In this document: positions 1-64,000 of the stretch, piece by piece
Numbering within the stretch: the first letter of the stretch is position 1
Layout of the letters: each line of letters opens with the position of its first letter
Notes under the pieces: model-generated
The model's database searches: none
What the model saw: the letters and a program-made list of their open reading frames with translations, nothing else
Told to the model about the DNA's origin: nothing
Translations under genes and position numbers: made by a program
Assembly (NCBI GenBank): GCA_010909725.1
Contig: JAACMV010000027.1
Coordinates: 62,001-126,000 of the forward strand
From: Picochlorum sp. 'celeri'
Lineage: Eukaryota; Chlorophyta; Trebouxiophyceae
Length of the DNA stretch: 64,000 bases
Direction: 5' to 3'

Positions 1-1
1 G

Positions 2-445
2 CGATTGGAACTGCCGCCTGTCTTCACCGATGCTTTCCAAGGTATTTACCTAGGATCATTTGGGCCTCATGGGCCAGAGGTGATTCAAGTACGGCGGACC
101 ATGATCGATGGACAAGAGTGGGTTGAAGGTGTCAAGATCACAGGGGATGTCAACGTTCCAGCGGGTGAAATTTCATTCAAAGCACGCGTTGGGAAGGAGA
201 ACAAGCAGTCTCCATCTGGGGTGTACCCAATCGAATATGGGGTTCAAAGCAGGTATCCAGGACAGGGACGAGTAGCTAGAGAAGGGTACAGCTCGCCTAA
301 ATGGGTTGATGGAGAACTTTTAACCCTCACAAAGAGCAATCCCATCACGAGGGGGGCCGAGCTTGGATTCGTGTTTCATGTGGAGGCCTCCAAGAAATTC
401 CTCTTGCTGTTCGAGAGAGTTGACGACAGCTTCTTTCAGCGCTAG
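2..445 (+). CDS. EXECUTER-like / FBXO31-type domain protein, C-terminal part
   Basis: The reading frame is open from the left edge, so the 5' end is missing and the N-terminus is unknown. The visible 147 residues match the C-terminal domain shared by plant EXECUTER proteins and FBXO31 (DUF3506-type). Characteristic runs are GSFGPHGPEVIQVRR, VKITGDVNVPAG, GQGRVA, PKWVDGELLTL and FVFHVE..FLLLFERV. EXECUTER1/2 sit in the plastid near the thylakoid grana margin and relay singlet-oxygen signals to the nucleus; FBXO31 is an F-box ubiquitin ligase adaptor. The PKWVDGELL and LLLFERV runs look more like EXECUTER, but the part that would decide it lies outside the window. Only 34 bp separate its stop codon from the RTF1 start on the same strand. 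Confidence 0.7.
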   Translation, partial: RLELPPVFTDAFQGIYLGSFGPHGPEVIQVRRTMIDGQEWVEGVKITGDVNVPAGEISFKARVGKENKQSPSGVYPIEYGVQSRYPGQGRVAREGYSSPKWVDGELLTLTKSNPITRGAELGFVFHVEASKKFLLLFERVDDSFFQR

Positions 446-479
446 TACATGTAATTTATAGTAAATTTTGTAATTCTAA

Positions 480-2241
480 TTGGCAATGGCGAACAAACAG
501 GAGCAGCTGGACAGCGAGCTCCTGCAGGTTGCTGGGCAGTCTGGTCCCGGTGCGGCAGGAAACAATACTGGAGGACTTTCGGATATCTCAGAAGATGACA
601 TCTCAGACGTGAATGACGATGGCAGGTTCGTTGGATATGCACCGTGCCTCGGTGATGAGTTGGAAAAGATTTTAGTGTTTTGTCTGGTCGTGTAGGAGTA
701 CCATGATGGACAATGACGACGTGGATATATCTGACGACGATGATGAATTTTTGGATGAGGAAAGGCTGGCGAGAATGACCGAGTTGGAAAGAGAGATGGA
801 GTTGGCGGAACGCGCCGAGAGACAGCAGCAGAAACGCCAACGCGAAGAGCTTTTGAAGGCAGCGGGTGGCCGCAGGCGATCGGGGAGGGAGGTGCGAGAG
901 GAGAATAAGAAAAAGTCTGCAATTGAAGAACTGAAAGCGGCAAGAGAGAGGAAGGCGAGGGGCGAGAAGGCTGTCTTTGAAGAACCAGACGAGGAAGAGG
1001 TTGAGGCAGAACCCGCGTCTTTGGGTGGGGACGAGGATGAGATCATGTCCGAGGACGATATTGTGGAGCAGCACGACGACGATGAAGAGGCTTCATACCA
1101 GGAGGTGAAAGGAATTCAAGTGCGGCGGTATAAATTAGAGGAATGGTACAACAAGCCTTTCTTTGAGAAAACGTTGCCAGGTTGTATTGTTCGCCTTGCG
1201 GCAGGCAACAAAAAGGCTCCAGATGGGCACACAATGTACGGGAGCGATGGGCGACCAGTCGTTCAGTACATGGCGGCTCGCGTCGCCGGTCTTGTGGAGA
1301 AGGAACCAGGTTACTACAAGTACCTGAATCAATCTGCCCCACCTTGGAAAAGCCCGTATCCTTTTGGTCCCAAAGGAGAGAAGACATCTATTTGGCTACG
1401 AGTGGTGCGAGGAAACTCCGAGAAGATATGGCCTCTGGCCCAGGTATCGAATTCTTCAATCACAGAGCAAGAATTTTACAGGTATCACCAGCAATGCGAA
1501 GACAATGGTGTAGGTCAAATAACTAGAAGCCAGGTGGAGAGGGCCCGGGCCAGGTTGGTGGAAGCCGAGAACTATGTGTTCACCGAAACAGATGTCGCTA
1601 GATTGATTGAGGAAAAACGACTGAAAGGGGCGGGGTCGAGGAGAAATGCAGCCTTGGAAAAAGCTCGATTGGAGAGGGAACGTGATGCAGCCAAGCAGAG
1701 AGGAGATAGTGTCCTGGTTGATCAACTCGACAGTCAAATACAAGAAATACAAGCAAGCATAGAGGCCTCGAGGAAGAAAGATTCTCTTGCCGAACTGAAT
1801 AAGAAGAATGCTAGCATCAATTTCAAAACAACCATGATGGCAGAACAGCAAAACAACGATGATGCAACTGGAGGAGACACCATGCTTGATCCATTCCGCA
1901 GGAGAGTGACGCGGCCTGTTGTGTACTGGAACACGGCTGGTGCCGTAGACGAGAAAGAGCACGAGCAAGCTCCTCAAAGTGCAGAGGAGCAGGACATAGA
2001 AGAGGTCAATGGATCAAATGGCGAGGGACTGCAAGGCATGTTGGATCGATGTGTTTCTCTGCTCCATGCTCGTCGCAACTCGTATGCAGGCAATGTAGTG
2101 GCCAACAGGCTCTGCAATCTGAACTCGGACAGAAAAAGAAAATTTGCCTCCAGAAAGTTCTTGGATCAAGGGGATTATACTTGGTACTCCATTGACGAAT
2201 ACGAGATGAATGCTCTTTCATCTCAGCCAAGGCGGAGGTGA
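480..2241 (+). CDS. RTF1: RTF1, Paf1-complex subunit with Plus3 domain
   Basis: Exons 480-625 and 696-2241 give 563 residues. The 70-bp intron runs GTTCGT...TAG and is phase 2. The joined protein has a very acidic Asp/Glu-rich and Ser-rich N-terminus, a basic coiled-coil stretch around residues 75-140, and a Plus3 domain at about 190-360 (IQVRRYKLEEWYNKPFF, AARVAGLVEKEPGYYKY, then KIWPLAQVSNSSITEQEF). A C-terminal coiled coil follows. Known family role: part of the Paf1 elongation complex, where Plus3 binds phosphorylated Spt5 and the protein stimulates H2B ubiquitination. The start at 480 is chosen because exon 1 continues the acidic Ser-Asp run in frame across the splice; ATG 486 is also possible. 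An unspliced reading would begin at 703 and lose the first 51 residues. Confidence 0.9.
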
Positions 2242-2322
2242 AAGGGTACAACAACAATGTAATGATACATAGATACAAAAAAGAAAGGAAAACCAACAAT
2301 TTCCAAATGAGTGTATAATGGT

Positions 2323-2339
2323 GGTGTTGAATAAACACC
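2323..2339 (-). promoter_or_regulatory. Histone H4 3'-end stem-loop, variant
   Basis: On the minus strand the RNA would read GGTGTT-TATTC-AACACC, 63 nt past the H4 stop. The 6-bp stem is identical to that of the other three histone genes here, but the loop has five bases instead of four. It is the site for stem-loop binding protein and replication-dependent 3' processing in animals and green algae. Confidence 0.8.
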
Positions 2340-2401
2340 AGTGATTGTTGAAAAATGATTGCTGCTGGAACAATACCAGGCTGCAGACGCCTCGGAGACG
2401 C

Positions 2402-3480
<1,079 letters not shown>

Positions 3481-3582
3481 GCTTCTCTCTTCTTTTTTCC
3501 TGGAGCTTGTGAAGATTGACAGTCTGCTGCTGCTGGTTATGCCAGCGAGAGACTACTGACTTTGACAAATTATATTCATACT

Positions 3583-3598
3583 GGTGTTATTCAACACC
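3583..3598 (+). promoter_or_regulatory. Histone H3 3'-end stem-loop
   Basis: GGTGTT-ATTC-AACACC forms a 6-bp stem with a 4-nt loop, followed directly by ACCA, as in animal and chlorophyte replication-dependent histone mRNAs. It lies 102 nt after the H3 stop. Confidence 0.9.
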
Positions 3599-3833
3599 AC
3601 CATATTATGATCATGGAAATATTGTCTTCTCTTAGAGATGATCTCTACGATACTGTGGATGCTCACTTCGAGCAACACCACTAAAGATAGGAAAACACAT
3701 CATACATACACTTCATGTACATTTGAATATTTTACAACAAGGTTTCTGATATCATGTAGAGGGAGTGAGTCGTCCATTCATTCATTCAAGTATGTGTGAA
3801 AAAGCACACAAGTTTCCAAAACTAATACATGGT
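3599..3833. other. Spacer between convergent H3 and H2A 3' ends
   Basis: This AT-rich spacer lies between the two inward-facing histone stem-loops. I see no gene in it. It should contain the downstream purine-rich processing elements of both transcripts, but no element is clear enough to call. Confidence 0.5.
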
Positions 3834-3849
3834 GGTGTTGAATAACACC
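3834..3849 (-). promoter_or_regulatory. Histone H2A 3'-end stem-loop
   Basis: On the minus strand the sequence is GGTGTT-ATTC-AACACC, identical to the H3 and H2B copies, followed by ACCA. It begins 45 nt after the H2A stop codon. Confidence 0.9.
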
Positions 3850-3893
3850 AGTTGATTGTTTGAATTGTTGTTGTAAGCAAGCAGCAGCAGGAT

Positions 3894-4268
3894 TTACTCC
3901 TTCTTTCCACTCTTCTTTGGGAGAAGAACAGCGTGGATGTTTGGCAACACACCTCCCTCGGCAATGGTGACACCAGCCAAGAGCTTGCTCAACTCCTCAT
4001 CGTTTCTGACAGCAAGCTGAATGTGCCTTGGCACAATTCTGGTCTTCTTGTTGTCACGAGCAGCGTTACCTGCAAGCTCGAGAACCTCAGCAGCCAAGTA
4101 CTCGAGGACGGCAGCAAGGTACACTGGGGCACCAGCTCCAATTCTCTCAGCATAGCGTCCCTTCTTGAGGTATCTGGCCACACGACCAACTGGGAACTGA
4201 AGCCCAGCCTTGGCTGACTTGGTCATAGACTTCTTGCCAGAAGACTTTCCTTTTCCACGTCCAGACAT
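3894..4268 (-). CDS. Histone H2A
   Basis: The start is placed at MSGRGKGK (4268), because the 13 in-frame codons upstream do not match the family; this gives 124 residues. Family landmarks are [17 protein letters not shown], the acidic patch region [33 protein letters not shown] and [12 protein letters not shown]. It pairs with H2B. The C-terminus ends SGKKE and has no SQ[E/D] motif, so this is canonical H2A rather than H2A.X. A TATA-like TATAAAAC lies on the minus strand at 4326-4333, and a histone stem-loop follows the stop. The gene is intronless and divergent from H2B. Confidence 0.97.
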
Positions 4269-4592
4269 GATGTTACGTTGTGAGTAGTAGTTGATAGATT
4301 CAAACACAAGTGGTTGAGATTATTTGTTTTATAGTATCCAACGGCCGGGAGTTGCAACGAATTTGTAACCAGACCTCGAGACGATTGCATGCGAACAAGG
4401 CCTTGGAGACCGGGAGTGGGGTCCAACCGGATATCTGACATATCTGGGTCTATGGTCATCCCGGGCGCTGACGCGTTCCTCCATTCCATGACCGCTCTCG
4501 GCATTCTAGGAAACTTGAGGACACCTCGCAACCACGTCTACACAAAACAAATAATTTTGTAATCACTCAGTGAATCACAAATATCAATTACA
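4269..4592. promoter_or_regulatory. Divergent H2A/H2B promoter region
   Basis: This 324-bp spacer lies between the H2A and H2B start codons. It holds a TATA-like box for H2A (4326-4333, minus strand). The strings CCGGATA (about 4428-4434) and TATCTGGGT (4441-4449) are shared with the H4/H3 spacer, which suggests common histone promoter elements. Confidence 0.65.
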
Positions 4593-5013
4593 ATGGCTCC
4601 AACATCTGCTAAGAAACCAGGAAAGACCGTCAAGGACGGAAAGAAGGCCAAGAAGTCAGTGGAGAGCTACAAGCTCTACATCTTCAAGGTGCTCAAGCAG
4701 GTGCACCCAGACACTGGAATCTCTTCCAAGGCCATGGCCATCTTGAACTCTTTCATTGCTGACCAGTTCGAGAAGATTGCCTCCCAGGCTGCTCAGGTAG
4801 GTGAAGGAAGATTTGACATGAATGACTCAACTCAACAGTCCTCTGACATACGTGTATGATATCCATCTGATGCAGTTGTCTCGTGTCAACAAGAAGCCAA
4901 CCTTGACATCCCGCGAAATCCAGACCGCTGTGCGCTTGGTCCTCCCAGGAGAGCTTGCCAAGCATGCCGTGTCTGAGGGAACCAAGGCTGTGACCAAGTT
5001 CACCTCTGCCTAA
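4593..5013 (+). CDS. Histone H2B, interrupted by one intron
   Basis: Exons 4593-4796 and 4876-5013 give 113 residues; the 79-bp intron is GTAGGT...CAG, phase 0. Without splicing the reading frame would stop early and lose the C-terminal helix. The spliced product has [34 protein letters not shown] joined to [20 protein letters not shown], then [20 protein letters not shown]. The N-terminal tail is short. The intron is notable because replication-dependent histone genes of animals are intronless, yet this copy also carries the stem-loop at 5061-5076. Confidence 0.96.
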
Positions 5014-5060
5014 GCGCATTGCTGATGAGCATAGTACTCTTAACAAAAAAACAATCAACT

Positions 5061-5076
5061 GGTGTTATTCAACACC
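5061..5076 (+). promoter_or_regulatory. Histone H2B 3'-end stem-loop
   Basis: GGTGTT-ATTC-AACACC is followed by ACCA, 47 nt after the H2B stop. It is identical to the H3 and H2A elements. Confidence 0.9.
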
Positions 5077-5149
5077 ACCATATCCCTGTATTGGAAAAGA
5101 ATCCCCCTTTCCGTTCTGAATGTTGGAGGCAAAAGTGAAATTTCATTCG

Positions 5150-5245
5150 TGTCATCGCCGAGAATTGAACTCGAGACTTCACGGTATTGAACCTCTCGTG
5201 GGGTTGATCCCACAACGTGACGTGATACCACTTCACCACGATGAC
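5150..5245 (-). tRNA. tRNA-His (GTG anticodon) with a 25-nt intron
   Basis: Folded by hand on the minus strand: acceptor GTCATCG/CGATGAC (7 of 7 pairs), D stem GTGA/TCAC with loop AGTGGTA, anticodon stem TCACG/CGTGA, a 4-nt variable loop, and T stem TCGAG/CTCGG (one T-G pair) around TTCAATT. The anticodon loop reads TTGTGG, then a 25-nt insertion, then C, so the intron sits at the canonical 37/38 position. Intron bases CCCAC can pair with GTGGG across the anticodon, the usual pre-tRNA architecture. Base 5150 gives discriminator A. The mature tRNA is 71 nt; the extra 5' G of tRNA-His would be added after transcription. Confidence 0.9.
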
Positions 5246-5453
5246 TGTACAACGGAAAGAATGTGCGTTCATTCTGCAATTTTTCAATGTATATTAATAT
5301 GTGTGGGGCACCCGCGGCCCTGTGACCATACTTTTTTGGATCCTGTGAAGGCAGAATTTTTACCTGGCTGACATCGCACAATCCCTCGTGACCAGAGGAG
5401 TCAGAATAGGCGCATCGGAACCACAAGTGTGCTCCATTATCATGCCTCTTTTA

Positions 5454-5477
5454 CAGTAAAATTTTTTAATTTCGTTT
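5454..5477. repeat. Left terminal inverted repeat of the Fanzor element
   Basis: This repeat starts CAGTAAAA and ends AATTTCGTTT. It matches the inverted right end at 21 of 24 bases and is preceded by TA. It lies 97 bp beyond the Fanzor stop codon, so the nuclease's 3' end and any guide RNA run into it. Confidence 0.72.
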
Positions 5478-5574
5478 GTCGGACGGAATGTTCCAAACTT
5501 GGAAGTTCCATCGTTCTCTCTGCTGTATCTTGAAGCATAGCGTCTGCAAAAAGCAGCCGACTTACATGCCGAAT

Positions 5575-7968
5575 TCATTGCCGTGTTGATGTCCTTTGCC
5601 TTTTCCTCGTCCTCTTGAAAGCCTTGATTCGAGATCCATTGTGACACTTTTCCAAAAACAAGTCTTTGATATTGATACTGGCATTGACATCACGGTCCCA
5701 AACATTTCGAATGCATTCATTGTTGTGACAACGTTTCATCCTGAATTGTTTGTTGTACTGTTCCATTGCCTCATGACAGCAAGAACAGAGTTTGGACGTA
5801 TTGAATTCATTAACCAACACAACTGTGGCACATTCCGATACCTTGTTGAACAGTTTTGTGCTCATGATAGGAGCAGTGCCCCTCATTGTGCCGTTATTAT
5901 CACCATCACCATACGCCACGATGACTCTCTTCTGTGCCTCTTTGTTTCTTGTTCCACAGATTCGAGCAACCACATCCTCCATGGCCGACTTTTCCTTGCA
6001 AAATTTCCTCATCTTCTGTTTCTGATACCATTTTTTGTCATCGAAGAAGGCTTGTTGCAGTTGGGGCCACATAGAAACTTGGAATCTGTAACTCTCAAAA
6101 ATTTTCTCAAGATCTACTGTCTTGTATGTTGGCACAGACACCCATGCAGGACAGTATTCAGACATCCTTTTCTTTATTTTGGCTGTATACTGTTTCTGAC
6201 TAGATAAGAAGATCCATTCTCCTGACCCCAGAGAATCACTTTTATATCTGTCTTCCACCTCTGTATGACGACCATTTTCTGCATTCCACTTTGCATGGAT
6301 CTTTTGCTTTTCCGAATCATGAAAAACCCACGTGGCCGCTGACTTTTTACCTGGGTCCAAACCGACAATGATACAATCTGTGTGATATATACCATGGTCA
6401 TCTTTGCGTATGCCAGCCAACCTTTTGATCCTTTTTGTGATGACTGTCTTGTCTTTGTTTTTAGCCTTTCGTTTCTGTAGAACGTCCTTTTGTGACTTTA
6501 ATGTATGCAACAATGGCTTCAGTAGAACATAATGTATGGTGGAAATGTCACCAAGGAGAATACGCAAAGGGTCATATCTGATCTTTTTTGCAATAATGTT
6601 GGTTGCAAACATCCCACAATAGGTGGCCCACAACTTTGCTTTGACGTAATTCATATCATCCTGCAGATGGATTATCTTGCATTCCAGATCCGACTTCACA
6701 GTGTCTATAACAGCAGAAACAGAGACGCCATCAGTGCATATAGAGCATCCGAATCTGAGTTTCGTTTGGTCCTTCATGTGCTTTTTTTTCAATACTCGCT
6801 TCATGTTGAATATCGATTTCCAATAATAATACTTATTTGTATAGTCATCCAGTGCTGGACAGTCATCTACTATCTTTCTGATATATGGATATTTCTTTGC
6901 GAGTTGCTCAACCATAGTCTTCACTGCTGTGCTGGAGATATGGATATGCTTTGGTTTCCAGGCCATCTGTGGACACAGACAAAATGTCCATTTCTGTCTT
7001 CCAAGTATACTCTTCTTCCCTTCAAACTCTCCGTTTCTGAACCTCTGTTGCAGTGATTCCACGAATGGCTCCAAGTGACCCAAAATGAAGAAGCAAATTC
7101 TGGATTTCTCAGAAAGAGTTGTCGTCTTTGGCACCAACGAGCAAATGATATCCAAGGCTCTCTGTGCTTCATCCCATACTGACACATCAGACGCAAATTC
7201 TGTCAATGATGGTCTACGTTCAACAATATCACTGACTTTCGTCCTCTCCCAGAATGCCTGTGTGATTGCAGAAAATACTTGTCCAAACTTCTTCTTTGAC
7301 AAATTTTTGATTTGGTCAAAGTCCGTGTCGTCTCGAAATAGCAAATATCTCAGATACCGTAATGCATATACATTAAGATTGGTTTCCAAATGCGTGGTAT
7401 GCATAACAGACGACTGCTGGGCCATCTGCTCCATTGTTTTGTCTCTCCAAGAAGAGAGACAACCCTGTGGCCAATCTGTTTTTAACCCAGTCTCCTCACA
7501 ATATTCCTTGCACAAGTCGCGCAAGTTGGTATCAACATCCTTTCTCTCCTTCTTTTGTTGCAAATGATTAGCAAGGTGTCTGTAGATTTTGTTGTAGAGT
7601 TCGTAGAGAGATTCATCTTTGTGGTCTCTAAATGCCCCACCGTTCCTCAATAACAATAGATGCATGACATGATGCGCATGAATCTGTAGTCTACTCAGGT
7701 AGAATACACATTCTTCAATTTCGCGTTGAACCACTTTGAACTTACAAAAAGGCTGCAAAGTGCACTTGACGACTGTCTTATTGAAAAAACGGTCTTTATC
7801 CTTCTTTATAGCCACATCCAATCGAGTAAACTTCTTTTTCTTCACCTTTTTCGATGGTGTGGCGGACACCTTTCTCTTTTTTTTCATTTTGAAATGACAC
7901 GGTTGGCGATGGCGGCTCGACTTCATACCAATCCAAGGTTCTAGAAGATTCGGATTGACCAGAGTCAA
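5575..7968 (-). CDS. Fanzor, eukaryotic TnpB-type RNA-guided DNA endonuclease
   Basis: This single open frame of 797 residues has the RuvC fold of TnpB/Fanzor. RuvC-I is VGLDPGKKSA with Asp538; RuvC-II is VLVNEFNTSK with Glu721; RuvC-III is WDRDVNASINI with Asp760. A zinc finger, C-x2-C (728, 731) and C-x4-C (747, 752), lies between II and III. The N-terminus is strongly basic and includes KKKRKV (29-34) and KKVKKKK, good nuclear localisation signals. All catalytic residues are intact and no frameshift is seen. Related Fanzors use a 3'-overlapping guide RNA to cut DNA next to a short target-adjacent motif. Starts at Met15 or Met28 are possible; all keep the signals. It is intronless and is the only gene inside the inverted-repeat element. 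Confidence 0.92.
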   Translation of the reverse strand: MTLVNPNLLEPWIGMKSSRHRQPCHFKMKKKRKVSATPSKKVKKKKFTRLDVAIKKDKDRFFNKTVVKCTLQPFCKFKVVQREIEECVFYLSRLQIHAHHVMHLLLLRNGGAFRDHKDESLYELYNKIYRHLANHLQQKKERKDVDTNLRDLCKEYCEETGLKTDWPQGCLSSWRDKTMEQMAQQSSVMHTTHLETNLNVYALRYLRYLLFRDDTDFDQIKNLSKKKFGQVFSAITQAFWERTKVSDIVERRPSLTEFASDVSVWDEAQRALDIICSLVPKTTTLSEKSRICFFILGHLEPFVESLQQRFRNGEFEGKKSILGRQKWTFCLCPQMAWKPKHIHISSTAVKTMVEQLAKKYPYIRKIVDDCPALDDYTNKYYYWKSIFNMKRVLKKKHMKDQTKLRFGCSICTDGVSVSAVIDTVKSDLECKIIHLQDDMNYVKAKLWATYCGMFATNIIAKKIRYDPLRILLGDISTIHYVLLKPLLHTLKSQKDVLQKRKAKNKDKTVITKRIKRLAGIRKDDHGIYHTDCIIVGLDPGKKSAATWVFHDSEKQKIHAKWNAENGRHTEVEDRYKSDSLGSGEWIFLSSQKQYTAKIKKRMSEYCPAWVSVPTYKTVDLEKIFESYRFQVSMWPQLQQAFFDDKKWYQKQKMRKFCKEKSAMEDVVARICGTRNKEAQKRVIVAYGDGDNNGTMRGTAPIMSTKLFNKVSECATVVLVNEFNTSKLCSCCHEAMEQYNKQFRMKRCHNNECIRNVWDRDVNASINIKDLFLEKCHNGSRIKAFKRTRKRQRTSTRQ

Positions 7969-7995
7969 ATGGACTAGATGTTACATTCCTTAATT

Positions 7996-8019
7996 AAACG
8001 AAATTTAAAATTTTTACGG
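7996..8019. repeat. Right terminal inverted repeat of the Fanzor element
   Basis: Read on the minus strand it begins CCGTAAAA and ends AATTTCGTTT, the mirror of the left end, and is bounded outside by TA at 8020-8021. It starts 28 bp upstream of the Fanzor ATG, so the promoter must overlap this terminus. Confidence 0.72.
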
Positions 8020-8106
8020 TATGTTTGTTTTCACCGGTACAACACACCTTCGCAACAACACTGTGTTTTAAACTTTATTTTCCGAATATATATTGTATAC
8101 ATATAC

Positions 8107-9414
8107 TTACTCTTCGAAGCTAACACGAATGCGGCGCCAGCGAGAAGATACTTTCACAAGAAGGTTTAAAAATTCACGGCTGGAAGATACCGCCACTTGA
8201 CTTCTGGAGTCCATTTGGCCTTGGTTCATGTGAAATGTACACCGATCTAAATATACTTTATCTGAGTTTAAGAGGGGTAGAAACACGTATCTCTCTACAT
8301 ATTCGTACCATTGCTGTCCATTGACCGCAATATCAATCTCTGTCAATCGTAACAACAGTTCAGCAGGTATCCGGAACAAATACTCAGCTGGTATCCACAG
8401 CTGCTTGCATCGATCGCCGATATCATCTAAAAATACACTCAAGATGGATATTTTCAAAACTTCAAGATGAGAACCTTGACTTGGCATGCTGATTTTATCA
8501 ATGCCAGAATTCCTGATGTCGACATGCTGTATTCCTACTGGAAGCTGCAACGACCTCAAGGGATTCCAAGCCAAATCTCTAACTTCAATGTGCTTCAAAT
8601 TCTCGCAATGAGATGCATCAATTGTGTCATCGATGACAAATGCATCTCTCGTGCCGTCACATGAGGAAATAACAAGTTTTTCCAAACTCCTGCAAAGTAT
8701 CGCACTGTTTATCCATGAATTAATTGGTGCATGGCAATAGCAATGTCGAATCTCCAGCGATCTCAAATTCGGCAAGGATACAATTGGCAAATCATCGTTT
8801 GGGTTGGTTGCAATGTACGTATTCGACAAGCTCAACTTCTCCAAGTCCATTGGCAACTTTCTGTCTGTGAGCACCAGAGAGGTGGTATCCCAACCGAATA
8901 TTTTCAAGTTTTTCAATGCCACAAAATCATGAAAACTTATTTGATGCTCTATATGCTTTGTTCTGTTGATCACCAATGTGTGTATTCTCAGGTTCAGGCC
9001 ACTCTCGCAGTTCATGAGCAGTTGCAACAACCCACTAATGTCCTGGTGATCTTTCAGCACGACCGTTGTGGCGCTGTCATCCTCTTCTGCATGCTCAACC
9101 TCACATGATTTATTGGGCGTCTCACCGGATATGATGCAAATGTGTTTGGCATGGGCAATATGCCTTCCACTGCAGAACCTCAAGTACTGGTCCAGTTGGT
9201 CTTCCCGTAACGTCACCTCGTGACGACGAAACAACACATGTACTTCTTTATCGTTCGTATCATAGTCCAATGAATTTATGAGACTCAAACCGAGACGGTT
9301 AAGGAGTGTCTTTGATGTCGCCAGGCAAAACCTCACTCGATCCTTGATATCGAGCAGATGGGTGCCCACGATGCGCTCCAAAAGATCCGTGGGCAGGTTT
9401 TCCATTGGTATCAT
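8107..9414 (-). CDS. F-box protein with leucine-rich repeats
   Basis: The gene encodes 435 residues. The first 45 (PMENLPTDLLERIVGTHLLD through SKTLLNRLG) fit an F-box, which docks to Skp1 in SCF ubiquitin ligases. The rest has irregular leucine-rich repeats, for example LKNLKIFGWD, LEKLSLSNTYI, LPNLRSLEIRHCY, LEKLVISSCDG and LKHIEVRDLAWN, typical of the substrate-binding part. No close named family is recognised. It lies just outside the right end of the Fanzor element (8019) and is transcribed in the same direction. The start at 9414 is the first Met and begins the F-box; Met4 is equally possible. Confidence 0.75.
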   Translation of the reverse strand: MIPMENLPTDLLERIVGTHLLDIKDRVRFCLATSKTLLNRLGLSLINSLDYDTNDKEVHVLFRRHEVTLREDQLDQYLRFCSGRHIAHAKHICIISGETPNKSCEVEHAEEDDSATTVVLKDHQDISGLLQLLMNCESGLNLRIHTLVINRTKHIEHQISFHDFVALKNLKIFGWDTTSLVLTDRKLPMDLEKLSLSNTYIATNPNDDLPIVSLPNLRSLEIRHCYCHAPINSWINSAILCRSLEKLVISSCDGTRDAFVIDDTIDASHCENLKHIEVRDLAWNPLRSLQLPVGIQHVDIRNSGIDKISMPSQGSHLEVLKISILSVFLDDIGDRCKQLWIPAEYLFRIPAELLLRLTEIDIAVNGQQWYEYVERYVFLPLLNSDKVYLDRCTFHMNQGQMDSRSQVAVSSSREFLNLLVKVSSRWRRIRVSFEE

Positions 9415-9676
9415 GCCACCCTCATTGTCGTTTGAAGATATCCATCCTTCTCCGTGCTATGAGACACAAAGGGTATTTCATGTGAGAAATTTGTCCGTTT
9501 CAGTCCAGCATTTTGATGTGGACCGCTGTAGCGGACTCCGATCAAACAAACTTTTCATGGGTTCGTCCCAGGTCGCATGTTCCGCCGGCATTCATGAGCA
9601 ATCAAAGCGATATAGATTGGTTTACAGCCCAGACCTGTCCCTATAGAATTATACATTGCATATAGTAGAGTAAACA

Positions 9677-10311
9677 ATGGCTGACGACAAGAAGATCAAG
9701 GCTGTGAAGAAGGAGGGAGGAAAAAAGGCACAGGATTTGGCGTACGTTTCATTTCTCTCTGTCAGTATTTGTGTTGGATCGACGTTCATAGATTGAAAAA
9801 CTCGCATTCATGGTTATGCAGGGGTGTGTCTGCTTTGGGAGGAGTGTCATTCTTCAATGTTGCCGTAGACGAACCAGAAGGCGACTTGGAGTTGCTCCAG
9901 GTTCTGTTGGACGCTGCCAACGTGGAAGTGGACGAGGCCGCCGAAGAGCGCAAGGGTGGTGCTGGCGACCTCGGAAAGGCCTTTTTGTCTTCAGGAAATG
10001 ATCAGTTGGCTATTATCTTCCACGTGCCAAAGGCTCTGTCTGAGGCCAAGGGGGTGACACTCCAGGAATGGATGGACGCCCTGCTCAAGCCTGTGACAGA
10101 CAAAGGCATGAAGATCGTTGAGCAGACTGACGAGGTCGCTAAAGTCACGGTTCCAGCCAATCCAGATGCCGGGGTGTTCCCGATTAAAATGAGGGATGAG
10201 TGCACCGCATGCGGATTTACATTTTTGAGGGAAAAGGGATTGATTCCACAGGATGATTCTTCCTCTGATGACGATGTCAATTATGCAGAGGCAGCTGGAG
10301 TTGAGTGGTAG
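9677..10311 (+). CDS. Conserved-looking acidic protein of unknown function
   Basis: Exons 9677-9741 and 9822-10311 give 184 residues; the 80-bp intron is GTACGT...CAG, phase 2. The N-terminus is a lysine-rich MADDKKIKAVKKEGGKKA, followed by GVSALGGVSFFNVAVD. The middle holds FHVPKALSEAKGVTLQEW and the C-terminal part one CTAC motif, then a serine/aspartate run (DDSSSDDD). No signal peptide or membrane segment is visible. I do not recognise the family. The ordered hydrophobic pattern, the good splice sites and strong codon bias suggest a well-expressed soluble protein. Its stop is only 17 bp from the convergent DPE1 stop. Confidence 0.7.
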
Positions 10312-10328
10312 ATTACATATTTGAATTC

Positions 10329-12092
10329 CTAATCTGTAATATGAAGATCTGAAAGTCTGTCCGTCACAGTGACCCACTCACGCAGTTCTGCAGCAGCTGC
10401 AGTCAATTTCTCACTTTTCCACACCTCTTCAGAATCATCCAATCTCCACGCCCAATTACCTTCAGCTCTGCCTGGGGTGTTCATACGGGCTTCAGCTCCA
10501 AGCCTCAAAGCATCTTGCATGGTGATGATGGCGGTCTTTGAGACTGAGGCAAATGCTAGCTTGGTGAATGCAGCGACAATGTCACCTTCAGCAATGTCAA
10601 TGCCGCAATACTCGTGGATGATCTGTTTCTCTTCATCCGTAGCCTGTGTTTCCCACCATTCTACTGTAGTTGGATTATCATGCGTTCCAGTGTAAATGAA
10701 TGAATTTGGTCGTGCATTGTGTGGTAAGTGTGTGTTGCGCGGACCTCCTCCCCAGGCAAACTGCAGCACAAGCATTCCTGGAGCCCCTACAAGATCTCTG
10801 AGCTCGATAACATCTGCTGTGATGACGCCTAAATCTTCTGCCAGAATAGGGACCTCACCTAGCTCTCGTCTCAGTGCATTGAAGAGTGCCAGTCCAGGCC
10901 CCTTTTGCCACTGGCCAACCATTGCTGTGTCTCGCCAAGCTTCCACAGCCCAATACCCAGCAAAAGCACGGAAGTGATCAATTCTAGTCTCATCATACAA
11001 CTCCATGGCCCGCTTCATGCGTTGGATCCACCAAGAGTATCCTTCTGCTTCATTTGCTTTCCAATCATACAGGGGGCTTCCCCAAAGTTGTCCAGTGGAA
11101 GAAAAGGCGTCTGGTGGAACACCAGACACTAGGCTTGGGGTCCCGGTTTCACGATCCAGCTGAAACAATTTTCTATTCGCCCAAACATCAGCACTATGAC
11201 CTCCAACATAAATTGGCATATCACCTACAATTGTCACACCTCGAGCAGACGCATAATCTCTAACGCCGGACCAAAACTTGTCAAAGAGAAACTGCAGAAC
11301 CACAAAAACTTCAATTTTATCGGACCAAAGAGCACGCAAGTTGGCGAGTGTCCTTGGGTGCCTGTCCCGAACATTTGCTGGCCAGTCCCACCATGCCTCA
11401 TACTCTGCCAGGTCCGGATCCTCGCACAGCGCATGGAACAGAGCAGATTCTTCCACCCAAGGATTTTTGGCCCTGAAAGAATCGCATGCCGATCGAAGGC
11501 CTTCGAACTCTGGTTTGTCCAACAATGCCATTGCTGCCTTCACCAACAGGGGTGTCTTGATCTTTATGGCCTCATCAAAGGCAGCATTTCCATCGACTGT
11601 CTGGACCCTATCCAACTGCTGAATATCTTCCTTTTCTAGTAATCCCATATGAACAAGCCCCTCCAAGGGAATCAACAAGGTGTTGCCACAGAGCGCATCT
11701 TCTCCAGAATATGGAGACCAATACAGTGGATCAGGGGGTACTAGCGGAAGTACCTGCCACACTTGCATGCCCGCATCGACCAACCAATCTATGAATTTGA
11801 GGGCCTCGTTGCCAATCTCTCCCGTTCCATACTTGCCAGGAAGAGAAGTTGGGTGCAACACCACTCCAGCCCTTCTCTGTTTTGAGCCAGCAGGTTCGAT
11901 ATTCTCATATGTCTCGGGAAGTACCTCCCCAAGCTCATAATCTGCATAGAGCATTTTCTCCTGGCCCTTCTGCATCAGAGATCCGACCAAATGACAACGG
12001 ATACCCTTGCGCATCGATAGCCCTCTGTGACACAAGCGACCTATGGGCAGCATCATTCGCACCCCATTGGAGCAGCATGATCGTGTATTCAT
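10329..12092 (-). CDS. DPE1: 4-alpha-glucanotransferase, plastid disproportionating enzyme (GH77)
   Basis: The open frame of 587 residues contains a complete GH77 domain from about residue 70 (RRAGVVLHPTSLPGKYGTGE) to the C-terminus. The catalytic triad is visible: nucleophile Asp in RIDHFRAFAGYW, acid/base Glu in ILAEDLGVIT, and Asp in YTGTHDNPTTVEWW. The enzyme transfers maltooligosaccharide units and recycles maltotriose during starch breakdown in the plastid stroma. The N-terminal 65 residues before the domain are poorly transit-peptide-like. Acceptor-like TGATGCAG at 11978-11985 (minus strand) and a plausible transit-peptide frame at 12215-12373 suggest unresolved 5' exons, so the true start is uncertain. 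A single-domain DPE1, not the cytosolic DPE2, because no starch-binding modules precede it. Confidence 0.92.
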   Translation of the reverse strand: MNTRSCCSNGVRMMLPIGRLCHRGLSMRKGIRCHLVGSLMQKGQEKMLYADYELGEVLPETYENIEPAGSKQRRAGVVLHPTSLPGKYGTGEIGNEALKFIDWLVDAGMQVWQVLPLVPPDPLYWSPYSGEDALCGNTLLIPLEGLVHMGLLEKEDIQQLDRVQTVDGNAAFDEAIKIKTPLLVKAAMALLDKPEFEGLRSACDSFRAKNPWVEESALFHALCEDPDLAEYEAWWDWPANVRDRHPRTLANLRALWSDKIEVFVVLQFLFDKFWSGVRDYASARGVTIVGDMPIYVGGHSADVWANRKLFQLDRETGTPSLVSGVPPDAFSSTGQLWGSPLYDWKANEAEGYSWWIQRMKRAMELYDETRIDHFRAFAGYWAVEAWRDTAMVGQWQKGPGLALFNALRRELGEVPILAEDLGVITADVIELRDLVGAPGMLVLQFAWGGGPRNTHLPHNARPNSFIYTGTHDNPTTVEWWETQATDEEKQIIHEYCGIDIAEGDIVAAFTKLAFASVSKTAIITMQDALRLGAEARMNTPGRAEGNWAWRLDDSEEVWKSEKLTAAAAELREWVTVTDRLSDLHITD

Positions 12093-12479
12093 CGCTAAAA
12101 CTCACAGATTTTCTATTAGTCAATCGCAGATCTACGAAGACGGGCCAAGTGACATGCAAAGGTCCTAGAGTTCAGGGCGTAGGATGTGCTTTCTGTGAGG
12201 AAAGCAGCCAAATCCTATCCTGGACTTGCAATGCTGTATAGTTCTGTACGATCTTGTTCGTTGCTCCGCACTGATGACCCCGAAAACTGACCCATCGGAT
12301 TGGCTCCCCGAAATATTCTGTCTCTGGGTTTGCTGGCCAACGTAGCCGATGTTATGGCCCGTTCACAGATCATCGGCGATGGGGACAGGTAGCCTTTCAA
12401 TTACTCCTCTTCCCAAGCTCGCCATGTATTTTCATGCCCTTGCCTCCCGGGCTCACATCAAAAGTATAAATTGCAAACA
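12093..12479. other. Spacer between DPE1 and eL6, possible DPE1 5' exons
   Basis: The stretch lies between divergent DPE1 and eL6. On the minus strand an ATG near 12373 opens a 53-codon frame rich in Ser, Arg and Ala that could be a transit peptide for DPE1. I could not find an unambiguous set of splice sites joining it, so no exon is called. Confidence 0.4.
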
Positions 12480-13386
12480 ATGGTGAAGGAATTAGCTAGA
12501 GGTATTGAGGCCCAAGGGCGCTCCAAATCTTACCACAGACGGTGCGTGTGACTGGAGACTTTCTCAGGAAATGGAGGCGGTGATGTAGAACCAAGTGCTC
12601 GCGATAGAGAGAGGCTACAATACCCCTGGATATCATCAGATACAAATTTAATACATGTCTTCATTCCCTGTCGCTCTATTTGCGTGTCAGATGAAGCTTG
12701 ACGGCGTGTTCAAGCACATTCGCCGCCGTGACCACCTCCTTGTTTCACCTGATGTGCGTTCTCATACGATCATATGATTTCCATGCAGTGGTTTGTGGGC
12801 CATTAAGAAAAAGAATGGAGGCAAGTTCCCAACGCATCCAAAGGCTGCCAAGGCCGAGGTTGAGGCCAAGGCCCCCAAGTTCTACCCAGCCGATGATGAA
12901 TCCAAGCCATTGGCCCGCCGCTTTGCCCGTAGACAGACCAAGCTTCGTGCTTCTATTACACCAGGAACCGTGCTTATCCTCTTGGCCGGGCGCTTCAAGG
13001 GAAAGCGCGTGGTCTTCTTGGGACAGCTTCCTTCGGGTCTCCTCCTGGTGACTGGGCCATTCAAGGTGAATGGAGTGCCATTGCGCCGTGTGAACCAGGC
13101 CTACGTCATTGCTACTTCTACCAAGGTGGATGTAAGCAAGGTTGACATTTCCAAGTTCGATGATAGCTATTTCAAATCCGCGGAGAAGAAGCAAAGAACC
13201 AAGAAAGGAGAGGCAGACTTCTTCGAGGACAAACTCGAGAAGAAGCAGCTCCCAGCAGACTACATAGCAAACCAGAAGACCGTCGACGCCGCCATCCTCG
13301 GTGCTCTGAATGACGACGTGAAGGGATATTTGGGAACCCGCTTTACCCTCCGCTCTGGAGACAGACCCCACCTGATGAAATTCTAA
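12480..13386 (+). CDS. RPL6: 60S ribosomal protein eL6
   Basis: Exons 12480-12541 and 12789-13386 encode 219 residues; the intron (247 bp, GTGCGT...CAG, phase 2) is the longest found here. The spliced N-terminus [19 protein letters not shown] is the plant-type eL6 signature, and it is created only by splicing. The KOW-like core follows: [40 protein letters not shown] and [11 protein letters not shown]. The C-terminal DRPHLMKF closes the family. It is a component of the cytosolic large ribosomal subunit. Long first introns are common in ribosomal protein genes and may carry expression signals. Confidence 0.97.
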
Positions 13387-13887
13387 GTTGTCTGTCTATA
13401 GGACGAATTAATTATGTATAATTTGCTGGTGAGCAATTGTTAGATGTAATACACTACAATAATGCACGGGAACCCAATATTGGGATGGTATTACTGCTGG
13501 TGGAGCACTTGAGATGCATTGGCTCATATGAGAACAAGGTTCAAACCCGCATTTGAATGTTTGAGCGAGACACAGCTGACGTTATTAACTCGAAATCAGA
13601 TTACCACATATCTGAATTGGTGCGTTTCGCCTGCTCAAGAGTCGAACGTGTGCATTGGGTACCTCGCGTGTCCATTGCTCCAATAGCTCAAGTTTCCGAT
13701 ACAAAGTATGCAAGAGCCCCTGGCTCAACATACTAATTCATTGCATGATTGGCATATTGTCAGTGATAGTGATCTACAAGGTGCGAGCACAGTGCTCTTT
13801 TGCTTCAAGGGTTTTTCCCCTCGACACGTCGATGACGAATGTAATACGGGTTCATGAATACACTTCCTTTGATGCTCAGGTCTGGAC
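13387..13887. other. 501-bp intergenic region with no recognised gene
   Basis: This spacer contains a string resembling a Pol III B box (GGTTCAAACCC near 13538), but no tRNA cloverleaf folds around it. It must include the eL6 3' end and the promoter of the next gene; nothing else is recognisable. Confidence 0.5.
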
Positions 13888-14694
13888 ATGAAAGATTCTG
13901 GTATGGGTGAATCCAATATGAAGCGAGGGGAGGGGGACACGAACCGACAGGCCCACGTACTCGAGACCCCCGACACCCAGAAGAAGAAGGAGGCCAGGTC
14001 AGAAACCTCGGACAAGGCTGTTCTCTACTTCTACGGTGGCCTCACAGTCGTTGGTGTGCTACTCACAATGATCGCCACCAGAAGGAATCCACCACTACCA
14101 TCCTCTGAGGTCAGCAGGACAGATGATGGTACATGTGGTCCTGTGTGTTCCACATCTGGGAATCACGTGGTTCCTGGCATCGTGTATCCAACAACAGACT
14201 GGAACCACACGCAATACTTACCTCCTGGGTCTTCGTACAGTATGTACGAGAGAATGGAGAAGCTTGAGATGGAATCCCTGCGAATGCAACAAGAGTTGAA
14301 GAGCCATAGTGCAGCGATATCTGACATGGATGGTCGAATACGGGCACTCGAGACGTATGTCTTTGGGTCATCCGGGGCTGGGGTCAAAGGAAGGCTCGAT
14401 ACCTTGAAGAATCAGATCGATTCTCTCTCCAAGGATGTCTCTGAAGGGAATTTGATTGATGGAAAGCCCTCTCCAAAGTCCCTCCAAATGCTCCAAAACA
14501 GTGAAAGCCTGTCTTCTTTGCAAGAAAAAGTTGAACATCTGGAACTATGGCTCGAAACCTTGCAGCATTCCTCTCAGACAATCTCGTCTCGACTGGATTC
14601 AGAGATGGCATCCATGACGGAGGATGTGGCCACGCTCGGCGAGAGACTTCATCATGTGGAAAATCACGTCCACGTCTCCGAAGATTTATTGTAA
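13888..14694 (+). CDS. Single-pass membrane protein with coiled coils, unknown function
   Basis: The gene encodes 268 residues. A polar charged N-terminus of about 42 residues precedes one transmembrane helix (residues 44-62, AVLYFYGGLTVVGVLLTMI). The remainder is a long, Glu/Gln/Leu-rich heptad region (about 115-268) predicted to form coiled coils, for example YERMEKLEMESLRMQQELK and LQEKVEHLELWLETLQ. There is no signal peptide, so a type III or tail-in orientation cannot be decided. I recognise no family. Organisation resembles organelle tethers or golgin-like scaffolds, but that is only a structural analogy. Confidence 0.7.
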   Translation: MKDSGMGESNMKRGEGDTNRQAHVLETPDTQKKKEARSETSDKAVLYFYGGLTVVGVLLTMIATRRNPPLPSSEVSRTDDGTCGPVCSTSGNHVVPGIVYPTTDWNHTQYLPPGSSYSMYERMEKLEMESLRMQQELKSHSAAISDMDGRIRALETYVFGSSGAGVKGRLDTLKNQIDSLSKDVSEGNLIDGKPSPKSLQMLQNSESLSSLQEKVEHLELWLETLQHSSQTISSRLDSEMASMTEDVATLGERLHHVENHVHVSEDLL

Positions 14695-14792
14695 ATTATC
14701 CTTTATGAATCAATTTGTAGTGAGGTAATCATTTCAATCGACAGGATAGCTCCACTTCAGCACTCATCTCTCTCCAGATTGGGTCGTTCCGC

Positions 14793-16683
14793 ATGGTGGA
14801 CCAAGAAGAAGTGATTGGGGGCCCTGTGACTTCTGCACAGGTATGTGATTGAATAAAATAAGAGTATAAGGGTCATCGTGATCAATGCATGGCCTCTTTC
14901 TCCGAAATCGACTCTGACGAGTTTGTTGGTACGTCGCGCAGGCAGGATGTCTCTTTGTGTATCTGCTCCTTCTATTAATGTGGGCTTGCGCTGAATTTTG
15001 GAACTGGAGGTGCGTTTGCTGACGTGTTTCTTGGGAATCTGTTTGGTTGAATCTTGAGCAGGCTGAATACCTGCTGCAGGTCTTCGCGTCAGGCCAGCAA
15101 TACGCACCATCGCGAGCATGCACATGAAGAAGAGCTTGAAGTTTTAGTAAAGGAAGAAAATCCTGGAACGGAGCAGGCCAAGCCTGCGATAGCACAGCCA
15201 AGAACACCTGGAGGTGGTCAGACTGTGGCCTATGCGCAAAAGTCGCAAGGATTTATTCAGGAAACGTTTTTAAAATTGATTGCGTTGAACTCAGAGGCTC
15301 TGAAAGCGAACAGGGAAAATCTTCGGAGCGCTGTTGAGATGGGGACAATTGTATTTTGGTTTTACATTGCTGATCGAACGCCTGCCATTGCTGCTGGTCC
15401 AAAGGAATACATTCGTGATGTCTTCTTATTTATTTTCCTCGTTCTTACCATTGTAGCCAGCTCGTACTCTATCAAACAAGGAAGGGCACCAACGTTGATT
15501 AATAGGCAGCAGACTGAGGAATGGAAAGGATGGATGCAAGTCTTGTTCTTGCTGTATCACTACTATGAAGCTCGCGAGGTGTACAATGCCATCAGGATAT
15601 TCATCGCCTCATACGTGTGGATGACTGGGTTCGGAAATTTTGCATATTATTATAAGACCCGCGATTTTTCGATGGGCCGCTTCTGTCAGATGATGTGGAG
15701 GCTCAACTTGCTTGCACTGTTGTGTTGCCTCGCATTGGACAACGAGTACATGTTGTATTATATCTGTCCAATGCACACTCTGTACACTGTGATGGTTTAC
15801 GCTGCTTTAGGCCTTTGGAAATCAGGAAATGATAGATCGTATGGCATTTGGATCAAATTCATCGCGTCCTTTGCGGTGGTGATTGGGTGTTGGGAGTATG
15901 AAAAGGTCTTCTACACAGTCTGGGCACCATTCAGACTGTTGCTAGGCTATACGGATCCTCGCCGACCGAATCCCAACGCCATGCATGAATGGTACTTTAG
16001 AACCGGATTAGATCGATATATATGGATCCACGGGATGATATGCGCGTACCTCCACCCCATGTTTGAACGATGGCTCAAGGCAGTAGATGACAAATCTGCA
16101 ACAACGCGAAAGAGCATCCGCATCGCTCTTGGATCTGTTTGTGTCGGGGCAATGTACCTTTGGTACCAGCATATCTACACCCTTCCAAAGCTGGAGTACA
16201 ATAAGATTCATCCATACACATCGTGGATCCCTATCACAAGTTTCCTTATTCTGAGAAACATTACTCCAAGCCTGCGACTCCACAGCCTGGGATTGTACGG
16301 ATGGTTGGGCTGCATCACGTTGGAAACATGTACGATACCGTCTGAAGAATGTATGATATGTATGATACACGTAACAATGGACTTCGCATGATGCAGATGT
16401 TGGGCAATACCATACATGGTTGTTGAGCAAGGTTCCAAACAGTCAACCAATCTATCTTCTCTCCCTGTTGCCGGGATATCCCCTTCTGAATTTCTCGGTC
16501 GTGACAGCTTTATATATATTCTTATCTCATAGGCTGTTCAAAATGACAGCAGTGCTCAGGGATGCCGTGATTCCGCATGACGACGATGCCACCCTGTTCA
16601 AAAACCTAATGACCATGGTCTTGGCTGGTGGAGCATCGTACCTCCTTGGATTCCTGGCAACAAGCATTTCTCAAGCGGTTTGA
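14793..16683 (+). CDS. Cas1p-domain polysaccharide O-acetyltransferase (RWA/CASD1 family)
   Basis: Four exons, 14793-14840, 14942-15009, 15062-16329 and 16397-16683, give 556 residues. Exon 2 supplies an N-terminal membrane helix (CLFVYLLLLLMWACAEFW). The core carries Cas1p-family signatures: EWKGWMQVLFLLYHYYEARE, YVWMTGFGNFAYYYKTRDFS, WRLNLLALLCC, YYICPMHTLYTVMVY. Splicing exon 3 to exon 4 creates ITLETYVGQYHTWLL, matching the conserved ETY..Q.H.W motif, and then PNSQPIYLLSLLPGYPLLNF. Known members move acetyl groups into the Golgi for wall polysaccharides (plant RWA) or sialic acid (CASD1). The esterase domain that precedes this in CASD1 is absent, so the RWA-type arrangement fits. About 11-13 membrane spans are visible. 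Confidence 0.9.
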
Positions 16684-16749
16684 TTACTCAATTAAAGAAA
16701 GAAATGTACATAGTACTCCATCATTGTGATACATTGCAATAATAAAAAC

Positions 16750-17504
16750 ATGTTGAAACGCCTTCAGTCAAGTTGTCGTTCCTGGTCCTGCCAACAGGTG
16801 CGCGATTAAGTCAATACATTGCCACCTCGGGTGTATTTTTGAACTATATCGGTTACCTGTCGAAACAGATTCGGACGGATGTCGAGACAGTGGTGCAGCA
16901 AAGCTGCAGGGCGCTCTGTTGCAACGAAGGCAGCACTTTGACATGGATGAGGCATCATAATGCAAGATCTCTTCATACGACACCGAAAGTTTTATCAGAA
17001 TATCAAGATCCTGAAGCAAAGCAAGGAAATAGTAGCCCCAGTGCCGGGTTTGGGTCAATTCCAGCCCAGGCAAAATCTCTGGGATTTCTAGGAGTCTTGC
17101 CATTCTGGATGTTTTCTCCTCCAGTGGTATCGCATCTGCCCATCATTCAAGCGACATTGGGAGTATCTGCATCAGATTGTGTGACGCTTCAGCTGTCCTA
17201 TGGCGCTACCATCCTGAGTTTCCTCGGAGGAGTCCACTGGGGACTTGCCATGACAAGCCTGACGCCCTTGAAAGCAACCGGGGAGAGGTACATTTGGAGC
17301 GTAGTACCATGTCTTGCTGGATTTCCAACTCTAGTCCTTCCATCGGAACAAGCTGCCGCAGTGCAAGCTGCCCTCTTGGGAGTCGTTTATGTTGCAGACA
17401 GGTCCTGGGCCCGTCGAGGTGGGTTGCCTCCTTGGTACATGTCCCTGCGGCGGCCTCTGACGCTCTTAGCAGCATCCGGTCTCGCCATGACAGCGGTGTC
17501 TTGA
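16750..17504 (+). CDS. DUF3429/TMEM69-like mitochondrial membrane protein
   Basis: Exons 16750-16797 and 16869-17504 give 227 residues; the intron (71 bp, GTGCGC...CAG) is phase 0. The first 60 residues are rich in Arg, Ser and Gln with few acids (MLKRLQSSCRSWSCQQ; RHHNARSLHTTPK), a typical mitochondrial presequence. The rest has several hydrophobic spans and the DUF3429 hallmark GATILSFLGGVHWGLAM, preceded by LGFLGVLPF. TMEM69 is a poorly characterised mitochondrial membrane protein, so the function is unknown. It follows the RWA-like gene on the same strand after only 66 bp. A start inside exon 2 would lose the presequence. Confidence 0.8.
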
Positions 17505-17727
17505 GATGCATTTGTGGAGGGATGGTAAAAATGTAGTCTACCATACTCAGGTACAAGTGTATTCTAAATAAATCAGCAGTTCCGCGGTATTCATAAATTC
17601 CTCGCGAATAGAGTGAATGAATTGATAGATAATGTTTAAAAATGACATACTGGAGTAATACTAGATGTGTTTGTGAATCCATGTTGTAAAATGTTTCGTT
17701 TGACATGTCGACACCCCTAGACCTGCC

Positions 17728-19743
17728 ATGTCGCTCCAAACTTTGTTATATGGGCTGATCAGACATTCCATATTGATATCTCTGTGTGGTGTTGTTTTAG
17801 GGGGAGATTGGTTGGAGCAATCCATCTATATACACTCGGTGGACTCGCACTGGTGTGTTCAACTTCTAAATTCTTCTTCTTCTTCTTCTCTTGGTTGCTC
17901 ATCATCTGATCGCGGGCGTGGATTGGTGGGTGCACTATGGAATGTACATGATGTGGCAGCGTTGGATAATCTGCCTGTGGATGCGCTGTACAACTACACC
18001 CTTGTTGTACAGCAACATGATCTTGGTGGCGTATTGCAGCACCTGACAACTCCATCTCGAAAGGAAAGGGTCTCTTCCATCCTCGTGGGGCCCCATGGCG
18101 AGTCTTCAGAACATAGTGCGACGTGGAGCTGGGATAATACAAGATCTCTATCCAAGTTTCAGAGGGAGGCGGCGATGAGGGGCCATGACTGGAACCCTCA
18201 AGGCCTTGACATCCCAGTAGTTGAGATTCCATTGGCTCTCTTGTCGTCCAATATGACTCTGTTGACTGGTAATAGATCGGTATTCAATGAAGAAAGGTAC
18301 AAAAAAGGCTCGGGTCCATTGTTTCTGTCTCGCGTGAAGCATCACATGTTGGCAGAGGCTTCCAACAACAGCACCTCGTGCCTAGAGCAGAAAACATGCC
18401 TGCCTGTCGGTGGGTTCTCGGTTCTGTCTAGTGCAGGTCCCAAGGGTTTTCCCACCATACTTGTTGTATCTCGGCTCGATAATTTTGAATTTTTCCACGG
18501 CATTCGGACTGCTCACGATGGTCCAGACAGTAGGCCAGGATTGTGCACAATGATGCTTGTTGCCTCAAAAATATTGTCTGAAGAACTCTCATCTGGCCTG
18601 AAAAAGAGGGTCGTATTCGCAGCCCTACAATCAGAATCTAACGATTTCATGGGTGGGCGCAGATTGGTGTACGAAGTAGACTCAAATAAGCGGTTCATAT
18701 CGCGCATGCTGCAGATGTCTGATGTTGAGGTGGTCATTGATGTGTCAGGCCTTGATTTGGGCCGAGCCATGGTAGAGACGGGTGGCACGACCGCTCTGTA
18801 CGCTCATAAGAATCCCAATGAACGTGACAATGGGACAGTATCTGGCACAATCATTGCCCAGCTGCGCAAATCCCTTTCCACATATGGCAGGATCAACCTG
18901 CATGAAGTGCAGTCTGGCAAGGTTGGGCTTCCTCCCACCTCGGGGCGCTTGCTCGGCTTTTTGTACCCAACATTGCCAATAATATCAATAACAGAATATA
19001 AGTCAGAATATATACATGGCACGGGTCTGCATAGAGCAAGCAGAAAGGATCAAATTCACATCATCAAATCTATGGCTTCTGGCCTCGCTGAGACTCTCAT
19101 CGGCAAACGTGCCGGTGTGCAAGTCTCATCGCACGAAACAGAAAGATTAATGGCGTGTCTATCTTCAAATGCAGAGTTTCTACTGCTCGACTGCGATATC
19201 ATACAAGAGATTCCCTTTGGAGGACCATTTGACACAGCCCACATGAAATCAGGGTATCCAGGCATTGTTCGGTTCATGGCAGAAGATTCAGCCATCTTCA
19301 TGTATGATAGGCTCCAATCATCTTTGGAAAGATTCGTGTGGAATTATCTAGTTCCATCATCAGCAGGACAGGCATGCAACGCAAGGAATGCAACCTCATG
19401 TCCAGATGGGACATCATGTGGAGGACGAGTCTCAGGGAGAGGTGCGGAATGGGCAACTTGTGTCTCACATCCACCCCTATTCGTACCTGCGTTTTCCTAC
19501 TATATGACATACAGCCACACCGAAGGTTGGTCAGTAAATTCCAGTCGCGGGGATTCATGGGAGGCATCATATGAAATGATGCCCCCCGATCCAATGCTGG
19601 TTGAAAGCAACTGGGAGACTGGCCAGCCCTCACTGACTGTGTACATGGCCGAGGATCCCTCGACAAACTCGAGAATTTTCTTCATTGGTGTCTCCACAAC
19701 AGCCATCGCTGCAGTCTTCTCATTCTTCTTCTTACAGAAATAA
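17728..19743 (+). CDS. Nicastrin, gamma-secretase subunit
   Basis: The gene encodes 671 residues. A signal peptide (1-25, LLYGLIRHSILISLCGVVLG) leads into a large lumenal ectodomain and one C-terminal membrane helix (about 650-668, FFIGVSTTAIAAVFSFFF). Matches to nicastrin are CLPVGGFSVLSSAGP, PTILVVSRLDNFEFFHGI, the aminopeptidase-like region PGLCTMMLVASKI, and VVFAALQSESNDFMGGRR, then DPMLVESNW near the end. Multiple N-x-S/T sites fit a glycoprotein. Nicastrin holds and gates substrates in the presenilin complex. The Ser-rich stretch near residue 50 is encoded by a TCT repeat. Its stop lies 18 bp from the convergent TIM14 stop. Confidence 0.85.
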   Translation: MSLQTLLYGLIRHSILISLCGVVLGGDWLEQSIYIHSVDSHWCVQLLNSSSSSSLGCSSSDRGRGLVGALWNVHDVAALDNLPVDALYNYTLVVQQHDLGGVLQHLTTPSRKERVSSILVGPHGESSEHSATWSWDNTRSLSKFQREAAMRGHDWNPQGLDIPVVEIPLALLSSNMTLLTGNRSVFNEERYKKGSGPLFLSRVKHHMLAEASNNSTSCLEQKTCLPVGGFSVLSSAGPKGFPTILVVSRLDNFEFFHGIRTAHDGPDSRPGLCTMMLVASKILSEELSSGLKKRVVFAALQSESNDFMGGRRLVYEVDSNKRFISRMLQMSDVEVVIDVSGLDLGRAMVETGGTTALYAHKNPNERDNGTVSGTIIAQLRKSLSTYGRINLHEVQSGKVGLPPTSGRLLGFLYPTLPIISITEYKSEYIHGTGLHRASRKDQIHIIKSMASGLAETLIGKRAGVQVSSHETERLMACLSSNAEFLLLDCDIIQEIPFGGPFDTAHMKSGYPGIVRFMAEDSAIFMYDRLQSSLERFVWNYLVPSSAGQACNARNATSCPDGTSCGGRVSGRGAEWATCVSHPPLFVPAFSYYMTYSHTEGWSVNSSRGDSWEASYEMMPPDPMLVESNWETGQPSLTVYMAEDPSTNSRIFFIGVSTTAIAAVFSFFFLQK

Positions 19744-19761
19744 AACAAAAATCATTTGTAA

Positions 19762-20181
19762 TCAAAACACGCTCCCACCCCCCTTCTTTTTCCCCAACAA
19801 CATTTCTTTCGCTTCATTTACTTTTGTAGCGATGTAACTACTCCCCCCCGAATCTGGATGATTTGCAATCATTATCCTACGATGGGCCTCCTTCACCTTT
19901 TGCTCAGGAGCACTCTCTCTAATCCCCAAAATTTGTGCGGCCTCTCTTCTCGTCATCTCGGGCAGAAATCCTCCCTTGTAAAACTGCCTCATCTTACTCC
20001 CAGCAGCCTTCCACCCATGGTACGCTTCGAAAGCGAACCGTGCAGCGTACGCAGCAGCTCCAGCTGCAAGCCCAGCCACAAGAGGAGTCGCCTGCGCACC
20101 AATAGATGAAAATCATAACAATAGTGTACACAATGTACGTCCTAAACCAGGAAAGCAGCGACGCCTAAAAGCACCTACCAT
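19762..20181 (-). CDS. TIM14/PAM18, J-protein of the mitochondrial import motor
   Basis: The coding exons are 20179-20181 (only the ATG) and 19762-20091, giving 110 residues; the 87-bp intron is GTAGGT...CAG. Splicing yields MATPLVAGLAAGAAAYAARF, which matches plant TIM14 from the first residue; the unspliced frame has no suitable ATG. After one membrane span come FYKGGFLPEMTRREAAQILG and the J domain ESAPEQKVKEAHRRIMIANH with the HPD tripeptide. The protein stimulates mtHsp70 at the TIM23 channel on the matrix side of the inner membrane. The length matches the family (about 110). The start-codon-only coding exon is unusual but clear. Confidence 0.95.
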
Positions 20182-20432
20182 TCTGCACCCAACTCAACCT
20201 CTCAGTCTCGCCCGTGACGAACCAATCCAATCCCCTCTTGTTGTATTTCTCTTTGATAAATATCCTGATAAAAGAATTCTTACGATACCATTCATATGCA
20301 AAGCCTGGCGTGATTCCTGAATTCGAACAAAAAAAAGAGAAGAAATCTAACTTTGTAACTAATTACGACATTTTTATCTGCGACGATTTCAACACACCCA
20401 CAGGACCAGTCTACTTGTAATTCATAGATGAA

Positions 20433-20827
20433 ATGAATGAGGAAAAATCCGTTCCAAAACGGGTTGAAGAAGGTGCGTCACGCCCTGACATGTTCAGCTG
20501 TGAATTGAAATTGAAGACAAAGAAATCGATATTGAAGTCCCCATGACGCATTTTACGTATCTTGCAGCACTATTTTACAAGTTAAAGCAGAGAGCGTTCG
20601 TGGAATGCAGCGAATATTCCAGGGCATATGCTGAGTGCTGTAAAGGTAGAGTGATATCCATGGTATGGGCATGTCGAGAAGAATCCCGGCATCTGAGTGA
20701 TTGTATGAGTCGGTATACGAGTCGATTGAACGATCTTAAAGCGCATTGGGTAGCACGTGGGTCGCTGCACGAGATGACAGAGGCTCAATGGAACATGCTA
20801 TTAGATGAGCTATTGCATGACGGTTGA
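20433..20827 (+). CDS. CMC1-like twin CX9C mitochondrial protein
   Basis: Exons 20433-20472 and 20568-20827 give 99 residues; the 95-bp intron is GTGCGT...CAG, phase 1. Splicing produces VEEALFYKLKQRAFVECSEY, matching the family start. The twin CX9C pairs are C-SEYSRAYAE-C and C-REESRHLSD-C, with KGRVISMVWAC between them as in Cmc1. Such proteins are oxidised by Mia40 in the intermembrane space; Cmc1 stabilises COX1 during cytochrome c oxidase assembly. A second acceptor at 20592 is out of frame and is rejected. Together with TIM14 just upstream it makes a local pair of mitochondrial biogenesis genes, transcribed divergently. Confidence 0.88.
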
Positions 20828-20971
20828 AGGATGCGATTTGCCGATCAATACGTTTCTATATACAATAATACTTGAAATAATAATGAAAAGGCTGCAGCAG
20901 TGTATGTTTTCCGGGGTAGGTGTTCAAAATCCAAGTGCATCTCTCTCAGCAGACGGGCTCGGGTATTCTCT

Positions 20972-21920
20972 TCAAATTTCCGACTTCTGTGGAGCAAAAC
21001 CTTTCCTCCTCCTATTCCTTGTTGATCTGGGAGTCGGGGTTTCTGCTGATTCATCCATCGTATGCAATGGGAGGGACAGTGGCGTGACAGTGTGCCCTCC
21101 ATGGCGGTCCTCAGCCTTCACCAGAGATCCCTGTGGGGTTTCATGATGATGATCCACTTGCCTTACATCTGGAGGGGTATCCACAGCCTCCTGTTTCACC
21201 TCGCTATGTTTCAGCACGTCTGTTCGCTGGTCCATCTTCAACTCACTCACAGCTTCCCCTTCTACACACTGAGACTGCAGAGGTGGAGAGTTCTTATTCG
21301 TGCCCTTCAACGCCACCCGATCCTTCCTCTGAGACGTGGTTGAAGGGGCATACACCGCCCCAGATGCCATTCCAGACGTGATTGCAGAGTCTGATGCAGT
21401 GGGTCTCTGTGTGGCATGGTTATTCATGGACATGACAGAGGACTGCCCAGCCGCCGCCGCCGCCCGTTGGTGCTTGCCAGACCCTGTACACATGTATAAA
21501 ATTAACGTTAATTCCAGTGCGACCATGCACAGCGCAATCCCGCCACCACGCACCTCGAGGTCTCCCTCTGGGCCTCTTCACCTTGGGAACATCGCTGGCC
21601 ACCTGGGCCATTGGTGGATGCTTCCTCGGTCTACCCCTCCTTCTCTTCTGAGGATATAATAAAGAATCACTCAACTCAGATCCACCCCTCACACTGCCCT
21701 GCGGTGCCGAACCTACCAATTGAACCACCTTGGATTCTTCTTCTTCCGGCATTGACTCGATCGCCATTATCTCCCTATCAATATCCAATACATAATCTCT
21801 AGAAAATGCTGATTTCCTATGCGTCCGCAAAGATCGCCTCCGCGTGTACTCTTCTCCATCATTCGAAGCACCGTCGAGTCGTCTCCCGCTCGTCTCACCC
21901 TCGCACCGAGGGGACCCCAT
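20972..21920 (-). CDS. AT-hook DNA-binding protein
   Basis: Exons 21554-21920 and 20972-21483 give 292 residues; the 70-bp intron is GTGCGT...CAG, phase 1. Two AT-hooks lie at about residues 92-122: KRRRGRPRKHPP and KRPRGRPRG, the second ending exactly at the splice junction. AT-hooks bind the minor groove of AT-rich DNA, so the protein is probably a nuclear chromatin or transcription factor. The N-terminus is Arg/Glu-rich and the C-terminal half is low-complexity and polar with an Ala run (AAAAAG) and a basic tail (RSTRNRRRKGF). No other domain is seen. Residues away from the hooks give no family assignment. Confidence 0.78.
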
Positions 21921-22293
21921 ACCTCGTCAGGTTGACCTATCTAATTTTAATGATACACTGTCAACGGAGATATCGGTCCCATGCAGGCAGGAACAGAATG
22001 AGCCAACGGAGTGAATGCGCTGATATTCAAGTTCAAATCCTGTCCAGAGATGTTGCCTCTGTGGCACTAGTATCGAAAAAAACAATCTGATCAAGATATT
22101 GGACAACCATCGGAGGCACAGTCTGTGCTAGTATTCAGAATCAATGTCCCCAACCTATACGTCCTCTTTTGTTTGCAGGTGTCCCATCGACACAGTCCAT
22201 TGATAGGAGCAATCCTATTGGTTGATTAGGGATATGTGGGACCATGTCTTCTGAATCCTTCTGATTCAAAAATATTCATAGTATGGTGCAAAG
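21921..22293. other. 373-bp spacer between AT-hook and ALDH genes
   Basis: The two genes are divergent, so this must hold both promoters. A partial Pol III-like string (GTTCAAATCC near 22030) does not belong to a foldable tRNA. No coding potential is seen. Confidence 0.5.
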
Positions 22294-24150
22294 ATGATGG
22301 AAACAGTGCATCGGTATCTCAAAGATACCATCGGTGAGTTCATCAAGGCTACTGATAGCGAGACGCTGACCATTGCCGTGTCCATCGCATGTGGATTGGT
22401 CGTCGTGGTGCTGCTGTTGGTGGCGTATCTTAACTACCCGATGCCAGTCCCCAGCATTTATGTGGGGGTTGGATTGATGGATGAGAAACCAGAAGGATTA
22501 ACGATGCCAGCTCGGACGAGGAGTCCATCCAAGAGGGGTGGCCAGACAGGGAGCAGCATTCCGTGTTACGATCCTGGAACCATGGAGCTCTTGGGATACG
22601 CACCAGCAATGACACCTGATCAGGTATCTGCAAGCATTAAGAAGGCTAAAATAGCACAGGAGGAGTGGAAACATTCCAGTTTTGCTCATAGAAGGAGGGT
22701 GCTGTCTGTGATGCTCAAGTATATTATGGAGCATCAGGAAGACATCTGTAGGATTTCTTCCATTGATTCGGGCAAGCCCATGGTGGACGCTGCTTTTGGA
22801 GAGCTTATTGTGACGTGTGAGAAGATTCGGTGGTTGATGTCGGAGGGGGAGAGGTGGCTCAAGCCTGAGAGTAGGTCGGCAGGGAGAATGATGTTTTATA
22901 AAAAGGCGAGGGTGGAATATGTGCCCGTGGGTGTTGTGGGGGCGATCGTTCCTTTCAACTATCCATTCCACAATATTTACAATCCCATGGTGGCGGCGAT
23001 TTTTGCAGGGAATGGGATAGTGATCAAAGTGTCTGAGCATGCCAGTTGGTCTGCCCTGCACTATGCAGAGGGTATCAGAGCTGCTTTGGATGTGGCAGGG
23101 GCCCCTCCTGACTTGGTTCAGATTGTGACAGGGTATGGAGACGCTGGCCATGCTTTGGTGACTTCTGGAGTTGACAAGGTTATATTTGTTGGCTCGACAG
23201 GAGTTGGGAAGAAGGTGATGGCATCTGCCGCAGACACCCTGACTCCGGTGGTCCTGGAGCTGGGGGGAAAGGATGCTTTTATTGTGTGTGAAGATGCTGA
23301 TTTAAATGTTGCAGTTCCTACTGCGTTGCGAGGCGCCTTTCAGGCATGTGGTCAGAACTGCACGGGAGCCGAGAGGTTTATTGTGCATGAGAATGCTGTG
23401 GACAAGTTTTTGGATATTTGCATGACAGCTGTTGCGCAGATGAGGCAAGGTCCAGCGTCTCAGGACGACTCGGTTGATTTTGGCTCTCTTTGTTTACCTG
23501 GATTGGCAGAAAAGGTGCAAGAGCTGGTTGATGATGCCGTGTCACATGGTGCAACCGTGGTGACTGGTGGGCGAATGCCTTCTCCAGACTCTGAGCTCTC
23601 AACTGGGCAGTTCTATCCTCCAACCATCCTGACTGGTGTTAACGATTCCATGAGGATATGGCATGAGGAAGTGTTCGGCCCCGTCATGTCTGTAGTGACC
23701 TTTAGTACGGATGACGAAGCCATCGCACTCGCAAATGACAGTGCCTTTGGATTAGGAAGCAGTGTTTTCTGTGGCAGCAAGCGCCGCGCTCGACGGATCG
23801 CATCCAAATTGAACACCGGAATGAGCAGCATCAATGACTTTGCAGCAACATATATGGCCCAGTCCCTGCCGTTTGGGGGTGTCAAGTATTCAGGATTTGA
23901 CAGATTTGCAGGCATTGAAGGACTGAGGGGCATGTGCATCCCCAAGTCAGTTGCAGAGGATAGGTGGCCTTTTAGCACAGCAATCCCACCCTTATTACAG
24001 TACCCAGTCAAAGATCAGGCATTCAACTTTGTCACATCCCTTGTTTGGATGTTCTACTCTGAGAGCTGGACAGGATCAATCAAAGGCTTGTTTGGCCTTG
24101 CTGCATGCTTCCTACCATCATCCTTGAGAAGAAAGGCCCATCAGGAATAA
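22294..24150 (+). CDS. Membrane-anchored aldehyde dehydrogenase, ALDH22A1 type
   Basis: The gene encodes 618 residues, longer than soluble ALDHs (about 500) because of an N-terminal membrane anchor (about residues 26-48, LTIAVSIACGLVVVVLLLVAY) and a hydrophobic C-terminal extension. NAD-binding FVGSTGVGKKVM, catalytic Glu in LELGGKDAF and catalytic Cys in GQNCTGAERF are all present, as is the late EVFGPVMSVVTF motif. The pattern closely resembles plant ALDH22A1, an endomembrane ALDH of uncertain substrate. Reaction class: aldehyde plus NAD(P)+ to acid. The gene is intronless and starts at tandem ATG codons; the first is used here. Confidence 0.93.
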   Translation: MMETVHRYLKDTIGEFIKATDSETLTIAVSIACGLVVVVLLLVAYLNYPMPVPSIYVGVGLMDEKPEGLTMPARTRSPSKRGGQTGSSIPCYDPGTMELLGYAPAMTPDQVSASIKKAKIAQEEWKHSSFAHRRRVLSVMLKYIMEHQEDICRISSIDSGKPMVDAAFGELIVTCEKIRWLMSEGERWLKPESRSAGRMMFYKKARVEYVPVGVVGAIVPFNYPFHNIYNPMVAAIFAGNGIVIKVSEHASWSALHYAEGIRAALDVAGAPPDLVQIVTGYGDAGHALVTSGVDKVIFVGSTGVGKKVMASAADTLTPVVLELGGKDAFIVCEDADLNVAVPTALRGAFQACGQNCTGAERFIVHENAVDKFLDICMTAVAQMRQGPASQDDSVDFGSLCLPGLAEKVQELVDDAVSHGATVVTGGRMPSPDSELSTGQFYPPTILTGVNDSMRIWHEEVFGPVMSVVTFSTDDEAIALANDSAFGLGSSVFCGSKRRARRIASKLNTGMSSINDFAATYMAQSLPFGGVKYSGFDRFAGIEGLRGMCIPKSVAEDRWPFSTAIPPLLQYPVKDQAFNFVTSLVWMFYSESWTGSIKGLFGLAACFLPSSLRRKAHQE

Positions 24151-24389
24151 TTTCATGTACAAGAAGCGGTCGTAGACGTATGAATATATTGATTGTAAAT
24201 GGTCACCATTCACATACGTACTGTACAGTCTCCCCAGAGGTCGGCCGAGCACAACAAGTTGGTCAGTGAATTCTTGTGGGCAGAGCCATGGCGCATGAGA
24301 ATCAGACGTTGGCATCGATGGCACATGAATTCGCATCGCCACCTCCATTGCCGCACCTATTTCATTTGTGACTTTTTGGTATCAATATC

Positions 24390-26647
24390 ATGCTGGCCAG
24401 GCGCCTGGCTCTGTTTCAACGCCTCCACACTGTCAGTTCATCAACAAAGGCTGCCGCCAAGAAAGCACATCGCATAGCGTGCAATCACCAATTGATCACG
24501 CAAAATCACAAGAATTGCTTTATAGATCGCTATCCATTGTCTCAAGCAGCACATAGAAGGAGCATTATGGTAGGCGCTGCTGGGTCCTCTGCTGAAGAGA
24601 TTGAATCTCTTCGACAGCAGGTTGAAGATCTCAAGGTACGATGATGCACATTGAGTGGTAATTGGGGTATTCATGTGCCTGATGGATCTCTCCCTGTGTG
24701 TAGACTGAGTTGAAGAAGAAGGAAAACGAGCACGCCATGGTGGCTCCATATTCCAGGACCTTTTCTCGCGCGATGATCAGCACCATTCTCAACAGCGAGA
24801 GTGAGGGGTTGTCCATGGTTGGTCAAACGTTGCGTATCGCTGGATGGGTGAAAACTGGGCGCGTGGCTGGAGCTGGATCATTTGCATTCTTGGAGGTGAA
24901 CGATGGAAGCTGCTTTGCAAATATGCAAGTCATGGTGGACAAAGAAGTTGGGGATGAGGTCGGTGGGTTGAAAGAAATTACACCAACTGCTACATGTGTC
25001 CTTATCGAAGGAGAGTTGGCAAAGACGCCGGAGGGAACTAAACAAAAGGTATGTAGAATTGTGGTTGGAGTAACCCTATCGAGATCCGAGAGTGGCGCCC
25101 ACAGTAGATGTATCCCCATCAGATTTTGATGTGGGATGGCACTACCTTGACGGGCTCCTCTAGTAGATTCTCGTACATTAATTTCACCACTTTTAAAGCG
25201 GGTTGTCGACAATGGCAATCTGTGTCGGAGGTGGCGACATTCATCTTGGTAGCACATTCTGATATCCAATCATCAATCTATACAGGTCGAATTGAAGGCT
25301 CGTAAGATTCTTCATGTTGGGAGCGTAGATCCCTCTGTGTATCCTTTGGCTAAAAAGAAGCAGAGCATGGAGTATTTGAGAGAGATTGCCCATCTTAGGC
25401 CTAGAACAAACACAATTGGGGCAGTTGCACGAATCAGGAATGCACTGGCCTATGCCACGCATAAATTTTTCCAGGATAACGGATTCTTGTACGTTCATAC
25501 TCCTATTATTACCGCATCTGATTGTGAAGGTGCTGGAGAGATGTTCCAGGTGACAACTCTGCTGGGGGAGGCTGAGTCTGGAGCCCATGAGCCAGTCGAT
25601 CAAGCCGAGTTGGAAGCACTCCGTGCACAAGTTGCGGAGCAAGGAAGCAAAGTCAAAGCAGCTAAAGAAGCTGCAGCACAAGATAAGGAGAACAAAGATC
25701 TCGCAAAGGCATCTAAATCTGAAGTGAAAACATTGCTTGCTATGAAAGAATCTCTTGCACAATTGGAAGAGAAGGCTCGTGTGATTGGTGGCATCCAAAG
25801 AACAGAGAATGGATCAATCGACTACTCAAAAGACTTTTTCGGCAAGCCTGCCTACCTCACTGTCTCGGGACAGCTCAATGGAGAGTATTATGCATGCGGT
25901 CTCTCCAATGTGTATACATTTGGTCCAACGTTCCGAGCAGAAAACTCTCACACATCCCGCCATTTGGCTGAATTTTGGATGATTGAGCCAGAAATGGCAT
26001 TTTGCACGCTCCAAGACGATATGCAATGCGCAGAGGATTATGTGAGATTCTGCTGTAGGCACTTGCTGGACACCTGCCGACCAGACCTTGAATTCATCAC
26101 TAAAATGATCGATTCAGATGCAATCAATCGTTTGGAGCAGGTTGCTTCAAGTCCATTTATGCGTTTGTCGTATACGGATGCGATCGCCAAGTTGGAGGAG
26201 GTTGAAAAGAGTGGAGAAAAGAAGTTCCAGTTTCCCGTCTCTTGGGGTATCGACTTGCAGTCTGAACATGAAAGATACCTCACGGAGGAGGTATACAAGC
26301 AGCCAGTCATTGTATACGACTATCCAAAAGATATCAAGGCGTTTTATATGCGCCTGAATGATGACAACAAGACGGTCGCCGCCATGGATGTGCTCGTCCC
26401 CCGGGTAGGAGAGCTTATTGGAGGGTCCCAAAGAGAAGATCGATTCGATGTCTTGGAGGAACGAATTCAAGCCTCTGGAATGCCTTTAGAACCATATGCT
26501 TCGTATCTCGACTTGAGAAAGTATGGTACAGTGCCACATTCCGGTTTCGGTCTTGGGTTTGAGAGACTCATCCTCTTTGCCACTGGCATTGAGAACATTA
26601 GAGACGTCATCCCATTCCCAAGATGGCCCGGCAATGCCAACTTTTAA
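24390..26647 (+). CDS. NARS: Asparaginyl-tRNA synthetase, probably cytosolic and organellar
   Basis: Exons 24390-24635, 24704-25048 and 25286-26647 give 650 residues; introns of 68 and 237 bp are phase 0. An OB-fold anticodon-binding domain ([20 protein letters not shown]) is followed by the class IIb core: motif 2 [17 protein letters not shown] and motif 3 [16 protein letters not shown] charged coiled insertion (about residues 285-355) is also known from plant AsnRS. The first 59 residues ([18 protein letters not shown]) form a targeting presequence, and an internal Met at 24567 ([18 protein letters not shown]) would start a cytosolic form. Two starts on one gene therefore could serve several compartments; this is inferred from sequence alone. 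Confidence 0.94.
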
Positions 26648-26687
26648 GAAATATCATTATTGTTACAGTACAGTCATTCCATCTGAT

Positions 26688-27155
26688 CTAATGGTACAAG
26701 GTCGCTGCAGCCTCTTGCAGCAAACTCCTGGCAACATCCTTGCCTCCATCCGACAATGAGGAGATTATTCCCTCCACCAATCGATACAATATCCACCCCA
26801 GTAGTATCATCTCCACAACAGTCTTTTGCGTCATTCGTACTCTCTTTGACCTCAGAACCCTGAAAATTTCCGTCACGTCAATCTTCCCTCTACCCAGATC
26901 TCTCAGGAAGACACGTATATCCAGAGCAGCAATCCCAACAAGTGGCAGAGCTATAAGCCATTTCCCTCCCACTGCAGTGACGATGGCCAATACGCATTCC
27001 AAGATCAGAGCAGGGTACACTGCTGTATTGTAATTTTTAGCGGCATCATGTGGATTGATCTGGTCCAACTCCAAGTCTGTCAGTTGGACCAACTGATACA
27101 GTGAACAACCAAGTGCGGCAATCTGTAGAACTAATGCAAGAAACCAGACCACCAT
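26688..27155 (-). CDS. Cornichon family ER cargo receptor
   Basis: The gene encodes 155 residues, within the normal family range of about 135-160. Three to four membrane spans are visible, beginning MVVWFLALVLQIAALGC. Family landmarks are LTDLELDQINPHDAAKNYN and YPALILECVLAI, then LIALPLVGIAALDIRVFLR. Cornichon/Erv14 proteins link transmembrane cargo to COPII coats at ER exit sites. The stop codon lies 40 bp from the convergent AsnRS stop. The gene is intronless. The match is to the family; nothing in it identifies a specific cargo. Confidence 0.9.
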   Translation of the reverse strand: MVVWFLALVLQIAALGCSLYQLVQLTDLELDQINPHDAAKNYNTAVYPALILECVLAIVTAVGGKWLIALPLVGIAALDIRVFLRDLGRGKIDVTEIFRVLRSKRVRMTQKTVVEMILLGWILYRLVEGIISSLSDGGKDVARSLLQEAAATLYH

Positions 27156-27424
27156 TATTTTCTATATAATTTCATCCAAGATTCTGTGCACGGAATAAAG
27201 GGAGAAATCCAGCCCCTCTCCGACTGGCAGAATTCCAATCGGCTCAAACAAACGCACTGTATTTGTGTATGTATGAGATATATACGCATTATCAGTTTGA
27301 AAATAAAATAAAATTGAAGAATATTTTGATAGATCAGACCATGGTCTCATTCCTTGAATCAAACATTTCGTTCTTGTATTATACAATCAGTTGCATGCCA
27401 ACAAACCTTTTAAAAGCAAATTTG

Positions 27425-28804
27425 CTATTGGCGCACGCTACTAGGGTCACAATCCGTGCCAAGATGGGCTTGGATGAGTTCAAATGGTATCATCTTTTGC
27501 AGTGCAGTGAATGCCATTTCAGGTGTAGGGCGATCTCCTGGGTCGTCTCTGAGGCAGGAGACCAAAAAATCCCTCATCTCTGAGGGAATGCCCTGCTGTG
27601 GTACTTCAATCCGGAGTCCAGACGACATGGCAAAGAGTATCTGCACGGGCTGTCGTCCATCCCAGACTAGTTCTTTCGTGAGCATTTCTATAATCAGTAT
27701 ACCCAATGAGTACATGTCTGTCTTTGAGTTTAGTTCGCCAGAGAGGACCATTTCCGGTGGCATGCAAGACACAGTACCTAGAGTGTTTGTCATCATCTTC
27801 TCCCGTGTCAGCCTGGAGCGACCAAAATCACAGACTTTTGCTCTCATACCCAAAGGTGACATTGCATTCGAGGACAGAAGGACGTTGTTTCCGGACAAAT
27901 CACCATGAATTACCCCGTGATGTTTCAGGTACACCAAGGCATTCACAATGTCAAGGGCAATCAGAACACAGCACTCCTTTCTGGACAGAGCAGTATGATC
28001 ATACTGTATCGGTATTTTCCCCGTAATATACTTTGTCAATGGTCCAATATCGCATAGCTCTTGAATAATTCGAACAAAGATGTACTCATCAGAATGCATG
28101 GAGATATTATCAGAATTTCTCGCAACTAATACATTATAAAATGCGTCATCTGATATTTGGTATGAATACGTCCGCACAATATTGGGGTGCACCATATGAT
28201 ATCCTATCTCTGCTTCGCACACAGCCTTTTCCAGATCTGCAATGCTTGCTCGAATACTCTTGACCGCTCTTGAGATTCCATTGACTGATGCAGCATGCAC
28301 ACTCCCAAAAGATCCGCTCCCCAGAAGTTGCCGTATACTGATATGCTGCGTTTGGTCAATATGGGATATTGCTTGATCGACCACGCGGGCCCCCGGTGGT
28401 GAGGTGGGACCTCTGTTGTATTTCCACAAGCAGCGCACAGTGCTACCTTTTTTGGTATTGATATCCTGGATTCGACCGTTCATCTCTTTCTCTAAATCAA
28501 CTACATCATTGAGGTTAATAGCACTCACTCTCGCAGAAAGAGTTTCATGCTCGTTCGTTGCTGCCACCGGCACTCTGCGCACGTCCACTCCAGAAGAAGG
28601 CTTGTCATCTGAGTCCAAGGACGATTCAATTACACCAGGCAGCAAGCACGTCAAGGATTCCTTGGATGAGTCATTCATCATTCTATTATGCTGTCTTTCC
28701 TGCGCGTTTGCGAATTCTTTTGTCATGCCTGTTCCTGAACAAGTCTCCTCTGGGCCCGTTATGGCATCGTCAGCCCTGGTAACGCCTCCGGAGGCGTCCA
28801 TCAC
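27425..28804 (-). CDS. Serine/threonine protein kinase, TKL-like
   Basis: The gene encodes 459 residues. A low-complexity N-terminal region of about 155 residues precedes one kinase domain (about 157-450). Visible elements are the Gly loop LLGSGSFGSVHAA, the ATP-binding Lys in RAVKSIRA, the catalytic loop HGDLSGNNVLL, and the metal-binding DFG in KVCDFGRSRL, then GTVSCMPPEM and DMYSLGILIIEML. The usual HRD reads HGD and the usual Lys after Asp-Leu is Ser; the catalytic Asp and Asn remain, so activity is plausible. The layout resembles plant and algal TKL kinases. Substrate is unknown. Confidence 0.85.
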   Translation of the reverse strand: MMDASGGVTRADDAITGPEETCSGTGMTKEFANAQERQHNRMMNDSSKESLTCLLPGVIESSLDSDDKPSSGVDVRRVPVAATNEHETLSARVSAINLNDVVDLEKEMNGRIQDINTKKGSTVRCLWKYNRGPTSPPGARVVDQAISHIDQTQHISIRQLLGSGSFGSVHAASVNGISRAVKSIRASIADLEKAVCEAEIGYHMVHPNIVRTYSYQISDDAFYNVLVARNSDNISMHSDEYIFVRIIQELCDIGPLTKYITGKIPIQYDHTALSRKECCVLIALDIVNALVYLKHHGVIHGDLSGNNVLLSSNAMSPLGMRAKVCDFGRSRLTREKMMTNTLGTVSCMPPEMVLSGELNSKTDMYSLGILIIEMLTKELVWDGRQPVQILFAMSSGLRIEVPQQGIPSEMRDFLVSCLRDDPGDRPTPEMAFTALQKMIPFELIQAHLGTDCDPSSVRQ

Positions 28805-28946
28805 GCGCTGGTACTCTCTACCGAATCCTCGTGTGCAATTTTTCTCTAGATACTCTTATTTCTAGTAATTAACAAGGTATATGAATACTATCCTAGCAAT
28901 GCCCATGTAATATGGTGCACATATTCGAGAACATTGCTACTAAGAG

Positions 28947-28979
28947 CAGGTTCTTGCCAGGTTCTTGCCAGGTTCCTCG
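28947..28979. repeat. Three-copy 11-bp minisatellite
   Basis: The unit CAGGTTCTTGC occurs twice in tandem, followed by a third degenerate copy CAGGTTCCTCG. It is intergenic, upstream of the divergent kinase gene. Confidence 0.8.
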
Positions 28980-29437
28980 AGCCACCCTCGAGAGCGCTTC
29001 TGCGCACGACGTTTTCTTGCATCTCCTGTCTTCACTGCACTACCTGTGTTAACTATATCAAAATCAACTGATAAAAGTTAGCCTTAATCTCATTAGGAGT
29101 TGTCAATCAATATGAATTGCACATTTACCGCATCTACTACATCTACTACATACTTGTACTACCTATCAGATCTGGTTGAACACAATCATCCCATCCACAC
29201 AGCTCCTGGATGGGCAATCACGGTAGTAGATACTCGTACGTGGTGATACACCACGCGTCCCATCGCATCTTCCATCCAATCATTTCATACTCCTACGGAT
29301 GGACGTGGAACGCTCCTGTGGATATCCCTTCATCTCTCCGCTGGCCACCTCGCCTGATACACTTGGCTACCACCACTTGGTTTTTGTCTACTCATGTCTA
29401 CCCATCCTTCCATGATATGGCATTCTTGGCCAATACT

Positions 29438-29464
29438 CTGCTGCTGCTGCTGCTGCTGCTGCTG
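29438..29464. repeat. (CTG)9 microsatellite
   Basis: Nine perfect CTG units lie in intergenic DNA. The run falls in no supported gene and could be length-polymorphic. Confidence 0.9.
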
Positions 29465-29704
29465 CACATCATCATGATCATCATCGTAAATCTATTGCTG
29501 GGTGGCATATCAATGCATGGATGCTCCATGGTGTACACATATGTGTTCCATCGTGGTTTTCAAAAAAATTTGAAATTTCAGCAGCAGTCAACAACCATGC
29601 GTATTCCAAGTGGAACTCAATCCACGTGGTAAAGAATAGTTTACTTATACTCCTTAAATTCATTATTATAGATAGAAATATACTTCTAATTGCAAATATA
29701 CAGG

Positions 29705-31975
29705 ATGGAAGACTCGGCGGGACTAGATTTCATGCCCGGCGTGGTATGTGGGGGATCCATGACAAAGCGGGTCATGAAGAAGCGCAGCAAAGTTTGTACT
29801 GAAGATCACGTCCGAAAATTGAAAGAGAGTGAAGCATTCAAGGCATGGGAGCGTGGTGAGGATCTTCAGGCGTTTTATGCTCGGCGCGATGGGAAGTTGA
29901 CGTTTGAACGCATAGGGTCTTTCCTGAGGGGTATGACGGATACCATGGGAGATATTGGATCTGCGTTCAAGAATATTACTACTAGGCGGGGGTTCAGAGC
30001 GTCTGTTATTGCTGTGGCGCTTGTTGTTGTCGTGGTCCTTGGCGGGGGTTGGCTGTATGCTCATCGTGGATCTCTGCATGCGTCCTTGCCTGTGGATGAA
30101 CAGTGGAATAGGCCGGTAGATATTGCAGAGACGATTCGTTCAGAGCTGGTTGATGTCGTGCCATCGAAGGAGGTGGAACACGAGGAGGCTAGGCAGGAGG
30201 TGGTTGAGGAGGAGAATGTGTCCTTGCTCTCTGCAGAGTTGTCTGCGTTGCAAGAAAAGTATGATCGAGATGTGTCGGAATTGGAACAGGCACTCAAGGA
30301 TGTGAGGGATAGGGTGAGTAGGCGAGTGGACGATTTGGAGCTGGAAGTACAGGTGGAACGGAAGAGGGCATCTCAAGCCAAGGCCAAGGAGGATTCCATG
30401 TTTTCGGCGTTGGAGGCGTCCACCCAAAAGGTGCACACGATGAGTAAGCAGTTGAAAGAATATGAGGGGCAAATTTCCATGCTGGAATCGAACGTCCGGC
30501 TGTCGATTGAGCATTCTTCCGTCATCAAGTCTGTTGACTTGACACTCATGACCTGTGAGGGTATTTTACTGCTGGGTGCTTTTATCGCGTACTTGAAAGC
30601 TCAAAGGTTGCGCACGTCCATGTATAGAACGACGCGATCGTATATGATGGCGTATAGGAGACAGCAGAGTATTTTGGCTGCAGCAGAGGATGTGTATGCA
30701 GGTGCTTTGGAGTACAAATCAGAAGTGGAGGCATCGGATGTGGCTCCTAGAGAGGCTCCTGTGGTGCTCAAACCATGGGATCCAATTATTGGGGAACTAG
30801 AAACGTTGATTAAGTCGAGCCTGACTGTCGATAGGAATGCGACGCCTGTTCAGACCATGGCAGCGCTGAGACAGCACTTTAGTCAGCATGATGGCAGAAA
30901 GCTCGACTCTTACAGACAAACGATAGAAGAGTTGCAAATGAAACTGAATGAATATGCATCTGCAACAGAATCAAGAGAACAAACTGTTGTTTCGCAGAGC
31001 CAGCAGTTGAAGGACCTGCAATCTAGACTTGAATCTGCAGAAGGCAGGGCTCATGATGCGTTGTCAGCGTCAGCTGTACTCCAAGAGAAGATCTCTTCGC
31101 TCGAGGAAGAAGTGCGAAACACAGAGGAAGAAAAGAAAGCTGTCTCAGAAAGGCTTGCTAGAACAGAAGAGGAGTTGAATAAGGTCATGATGTATGCACA
31201 GTCAATGGGTGATTCGGGAATCGCGTCACCCTTGACCAGGGTTCAAGATCACGACGTGTCATCATCGGTTCGGGATCACCTGAATAACTTTCAAAAGTCA
31301 ATGGATCATCGACCTGCTGCCGTCAGTGTGGACGACGACGATGTCAAGGAAAATCTGGGCGACTCTGCCTTGGGGGAAAGGTTGAAGAGGATTCGACAAC
31401 TCATCCAGGAAGCAAATGAGAGTCCATTCGAGCTTTTGTCTCCCAGCAATGTTAATTCTATGAATGACTCTCTGGATGCAGAGACAGCTCTAAAGAATGT
31501 TCCTGTCATCGGTGCAATGCACATATCCAGCAGTGACGAAGAGGATGAGACACGATATGAGGGGTCAGGGAGGATGCTGGATGCCTCAGAAATGCTATCG
31601 AACGAAGTAGCAGAATACACTAGCATTTTAGAGCGTTTTGAAAACTCGCCAAAAATAACCCAGAAGCTCAGAAAACTGACACAGGAAAAGAATGATGTAG
31701 ATCGGTTGAGAAGGCAGCTGGAAGAACTTGTCAAGTCATCCCAGAAGGAGGCCAAGGCCTACAGTGCTCTGAAATCGCTTCGCCAAGAAGTCGACTTTCT
31801 GTCAGATAAAGAAGAAATGGAACATGGTCTGAGAGAGCTTCAGGCATCCGATGCGCTGTTTTTTGCTCGCAAAAAGGAAAGGGATGCCTGCTCTGCCCTG
31901 GAAACAAGGCAGAGTACCCTCCGTCAAACACTAATGGATGCTCGTGATATGATTTCTTCTCAAATTACATCATAA
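29705..31975 (+). CDS. Large coiled-coil membrane protein, unknown function
   Basis: The gene encodes 756 residues. A basic N-terminus (about 95 residues) precedes a transmembrane helix (VIAVALVVVVVLGGGWLYA, about 97-116). Coiled coil follows, with a second hydrophobic segment near 272-290 (MTCEGILLLGAFIAYL), then long Glu/Lys/Leu-rich coiled coils with Ser-rich breaks to the C-terminus. Examples are KQLKEYEGQISMLESNVR and LEEEVRNTEEEKKAVSERL. No named domain is recognised. The architecture is that of a membrane-bound scaffold or tether, which is inference. The start is the first ATG after an in-frame acceptor-like site, so an upstream exon cannot be excluded. Confidence 0.75.
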   Translation: MEDSAGLDFMPGVVCGGSMTKRVMKKRSKVCTEDHVRKLKESEAFKAWERGEDLQAFYARRDGKLTFERIGSFLRGMTDTMGDIGSAFKNITTRRGFRASVIAVALVVVVVLGGGWLYAHRGSLHASLPVDEQWNRPVDIAETIRSELVDVVPSKEVEHEEARQEVVEEENVSLLSAELSALQEKYDRDVSELEQALKDVRDRVSRRVDDLELEVQVERKRASQAKAKEDSMFSALEASTQKVHTMSKQLKEYEGQISMLESNVRLSIEHSSVIKSVDLTLMTCEGILLLGAFIAYLKAQRLRTSMYRTTRSYMMAYRRQQSILAAAEDVYAGALEYKSEVEASDVAPREAPVVLKPWDPIIGELETLIKSSLTVDRNATPVQTMAALRQHFSQHDGRKLDSYRQTIEELQMKLNEYASATESREQTVVSQSQQLKDLQSRLESAEGRAHDALSASAVLQEKISSLEEEVRNTEEEKKAVSERLARTEEELNKVMMYAQSMGDSGIASPLTRVQDHDVSSSVRDHLNNFQKSMDHRPAAVSVDDDDVKENLGDSALGERLKRIRQLIQEANESPFELLSPSNVNSMNDSLDAETALKNVPVIGAMHISSSDEEDETRYEGSGRMLDASEMLSNEVAEYTSILERFENSPKITQKLRKLTQEKNDVDRLRRQLEELVKSSQKEAKAYSALKSLRQEVDFLSDKEEMEHGLRELQASDALFFARKKERDACSALETRQSTLRQTLMDARDMISSQITS

Positions 31976-32034
31976 TGATATTTGTAACGAACTTGAATGC
32001 ATTTTACACTCGTCTGTTTGTTGTTGTCAGGACC

Positions 32035-32132
32035 GAACCTTCGCGAAAGGTTCATATCCGTACAAACCGGACAGTCCACATTTGTCGTACATGATGTGGA
32101 CTGTCCAGTGTGATGTGGACACTGTCCGGTTT
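32035..32132. repeat. Nested inverted repeats, MITE-like or hairpin RNA
   Basis: GAACCTT and AAGGTTC form a short hairpin at 32035-32053. Next, an 18-bp arm at 32064-32081 matches in inverse both 32094-32106 (13 bp, exact) and 32113-32132 (with a 2-bp insertion). It lies between two genes of the same strand. It could be a miniature transposon remnant, a regulatory hairpin or a terminator; no gene product is implied. Confidence 0.7.
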
Positions 32133-32304
32133 CTTGTCACACAGGGTATAAAAGAGCGATGCTTCTCCCAGATCACCTAAATAAAATTTATATTATAATT
32201 ATATTAGTAATAGTACATTTGTATTTCATTAGAAAAATACGTTCATATTCTTCTGCTCAACTGCATACGTGAGAGATTACACTTGTGCTGGAGTTGCACC
32301 CAGA

Positions 32305-32958
32305 ATGTCGAAAGATCCCATCCATAAGACACGATTCATCAGAGAATTGCAATGTAATCGAGCAATATTGCCTCAAAAATCCAACGAAGTCATCAAGGCT
32401 TTGACAGTAATAAATCAACAGTTGTACCATGGGTTGGCTGACGATGACTGTTTGCTCAGCTTGGTTCGCAATCCATATGATTACTACCAGCAGCTGACCA
32501 GCGACGTCTTTACAAGCGAAAGATGGCTTCTTCGCTTTATCAACGCGATGATTTATGTGCTGCGAGAGCCGAGCTTTTTGCTAACACAGCAAACTCTGGA
32601 CAATGGGGAAGCAATGCAGTGGCAATCCTTGTTCCTGGATGCACAAGAATACTTCTATAATGCACGGAAAGGCCTGAACAAAAATTTCACAGCTCCAGCC
32701 GATCCGAGGAAGAGAACCATTCAAACTAGTTCTGTTGATTCCCACGACGACGATGATGATGGAGATTCACACACAACTCACATGGAATGCCAAGGAACTC
32801 CTGAGAGGGAGGAACCGGCCCAGCCTAATAAAGGGGCTGCCATTGAACAATGGTCAATTGACTTGACAAACGATGACAGCGACGTTGATGTGATTGATCT
32901 GACAGAGTCTGACATTGGCTACTCCATTGTTTCTGACATGGAGGAAGGAGAGTTGTAA
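32305..32958 (+). CDS. Protein with C-terminal SUMO-interaction-like motifs
   Basis: The gene encodes 217 residues from the first true ATG (32305); upstream in-frame codons begin with GTG and are not used. The N-terminal 130 residues look like a compact helical domain (FIRELQCNRAILPQKSNEVI, RWLLRFINAMIYVLREPSF). The C-terminal tail is acidic and disordered, with SIDLTNDDSDVD and VIDLTESDI, each a hydrophobic core next to acids as in SUMO-interacting motifs. An alternating Asp run (DDDDDGD) precedes them. I recognise no family for the N-terminal part. Tandem motifs would suggest a nuclear reader of SUMO chains, which is inference. Confidence 0.7.
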   Translation: MSKDPIHKTRFIRELQCNRAILPQKSNEVIKALTVINQQLYHGLADDDCLLSLVRNPYDYYQQLTSDVFTSERWLLRFINAMIYVLREPSFLLTQQTLDNGEAMQWQSLFLDAQEYFYNARKGLNKNFTAPADPRKRTIQTSSVDSHDDDDDGDSHTTHMECQGTPEREEPAQPNKGAAIEQWSIDLTNDDSDVDVIDLTESDIGYSIVSDMEEGEL

Positions 32959-33046
32959 TTAAAGGTGAATTGATTTTGTTTCGTTTTATTCCTTCGATCT
33001 CTTTTGTAAAATTTGCTGTGTAAAATACTTTTGATTGCATTCAGTT

Positions 33047-34579
33047 TTACGTGAAATGCTCGCTGAGCACTCTTGGAAATGATTGAACGATCCTGCTCAC
33101 AAAAAACGATGCAAGTCCCCACCAGACAATCCCGATTGTACACCCACGATTCAAGAAACTAGCAGCCGATAAAAAGCCTACCAGTGTACAAAGAGATATC
33201 ATCATTGCCTTTGCAACGTAAACGGTGTCTCGGTTGCCCAGCAAAATGCCTGTTGAGGTGACATCAAGACCACAACAGAGCATGGCAGACAAGCCTTGGA
33301 TCCACACTGATTTCATCGTTGGCCACAATTGTGAATCTGATGTGAGAACAAAAGGCAAGAGCGTCGGTATTCCAACGGCCACGAAACTCAAAGCCACTCC
33401 TAGGAGTGCACCTGTTATCAACAAAGCAATGGTAAGCTCGTTTTTCTCCCTTCCTGGAGTTGCAACTGGAAGGAACGCAAGAGACGCTTGTTCTAAAGGC
33501 GCATTGGTGAATGAACATAAACCCCAGAGTGACCAATTTATTTGATGCGCTGCCAAAGTTGCTGCAGGCAAGCGAGTAGCAGCTGCCTGGAGGAACAAGT
33601 AACTGCTTGTTTTGGCCACATAAAATACCCCCAAGGTGCTGACATAGCGAAGCAGAGCAAACACTTCAGACAAGGATGGCAGCACGATGCTAGGCTTCAC
33701 CCGACTCTTGCACGCATGATACATTAGCACGGACGCAGAGAAACACTGAGATGCCAATGTAGTCCATGCAGCACCAACCACTCCAAATCTAAATCTATAC
33801 AAGAGGATGACATCTCCAAGGGCACTCAAAAGTATTGACGATACCACTACTTTGAATGGAGTTCTACTGTCTCTTTGAGCAAGGAAAGATCCCTGTAAAA
33901 CGCTTGTTAATATTGCTGCTGGAGCTGCAAACGCTCTAATTCTCAAGTACTTTTCTGCAACAGGCAGCAAAACTGGGTCACACCCGGTCAGAGACAATAA
34001 CAATGATCCATATGTTGTCAGAACCAATGTTATACATGCTCCTCCGATCGCTCCAATCACCAAGGATGTGGACAAAGCCTTTCCTGCCAAATCTTCCCTC
34101 TGTGACCTCAGGTGCTCCGCAACAATGGACACAGTAGCAATCGTCAGAGCAGTGAATGAGTAAAATGCAAAATTAAATATTAATGTACACGGGCTTAGAG
34201 CCGCAAGTTGAACTGTGCCAGCAAACTGACCAAGGAATATTGTGTCAACCAAGCTCATTATTGGGTCTGCAAGAGGAACTAGCAGCACAGGGAGGGAAAA
34301 CGCAACAATTGTAGCTATGTTGCTTCGCACTCTACCAAACGAGCCTGATGAGTCTTCATCTTCGATAGGCTTCGCGTCGCCTCCACTCCGCTGGCGATCT
34401 AGCTCCCCATCGTGTGCCTGCAACAATTGCTGGGGCTGCCACCTCTCACCTGTTGCCATCTTCTCCATCCATGGTCGATGGTTCAAGTGGCAGCGCCTCA
34501 CACGTCTTCTGCCGGAAGCACCCAATTGATTCTGAAGAATAGGCTGGCGATACACATGGTGTAGCATCATCGCTCCCAT
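33047..34579 (-). CDS. MATE family efflux transporter, plastid DinF-like type
   Basis: The gene encodes 510 residues with about 12 membrane spans. MATE features are PVLLVPLADPIMSLVDTIFL at the first helix, followed by LAALSPCTLIFNFAF, then the second-lobe repeat from about residue 300. An N-terminal hydrophilic stretch of about 85 residues rich in Arg and Gln (HHVYRQPILQNQLGASGRRR) looks like a plastid transit peptide, as in plant DTX45-48/EDS5 proteins. The family exchanges H+ or Na+ for organic compounds; the substrate is not predictable. The start is the first Met, which includes the presequence. Confidence 0.9.
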   Translation of the reverse strand: MGAMMLHHVYRQPILQNQLGASGRRRVRRCHLNHRPWMEKMATGERWQPQQLLQAHDGELDRQRSGGDAKPIEDEDSSGSFGRVRSNIATIVAFSLPVLLVPLADPIMSLVDTIFLGQFAGTVQLAALSPCTLIFNFAFYSFTALTIATVSIVAEHLRSQREDLAGKALSTSLVIGAIGGACITLVLTTYGSLLLSLTGCDPVLLPVAEKYLRIRAFAAPAAILTSVLQGSFLAQRDSRTPFKVVVSSILLSALGDVILLYRFRFGVVGAAWTTLASQCFSASVLMYHACKSRVKPSIVLPSLSEVFALLRYVSTLGVFYVAKTSSYLFLQAAATRLPAATLAAHQINWSLWGLCSFTNAPLEQASLAFLPVATPGREKNELTIALLITGALLGVALSFVAVGIPTLLPFVLTSDSQLWPTMKSVWIQGLSAMLCCGLDVTSTGILLGNRDTVYVAKAMMISLCTLVGFLSAASFLNRGCTIGIVWWGLASFFVSRIVQSFPRVLSEHFT

Positions 34580-34867
34580 CCCGGGGCCTCCTGTTTAGTC
34601 ACCTACAGGAGCAGATAAACTCTAGGATTGCCGGTCAACGTATGATTGATGCATGGCACCAGTAGATCGGAAATAAAAACAGTATATTTAACCAAGGCAT
34701 TTGCCGATCGGATCCATGGGTGACTTGAGAGCCATCAAATTTCATCCATCATCGACATTTTCTTTTCAAATGTATCAATGTAAGAAACTTTCACCACGGA
34801 AGGAGGTGTACAATCGCTGTTGTGCCTCTTTCACGTACAATAACAATAAGAAGAAGGATATAAATTG

Positions 34868-35348
34868 ATGAGTAGCCAGGCGCGAGAGGCTTTGGGCTTG
34901 AAGAAGGGTCGCCTTGAGGAAGATGTTCAGGAATTAGAAAAAAGGGTGCGAGTGCTTCTTCTTGGGCTTGCATGCGATGCATATATGACGACTTAAAGCT
35001 TGTGTTTCAGATTTATGAATTAGAGAGCGAATACTGCGGACAGGCAGAATGTACAGCCTTTGGCACGGTGACGAAAGGTTTTGAGGGATTTTTGACATCC
35101 AAAAATGCACAAGTCAGGAACAAAGGACGCACATTTCGGGTAGATGAGCGAGTTTTTAGTCTATCTAGTGCGACATCACAAGGAGTACGTGTCAAAGACG
35201 TGACCTGTTGTGCATTTGTGTTTGTATTCATTGTGATCCATGGGTATTGCAGACAACAGAGTATCAGATTCAAAAGGAAATGGAGGAGGCACAGCAGGAA
35301 CGGCGTGGGAGATCAGGGTATGTAGGAGTTGGAGGTAAAGGAAAATAA
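34868..35348 (+). CDS. EAF6-like subunit of histone acetyltransferase complexes
   Basis: Exons 34868-34945, 35011-35184 and 35253-35348 give 115 residues; introns are 65 and 68 bp, both phase 0, GTGCGA...CAG and GTACGT...CAG. The product has an N-terminal coiled coil with RLEEDVQELEKR joined to IYELESEYCG, followed by GTVTKGFEGFLTSK and RVFSLSSATS, the EAF6 pattern, then a Glu/Gln/Arg-rich tail. EAF6 is a small subunit shared by NuA4 and MOZ/HBO1-type complexes. It is clearly seen only after splicing, since no single open frame covers it. It converges on the CHY/RING gene with 23 bp between stops. Confidence 0.88.
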
Positions 35349-35371
35349 ATAATACTATATATGTGACAGCG

Positions 35372-36317
35372 TCATCTTTTGCCAGCGAATAGTCGCTGTG
35401 TATTATACGACCCACATGATGTGCATTTCAAGCCAATTAGGTGGAATGGCACCCCTGTAGACTTTGTGGAACAATCGTTGCACATAATATCTGCCTCCCA
35501 TCCCGCATATTCTTCTGGGACTGGGTTATTCTCTATTTCTCTATCAAGTGCTGCCCAGTACGAAGAGTAATCCCCCAGGCTCTTCTTGCAGATTGGACAG
35601 CAGGGGCAAATATTTGCCGTGCTTCTTTCTAGCTCTTCCAGGCAGTGTGCATGGATCGTGTGGCCGCATTTAAGTACAGTATTAGGTTCTACACTCTCGA
35701 ATTGGTACTCAAAACACACGGGGCAATTCTGGTGGAGAGCCCGCTCCACACACACATGCTTGCCTTTCAAGCTTGTTGCATAACATCCTCCGCATGTCTC
35801 ACAATGAAAGAAATTCTCCCTGCCACCTACTCGACAAATACCGCACTCATCGCAATGGAACGGCTCTTTCTCAACATTATCATCATAAAATGGGCACACA
35901 GTGCACGAATACTGTCCAAAGGAAACACCACATGAAGTACAGTAATGTCCAACAGGCTGCTTTGTATCACATAGGGCACACACCACGTGCGTGATGTCTT
36001 TCCTGACAATCTCATGGCGTTTCTTAGGATCCTGCATGAAGTATATCGCATTCAGAATGGCCACAATCATAGCAAGGGAGATGGCTTTTGAAGCAGCCCA
36101 ATCAGAGTTCTACACGCACAGGTTCATCTCTATTCTTCTCTTCATCGTGACAATGGCGGCACCAGCAGATCATACCACAGCATGGCGCTACAAACTTGAC
36201 TCTCCTTCTATAATGCTTGCAGCCATACTCCCCCAAGCCACGTTGCCTTTGGAGAACAGAGTCTGGTCCAGATACCACTGTTTCAGAGGTATCGTCGTGC
36301 GCATCCATGTATCCCAC
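35372..36317 (-). CDS. CHY zinc-finger and RING E3 ubiquitin ligase (RCHY1/PIRH2 type)
   Basis: Exons 36120-36317 and 35372-36031 give 285 residues; the 88-bp intron is GTGCGT...CAG, phase 0. Exon 1 encodes the first half of the CHY zinc finger (GCKHYRRRVKFVAPCCGMIC, CRHCHDEEK). Exon 2 completes it (RHEIVRKDITHVVCALCDT), followed by the CTCHY finger (HCDECGICRVGG), a RING finger (CPVCFEYQFES, CGHTIHAHC, CPICKK) and a C-terminal rubredoxin-like zinc ribbon (CNDCSTKS, CTSCGSYNT). This is the full domain order of RCHY1/PIRH2 and plant MIEL1/BRUTUS-like relatives without the hemerythrin domain. It would attach ubiquitin to substrates. Confidence 0.96.
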
Positions 36318-36593
36318 ACATGAATGTATTTTAATTTAAATTATACGATAGCACGTGTAGCCCATGGACAAGGTGAGCGGCACTGCAGATCCAATATCGC
36401 AGCAAGTGTTAAATTAGGAAGACCAAGCAATGTTGGAGACCATGGAGATCATGGACAGGTCGACGCACGCAGTGGGTAACAGCATCTCAAAATTTGCTTA
36501 AAATGTTGAGAATGGCGAGGACTGCGTGGCAGTAGCACACCCGCGGGACAAGAGGAGAATTTGAATTTGAAACACTGCACCGTTTGAACGACG

Positions 36594-38119
36594 ATGGAGG
36601 AGAATGAAGGGGTGATTGACCTTCATTATCTTCCCAAGGTGCTGCTGCAGTACGAAAATAGTCCATACTTGGACAATGAGGATTTGGTGGACGCGTCCCA
36701 GCACTTGCCATTGGTCTGCAGTTTGGACCTCTGCAGTGGGTATGTTGCCATCTCTGCGTGGTGTCATGCATAGCGAGTGATATTCAATATATCTATTGTG
36801 CAGGAAATACATGTGTATGGCCTTTGGGAGAAGGATGGTCGTGTTCCCCACGACAAAGCATACCCACCCTGAATGTTTTGTATCAGCTGTCACGCCGTCT
36901 CCCCAAGAAGTAGTTACATGTGTCTCGTTTCTCGGGAGGGATGGTAGAGCTTTGTCATCAACTGAGGGTCACGAGAATGATATTAGAATTTTAATGATTG
37001 GCACGTCGAAAGGGTTTTTACAGATACATTCCATCAACATCCAGCGTGGTGACCATGTCTGTTTGCATCGACAGCGAGTGAATGAAAAGGCCATCACCAA
37101 TATTTCGGTGACAGAATCTCACAATGGTGGGATAGTCAGCGCAGGTACTCGAGATGGGATCGTCCTTGTTCATTGTATCGATGTCCTTTCTGCATGGCAA
37201 TGGCATAAGAAGGGCAGACAGCCTCCTGACGTTGATGCGCACGCATGGGAATTCTACACCGTTGGTCCGAGGCATGCGTCTCTATACGTGCCGTGTAAGG
37301 CAACCCCTCGATCAACATCATTACATAGTGCACTGATAGACATGAATAGAGCGGGTTCGAGCCATAAAGCAGTACAAGAACAGGACATGCTGATTCTCAC
37401 TGCTGGCAAAGACCCTCCCATTGCCTTTTATGCTCTCCATGAAAAGCATTGGGCCAGCCAAAAGAGTGGAATATTCTCATCGCTTGTGACCATGTCTTCA
37501 AAAATGCTCTTCGGTCGAAAGAAGGCGGACGAGGACCACCACCATGGCGAGGCAGGAATGGTCATTGAGCACAGTGAAACGAGAGACACAGACACGCCTG
37601 TGGAAGATCGCCCATTAAAAAAGCATACCACGTTGGCGTCTCCGTATACAAGTGTTTGGGATGATACAAAACGAGACTGCTTCGGATTAGATGTGAGCTC
37701 CAGGTACGTTGTGATTTAGTATTAGTAGTACATCAATAGATGACCATATCCTCACTGTACATACATGCAGCGGTGCATGGGCAGCTTGCTGCGATTCTCT
37801 AGGGAGGATATTGATTATTAGTATACGTGATGGATGCATTTTTAAAATGCTCAAAGGATACAGAGATTGTCAAGTAGCATGGGTCAACGTTAGAGGAGAG
37901 GATGATGCAAACCTCTTCATATACGCCCCCAAGAGAAACGTGGTAGAATTATGGGACGTCTGCAAGACTGGAAGAAAGATGAAAACGATTAGAAACAATG
38001 TCACCGACAAGGGGCTCCTCATCGGCACCACGCATACTGTTGATAGCTCTGTAGCATATTTACTAGATTTGAAAACATGCACATTACACTCGATTCGAGT
38101 ACTCTCGATGGATACATAA
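36594..38119 (+). CDS. Rab3GAP regulatory-subunit N-terminal domain protein
   Basis: Exons 36594-36739, 36804-37703 and 37771-38119 give 464 residues; introns are 64 and 67 bp, both phase 2. The product matches the beta-propeller at the N-terminus of RAB3GAP2: ILMIGTSKGFLQIHSIN, AGTRDGIVLVHCIDVLSAWQ and, across the last junction, SGAWAACCDSLGRILI. The closest run is MLKGYRDCQVAWVNV followed by LFIYAPKRNVVELWDV. In animals the subunit pairs with RAB3GAP1 to act as GEF for Rab18 and GAP for Rab3, but is about 1,390 residues. Here the protein ends right after the propeller, so it is either a short natural form or has lost its C-terminus. Confidence 0.85.
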
Positions 38120-38719
38120 AAGATTATTGCTGTAATAATAACGCTCTGGAGAATTCTCTCTTCCTTTCAAGGAAAGAAAAGTCCACGGCGTTGACCCTAG
38201 TGTCAAGACCATGCAGGGCCATGTCAACCCATGCGCCCAACAAAGGCACCCCGTCCTGTACAGGATACATGTATCGGTCGAGAGACCTTGTTCACCGATC
38301 ACATGCTTCCTCCGTCTGCTGACGTCGATATCTTTCATGAGATCCCTACGAAGACCAATCCGTATACTTCATGCATTCTCATAGTCCCGAGGTGTAATAT
38401 ATATGGATTATTTGCACAATTGAAAGACGGTATCGACGAGTGGTGTATCTAGCAGCCCTCCTTCGACGCGGCATTGAAGAGACCAACAGAACAGTTCTAT
38501 GCGCCTTCCATTGGCATTACCACGTGACACCTACAGCATCAGAAAACATTGCAATAAACATATTGTGCGTGCCTTGACCAAGCAGAGCCGCCTACATGGG
38601 ACCAACCATGTTCAACGGCAGGCGTTGACCATGTTCTCTGTACCGATGTATTGCTCCGAAATATTGGATTTCGCACGTTCTGTGTAATTAATTCGAATGG
38701 AAAACATATTATTGCAGTG
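38120..38719. other. 600-bp intergenic region
   Basis: Nothing with coding potential is recognised. An acceptor-like ATTGCAG at 38711-38717 lies just before the next ATG, so this stretch may contain a 5' untranslated exon of the glycosyltransferase gene. Confidence 0.5.
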
Positions 38720-40081
38720 ATGGGGTTGATCGCCGCAAAGATTGCCGGCAGGTCTGGTTCCTCTGGGGCTCTGAGTCTGGAGGACTATGACAGGATGGAT
38801 CGAGGCCATGCGAGGATGGATCGAGTCCGATACTACACAACATTGGCTATTATTCTCACCGTCATTATAGGATATGATGTGGTATTTCGCTATTCGCTCG
38901 GGCGGCAGGACGAGTTGTTTGCCAAAGATAGAGCAGAGGTGTCCATTTTTGACCAAGGGGGGATGCAAGTGCAGGTGACGGAGAAGAATCGATCAGACTC
39001 CATATATTTCATCGAAGAGGACGACCACCATCCAGAAATACACGTGCAGAATGGATGGGATGACTCTATGGGGACGAATGACGACCTGTTCCCTGATGTT
39101 GATATTCCGGTTAGACTTGCACCTGGATTTGAGTTGACTGAATTTGACAAGCGTGTCTTGCAGCTGAGTGACTGGGGTCACCTTGTGCTGCACCAGATGT
39201 GGAGAAATCCGTGTGTCCTCAATGAGAAAGTGAAACCTATGAAGACGTGGGAAGCTGTCGAAGGTGATCGCCTGCGGGTAATATTCTGGACTGATGCAAG
39301 CATGGATTACTTTATGCAGACACATTTTAACGGGACGGATGTATTACGTTTCTGGAGGTTTTTAGATTCTGCCACAGAACCTGGCATTAAGAAATCCGAC
39401 TTTTTCAGAGTGGTGATTGTGTGGTTCTATGGCAGTATCTATGTCGACCTCGATATTCAGATAAAAGCGTCACTGCAGCCGCTCTTGGACCAAGGTTTGA
39501 CCACCATGATGTGGGAGGGCGTGGACCGGTATAGAGTCATGACACCCGGGGAGTACAGAGAAGGTGGGCAGGATTGGCGAACTCTCATGCTCAGTGGCTT
39601 TGTATCATCAGGCATTCGATTCAGCGATTTTCTAGGATTTTACATCAATTGGTCTGTCAGGAACTTTTTAAGCGGCCGAAAAAAGGAGGACGAAGGTGTA
39701 CTGAGCTCAGTTGGGCCAATCGCAGAAGCCGAGGCATACAAATATTATGTCAGTAGGGTGAATAAACACGATCGACTGTTCCGAGTGATGGCATTCGAGG
39801 AATTCCTCAACGTGTATGGCGATCATTTGACTGAATCCACATGGAATCTCAAGCACCCTGAAAGAAAGGCATGCACCAATGTGACTGATATTTATAGCGA
39901 CGGCATTGTCACAATTGCTCCCACGTCGGCCGAAGAAGAGCGTGATATGTCCGGCAATGTGGCTGATGACGACGACGACGTATTTCAGCATGATTCTGCT
40001 TCTCTAGACAACATCCTGAAGATTACATTTGATGATCATCAACTGGGCCCAGTTCCGAATAAAAACAATCCGTCCGAGTGA
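38720..40081 (+). CDS. DXD glycosyltransferase, GT32/OCH1-like type II membrane protein
   Basis: The gene encodes 453 residues from the first ATG (38720); the preceding open codons start with TTG. A 40-residue cytosolic tail is followed by a signal anchor (about 42-62, YYTTLAIILTVIIGYDVVF). The lumenal domain has the GT32 core: LRVIFWTDASMDYFM, SDFFRVVIVWFYGSIYVDLD with the DXD motif DLD that binds Mn2+ and the sugar nucleotide. FVSSGIRFSDFL and an acidic Asp-rich tail follow. Relatives add alpha-mannose to glycans or ceramides in the Golgi. The precise sugar and acceptor are not predictable. Confidence 0.85.
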   Translation: MGLIAAKIAGRSGSSGALSLEDYDRMDRGHARMDRVRYYTTLAIILTVIIGYDVVFRYSLGRQDELFAKDRAEVSIFDQGGMQVQVTEKNRSDSIYFIEEDDHHPEIHVQNGWDDSMGTNDDLFPDVDIPVRLAPGFELTEFDKRVLQLSDWGHLVLHQMWRNPCVLNEKVKPMKTWEAVEGDRLRVIFWTDASMDYFMQTHFNGTDVLRFWRFLDSATEPGIKKSDFFRVVIVWFYGSIYVDLDIQIKASLQPLLDQGLTTMMWEGVDRYRVMTPGEYREGGQDWRTLMLSGFVSSGIRFSDFLGFYINWSVRNFLSGRKKEDEGVLSSVGPIAEAEAYKYYVSRVNKHDRLFRVMAFEEFLNVYGDHLTESTWNLKHPERKACTNVTDIYSDGIVTIAPTSAEEERDMSGNVADDDDDVFQHDSASLDNILKITFDDHQLGPVPNKNNPSE

Positions 40082-40256
40082 GTTTAACACAAGGGTTATT
40101 ATTTTTCAAGCAAACGTATACATTCTTATATTTATATTATTGTCATCACTGGTATCAGTAACGAATTTGGTCAAGAATAGTACAACCACCACCACCTTGT
40201 CAGCAGGAGGGCAGTTTGAAAATTTCATTTTTCGAGTCCGGTTAGAGATCTACACG

Positions 40257-42736
40257 ATGGCATCGAATTCCCAGCATATACCCCAAAGAAAACAATTTGC
40301 TGCCCTTATTCCCAAAAATAGAGTGGGAGAGGTGGAGGACCAACAGGTGGTTGTTGGTGCGAGCACAGATTGTCCGAGATATTTCAGAGTGCTCTACACA
40401 AAGTACGCTCCGACGAAGAAGCGAAAAAATAAATCATTTTTGGATGGATATATGGTATTCGGTGGAACTGCAAAGGGAAAGGGAAGCAAGAATGTAGTTC
40501 TTTTAGACGAAGACTCAAAGGAAAAAGTAAGTGTGGCCCAATCCAAGGTTCCCATGGTCTCGAATATACTCAAGCAGCGTGACAATGGTGATGAGGGTGG
40601 GGATGAATCGTTCCGACTGGGTTCTTGGGAGGTGGAGGTGGATGTCGAAATTGAGGAGAAAGAATTCCTTAGTGGCCAAGCTTTCTTAGCTGGAGGCAGT
40701 GTAGCAGCAATAGAGCCTTCCCTGTCAAAGTATTCGTACCCCGGCAAGAAAACGACGGGATTTCTCAAACTCTCCAATAAGAGTGTGGGAGGAGTGAGCA
40801 GGAAAAAATTGACGCCGTTGTTTAACCCAGATGGGCCAGAAGCAATGGTACTGAACAGAGCTGCCTGGGAGCAAAATAAGGAGGAGGTGTGTCCAGTGGT
40901 ATTGGACCCCAAGCTGTACAAGTGCATGAGGCCGCATCAGCGCGAAGGAGTACAGTTTCTATACGACTGTACCATGCATGTGAATAGGGGGAAGCAGGGG
41001 TGTATTCTAGCAGACCAAATGTATGTTGCATGAGTAGTTGGGGTGATGTGTGAATCTTTACTTGTCGACACCATATGTTGTGCAGGGGATTGGGGAAGAC
41101 ATTGCAAACAATATCTTTTCTGTACACGGTCTTGAAGCAGGGGCCAAGAAATCACCCTCTTGTGAAGAAAGCATTGGTCGTAGCTCCCTCGTCTTTGACT
41201 GAGAACTGGAAGCGAGAGATTAAAAAGTGGCTTGGTGATGAGAAACTGCGATGTTGTATCCTCGCGGGACAACAGATGAAGGAAGATATTGTCGCATTCA
41301 AACACGGCATGTTGTACCCCATTGCAATAACGTCATATGAAATGATGAGGAAGGTTTCTTCCGATCTCGCGGGTCATGTGGATATCATCATCGCAGATGA
41401 AGGGCATAGACTAAAATCAGCTGCAGGGAATAAAACTATAGCATCCCTGAATCAGCTTCGCTGTCCAAGGAAGATTATCTTGTCTGGTACACCATTGCAA
41501 AATAATCTTGGCGAGCTCTTTGCAATGTGTGATTTTGTGAATCCAGGATGTTTGGGATCATTAGCCACATTCCAAAAGGTATTTGAAGGGGCTATTGTCA
41601 AGTCAAGGGATCCCAATGCGTCAGAGGAAACGGTAACCCTTGGAGAGAAGAGATCTGAGGAACTGCGACGCATCTTGCATGGATTTGTGCTGCGAAGAGA
41701 TGCATCTGTGAACGAAGCTTTCCTCCCAAAGCTATCATCATATGCCGTCTTTTGTCGCCCTTCGGACCTCCAAATAGAAATGATGAAGCGAATCATAGAT
41801 GCGCGATGGGACTCGGATGTCTACGCCAAGGAGGAAGCACTTGTACTTCTGACCAAGCTCAGAAAAGTCTGTGGCCACCCAAGGTTATTGCCAGAGGATT
41901 GTGGATCGTCTGCATCCCATGATAGCAGCGGGAAAATGCACGTTCTTATGAAGCTCCTCACTCATATAGTATTTGCAATGAATGAAAGAGCTGTAGTGGT
42001 CTCTCAGTGGACAAGCATGCTCGATATTGTACAGCAGGCATGCAGCGATGCAAACATCTCCACTGTCCGATTGGATGGCGCCACACCGGTCTCCAAGCGG
42101 CAAGAAATAGTGGATTCGTTCAACAACCACGGCATTGGTAGCGTATTCCTTTTGAGCACGGCGGCTGGGGGAGCAGGCCTTAATTTGATTGGCTCATCAA
42201 AATTAGTCCTGTGTGACTCATCCTGGAATCCAGCGTTAGACAATCAGGCCATGGCCAGAATCTGGAGGGATGGACAGAAAAAGGATTGTTCCATATATCG
42301 ACTTCTGACCACCGGAACGATGGAAGAAAAAGTGTATCAGCGACAAATGTTAAAAGGAGATCTTGCTCAGGTTTCAGTGTATGGAGATGCAACAACGGAC
42401 ACACAAAGATTTTCCAAGAATCAGCTTAAAGAGCTTTTTGAAATAGAATTAGGTACATCATGTATGACATCAGACATACTTGAGAAGATGGGTACATCCT
42501 ACGAGGATGCAGCAGACGATGATGATGCAGCCTTGCAGGCTGTCAGGGACTCTTGCCCAATCACATTTGTCTACAAAGAGACGATGAAGAAAAGCAGTCC
42601 GGCATATCATCAGCGAGATGATGAGAATAATAATGATCAGAACAACAATAATTCGTATGAGTGCACTTCCATCCAAGGAGATGATGGAAGGTGCAATGAT
42701 GGCTTGTCAGATTTGGACATTGATATGACGATGTAA
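40257..42736 (+). CDS. RAD54: RAD54-like SNF2 recombination helicase
   Basis: Exons 40257-41020 and 41086-42736 give 804 residues; the 65-bp intron is GTATGT...CAG, phase 2. It lies exactly inside helicase motif I, and splicing restores ILADQMGLGKTLQT. Other motifs are DEGHRLKS (II), LSGTPLQNNLGE (III), TAAGGAGLNLIG (V) and QAMARIWRDGQKK (VI). RPHQREGVQFLYDC and the N-terminal region fit RAD54, which remodels DNA with RAD51 during homologous recombination. Motif I reads DQM where most members have DEM. A disordered acidic Asn-rich tail ends the protein. Its stop is 7 bp from the convergent HscB stop. Confidence 0.92.
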
Positions 42737-42743
42737 TGCCATA

Positions 42744-43601
42744 TCAGAGCTTCTCCTCCACCGCCTCGTGCATCCTGTTCAAATAACGAAGGGTCTGTGT
42801 CTCCTTCAAGGCCTTATCTAAATCTTTCTCTCCAAAGAAACGTTTCATCTGCTGCAGACAGGTATCAATCTGCCCCTCAACCTTGCGTTTCAATTCCAAA
42901 AGAGCAGCTTCATCTGTCGCAAGCTCAACCTCTTCTCGGAAATCCATGATAGCCTGAAGCATACCAAAGTCTCTAATTGTCTCTTTCTCTTGATCAGAAG
43001 CAGGAGAACATCCATGCAAAGATAATAGATACGTCGCCCGCGACAGTGGATTTTTGAGCGTTGCATAGGCATGATTCACACGCATTGCTTGCTCTGAAGA
43101 AATCTCCTGCTCCTCCGGCGTCGCGGATGAGAACTTATCAGGATGCAAATATTTTTGTAAACTCTTGTACGTAGATTCTAACTGGTCCAGATCAACATCA
43201 AAACTCGCCTCATCCAATCCAAATATAGCATACGCATCCACAGAATGACCTGGTGGTTGGATGGTCCCACAGGCACCACAAAGGAATAAATCCTCCGGTG
43301 TCTTACCACACCGCCAACACATACTTTCCTCAAGCTCGTTCTTATCCGGCATTCCACTGCGTACCGTCACATGGTATCGCTTCCGAGCAGGACCCATGGA
43401 ATCCATGTTCCACAACCACCCAAGGCTCCCATGCTCCCATGCACGGTTGATTCCTGCCCTCGTCCCTTTCGATTCCACATGTCCAATTTCAACAGAAAGC
43501 AATCGAGATATATCACGACACAGACGACACCCTCTGCGCAACATGTTTCCCTTTCTTCGTCTTCGTCTTGTTCCAATGTCGTCACCTATACGCCAATTCA
43601 A
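42744..43601 (-). CDS. HscB/Jac1 iron-sulfur cluster co-chaperone
   Basis: The gene encodes 285 residues. A cysteine zinc motif (CWRCG...CGACG, about residues 94-112) as in animal and plant HscB precedes a J domain with LHPDK (about 125-190). The C-terminal three-helix domain (LQAIMDFREEVELA, LKRKVEGQIDTCL) binds the ISCU scaffold. The protein loads ISCU onto mtHsp70. The N-terminal 90 residues are basic and low in acids; Met20 (MLRRGCRLCRDISRLL) would give a cleaner mitochondrial presequence and may be the real start. The gene is intronless. Confidence 0.93.
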   Translation of the reverse strand: MNWRIGDDIGTRRRRRKGNMLRRGCRLCRDISRLLSVEIGHVESKGTRAGINRAWEHGSLGWLWNMDSMGPARKRYHVTVRSGMPDKNELEESMCWRCGKTPEDLFLCGACGTIQPPGHSVDAYAIFGLDEASFDVDLDQLESTYKSLQKYLHPDKFSSATPEEQEISSEQAMRVNHAYATLKNPLSRATYLLSLHGCSPASDQEKETIRDFGMLQAIMDFREEVELATDEAALLELKRKVEGQIDTCLQQMKRFFGEKDLDKALKETQTLRYLNRMHEAVEEKL

Positions 43602-43832
43602 GCATGTCGACCCTTCAACTCCACCAATACAGTCATTTAAGAATTATGAATACACAATGTGCCATCCCAGAGTACATAGTACTACAAATCCTCTCGAGCG
43701 CATCCATTTTCCTTCTATCGATATTTAAAAACAGACAAAAATCTCATCGATCCGATCAACAACAGATACATCATTATTTGCGAATCAATGAATTGATTGA
43801 TGGTACAATAGTGAACACAGGATATACTATTC

Positions 43833-44935
43833 ATGACGGCGTGTTGCAGTGTCTGGGCAACTCAACCACACTGGAGAACAAACAGACGTTCTGGCAGAGT
43901 TGTACGAGTGGATAGAATCACGCCATCTGCATCCCATAATGATGAAGCAAGAGTTTTGGACTCGTTTTGGTACTCGAGGGGAGTCGTGAATGACGAGAGT
44001 AGGCAATTGTTGGTGGAACTGTCCCTCACAGAGGTGGTTGACAGGGGGGATGTTCAAACTGCAATGCAGGATGGAGCACATGAGGATGTGGTCGACATTC
44101 CAGGTGTCTCGTCGACGTGGGATCTGATGGATGGAAGTAGAGAAGTGCCAGCGAGTGTCGTATGGGCATCGCAGCGTATTCTTGATTTGCATCGGTTTTT
44201 AGGATCGAGAGAGGATATAGATGTAGTATGGATGGTTCAGAGAGAACCAAAGCTTCTGGATACAAGCATACAGCAACTGACGAAGCGGTTATTAGAGCTT
44301 CGGATCGATGATGCATCGGATGGCGTGGATGTAGCGAAACTGGTGCAACAACAGCCTGCGCTCCTCTTGGATACCCAGGAGATGGGCACACAGGATGATG
44401 GTGATAGCACTGGTGCCAAGTTGGAGGCTTGGAAGCATGGTCTCTTGTCTGGGGATGGGGAAAATGAATGGAACAGGCGTTTAGAAGAACTTGTTCAGTA
44501 TAGAGAGAGTCATGGCGATTGCCATTGCGGGTATAGAGACAATGACCCACAGTCGCTGCGACTGTGGTGTAAAAAGCAAAGGAAAGAATACAAGAATGGT
44601 AATGTATCCAAGGAAAGGGTGGATAAATTAAGAGAGATTGGGTTTGAGTTTGATGAGGACTTTGCAGAATGGAAGCGATGGTACAATGAGTACATTATTG
44701 CTGATTCTCAAGGGTCTGATGCCAATCTTACAAAGCCACAAGGTATGTATTCCCAATACTGTGTGTAGAAGAATCAACAATCACATATATATACATATAT
44801 GGTGCAGATTTCTATCTCATCAACTGGTGCTCAATTCAAAGAATAGCAAAGCGATCCAAGGTCTTGCATGAGGAACGAATACAGTTGTTGGATGAGGCAG
44901 GCTTTGATTGGACAAAACCAGATGCGCTGTCATGA
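43833..44935 (+). CDS. Helicase-associated (HA) domain protein
   Basis: Exons 43833-44742 and 44808-44935 give 345 residues; the 65-bp intron is GTATGT...CAG, phase 1. The C-terminal half has one helicase-associated repeat: WNRRLEELVQYRESHGDC, then LRLWCKKQRKEYKNG and RVDKLREIGFEFD. After splicing a partial second repeat appears, ending LLDEAGFDWTKP. HA repeats of about 70 residues are abundant in algal and actinobacterial proteins but their role is unclear. The N-terminal 200 residues show no known domain. The N-terminus is uncertain: other in-frame Met codons exist and the first 25 residues are unlike the rest. Confidence 0.75.
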
Positions 44936-45009
44936 TGTGATCAATCATACAATAATTATGCGTTTACAATTGATTATTCAATACAGCTATTGTTTTTTTA
45001 AAAAAGTAC

Positions 45010-46146
45010 TCAGGATTGGTTTGACGAGATGCTGGTGGCATGGAGCTGAGACCTCAGAGACCTGAGCTCCCAATCAAACTCGTCATCATCATCTTCTTCT
45101 TCTCCGACTGTCAAGGGTCGCTTTGTCAGCGGAGCCGGAGCTTTAGACCTATATAGAGAATCCCACGCAATCCCTTTGAAAAATTCGTGCGATTTCAACG
45201 CATCCAGGGACGCATACCCCAGCCTCTTCTCCGGAACAGACTGCAGCAATCCTTTCACAAGATCACACGCCACCTCCCCTCCCCTCTCCATCACAGGCCC
45301 CATATCCACATCATTCTTCACAATATTTTGAAACGTGAGATACTCCGACCCACCTTTGAACGGAGTCTTCCCCGCACACATTTGATAGATAATGCACCCA
45401 AGCGCCCACAGGTCAACCCCATAGGACACCTCCCCAGAATTCTCCAACACCTCTGGAGGCACATACTCGGCAGTCCCCACCAAAGACACGGTCCTTTTCT
45501 TTCTCACATCACACCCTTCTATTCTTCTATCCTCAGAAAAGGAAGAAGAAGAACTAGAAGAAGAAACATCCTTGGCACACCCAAAATCAATCAACTTCAG
45601 GTGCCCCCCAGCACCCAACAATATATTCTCCGGCTTCAAATCCCTATGCACCACCCCATACCTCCTCAACGCCTCCAACATCACCACAATCTCCGCAGCA
45701 TACATCCGAATCCTCCCCACATCCATACCCCCAAGACCCATGGCCTGGTCAATCTGTTCATACAACTCCCCATACATACACAACTCCAACCCTATATATA
45801 AATTACTAGAATCCTGATATGTAAATAATAATTCAACGATCGACTCCTCCCCCCGCATCCTTTCCAACAACTGTTTCTCTCGTCGAATTCCATCCACCGC
45901 ATGATTCTTAATAATGTGATACTTATCCACCACTTTCAACGCACAGACCTCCCCAGTGGACACATGTTCTGCTATATAGACATCAGAATAGCTACCATCA
46001 CCTATACGACGCACAAGAGAGTACTGTGTCGCATCAGGAATTCCTCCTGATGCATGGGACACATGACTTGTTCCTTCTTCTTCTTCTTCTTTGTTGTTGT
46101 TGTTGTTTCCATCCTCGGCATCATCATCCTTCTTCTTGTTCTTCAT
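45010..46146 (-). CDS. PDK1-like AGC protein kinase without a PH domain
   Basis: The gene encodes 378 residues. A charged low-complexity N-terminus (about 35 residues) leads into a kinase domain close to 3-phosphoinositide-dependent kinase 1. The Gly loop is RRIGDGSYSDVY, the ATP Lys is CALKVVDK, the catalytic loop is HRDLKPENILL, then DFGCAKD and the family-typical SLVGTAEYVPPEVL and WALGCIIYQMCAGKTPFKG. PDK1 phosphorylates the activation loop of AGC kinases. The protein stops soon after the kinase domain, so the C-terminal PH domain of most PDK1 proteins is missing. A Ser-rich insert (8 Ser in a row) sits between DFG and the activation loop. Confidence 0.88.
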   Translation of the reverse strand: MKNKKKDDDAEDGNNNNNKEEEEEGTSHVSHASGGIPDATQYSLVRRIGDGSYSDVYIAEHVSTGEVCALKVVDKYHIIKNHAVDGIRREKQLLERMRGEESIVELLFTYQDSSNLYIGLELCMYGELYEQIDQAMGLGGMDVGRIRMYAAEIVVMLEALRRYGVVHRDLKPENILLGAGGHLKLIDFGCAKDVSSSSSSSSFSEDRRIEGCDVRKKRTVSLVGTAEYVPPEVLENSGEVSYGVDLWALGCIIYQMCAGKTPFKGGSEYLTFQNIVKNDVDMGPVMERGGEVACDLVKGLLQSVPEKRLGYASLDALKSHEFFKGIAWDSLYRSKAPAPLTKRPLTVGEEEDDDDEFDWELRSLRSQLHATSISSNQS

Positions 46147-46622
46147 GGGTTTTCATGATATAATAATATAATATCCCAGGAGAAGAAGAAGATGGCTTCT
46201 CCAAAATAGATTGAAAAGTTCCTTGAATTGAACATTTTGATGAAGTATTATTTTTTTTTTGGGATATTATTATTCCATCCGGATTGGTAGGGTAATCCCC
46301 CCTGGTACGGGGTGCCCTAGATTCGACCACATATCCTTGCAGAATCACGCTACGCCATCACGTTACGGCTCCGATCAACGGTGGCCTTGCAATTGTGGAA
46401 ACACGTCACCATCTCAACTTTCGTACTACACTTGCAATAATTTTTTACTCATATTCCTTTGACAACCCCATTGTTCTCTGCTGTTGTTGATGCGTTCAGG
46501 AAGCTACCGAGAACAACATTTCTGATGTGTCACTAACGCATTTAGGTGTACCAATTGGTTACTGCGTATTACTACTATATAAAGAAAAATTGTATAGAGA
46601 CTGTTTGTTGTATCACAATTGG
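46147..46622. other. 476-bp divergent promoter spacer
   Basis: The spacer separates the PDK1-like gene (minus) and the Pumilio gene (plus). It has an AT-rich stretch, a T11 run near 46251, and a GC-rich segment around 46290-46320 that could fold. I see no tRNA or snRNA signature. In-frame codons upstream of the Pumilio ATG start with GTG or TTG and are not used. Confidence 0.5.
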
Positions 46623-48290
46623 ATGGATCCGAGCAACCACACGGAGAAGGGGGTGGAGGAGTACGAAGAGACTGGCACATATTATATCCAATACTATCAT
46701 CAGGCTGTGCCTGTGATGGTGAGCGGTGGGCCTGTGTACAGTGGTAGTAGTCCTCATGGAATGTATGGAGCCATGTACTCGAGTTATCCTCCCATGGGGT
46801 ATGTGATGGAGCAGGGGCAGGGCGGCAGTGGAGGGATGCGTGGTGCTTCTGGGGGGAGTCATGGTGGAAGGAGCAATAATAAAGGGAGGCGTGGTGCCTC
46901 TGGGAGGAGTCATGGTGCTTCTGGGAGCAATCATAAAGGGATGTGTGGTGCTCCCAGTGTTGCGAGCAGTATGCCATCATCACGGTCATCAGGATCTGCC
47001 GTTGATGTTCAGCAGCAGTCAAAGCCTGATAAGTCGGCCATTGCATCGATGATTGGGCTGTGTGTCTCGGATGAAACGTTTCGTACTCGGGAAAAGGAGT
47101 TTCAGATACCTGTGTATGAGTCGGTGTCTATGGAAGCGGCGCATGAGGAGTATGTCTCCAAAGGAAGGGGCACCGTGAGCAGTGGTGAGATTGATGTGAT
47201 GTCGAATGGGGATGTCAGTGCGATGGATCCTGATATTGTGCGGCGAGCAGCATTTGATCATGAAGGATCAAAGGCGCTACAGGCAATTATTCTGTCGCAT
47301 GGCAACACACCGGCCCCATCGATATGGGCCAGATCATCATCCCACAGAGGGATGGCACCACAGGACAAGGATGATGATGATTACCGGGCGATTGATCGTA
47401 TCTATGAGATGCTTTCGAAAGACATCATGTATCTATGCTTGGACATGTATGGGAACTATACAGTGCAGTGTTTATTGATGGAAGCATCCCCCAAGGTGGC
47501 ACAGCAGCTGGGAGATGTGATTGTGGCCAATGTGCTGCAATTCTCGTTGAACTTTTATGGTTGCCGTGTGGTTCAGTGTGCCATGAAGCATTTGTCCATG
47601 GACTACAGATCAAAGATGTGCGATGCGTTAGAACCATTTGCATTGCATTGCCTCCAGAGTCAGAATGCCAATCATGTGATTAATGCTCTGATGACATTAC
47701 CACGGCAAGACAGGCCGGCTCATGTGGGGCGAATGCACGCATCTATATGCGAGTATGCGGTGGTCTTGGCGACGCACAAGTACGGCGTGACAGTATTGAA
47801 GACGGCGTTGGAGTCGGATATCTCAAGGAATCTGTCAAAAGCAGCGACACGGCGTCTCCTTGATGTTGTAGGTGAACTTGCCTATGATGAGTATGGGAAT
47901 TATCTGGTTCAGAATTTGATACAGGCAAATATGTGGGGAGTCCGTCGCGCCGTACACGAGTTTTTATTACAATGTCCTTTGTTGACGCTGGCCTGTGACA
48001 AGTTTGGGTCCAATGTGTTTGAAACATTCCTGTTGAACAGCAAGACAGAGCAGAGCGATGCAGTGATCATTGCATTCCTTGAGCAATGCCGTACTGCAGG
48101 GAAAATTGATCAGATTGTCGTGAATATCGCCATCAATAGGTATGGTAATTATGTTGTTCAGAGAATGTTGATGATGTCATCCATTAGAGTTCGCCAGATG
48201 CTGTCAAAACATCTGGCACCCCATCGGGCCATGCTCATGGGGAGCAAGCATGGTAGACATATTGCCAAACAACTTCTCCTGGACATGTGA
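46623..48290 (+). CDS. Pumilio (PUF) RNA-binding protein
   Basis: The gene encodes 555 residues from MDPSNHTEKG. A Gly/Ser/His-rich disordered N-terminus (about 150 residues) includes a degenerate repeat GGASGGSHGGRSN. A C-terminal PUF domain (about 250-555) has seven or eight recognisable repeats with typical RNA-reading helices: LDMYGNYTVQCLL, LNFYGCRVVQCAM, SQNANHVINALM, THKYGVTVLKTAL, YDEYGNYLVQNLI, CDKFGSNVFETFL and INRYGNYVVQRML. PUF proteins bind 3' UTR motifs and usually repress or destabilise mRNAs. The repeat residues are close to canonical, so RNA binding is likely. The gene is intronless. Confidence 0.95.
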   Translation: MDPSNHTEKGVEEYEETGTYYIQYYHQAVPVMVSGGPVYSGSSPHGMYGAMYSSYPPMGYVMEQGQGGSGGMRGASGGSHGGRSNNKGRRGASGRSHGASGSNHKGMCGAPSVASSMPSSRSSGSAVDVQQQSKPDKSAIASMIGLCVSDETFRTREKEFQIPVYESVSMEAAHEEYVSKGRGTVSSGEIDVMSNGDVSAMDPDIVRRAAFDHEGSKALQAIILSHGNTPAPSIWARSSSHRGMAPQDKDDDDYRAIDRIYEMLSKDIMYLCLDMYGNYTVQCLLMEASPKVAQQLGDVIVANVLQFSLNFYGCRVVQCAMKHLSMDYRSKMCDALEPFALHCLQSQNANHVINALMTLPRQDRPAHVGRMHASICEYAVVLATHKYGVTVLKTALESDISRNLSKAATRRLLDVVGELAYDEYGNYLVQNLIQANMWGVRRAVHEFLLQCPLLTLACDKFGSNVFETFLLNSKTEQSDAVIIAFLEQCRTAGKIDQIVVNIAINRYGNYVVQRMLMMSSIRVRQMLSKHLAPHRAMLMGSKHGRHIAKQLLLDM

Positions 48291-48534
48291 TGTTGTTGTT
48301 GTTTTTGATGCATCACTATCATTATTAGTTTATTATCATCATCACAAGTGAGAAGAAGAAGACTAAGAAGAAGAAGAAGAGTGGAGCAAGAGAAGAGGAG
48401 GAGAAACAAGAACATATCAACCACTGTACACGTTCTACCCTGTCTTTACATACCATTCCTTTACATAGTACAATGTATCATCGTATATATAAATATAACT
48501 CATGTGGTTTAATCACACATGTAATGAATGTAAA

Positions 48535-49692
48535 TCAATCAACTATACTACTACGTATGGTACCTGTATACAGTGCGGAAAAAATGCTGTTTGGCAAGAG
48601 CAATCTAAACACCTGCGAGACATTATCATGAACCTCTCTCGGTATTCCCATACGCACAATATCAGGGAAGAAGAGAACATGAGCCAGACCAAATAAGATT
48701 GTCAACGTGGCCACCCTCTTGATACTGGGATGCATACGCCCTCCATACCCTTTGAGACAGTGGTAATCAAACAACAGAATGCAAGGCCCTTGTATCGTGA
48801 AGAATGCCATCCACATCCCATGCGACGATAGAGAATATCGTAAATACGCCAAAAACATCTCATGCATCATTCCACTCACAGCGAAGGCTGCCATCATGGC
48901 AATCATTCTCCTCATTCGTGGTGGTGCCTCTCCAGCTGGAGTCTTTTGCCTCTTCTTGACCAGAGACTGCTCCACAATCACATCATACACCAGATATCGA
49001 AGCGAATACCCAGTATTCAAATTCCACCGCCTCGACCAAAAATCTGTCAACGACGTGCTCTCCCATGGCTTGTCAAAGTCGACAGCAACCCGCATGGAGG
49101 TTGTCGCAGGCAGACACTGCAAGACCACAGAGCCAGCTTGCATGATGATGCTGATAAACGCATACAATCCGATACAGTCACATATCTCGCATACACATTG
49201 CATATACAGAGGCAAATCATTGTAATAATCCGTGTACAATCCATCTATTCGGCACAGAATCACCGTGACAACCAGCAAGGCCACCACCTTGCCAACCAAC
49301 CCCACCACCAGCCCTCGTGGGTGGTCGCTCAGAGATTCATGCTGTCTTGCATTCGTTCTTCTACCCTTATTATCATCCAACACTGGTATCATTGGAAGGT
49401 TATATATGAGAATATACTGCCAAATGTTCACACACGAACACAGAGGCCCGCGCTGCAAACAAAGCCCCATTGTTTTGAAATTTGCAAGCCATGTATACAA
49501 CAACAGCACAATTGCCTTATTTGTACTCGTAGTACTATCAGGTAATAGTAATGCTGGGAATAGTACGTTATAGAGACACACAAGAAGGGCGATGGCGCTG
49601 AGCAGCCCCCGAGACCCTCGTGCGTGGGCAACCCGTAGTACGACAGGTGGGACACACACTGTCGTTGCTACCAGGACAATGGATGATACCAT
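48535..49692 (-). CDS. Wax-synthase-like MBOAT acyltransferase
   Basis: The gene encodes 385 residues with about seven to nine membrane spans. The acyltransferase signatures are SLTDFWSRRWNLNTGYSLRY, as in wax synthases, and the active-site His region FAVSGMMHEMFLAY. The family transfers acyl groups to long-chain alcohols (wax esters) or related acceptors in the ER; the substrate here is uncertain. Its start codon lies only 16 nt downstream of the stop codon of the alpha/beta hydrolase on the same strand, too little for an independent promoter, so the pair may be co-transcribed. The gene is intronless. Confidence 0.83.
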   Translation of the reverse strand: MVSSIVLVATTVCVPPVVLRVAHARGSRGLLSAIALLVCLYNVLFPALLLPDSTTSTNKAIVLLLYTWLANFKTMGLCLQRGPLCSCVNIWQYILIYNLPMIPVLDDNKGRRTNARQHESLSDHPRGLVVGLVGKVVALLVVTVILCRIDGLYTDYYNDLPLYMQCVCEICDCIGLYAFISIIMQAGSVVLQCLPATTSMRVAVDFDKPWESTSLTDFWSRRWNLNTGYSLRYLVYDVIVEQSLVKKRQKTPAGEAPPRMRRMIAMMAAFAVSGMMHEMFLAYLRYSLSSHGMWMAFFTIQGPCILLFDYHCLKGYGGRMHPSIKRVATLTILFGLAHVLFFPDIVRMGIPREVHDNVSQVFRLLLPNSIFSALYTGTIRSSIVD

Positions 49693-49708
49693 GGGCTATT
49701 CTTTTAAG

Positions 49709-50509
49709 TCATGTTTGTTCAACCAACCACGCCATCAGGGTCTCCACCATGAGGGCATGATCATTTCCCCAAAAGTGATCATTGTTCTCAAACACATGGA
49801 CATGAATACCAGCGATACTGCCTGCCTCTTGTAACGAGACGGATCCATGATCCGTGTCGACATGAGATAGAAGCATTCGTTCAAGCTGCTGAATGGATGT
49901 GTACTGGTCCTGGTCCCCAACGAGGATGAGTTTCCTCTTGTCGCTGGAGAAGAGGCTGTTGCAATAGGTCCTTGTTCTCAACAAGCTCGATGCTAGCGTG
50001 CCGATCGGCACGCTAATACCAGCGTATGCTGAGACACGGACGTGTTCAATGGCTTGGGCTGCCAATGCTGCACCGAAACTGTATCCCACCAGAGCAATGT
50101 GCTTTTCTGACCCTGTATGGACCTCTTGCATCCTAGCTACCAGCCAATCAATCACATGGTGCACATCTGCCGCATCTTCTTGTCCACTTCCAAAGAGATT
50201 CCTGGCACTCATCTTGTTGCCCTCGCTGCCACCAACGCCTCGCATGTTGTAGCATAAGACTGCACCGAAATATTTCAGTGCCTGGCTCTGTCTCATAACC
50301 TCTGTGACAATGGCATCGTTCATAGACCCACCCAGCAGAGAATAGGGGTGTAGAACGACAAGGCCCATGTCTGGTTGTGTAACCGTGTCACGACTATACA
50401 GTCTGAGTCGTCCTTCCAAGCCAATCGTTGGTGTGGTATCGCGACTGACCGTCGAGTCAAAAGGAACAGAGGAGGGTTTCAAGGGGACTGGAATCACCAC
50501 GCTCTTCAT
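49709..50509 (-). CDS. Alpha/beta hydrolase
   Basis: The start at 50509 (MKSVVIPVPLK) is the first ATG; upstream in-frame codons start with TTG. The product of 266 residues has the hydrolase fold: VLHPYSLLGGSMND (oxyanion region), YNMRGVGGSEG, the nucleophile elbow GYSFGA, Asp in ILVGDQDQYT, and His in NNDHFWG. The triad is therefore complete. It resembles small esterase/lipase-like members with no assigned substrate. No targeting peptide is visible. Its stop is 16 nt before the ATG of the wax-synthase-like gene. Given that partner, a lipid ester role is plausible but is only inferred from position. Confidence 0.83.
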   Translation of the reverse strand: MKSVVIPVPLKPSSVPFDSTVSRDTTPTIGLEGRLRLYSRDTVTQPDMGLVVLHPYSLLGGSMNDAIVTEVMRQSQALKYFGAVLCYNMRGVGGSEGNKMSARNLFGSGQEDAADVHHVIDWLVARMQEVHTGSEKHIALVGYSFGAALAAQAIEHVRVSAYAGISVPIGTLASSLLRTRTYCNSLFSSDKRKLILVGDQDQYTSIQQLERMLLSHVDTDHGSVSLQEAGSIAGIHVHVFENNDHFWGNDHALMVETLMAWLVEQT

Positions 50510-50849
50510 CAGAAATACCCGTTGAGTACAATGACATACATAATTGGTATTTTTTGGCAATCCATCTGCAGCATGGATAGGTTAAAGGGACACAAGGCGT
50601 TGCATGGAGCCAGCGCGCTCTCCATAATTCAAACTGGCCCAGTGACCAATTGGCATGGATGCGCTCCTGTTTCTGCTAATTTCAATTCCATGATTAAGAA
50701 GTAATTCAATTTCCATATAGCATACAGAGAGAAAGAAGGACGATGCTGGCTGTGGAGAATAACTGTTCAACAAGAATTAGCATGGCACGATGAGACGCGT
50801 CTATGTGACACACACAGTATATATATTATATCGAGGTTAATAGATAAAC
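50510..50849. other. 340-bp divergent promoter spacer
   Basis: This stretch lies between the alpha/beta hydrolase (minus) and the PIG-W gene (plus). It ends in a TA-rich tract (TATATATTATAT) about 25 nt before the PIG-W ATG. No gene is seen. Confidence 0.5.
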
Positions 50850-52310
50850 ATGTGGATGGGTCAAAATCAGGAGGAGCAACGGGCTCGAGTGGCTGCCAAG
50901 GAAGCGTTTGTTCAGGGGTTGACTGGGTCTGGTGTGACTGAGATTGTGGTCATGACCACGCTGCCAACGGTCTTGAGTATCATCTACATGGCGATTGAAA
51001 GCATTGCTGTTCGGTGTGGATGTAGTATAGGTGATTGGAGGGTGGCGATTGTTCTGGGTATGATGGAGTATGGGGTGATGATTGTGCCAGAAATTTTGGG
51101 AATGACTGAAGCGTATGATGCGTATGCGATGCTTGTCGTGGCATCTGTGGTCGCTTTTGTATTGATAGGGTTGGGTGTAGGGAAGAAGAGGGATGCTGAG
51201 CAGTCTCAAGAGCCTCACCAGCATGGAGATATGAGGCCTCCACCATATACTGTGGCGCTGGAGGAGGGTGGTATCAAGGATGCAGTGTCCATGCATCGGG
51301 CTCAGGTCATGTTGATGACATGTCTGGCTATTCTAGGTGTAGATTTTAGAGCTTTTCCGAGAAGATTTGCAAAGACAGAGACGTATGGTACGAGCCTGAT
51401 GGATGCAGGGGTGGGGTCTATTGTTCTATGTTCATCCTTTGTGCAAGGAGTGAATCAGATGAAATCTCCGAGGTATACAGCAAAGAGGCTGAAGGATTCT
51501 TGGAGCAGTCTGTTGCGGGTTGTTGTGTTGGTCCTCTTGGGGATTGGGAAGCCCGTGGTGACATCCCTGATGGGATATCAGGTCCATGTAGGTGAGTATG
51601 GCAGGCATTGGAATTTCTTCTTGACGCTTGCTGTGCTCAGAGCCGTCATCATGAATGTACCAAGGTCGACAAGTCCTCTGGCTTTGGGGGTCACGGTGGC
51701 AGGAGCTCATCAGTATGGATTATCCAGGTTTGGATTTGGGTTGGGTGAGCTGGTCAACAGCGATGCGAGAGGCACCTCTCTTCTGCAGCAAAACAAGGAA
51801 GGAATCATATCCTTACCGGGGTATATAGCCTTACATTTCTTGGGACTTTGGTGCGCTAAAGTATTCGTGTGGATGGCATCGTTGAGGGTGAGGCGACACA
51901 TCAACGCACTTCTCCTCCTGTTTGTTGGATTCCTGTGGACCACATACTGGGCTCTTGCCATGTATGTCGAGCCCGTGTCTCGCCGATCCTGCAATGCCTC
52001 CTTCATCGCATGGATGCTCGCTATAAATGTTCAGGCGATGCTATTCAATTCCGTGTGCCTCCGATATATGCGGTCCCACACGGATATGGGATCACGGACA
52101 GTGTCAAAGCGAAGCAATGCATCACCATATCTCCCTCCTTTGCTGAATGCAGTAAACAGGGGCATGCTGTACATCTTCCTGGCTGCCAATGTGATGACTG
52201 GAGGTATCAATTCATTCGTTGATACGCTATCGACAGGGGACATCCAAGCACGGAGAATTCTTGCCATCTACATGGCTGTCATGTATGTCTTCTCAAGAAC
52301 ACTGTTTTGA
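50850..52310 (+). CDS. PIG-W/GWT1 glucosaminyl-phosphatidylinositol acyltransferase
   Basis: The gene encodes 486 residues with about 12-13 membrane spans. Family motifs are KEAFVQGLTGSGVTEI at the N-terminus, then VDFRAFPRRFAKTETYGTSL and DAGVGSIVLCSSFVQG, followed by SLLRVVVLVLLGIGKPV and GYQVHVGEYGRHWNFF. The enzyme adds palmitate to inositol of GPI precursors in the ER, an early step of GPI-anchor synthesis. The gene is intronless. It heads a run of three same-strand genes (PIG-W, IPI3, SRR1) with gaps of only 67 and 11 nt. Confidence 0.92.
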   Translation: MWMGQNQEEQRARVAAKEAFVQGLTGSGVTEIVVMTTLPTVLSIIYMAIESIAVRCGCSIGDWRVAIVLGMMEYGVMIVPEILGMTEAYDAYAMLVVASVVAFVLIGLGVGKKRDAEQSQEPHQHGDMRPPPYTVALEEGGIKDAVSMHRAQVMLMTCLAILGVDFRAFPRRFAKTETYGTSLMDAGVGSIVLCSSFVQGVNQMKSPRYTAKRLKDSWSSLLRVVVLVLLGIGKPVVTSLMGYQVHVGEYGRHWNFFLTLAVLRAVIMNVPRSTSPLALGVTVAGAHQYGLSRFGFGLGELVNSDARGTSLLQQNKEGIISLPGYIALHFLGLWCAKVFVWMASLRVRRHINALLLLFVGFLWTTYWALAMYVEPVSRRSCNASFIAWMLAINVQAMLFNSVCLRYMRSHTDMGSRTVSKRSNASPYLPPLLNAVNRGMLYIFLAANVMTGGINSFVDTLSTGDIQARRILAIYMAVMYVFSRTLF

Positions 52311-52377
52311 CAAATATTTGACCATTTCACCTGAGAATTGTATTCACATATGTTAAATTAATTAATGAAAAAGCAGT

Positions 52378-53841
52378 ATGGCTACTCAGGATGATGATAT
52401 CATCCTTGTGTTTCCAGCTGCGTCGAGTGGCATGGTCCATGCATGGTACGATCCATACTTTCTGCATCATCCTGGTATTGAGACATCTGAGTGCAATATA
52501 TATTTCATGACTGTTTCAGGGACCTTGCTACGGGCACATCGCTGTGTAGTTTTAAAGGAAACTCGAACGCTTTGAGAGCTGCATGTACAATTGGGAGGGA
52601 TTATTTCGCAAGCTGCCAGCATCAAAAGCCGATTCTACACTTTTGGGACTGGAGAAAGGTATGATGAAGATATAGGCTTTGTATTGTGCATTAAATCAGG
52701 CTGATACGTATCGTTTTGTTGTTGGTGTGTGCAGGAACAGATACTTCAGAAGAGTTTTGTTCCAGAGAAATGCTGGAGTATTGCGTGCAGCAAGGATGGG
52801 ATTCTCTGCGCTACTGGAGGTGATTCAGGAAATATTCATATATGGGATGCCAGCGTGGGCAAGCTTCTCCTGTCATGGAAGGCGCATCACAAAAGGGTGA
52901 CAACGATTGCATTCAGTGACAAAGGGACAGAGATTGTGGCTGGGAGCGAGGATAGTCTGGTCACTGTGTGGTCTGTTGCAGGTGTTCTGTCGCAACAGAG
53001 TCAACAGGGGAGTTTGCACACGTGGAGCGACCATACGATGCCGATCAGTCAGGTTTGTGTCGGGGCAGGGGTGACTGATCCATACGTGTTTGTCTGCAGT
53101 TTGGATCATACAATCTCGGTGAGGTCCCTCCTGTCAGGACGACTGTTGCAAAAGGTCACATTACCTTCTGCTTTGACGAGTATAGCTCTGGATCCATTGG
53201 AGTACTGTGCGTATGTTGGATCAAGTAGTGGGAACATTTTCAGTGTGTCTTTTATAGAAGCAGCCAGTGATGCGCAGCAGTCAAATACTCATACTAGTAG
53301 AAACATGATTAAAACATTCAAAACCCAGTGCGGTGGAGTGACCTCATTGGCGTTATCGAGAGATGGCGCAACTTTGGTTGCGGGAACAGAGGATGGATCA
53401 GTAATCACGTGGGACACTGTCACAGGTCAGCATATCCGCAAGTCTTCAATCGGTGCACCAGTCGCAACTGTTCTCGTGTTGAAGTACCCGCTCGGCATGT
53501 CGGGGCGAGGACGTGGGCAGGTGCCCGAATCAAGTCTTCGTATGATGCCTTTAGGAAACTTTGCCAAGGTTGCAGGATCCTCAGGTGTCCCGCTCAAACC
53601 ATGGCAACAAACCATGATCCTCATTGATTCTAGCAGCAGCAATAGTACCATACATAGAGTATCTGACGAGTATACAATCACATCCATGATGGAATCACAA
53701 GGCATGACGCAGCCCATGCCGGGGCAAGAGCAGGAAAATGTCCAGGAACAACTGCAGGCTCGAATCCAGGAATTAGAACGTGAGAATGCCACCCTTGTAG
53801 AACAGAAGAACAGAGCCCTGTCTCTACTTAAAAAATCATAA
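52378..53841 (+). CDS. IPI3/WDR18 WD40 protein of pre-60S processing
   Basis: Exons 52378-52445, 52520-52658 and 52735-53841 give 437 residues; introns are 74 and 76 bp. Splicing creates the first WD unit: SSGMVHAW joined to DLATGTSLCSFKG, and KPILHFWDWRK joined to EQILQ. Later units include CATGGDSGNIHIWDASVGK, VAGSEDSLVTVWSV, VCSLDHTISVRSLLSG and VAGTEDGSVITWDTVTG. The C-terminal coiled coil (LQARIQELERENATLVEQ) matches WDR18/Ipi3, which works with TEX10/Ipi1 and PELP1/Rix1 in ITS2 processing and replication licensing. Its stop is 11 nt before the SRR1 ATG. Confidence 0.9.
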
Positions 53842-53852
53842 TGTAATATATA

Positions 53853-54734
53853 ATGTCTACCAATGACGAAAACGGTGGTTGGACCACTGTCGGGTCCTCT
53901 TCTCGGAGAAATAAGAAGAAGAAGAAGAGGAACATGCACAGCATGCGGAAGCATCTCACGATGGGTACGGATCCACTGAATCATCATCGCCATTGTTATT
54001 TCTATAGGATATTATACTGCTATTATGACGCATCTGTAGAAGAAGGCGAGCAGATGGGCGGCGGGGTTGGTCGACAGAGGGTGTCAGAAGACAATGACTC
54101 TGCTCCGTCTGATCGGGTCATTGCACACTACACTGGTCTCGTTGAATCTGCCATCTCTGAAGTTCAGGATTCCATGTATTTCAAGAGTACTATTCAGGCA
54201 TTGCGTGATCACATGGTGAGTATGGATGGACACATGCAACGCATGTATGTGTGGGGACTTGGGTCAGTGGAACAGCCTGGCGCTGTTCATATTCGGTATC
54301 AGGTGGCTATGGCGGTGCTTTTACATCGCACCTTTTCACCTGAGTGTTCAGAAACGTACGACCCTGTATATTCCCGAGTTGATCGTCTCGTGCACGAGTC
54401 GTACGGGTTCCACGTGGCAGATGCATCAGATGGCAAGGTGGTTGCCACGGTGCCTACGCTCTTCTTCATGCCTCATTGCGAAGCATGCCTCACAGCGCAT
54501 CTGCTCCGAAGGAATATAGAATCTGATACGTTACATAATGTCATCATGCTAGGTAATTCTCTCAAGACATACAAGGAGCGGGGTGAGATGGGTATTCGGA
54601 GGGATGATGAACATGTGGCCTATCTGGTTGCCGCATGTGTGCCTCGTGTCAGAGAAATAGCATTGCCAGAATACGGATTCCCCGTATCAGGGGCTTTTAA
54701 TGATTTATCATTACATATGTTCAGCAAGGAATGA
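53853..54734 (+). CDS. SRR1-like protein
   Basis: The gene encodes 293 residues. A basic N-terminus with a lysine run (RRNKKKKKRN) looks nuclear. The SRR1 domain begins near residue 125: YVWGLGSVEQPGAVHIRYQ, DPVYSRVDRLVHESYGF, then the family hallmark TLFFMPHCEACLTAHLL and VIMLGNSLKTY. Arabidopsis SRR1 acts in phytochrome B signalling and the circadian clock; yeast Ber1 and animal SRR1D are relatives. An apparent splice pair inside (donor at 53965) would bring in a stop and is rejected. It starts 11 nt after the IPI3 stop codon, so the two may share a transcript. Confidence 0.88.
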   Translation: MSTNDENGGWTTVGSSSRRNKKKKKRNMHSMRKHLTMGTDPLNHHRHCYFYRILYCYYDASVEEGEQMGGGVGRQRVSEDNDSAPSDRVIAHYTGLVESAISEVQDSMYFKSTIQALRDHMVSMDGHMQRMYVWGLGSVEQPGAVHIRYQVAMAVLLHRTFSPECSETYDPVYSRVDRLVHESYGFHVADASDGKVVATVPTLFFMPHCEACLTAHLLRRNIESDTLHNVIMLGNSLKTYKERGEMGIRRDDEHVAYLVAACVPRVREIALPEYGFPVSGAFNDLSLHMFSKE

Positions 54735-54835
54735 CAAACATCTGTATATATACTTGCCTTTTTGGCAGAAGAAAATACCCTATATTTTATGATTGGATAT
54801 GAAATGAAATGAACACAAAAGTAATAGTAGTAGTA

Positions 54836-55795
54836 TCATACTATACTGACAGATTTAATCAGTTTTGAATCATCTTCATTGTTTTCATTATCATGATGAA
54901 TATTCTGGCCACTTTTGAGAATGCCTCGTGAAAGCATGGCAGGATCCTGTTGAATCTTTTTCAGCCAGCGTTGCTCTTCCAGAGCTGTAAAAGGCAAAAG
55001 AGTACAATGTGGCCACGAAAATTTCTCAGAATATTCCTTCGGGTCTGACTGTGATATGATTCGAAGTACTTGTAAGATTTGAGCCCGAGTCTGCGGAGAT
55101 GCCGTGTTCTGGCTCGCAACCCGAACATCATGCATCTTTTGGGTGTAGTGCAATGCATCGAGGGCAGTCAACCCATACAGCCTGGACAAAATGAGTGCTA
55201 CTAATGATCCAGTCCGACCATGTCCACCCCAGCAGTGTATATACAATCTCTCTCCGCGTAATATCCGTTGACAACAGTCATCTGCTAAATCTGAAATGGC
55301 ACCATCGCTAGTGACACTTCCATCTACAATTGGGAGGTGCAACAGATCCAACCTCGTCTGATGTATGTTTTTCAAATCATCGTTCCCAGCAGTATCGCCT
55401 TCTCTCGCCTTTTTCGCATCCATAATCATTCTTTGAGCATCCTTTATGTATGGCCGAAGCGTCTTGCCCATTTTCCAGGACATGTCAGAGACAGAGTTGT
55501 TATATTCTGCTTGTAAACAAACAAACGTTGTAACGCCAACCTTGAGCAGAGCCCGCAGAATCCCATGCGTCTCTTCATCACTTATAGTGGCTGGATACGC
55601 TCCAGCAAGAACCCTCCCTTGTATGATGTAGTTACTCCACGGCGTTGGCCCGCGAAAGTCAAGAGGAACACCCCCAGGATGCAGCTGAGGCAACCGCGGC
55701 AATACCTTGCTTCTATGTTCGAATGCCCCATGCATTGCACTCATATCCCCATTATTCCCATGGGGACTAATCTCGCTCGTTGTGTCATCAACCAT
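54836..55795 (-). CDS. Dual-specificity/tyrosine phosphatase
   Basis: The gene encodes 319 residues. The active-site loop HCWGGHGRTG supplies the Cys and Arg of the CX5R motif, and an upstream Asp in LPIVDGS (about residue 178) fits the general acid. Strand IIQGRVLAGAYPATISDEET and GVTTFVCLQAEY precede it as in plant and protist DSP-like enzymes. The N-terminal 40 residues are disordered and the C-terminal 45 are acidic and Asn-rich. No extra domain gives a specific substrate. The gene is intronless. It is divergent from the metallophosphoesterase gene. Confidence 0.87.
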   Translation of the reverse strand: MVDDTTSEISPHGNNGDMSAMHGAFEHRSKVLPRLPQLHPGGVPLDFRGPTPWSNYIIQGRVLAGAYPATISDEETHGILRALLKVGVTTFVCLQAEYNNSVSDMSWKMGKTLRPYIKDAQRMIMDAKKAREGDTAGNDDLKNIHQTRLDLLHLPIVDGSVTSDGAISDLADDCCQRILRGERLYIHCWGGHGRTGSLVALILSRLYGLTALDALHYTQKMHDVRVASQNTASPQTRAQILQVLRIISQSDPKEYSEKFSWPHCTLLPFTALEEQRWLKKIQQDPAMLSRGILKSGQNIHHDNENNEDDSKLIKSVSIV

Positions 55796-56388
55796 GGCTG
55801 TCTGTGTGAATCAATCAAATGTCGCAAGACTCAGCAACGCGCACCCCAGGACGGCATGGTTTCTTCTTCTTGTACCATGTAGATGGACGTTTCTGCAAAC
55901 AGATATTCAACGAAATACAATAAAATCAATTAAAAAATCATTATGTATTGAATATCAACCGAATGAATGGGTCGATCGAATGTTTGTTCAAACAATGAAG
56001 ATGCACATTCAGAGCAGACCGAGGCAGCCGTTGACTCGTGTGGTCAACGGTTGCCTCGAATCCATCAATCCACCTGGTCCTTTTTTTTAATTTTTTTTTG
56101 GCGCTCCGTTTCAGCATATGTATATATGATGATGATGATGATGCATAGGTATGAACGTAGACTATGGTCGGATTCTTTCCGAGCAATTGCTCCCTTGCAT
56201 TTCTGCATGCAAGGGAATTCCCATTCGAATGGAGGATCAGTCCTTCCTCTTGAAGAAGAAGAGAAGAAAAATCACTCCTCATGACATGGCATGAATGCTC
56301 ATTCTGTGATTCATCTGAATACAATAATAATAATAATAATAAGAGAATACGTAGATTCTTTACAAAGAAAAAGCAGTACTCGTGCGGC
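55796..56388. other. 593-bp divergent spacer
   Basis: The spacer holds short simple repeats: an ATG run near 56128 and an AAT run near 56322. Inverted GAATGCAAGGGA-like pieces occur near 56195-56215 (TTGCATTTCTGCATGCAA). No RNA gene or conserved open frame is recognised. Both flanking promoters must lie here. Confidence 0.45.
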
Positions 56389-57506
56389 ATGGTCCAGGTA
56401 TTTGCAATCAGCGACGTTCACACGGATTATAAAGAGAATCTGGCATGGTACGGTGTTTTGGCATGCATGGATTCGGTATTGTTCTTCCCTACTATGCAAA
56501 AAATAACTCAGTCAACAATGCGTGTAGGATTGAGAGTCATTGCCAGGAGGTGAGGGGTCTTGACCATGCCCAGTCGACTTCCCAGGAACAGGAGGAGCGC
56601 GTATTGATTGTTGCTGGGGATGTAAGCGACGATTTGGATATATTTCGGACGACTTTCGAGCATCTTGTGTCTGCCTATCACCACGTGTTCTTTGTGACGG
56701 GTAATCATGAGCTATGGGTTAGGAAGAAGGATCGTACTCGGTATGACTCATTGGGCAAGTTGAGGGAAATAGTCAGGATTTGTGACGATTTGGGAGTGAA
56801 GACGAGGCCAACCAAGGTGTCAGAGCAGGTATGGATTGTTCCAATGTGGTCTTGGTATCATGCATCGTGGGATAAGGAGCCAGACATCCCTGGTGCCTAT
56901 CCGATTGAAAGGGTCATGATGGACTTTCACGCGTGTGATTGGTCATCACAGCCACATCTACGGGCATCAGGGGATGATTCTCTGGCAGCGTATTTCGATG
57001 GCATGAATGGGCGGGAATATGTAGAGGCACTGGATCAAATCAAAAGGGATAGGTTGGAGAGTGGTGTGTTTGTGGTGTCATTTTCACACTTTTTACCCCA
57101 TCAGGAGCTGCTTCCAGAGAAGCGATGGCTCTTCTATCCCAACTTGGCCAAAGCTGTTGGAAGCGATTATCTTGCACGAAGAGTTGAGGAATTACAGCCT
57201 GACTGTCACGTTTATGGGCACACACATTTTACACAAGACCAAAAGATTCAGGGTACAGAGACCAGATTTGTGCAGTGGCCGCTCGGATACCCAAAGGAGA
57301 TGAAGCGCCGGCGCAATGGAGGTCTTGGATGGAGTCCAATAATGCTATGGGACACCAAGGACGGTCATTCGCCTCAGCGGTCGTCCTACTGGTCAGATTT
57401 CTACAGAAACAATGACAGAAAAGCACACATTGTGACCCCAGCACCGTATGTGAGCGTGAAATCCTCTTCTCCGAGCTCAGTATCTATGAAGGTGCACATC
57501 AAATAA
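56389..57506 (+). CDS. Calcineurin-like metallophosphoesterase
   Basis: Exons 56389-56447 and 56528-57506 give 345 residues; the 80-bp intron is GTACGG...TAG, phase 2. Metal ligands are visible in SDVHTDYKENL (N-terminus), VAGDVSDDLD, GNHELW and HVYGHTH. Splicing joins KENLAW to IESHCQEV and restores the first motif. The family hydrolyses phosphoesters with a dinuclear metal centre; the substrate is unknown. The last 51 codons fall in a 235-bp tandem duplication, so a truncated second copy of this 3' end follows at 57589-57741. The active gene appears complete. Confidence 0.88.
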
Positions 57507-57517
57507 TATATGAATTG

Positions 57518-57588
57518 CTACGAGGCAGATTTGAATTCCCAGACCTGTCTGCAGAAGGGGCATTTTGATTCTGCCTGCGTAGAAAGCC
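57518..57588 (-). pseudogene. Duplicated 3' fragment of APC11
   Basis: This minus-strand piece encodes the last 23 codons and stop of APC11 (LSTQAESKCPFCRQVWEF), cut off at the duplication junction. It has no start and lies downstream of the intact gene. Differences from the functional copy are silent. Confidence 0.9.
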
Positions 57589-57741
57589 ACCAAGGACGGT
57601 CATTCGCCTCAGCGGTCTTCCTACTGGTCAGATTTCTACAGAAACAATGACAGAAAAGCACACATTGTGACCCCAGCACCGTATGTGAGCGTGAAATCCT
57701 CTTCTCCGAGCTCAGTATCTATGAAGGTTCACATCAAATAA
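57589..57741 (+). pseudogene. Duplicated 3' fragment of the metallophosphoesterase gene
   Basis: This is a second copy of the last 51 codons and stop of the upstream gene, without a start. It differs from the parent by two substitutions. It now forms the spacer before the APC11 stop codon. Confidence 0.9.
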
Positions 57742-57752
57742 TACATGAATTG

Positions 57753-58016
57753 CTACGAGGCAGATTTGAATTCCCAGACCTGTCTGCAGAAGGGGCATTT
57801 TGATTCTGCCTGTGTTGAAAGCCACTTGTTGATGCATGGTAAATGAAACGCATGGGAGCATACACCCCACACCACAGGGCAATCATCCCCCGGAAACTTG
57901 GCATCTGGAGCACATCCGTCGAACGGAGCTCGACAGATACCGCATACATCATCTCCAGCATCCCAGGTCCAAGAGGCTACTGCCTTCCACTCTTGTATGG
58001 TTACTTCAAACGTCAT
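57753..58016 (-). CDS. APC11: Anaphase-promoting complex subunit 11 (RING-H2)
   Basis: The gene encodes 87 residues, the usual family length (about 84). The RING-H2 pattern CGICRAPFDGCAPDAKFPGD, CPVVWGVCSHAFHLPCINKW and KCPFCRQ is APC11-specific, and the leading WKAVASWTWDAGDDVC matches too. APC11 recruits E2 enzymes to the APC/C with APC2 for ubiquitination of cyclins and securin. The start gives MTFEVTIQEW; no upstream Met is in frame. The 3' end of the gene is duplicated downstream as a fragment. Confidence 0.97.
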   Translation of the reverse strand: MTFEVTIQEWKAVASWTWDAGDDVCGICRAPFDGCAPDAKFPGDDCPVVWGVCSHAFHLPCINKWLSTQAESKCPFCRQVWEFKSAS

Positions 58017-58233
58017 TGCTATCCACAGTCGATATATCTATTTTTTTAATCCAATAAGAAACAGCGTGCGATATGATGCACTGTCTAGGTTGGATTCGTG
58101 TCCTTGATCGTTACGCAAGTCGTTGGCGTTTGTTATGCATCTGTTTCATGACACTGATCATACCATGTTAAAATAAAAACGAATACTGAAGTTACTCGGT
58201 GTGCGTCTATCATTGATTTTAGGCGAGAGAATT

Positions 58234-59605
58234 CTACATCCAAGATCGTCCCAGGAACCCACCAGCACTGCCACCAACATCAGATGCAGCTTCACGGGTT
58301 GGCTCTTCGGTGGCTGCTGGGACTCTTCCAGACAGCAGATTCTCTTCAAAGGTGTGAGAGAATCCAGTTGCGATGATGGTCACATGGATCTCTCCCTCGT
58401 ACTGATCATCAATAACTGCTCCAAAGATGACATTGGCAGAAGGGTCTGCGAGCGATGTGACCACCTCGGAGACTCTGTTGACCTCGGCCAATGTGAGGTC
58501 TTTTCCTCCGGTGATGTTGTATACAATTCCTGTAGCCCTCTCGATCGATCGTTCGATCAAAGGAGCAGATGTGGCGGCGATGGCTGCCTCTTCTGCACGA
58601 TTCTTTCCGCTGGAGACTCCGACACCCAGCATGGCTGTACCAGAGTTGCACATGATGGTCTTCACATCTGCGAAATCAACGTTGACCAATCCAGGAATGG
58701 TAATGATGTCAGAAATACCCTGCACTCCTTGTCTCAAGACGTCATCAGCGAGCAAGAAGGCATCCTGGAGAGGCGTCGACTCTCCAACAACATCCAACAG
58801 GCGGTCATTTGGAATGACAATCAATGTGTCCACATTCTTCCTCAGCGTTTCAACTCCATCTGTTGCTTGGTTAGCTCGGCGTCTACCTTCAAACGTGAAT
58901 GGGAACGTGACCACTCCTACTGTCAAGATACCCATATCCTTTGACAGGCGGGCCACAACAGGAGCAGCACCTGTTCCCGTTCCTCCCCCCATTCCGGCTG
59001 TAATAAACACCATATCTGCACCATTCATTGCCGAAGCCAGTTCCTGATGACTTTCCTGCGCTGCTTCTTCCCCAAGCTCTGGCTTACCACCTGTACCGAG
59101 TCCACGGGTCAGAGTGGTCCCGATCTGAAGTTTGTTCAATGCTTGGTGGCTTTCAAGAGCCTGTGCATCCGTATTCACAGCCCAAAATTCTACTCCCTAC
59201 ACATATATTGATAGCATCTATGGTGAATACGGTGTCAACGAGGGAGATGGATGTCCCGCTCTTTTGCAAGACATGTCACCGCGAGGGCAGAGCCGATGTG
59301 ATTGATATATCCCATACCTGAAGACCACTACTAATCATTCGATTGACAGCGTTGCCTCCTCCTCCTCCAACGCCAATAACCTTGATCCGAGCGTCCCCGC
59401 CCATGGGACCATAGTTGTTTGCTGAATACGAGGCATACGTGACGACAGCCCTGTCCTGACGCTGGCATACTTTTTTCTTAAACAGTTTTGATGACACTGA
59501 GACCTTGCTTCTGATCGATTGTCTGTAAGAACTCTGTTGAAGGGCCTTTTGCTGGCCAACGATGGACCCAACCGCGCTGGATGGTCTCTGTTGGGTGGCA
59601 ATCAT
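58234..59605 (-). CDS. FTSZ: Plastid division protein FtsZ
   Basis: Exons 59318-59605 and 58234-59196 give 416 residues; the 121-bp intron is GTATGG...TAG, phase 0. An N-terminal transit peptide rich in Ser, Gln and Lys ([20 protein letters not shown]) precedes the tubulin-like core: [18 protein letters not shown], and across the splice GLQ joined to [14 protein letters not shown], then [15 protein letters not shown] (GTP-binding T4) and FAGV-like [15 protein letters not shown]. FtsZ forms the ring inside the plastid at division. The C-terminus ends GGFLGRSWM. Whether it is the FtsZ1 or FtsZ2 type is left open. Confidence 0.96.
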
Positions 59606-59911
59606 CCTTTATACGTCTGATATTCGGATGGATTAATTTGATTCTTTTACTATTGCAGAAGAATCGGCTGCATCCACGGTCTTGAGGATTTCAAATTTTT
59701 GCTGATTTCGACCCTGGCCGGGCCATCATCACATGAAGCATGGATGTCTGTGTGTGACGGTTACGACGCACCATTCGAGGCACGCTCCATCATCATGAGC
59801 GAGCGAGGTACTATTGCTACTATTACACAATACAATGATGATAGTGATGGGGGCAACGGTGGGGGTGCTGGGGGAGAAAAAGAACAGCAGACGGAAATCA
59901 TGTGTTTTTTT

Positions 59912-60890
59912 TTATTCTGATGGGTTGAGTATGGTCCACACGAACCACACCAAATCCAGAGCCAAGATGACGGCAAAGAATTTCAAGATATTTTGGTATC
60001 CTCCAGCAAAGCCAGTTCCAGCTTCTTGCTGCACTTCTGTCCAACCAAGGACCTCTGAGAGTCCTCCAATGCCTCCGACACGGACATCAACCCCATTCTT
60101 GGTTGGAATGTTTCCAGGCCGTGCGGTGTCAAGCCCACCATTGATCCATGCAATGTTCTGGTATCCTACACGTGCTAACTGCTCGCATGCGGAAAGGGAT
60201 CTGAGCCCTTTCTGGCAGACGACAAGAATCTTGGCACTCTCCTTGTCTGGAACGCTGGCTTGGACAGTGGCAAGGAACTCTTGATTGGGAATCATGTGTG
60301 TGCCACCGAGCCACCATCCTCCCATTCCAAAAGCAGTCGATTTTTTGATAAAGGTTCCAATATCAGAGGATTCGTCTGGGACAAAGAGAGGCACCTCGAG
60401 CGCATTCTGCAGTGGAGCCTTCTCGCGCTCGTTTGGTGGCCTCACATCCAACACAATCCATCCATCAGCAATCAATTTAGAATACTCCGAGGCAGGGACG
60501 TTGCGAACCTTCCCAGGAGTAGCAGCAAATGGGGCTGGACCTCCCTGGGATGGCATCGAGGCAGATCTGACAAGAACCTTGGATGAGCTGCTGCTGGTTC
60601 TACCAGAGGCAATGTTTCGGGATACTACAGCTCTGGTGACATTTTGTCTGTTGGTAGTCGCTTCAGAGCGCACAGTGCCTGCACATCAGGAACAGTTTAG
60701 TATTGCAGAAGACCATGTGGGGGTTTGGACTCCATGTCGAGTTGGTTCCTCAAATCCCAACGCATCCTCACAACCCATTCTGAGAGTGATACACTACTAA
60801 TAAGAAGCATCAAAATCTGCTAACGGAACTATACAACGTACGCTGTACTCCAGATACAGAAACACAACAAGAGATTGCTGACATGGTCAT
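59912..60890 (-). CDS. Plastid rhodanese-like membrane protein
   Basis: Exons 60842-60890 and 59912-60678 give 271 residues; the 163-bp intron has GTACGT, a TACTAAAC branch-site match and GTGCAG, phase 1. Exon 1 is needed because the remaining frame lacks an ATG. The N-terminal 55 residues are Ser/Arg/Val-rich, a plastid transit peptide. The rhodanese domain spans about 75-205, with the active-site Cys in CQKGLRSLSACEQL and DVRPPNERE. A C-terminal membrane helix (FFAVILALDLVWFVW) anchors it. The family moves sulfane sulfur or acts as a scaffold; plant STR proteins of this layout sit in thylakoid membranes. Confidence 0.85.
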
Positions 60891-61184
60891 CCTACGTCTT
60901 GAATGGATCAGTATCAAAACGAATAGAGGGAACTAAATACACAAGATAAGCTTTCTATTGCAAAAGAAATGCTACGGAGCGTGGTAGGCGCCCGATTATG
61001 TGGCATTCCAAGGGTGTCCCCAGCAAGATTTTATCTGGATTGCCTGTCCATGGGCACGTGTGTTGCTTTGGGGTGCGCCTTTCACTGGCTTGCTTTGACC
61101 GATGGACATGAAACTGGGAGGCTGTACATGCACATGAGTTGGCCATGTATCGATTGGGGGCAATGAAACAATAATTGAATCATC

Positions 61185-62702
61185 ATGAATATCCATACAC
61201 GGAGCATTGTGGGTATCGATAGATTTGGTCCCCATGAGAGAAGAAATATCAGGATTGGGAGCCCAGTGCTCTCTGCCCGCAGTGTTGCGCGTCGGATTTT
61301 CTCTGATGGCGCACAACAGTGGCATATTAATTATAGAATGAGTGAAATGTACTGTATACATGCTGTGAAGAGGGCAGATGGGTCCGTCAGTGAACGTGAA
61401 GGCTCTCTGGTGGAGCAGTGCACTGACTTGAAGAAACGAGTTGCGGGCTTTGCTTTGTCGGCGTTGCTCATTCTGAGCCAAGGGGTTGTCGTTAGTCAGC
61501 TTGTCATTCCTCCTCTTCCTGCTCATGCCGTGACGAATGAACAATTGCTCTATTTGGAGGCCTGGAGGGCAGTGGACAGGGCCTATGTGGACAAAACCTT
61601 CAATGGCCAGAGTTGGTTTCGGGTACGAGAAAATACGCTCAAGAAAAAAAAGCTTACGACGCGAGAGGATACGTACGAAGAAATTAAATCCATGTTAAAA
61701 TCGCTCGATGATCCATTCACCAGGTTCCTGGAGCCAGAGCAGTACCAAGCTTTGAAAGGAGCAACAAGAGGGGATGTGACAGGGGTGGGTTTGGAGGTGT
61801 CCTTTCCTTCCTATTCGGCGCGTGATAAAAGCGGTAAAGCACCGCTAGTTGTTATTTCTCCTTCTCCCGGTGGTCCAGCTGAGCGAGCGGGAATCAAGGC
61901 GGGGGATGAAATTCTGCAGATTGATGGTCTGGATACAGAAAACATGTCTCTGTATGCTGCTGGCAATGCACTGCAGGGTGCTTCTGGATCTTCTGTTACT
62001 TTAAAGGTTAAAAGTAGTTCAAAACTGAATATGGTCAAGGAGATAACGTTGACAAGGGAGAAAATAAACATCAAGGGGGTGGATTTTGGCGACTGCGTTG
62101 CCAAGCCAACATCAAAACGAGTGGGATACATTAGAATTGCCAGTTTTAGTAAGAAAACGGCCGAAAAGGTTCGAGAAGTCATAGAAGATTTGAAAAATAA
62201 AAATGTCGAGTACTACGTTCTCGATATAAGAAACAATGGAGGAGGAGTGTTTGCTGCTGGTATTGAGGTTGGCAGGATGTTGATTGACACTGGGGATTTG
62301 GTACTTATTGCTGATAGCGACGGAGTGAGGGATGTGTACGAGGCCGAGGGCGAGGCTTTGGACACAAAGACGCCCATGATTGTATTGGTGAACAAAGGTA
62401 CCGCAAGCGCGAGCGAAGTACTGGCAGGTGCTTTGAAGGACAATAAGAGAGCCACCATTGTTGGAGAGAACACCTTTGGAAAGGGATTGATTCAGACACT
62501 CGTGGAACTCTCGGATGGCTCGGCAGTGACGGTTACCGTGTCCAAATATCAAACACCGAATGGTATTGACATTAATAAGAAGGGGATCGAACCTGATGTT
62601 AGATTGACCGGGGAGGAACTGGAGCAAATCCCTCTAGGTCCAGACAAGTTTTGCACATTCATCACTGGCGATGAGCCACTCGTTGACAAGATATTGGCCT
62701 AA
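61185..62702 (+). CDS. CTPA: C-terminal processing protease CtpA, thylakoid lumen
   Basis: From ATG 61185 the protein has 505 residues. A plastid transit region is followed by a lumenal signal (GFALSALLILSQGVVVSQL) ending at an AHA cleavage site near residue 114. Then comes a PDZ domain (GDVTGVGLEVSF, PAERAGIKAGDEILQIDG) and the S41 protease core with catalytic Ser in NKGTASASEVLAGAL and Lys in NTFGKGLIQ. CtpA trims the D1 precursor of photosystem II. An alternative 5' exon at 60969-61072 (MLRSVVGARLCGIPRVSPAR) spliced at 61283 with GTGCGC...CAG also keeps the frame. The start is therefore uncertain, but the mature enzyme is not. Confidence 0.94.
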   Translation: MNIHTRSIVGIDRFGPHERRNIRIGSPVLSARSVARRIFSDGAQQWHINYRMSEMYCIHAVKRADGSVSEREGSLVEQCTDLKKRVAGFALSALLILSQGVVVSQLVIPPLPAHAVTNEQLLYLEAWRAVDRAYVDKTFNGQSWFRVRENTLKKKKLTTREDTYEEIKSMLKSLDDPFTRFLEPEQYQALKGATRGDVTGVGLEVSFPSYSARDKSGKAPLVVISPSPGGPAERAGIKAGDEILQIDGLDTENMSLYAAGNALQGASGSSVTLKVKSSSKLNMVKEITLTREKINIKGVDFGDCVAKPTSKRVGYIRIASFSKKTAEKVREVIEDLKNKNVEYYVLDIRNNGGGVFAAGIEVGRMLIDTGDLVLIADSDGVRDVYEAEGEALDTKTPMIVLVNKGTASASEVLAGALKDNKRATIVGENTFGKGLIQTLVELSDGSAVTVTVSKYQTPNGIDINKKGIEPDVRLTGEELEQIPLGPDKFCTFITGDEPLVDKILA

Positions 62703-62736
62703 TCCTTTTTTTTTCTCTACGTTACAGTGTACAAAT

Positions 62737-63698
62737 TCATTCATCAGGAAATAATGTTTTTTCAATGCTGGATATTTTAAGACGAATCGATTTGATTCTT
62801 GTGACCATCTCTTCAGTTGTCCCCTTTTGTTCTGGCGTGCTTGGCATGTTTGTCTTTCGTGACACAACAGGTGCCGAGACAACCTGGGCCTGATTTCCTA
62901 ATTTTGGGCGAATTCGTTGATTCTCATGCAGTCTCAGCATTTCCAAAATACCCGCTGGTATTCCTATGTATTCTGCTGCAATTTGAATCGCCTTGGAGAT
63001 GTGCAGCATGGCTTCAAGCTTTTGTGGCTCCTCTGAATCCATACTCCCCTCCAAGCGTTTGATCTGATCCGCAAGTTCCGCTACTACAGATCCAGGAGTA
63101 GCAGTATCATGCACCCGACCTCGGGCGGACGGAGCAACTTGCCTTTTCAAATCCATCTGCTTCTGCCTGCTTGGTTCAGGAGTTTGCTGTGTATGCGCAC
63201 TGCCCCGCGCAGTCATAGGACTCTTCACACCAGGTGAATTTGAAAATTGAGAAACTCTAGACGTCATCATCCCTCTCGCGTGCCCTGGATTGTACCGAGG
63301 CGTCAACAAGACATCTTTGTACGACCCACCTGCACAAACACCGACCCCGGCCACCTCATGCACGATCAACACACACGTGTGACACATTTCTATATGTACT
63401 ACATACCTGTTATTCTTCCATATTCAATTCGCGTGGGCTGGGCCTCCGATGCCTGAGAGGAGGAGACAACTCTCGCGGTCGAACTTTCTATGACCCCACT
63501 ATTGCCTGGCTTTTGCTCCCTCTTTCGGTGAAAGCTCCCATCTTTATTCCTATTTCGAGCCGTATGAGAATTCCTAAACTGTTCATTGGCCCCATCTGTC
63601 CCTAAACCACCTTCCGACGGAGTTGGGCCAAGCTTCAAGGAGGGAACAAGGGGAGCCCTTCCTTTCTTCCCTGATCTCTTCATATCTTCCCGACCCAT
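62737..63698 (-). CDS. Basic disordered protein with C-terminal helical region, unknown
   Basis: Exons 63407-63698 and 62737-63329 give 294 residues; the 77-bp intron is GTATGT...CAG, phase 1. The N-terminal two thirds are basic, Ser/Gly/Pro-rich and disordered (KRSGKKGRAPLVPSLKL, SYKDVLLTPRYNPGHARG). The C-terminal part forms helices (VVAELADQIKRLEGSMDSEE, MLHISKAIQIAAEYIGI, MVTRIKSIRLKISSIEK). I recognise no family. The composition suggests a nuclear or cytoskeleton-associated adaptor, but this is inference. Its stop converges on the CtpA stop with 34 bp between. Confidence 0.65.
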
Positions 63699-64000
63699 TG
63701 CATAAAATTATCAATTATAACTGTAGAGAGTGGCTACTGCAGCATATATCAAGACCTTCGATCAGAGTCTAATCGACCTTTGAAATCTGCTCTGGAAAGG
63801 GACTTGTATGCCACATCGAAGACATGAATCATTCATGGTCAAAAGGAAACGTACTATAGGTTCCAAATATATGTTGAAATAAAGTAAATTCATAATTTAA
63901 GGGATCCAATCAAGGGAATATGGCCAAAAGACACACGGTCCGTTTCTGCGTGATCTGACATTCACAGTACTACCTTGATTCTTCGCATTCAAGGGCGATA
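63699..64000. other. Right-edge region with no recognised gene
   Basis: This stretch is AT-rich and lies upstream of the last gene's start. It may hold that gene's promoter. I see no coding, RNA or repeat signal up to the window end. Confidence 0.45.

Follow-up and report, generated by a model that had tools for sequence, protein, structure and literature searches.

In the diploid assembly of Picochlorum sp. 'celeri' (P. celeri), allelic copies of a Fanzor1-only transposon are mostly much more alike than the sequences that flank them. The element itself is of an ordinary kind, a TA-flanked transposon with Fanzor1 as its only gene; what is new, beyond the already published element type, is the allelic pattern. 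This pattern fits RNA-guided homing or retention between homologues, with conversion caused by the nuclease as its putative basis. The preliminary description covered the element only, and the allelic pattern was no part of it.

Anatomy, copies and mobility of the element

The window, i.e., the whole stretch of 64,000 nucleotides that was analysed, corresponds to positions 62001-126000 of contig C27. It contains an element of 2,566 bp (5454-8019) whose single gene, an intact Fanzor1, is encoded on the minus strand. Of the 24 positions of the left end (5454-5477, CAGTAAAATTTTTTAATTTCGTTT), 21 are matched by the right end (7996-8019; CCGTAAAAATTTTAAATTTCGTTT when reverse-complemented). TA adjoins both ends (5452-5453 and 8020-8021), and the inner motif GGAATGT at 5485-5491 has an inverted copy at 7983-7989, the distances to the respective ends being nearly equal. 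The preliminary description had named the inverted 24-bp ends with 21 matches, the shared inner motif, the TA beside both ends and the enclosure of only one intact Fanzor gene, and all of this was borne out: the ends enclose one minus-strand gene, in the 5575-7968 frame, and TA is also seen at the ends of other copies. A third GGAATGT, again inverted, is located at 5830 within the Fanzor gene. No transposase gene was found inside the element at 5454-8019. The features are as follows.

5432..5451, minus: putative guide, the flank beyond the TA in minus-strand readout (suggested by PMC10711439)
5452..5453, no strand: left TA of the target-site duplication, read from the sequence
5454..8019, minus (Fanzor strand): complete non-autonomous Fanzor element, 2,566 bp; boundaries identical across many copies
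5454..5477, plus: left terminal inverted repeat, 21/24 match to the other end; forms a hairpin in folds
5454..5477, minus: 3' end of the putative guide-RNA scaffold, coinciding with the left terminal inverted repeat
5454..5574, minus: putative omega/reRNA scaffold, stop codon to element end (position and PMC10711439)
5485..5491, plus: inner motif GGAATGT, left copy
5575..7887, minus: predicted Fanzor1 coding sequence, 770 aa, from the ATG used by most relatives; open frame reaches 7968
7983..7989, minus: inner motif GGAATGT, right copy
7996..8019, minus: right terminal inverted repeat, 21/24 match to the left end
8020..8021, no strand: right TA of the target-site duplication, read from the sequence
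8020..8022, minus: putative target-adjacent motif 5'-ATA (TAT on the plus strand), proposed from TAT at 10/10 distinct right junctions

Histone genes adjoin the insertion on its left (window 2402-5013); from their translations and from recall we take them to be H4, H3, H2A and the end of H2B. ARAGORN gave no tRNA near the insertion.

The genome searched comprises 27,412,692 bases in 30 contigs; the published phased diploid assembly of P. celeri is described as two 15-scaffold sets totalling 27.43 Mb, with an SNP heterozygosity of 0.8% (PMC7225527). The search returned 23 matches to the element: 20 near-full-length copies of 98-100% identity, a 396-bp fragment (C22L) at a further place of its own, and two relatives of 68% identity on C20 and C5. 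An intact Fanzor frame is kept in 13 of the 20 copies. Grouped by their flanks, these 20 copies occupy about 11 places, eight of which are present on both homologues (nine including C1/C21a), and many copies are found close to contig ends. The left end is complete (24/24) and preceded by TA in every near-full-length copy. An undisplaced right end with TA behind it is found in 17 of the 20 and in the fragment. The TA target duplication was thus read from filled copies (right TA in 17/17 where the right end is in place); a clean empty site with both flanks was not found in the genome. The C11 copy lacks its right 65 bp, and in C15b/C27b other sequence precedes a displaced right end about 2.8 kb further on. 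Allowing up to 3 mismatches, a search for the ends in the alga's own genome gave 48 matches, against 0 for a reversed control pattern. The preliminary description had proposed such a search for further copies of the ends, with the lack of any second copy or related transposase ends, together with an orthologous locus in distant species, speaking for a resident gene; many copies with the same ends were found at different places, 20 of them near full length.

Copies at different places are mostly 3-15 substitutions apart. C27L and C19 differ by a single substitution, and C29/C21b and C13/C1 show 0 differences and have flanks in common. C21a is 14-25 substitutions from the other copies and carries many indels, C15b/C27b are older, with about 55 substitutions to the other copies, and C21b and C27L are rearranged, with flanks of mixed origin. 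The Fanzor copies on C29, C13, C21 and C1 directly adjoin a dispersed repeat that starts TTTGCGATGCGTAG; this repeat was also seen on C14 and C30 and seems to lie inside C15b/C27b.

A gene-free element of 527 bp with ends of similar type and TA flanks is present at C2:1322214-1322740 and C22:1296350, and it holds short repeats similar to those of the Fanzor element. Because of this gene-free relative and the 20 near-full-length copies at about 11 places, the element is a member of a mobile family and not a resident gene. The similar ends of the 527-bp element further suggest use of such ends in trans, now or in the past. A genome search with Pfam DDE_3 (Tc1/mariner) gave 0 matches and one with DDE_1 (pogo) gave 8. 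The ends of three DDE_1 elements were resolved and none equal those of the Fanzor element, in a comparison limited to these three. A search for the ends of the element at C3:1301782/C23:1283230 did not find them, and a further DDE_1 match is that at C3:884816. Hence, no autonomous transposase with these ends was found, and pogo-type transposases with other ends are present. Of the earlier proposal, the non-autonomous TA-flanked Fanzor element stood; an autonomous mariner with the same termini did not emerge. As there is no transposase in the element and none with matching ends was found, mobilisation in trans is something we can only infer.

The related Fanzor element on C20 (C20:32000-40500, positions 2491-8501; about 50% protein identity) is interrupted by a 3.3-kb pogo-type element with the ends CAGTAGTCCGAAAAAAGATA, one of the three DDE_1 elements with resolved ends. 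Repeats every ~792-798 bases were noted at C6:477865-480502 and C28:460911-463540; they are related to a dispersed repeat beside a pogo-type gene on C3.

The Fanzor1 protein and its putative guide

The minus-strand open frame at 5575-7968 comprises 797 codons. Translation likely starts at the ATG at 7887, giving 770 aa, since most aligned relatives start there. The protein matches the Pfam domain Cas12f1-like_TNB, a zinc-ribbon domain of the Cas12f1/TnpB kind. Fifteen relatives of 45-98% identity were found, the 98%-identical one possibly from the same species. The residues D538, E721 and D760 and four zinc-ribbon cysteines are invariant in all 17 alignment rows, the window's own included. A DPG motif is located at 538, six residues separate E721 from C728, and the zinc finger is formed by C728/C731/C747/C752. 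The sequence thereby matches a relaxed form of the Fanzor1 search pattern (RuvC D-E-D, DPG, a glutamate six residues before the zinc finger) and departs from the exact pattern in PMC10711439 by its DPG-E spacing of 180 and a second pair of the form Cx4C. When a structure model (mean pLDDT 72.5) was submitted to Foldseek, the best seven matches were SpuFz, PpFz and GtFz chains, with E values from 3.6e-13 (SpuFz) to 4.7e-9 and TM-scores of 0.34-0.46 by query length. Based on motifs and modelled fold, we read the protein as a Fanzor1 with putative RNA-guided cleavage activity.

A single-sequence query against the PDB and a search of NCBIfam both gave no match, and no relative was confirmed on viral contigs. 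A PDB profile match to the Guillardia Fanzor1 (E 0.0074) was taken as chance, with six beta-lactamases beside it. Further Fanzor-like stretches in the same genome, mostly 26-45% identical to the window's protein, were seen on C10, C11, C14, C16, C19, C20, C5 and C4, at C27:56369 and elsewhere.

Folding of the putative scaffold region 5454-5574 yields two hairpins, which are also present in the C20 relative; the fold score is not significant for the window (z -1.2) and reaches z -3.4 for the C20 relative. Rfam gave 0 matches over window positions 5300-8200. The proposed target-adjacent motif (TAM) is drawn from the right junctions, where a T follows the TA at 10/10 distinct junctions (~5e-5 against background). 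The same TTA..TAT context is also found at 2/3 pogo elements without Fanzor, which weakens the TAM reading of this junction asymmetry: the T may instead reflect a preference of the transposase. At the C22L site, the T belongs to the target, because element-free copies on C2 hold the same right junction, TATTTATTTG, as the filled C22L. The duplication is unreadable at this site, C22L having lost its left junction.

Allelic copies and their flanks

For seven allelic pairs, 6 substitutions in 17,960 positions of the element compare with 94 in 24,521 positions of the flanks (Fisher 2.6e-16), the flanks being taken over about 1.9 kb per side with far ends trimmed and without the right flank of C27b/C15b, which lies inside the element. 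An eighth pair, C19/C11, has an element body with 0 differences over 2,500 bases, whereas its two flanks show 59/1,467 and 30/1,899 (together 89 in 3,366). Among pairs with at least 10 flank substitutions, the effect is seen in 6/6, summing to 5/15,328 for the element and 178/20,327 for the flanks. Two SNP-poor pairs say little (C8e/C17e, 0 in the element vs 5 in the flanks; C8b/C17b, 1 vs 0). The opposite was observed for C1/C21a, which was kept outside all allelic totals: 18 substitutions in the element and 0/2,325 in the flanks, in a noisy comparison with substitutions clustered with indels near a contig end.

For reference, bit scores imply about 6 differences in 1,764 positions for a local coding gene. 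Purifying selection is unlikely to explain the low divergence of the element, because six young copies show 18 nonsynonymous and 5 synonymous changes. Neither is repeat status alone a likely cause: in the C29/C13 pair, with 4/2,563 substitutions in the element, the right flank consists mostly of a dispersed multi-copy repeat and still kept 18/1,990 differences, partly clustered. Flank substitutions occur within 33-85 bp of three insertions (window, C22R and C29/C13), and the sequence next to the insertions shows no obvious low-divergence tract. Three Fanzor-free pairs are uninformative as a control, since all lie in substitution-free stretches: the pogo pair C2/C22 (0/782 in the flank, 0/3,179 in the element), the 527-bp pair, and 1,101 bases next to the C3/C23 pogo gene.

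Element-free alleles were searched for at twelve joined sites, of which eight were queried whole, plus C21b, C22L and part of C27b. Two were found, at C22L and C27L. The C22L copy is the fragment without a guide end, and it faces three tandem element-free site copies on C2. The latter lie at C2:13243, 18574 and 23893, ~5.3 kb apart, and the stretch was matched once in C22. At the C27L site, a left flank free of the element was found on the C15 chromosome; it has the ATA motif and shows a single mismatch to the guide, at position 9. Since C27 and C15 do not agree in their right flanks, this stretch of C15 is perhaps not a simple empty allele. On C30, a partial duplicate of the C4/C30 flank runs through the site, and the TA is lost. 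The left flank of C11 breaks 16/17 nt from the target-site duplication with a CT insert at the breakpoint, in agreement with the non-target-strand cut position given for SpuFz1 (PMC10432273). This breakpoint is a single post hoc case whose CT insert such a cut does not account for, and the element-free alleles are few and came to notice only in retrospect.

Explanations for the allelic pattern and known systems

The best explanation, in which we place about even confidence, is a trans-mobilised, TA-inserting Fanzor1 element whose nuclease cuts the empty allele, upon which repair copies the element in. The anatomy, copy number, TA flanks, catalytic residues and allelic likeness that enter into it are observed, and the Fanzor1 fold is modelled. 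A non-autonomous Tc1/mariner/pogo-like element would be moved in trans by a transposase. Its transcript would continue past the left end into flanking sequence, thereby providing a guide for the empty form of the same site, the ATA serving as putative TAM. The Fanzor would then cleave the empty homologue, or the junction that remains after excision, and the element would be copied from one homologue to the other as the break is repaired with the help of the filled chromosome. A wider reading, which we hold more tentatively, is that a eukaryotic transposon has in Fanzor a natural homing nuclease: every insertion would target its own empty allele and proceed to homozygosity, and only copies lacking a guide or alleles with a changed target would stay unequal.

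Elements more alike than their flanks could also be explained by transposase activity alone: both haplotypes would have carried the element beforehand, one copy would occasionally be excised by the transposase, and the homologue would serve for repair, with no need for Fanzor. The spread of the element to many places is in keeping with this scenario, which we nonetheless consider unlikely: without its right end, the C11 copy ought to be beyond excision, but its body is identical to that of C19 over 2,500 bases. The C11 argument is weakened by the fact that the end could have been lost after copying.

An equally small probability is given to an assembly effect, in which the assembler gave both haplotypes element sequence that was unphased or collapsed. 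Multi-copy repeats of 2.6 kb are hard to phase, and assemblies of the FALCON-Unzip/Phase type can write unphased stretches into both haplotypes. This assembly was built from PacBio data with FALCON-Unzip/FALCON-Phase and without short-read polishing (PMC7225527). Against such an effect stand the flank substitutions so close to the three insertions, the differences kept in the neighbouring multi-copy repeat, and the pair C19 and C11, which differ in their junctions and show a flank divergence of 1.6-4%.

Recent spread through a sexual population, with ordinary recombination placing the filled allele on different flanking haplotypes, agrees with the youth of the copies, most pairs of places being 3-15 substitutions apart. 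We regard it as improbable, as by our own estimate it needs recombination many times commoner than mutation near every site. The chance that we are dealing with a resident gene whose inverted ends arose by coincidence is negligible, ruled out as it is by 20 copies that share their ends and the adjoining TA but lie in differing surroundings.

If homing holds true, new insertions would become homozygous via a Fanzor programmed against its own empty allele. The biological function of Fanzor was described as little known as of 2023 (PMC10711439), and a search combining Fanzor with homing, gene conversion or gene drive showed no claim of Fanzor homing in the titles and abstract openings of the matches listed. 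A diploid, culturable alga with about 11 young places, heterozygous flanks at six and element-free alleles at two, would make retention or homing directly testable. Excision and repair, assembly collapse and recombination are less probable sources of the pattern.

Fanzor-only elements with Mariner ends are already published (PMC3627910). PUl-4 and related Mariner elements of that report resemble the present one in Fanzor1 as the only protein, Mariner-type ends and TA duplication; PUl-4 is from another organism (the paper's code PUl, Pythium ultimum) and has another sequence, and its ends are said there to be identical to those of confirmed Mariner members, whereas the present search gave no autonomous partner. 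The best structural match is SpuFz1 of Spizellomyces punctatus (PMC10432273), whose TAM, CATA, has the proposed ATA as its last three letters. It differs in sequence (14% identity, TM-score 0.45 by query length) and in that its activity is experimental and that of the present protein predicted. TnpB of IS200/IS605, with its retention and plasmid gene drive (PMC11870625), is comparable in that the guide is taken from the flank, the element-free site is cut and the filled form is copied or enriched. That system is bacterial, uses another transposase, and was demonstrated experimentally on plasmids instead of homologous chromosomes. The non-autonomous Fanzor1 element of SfAV (PMC10711439) likewise holds only a Fanzor between inverted ends, with target-site duplication and inverted end in the RNA scaffold; it comes from a virus of an insect, and its transposon family is unknown there. 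In Auxenochlorella, a Fanzor element is reported as the most abundant repeat (PMC12636532).
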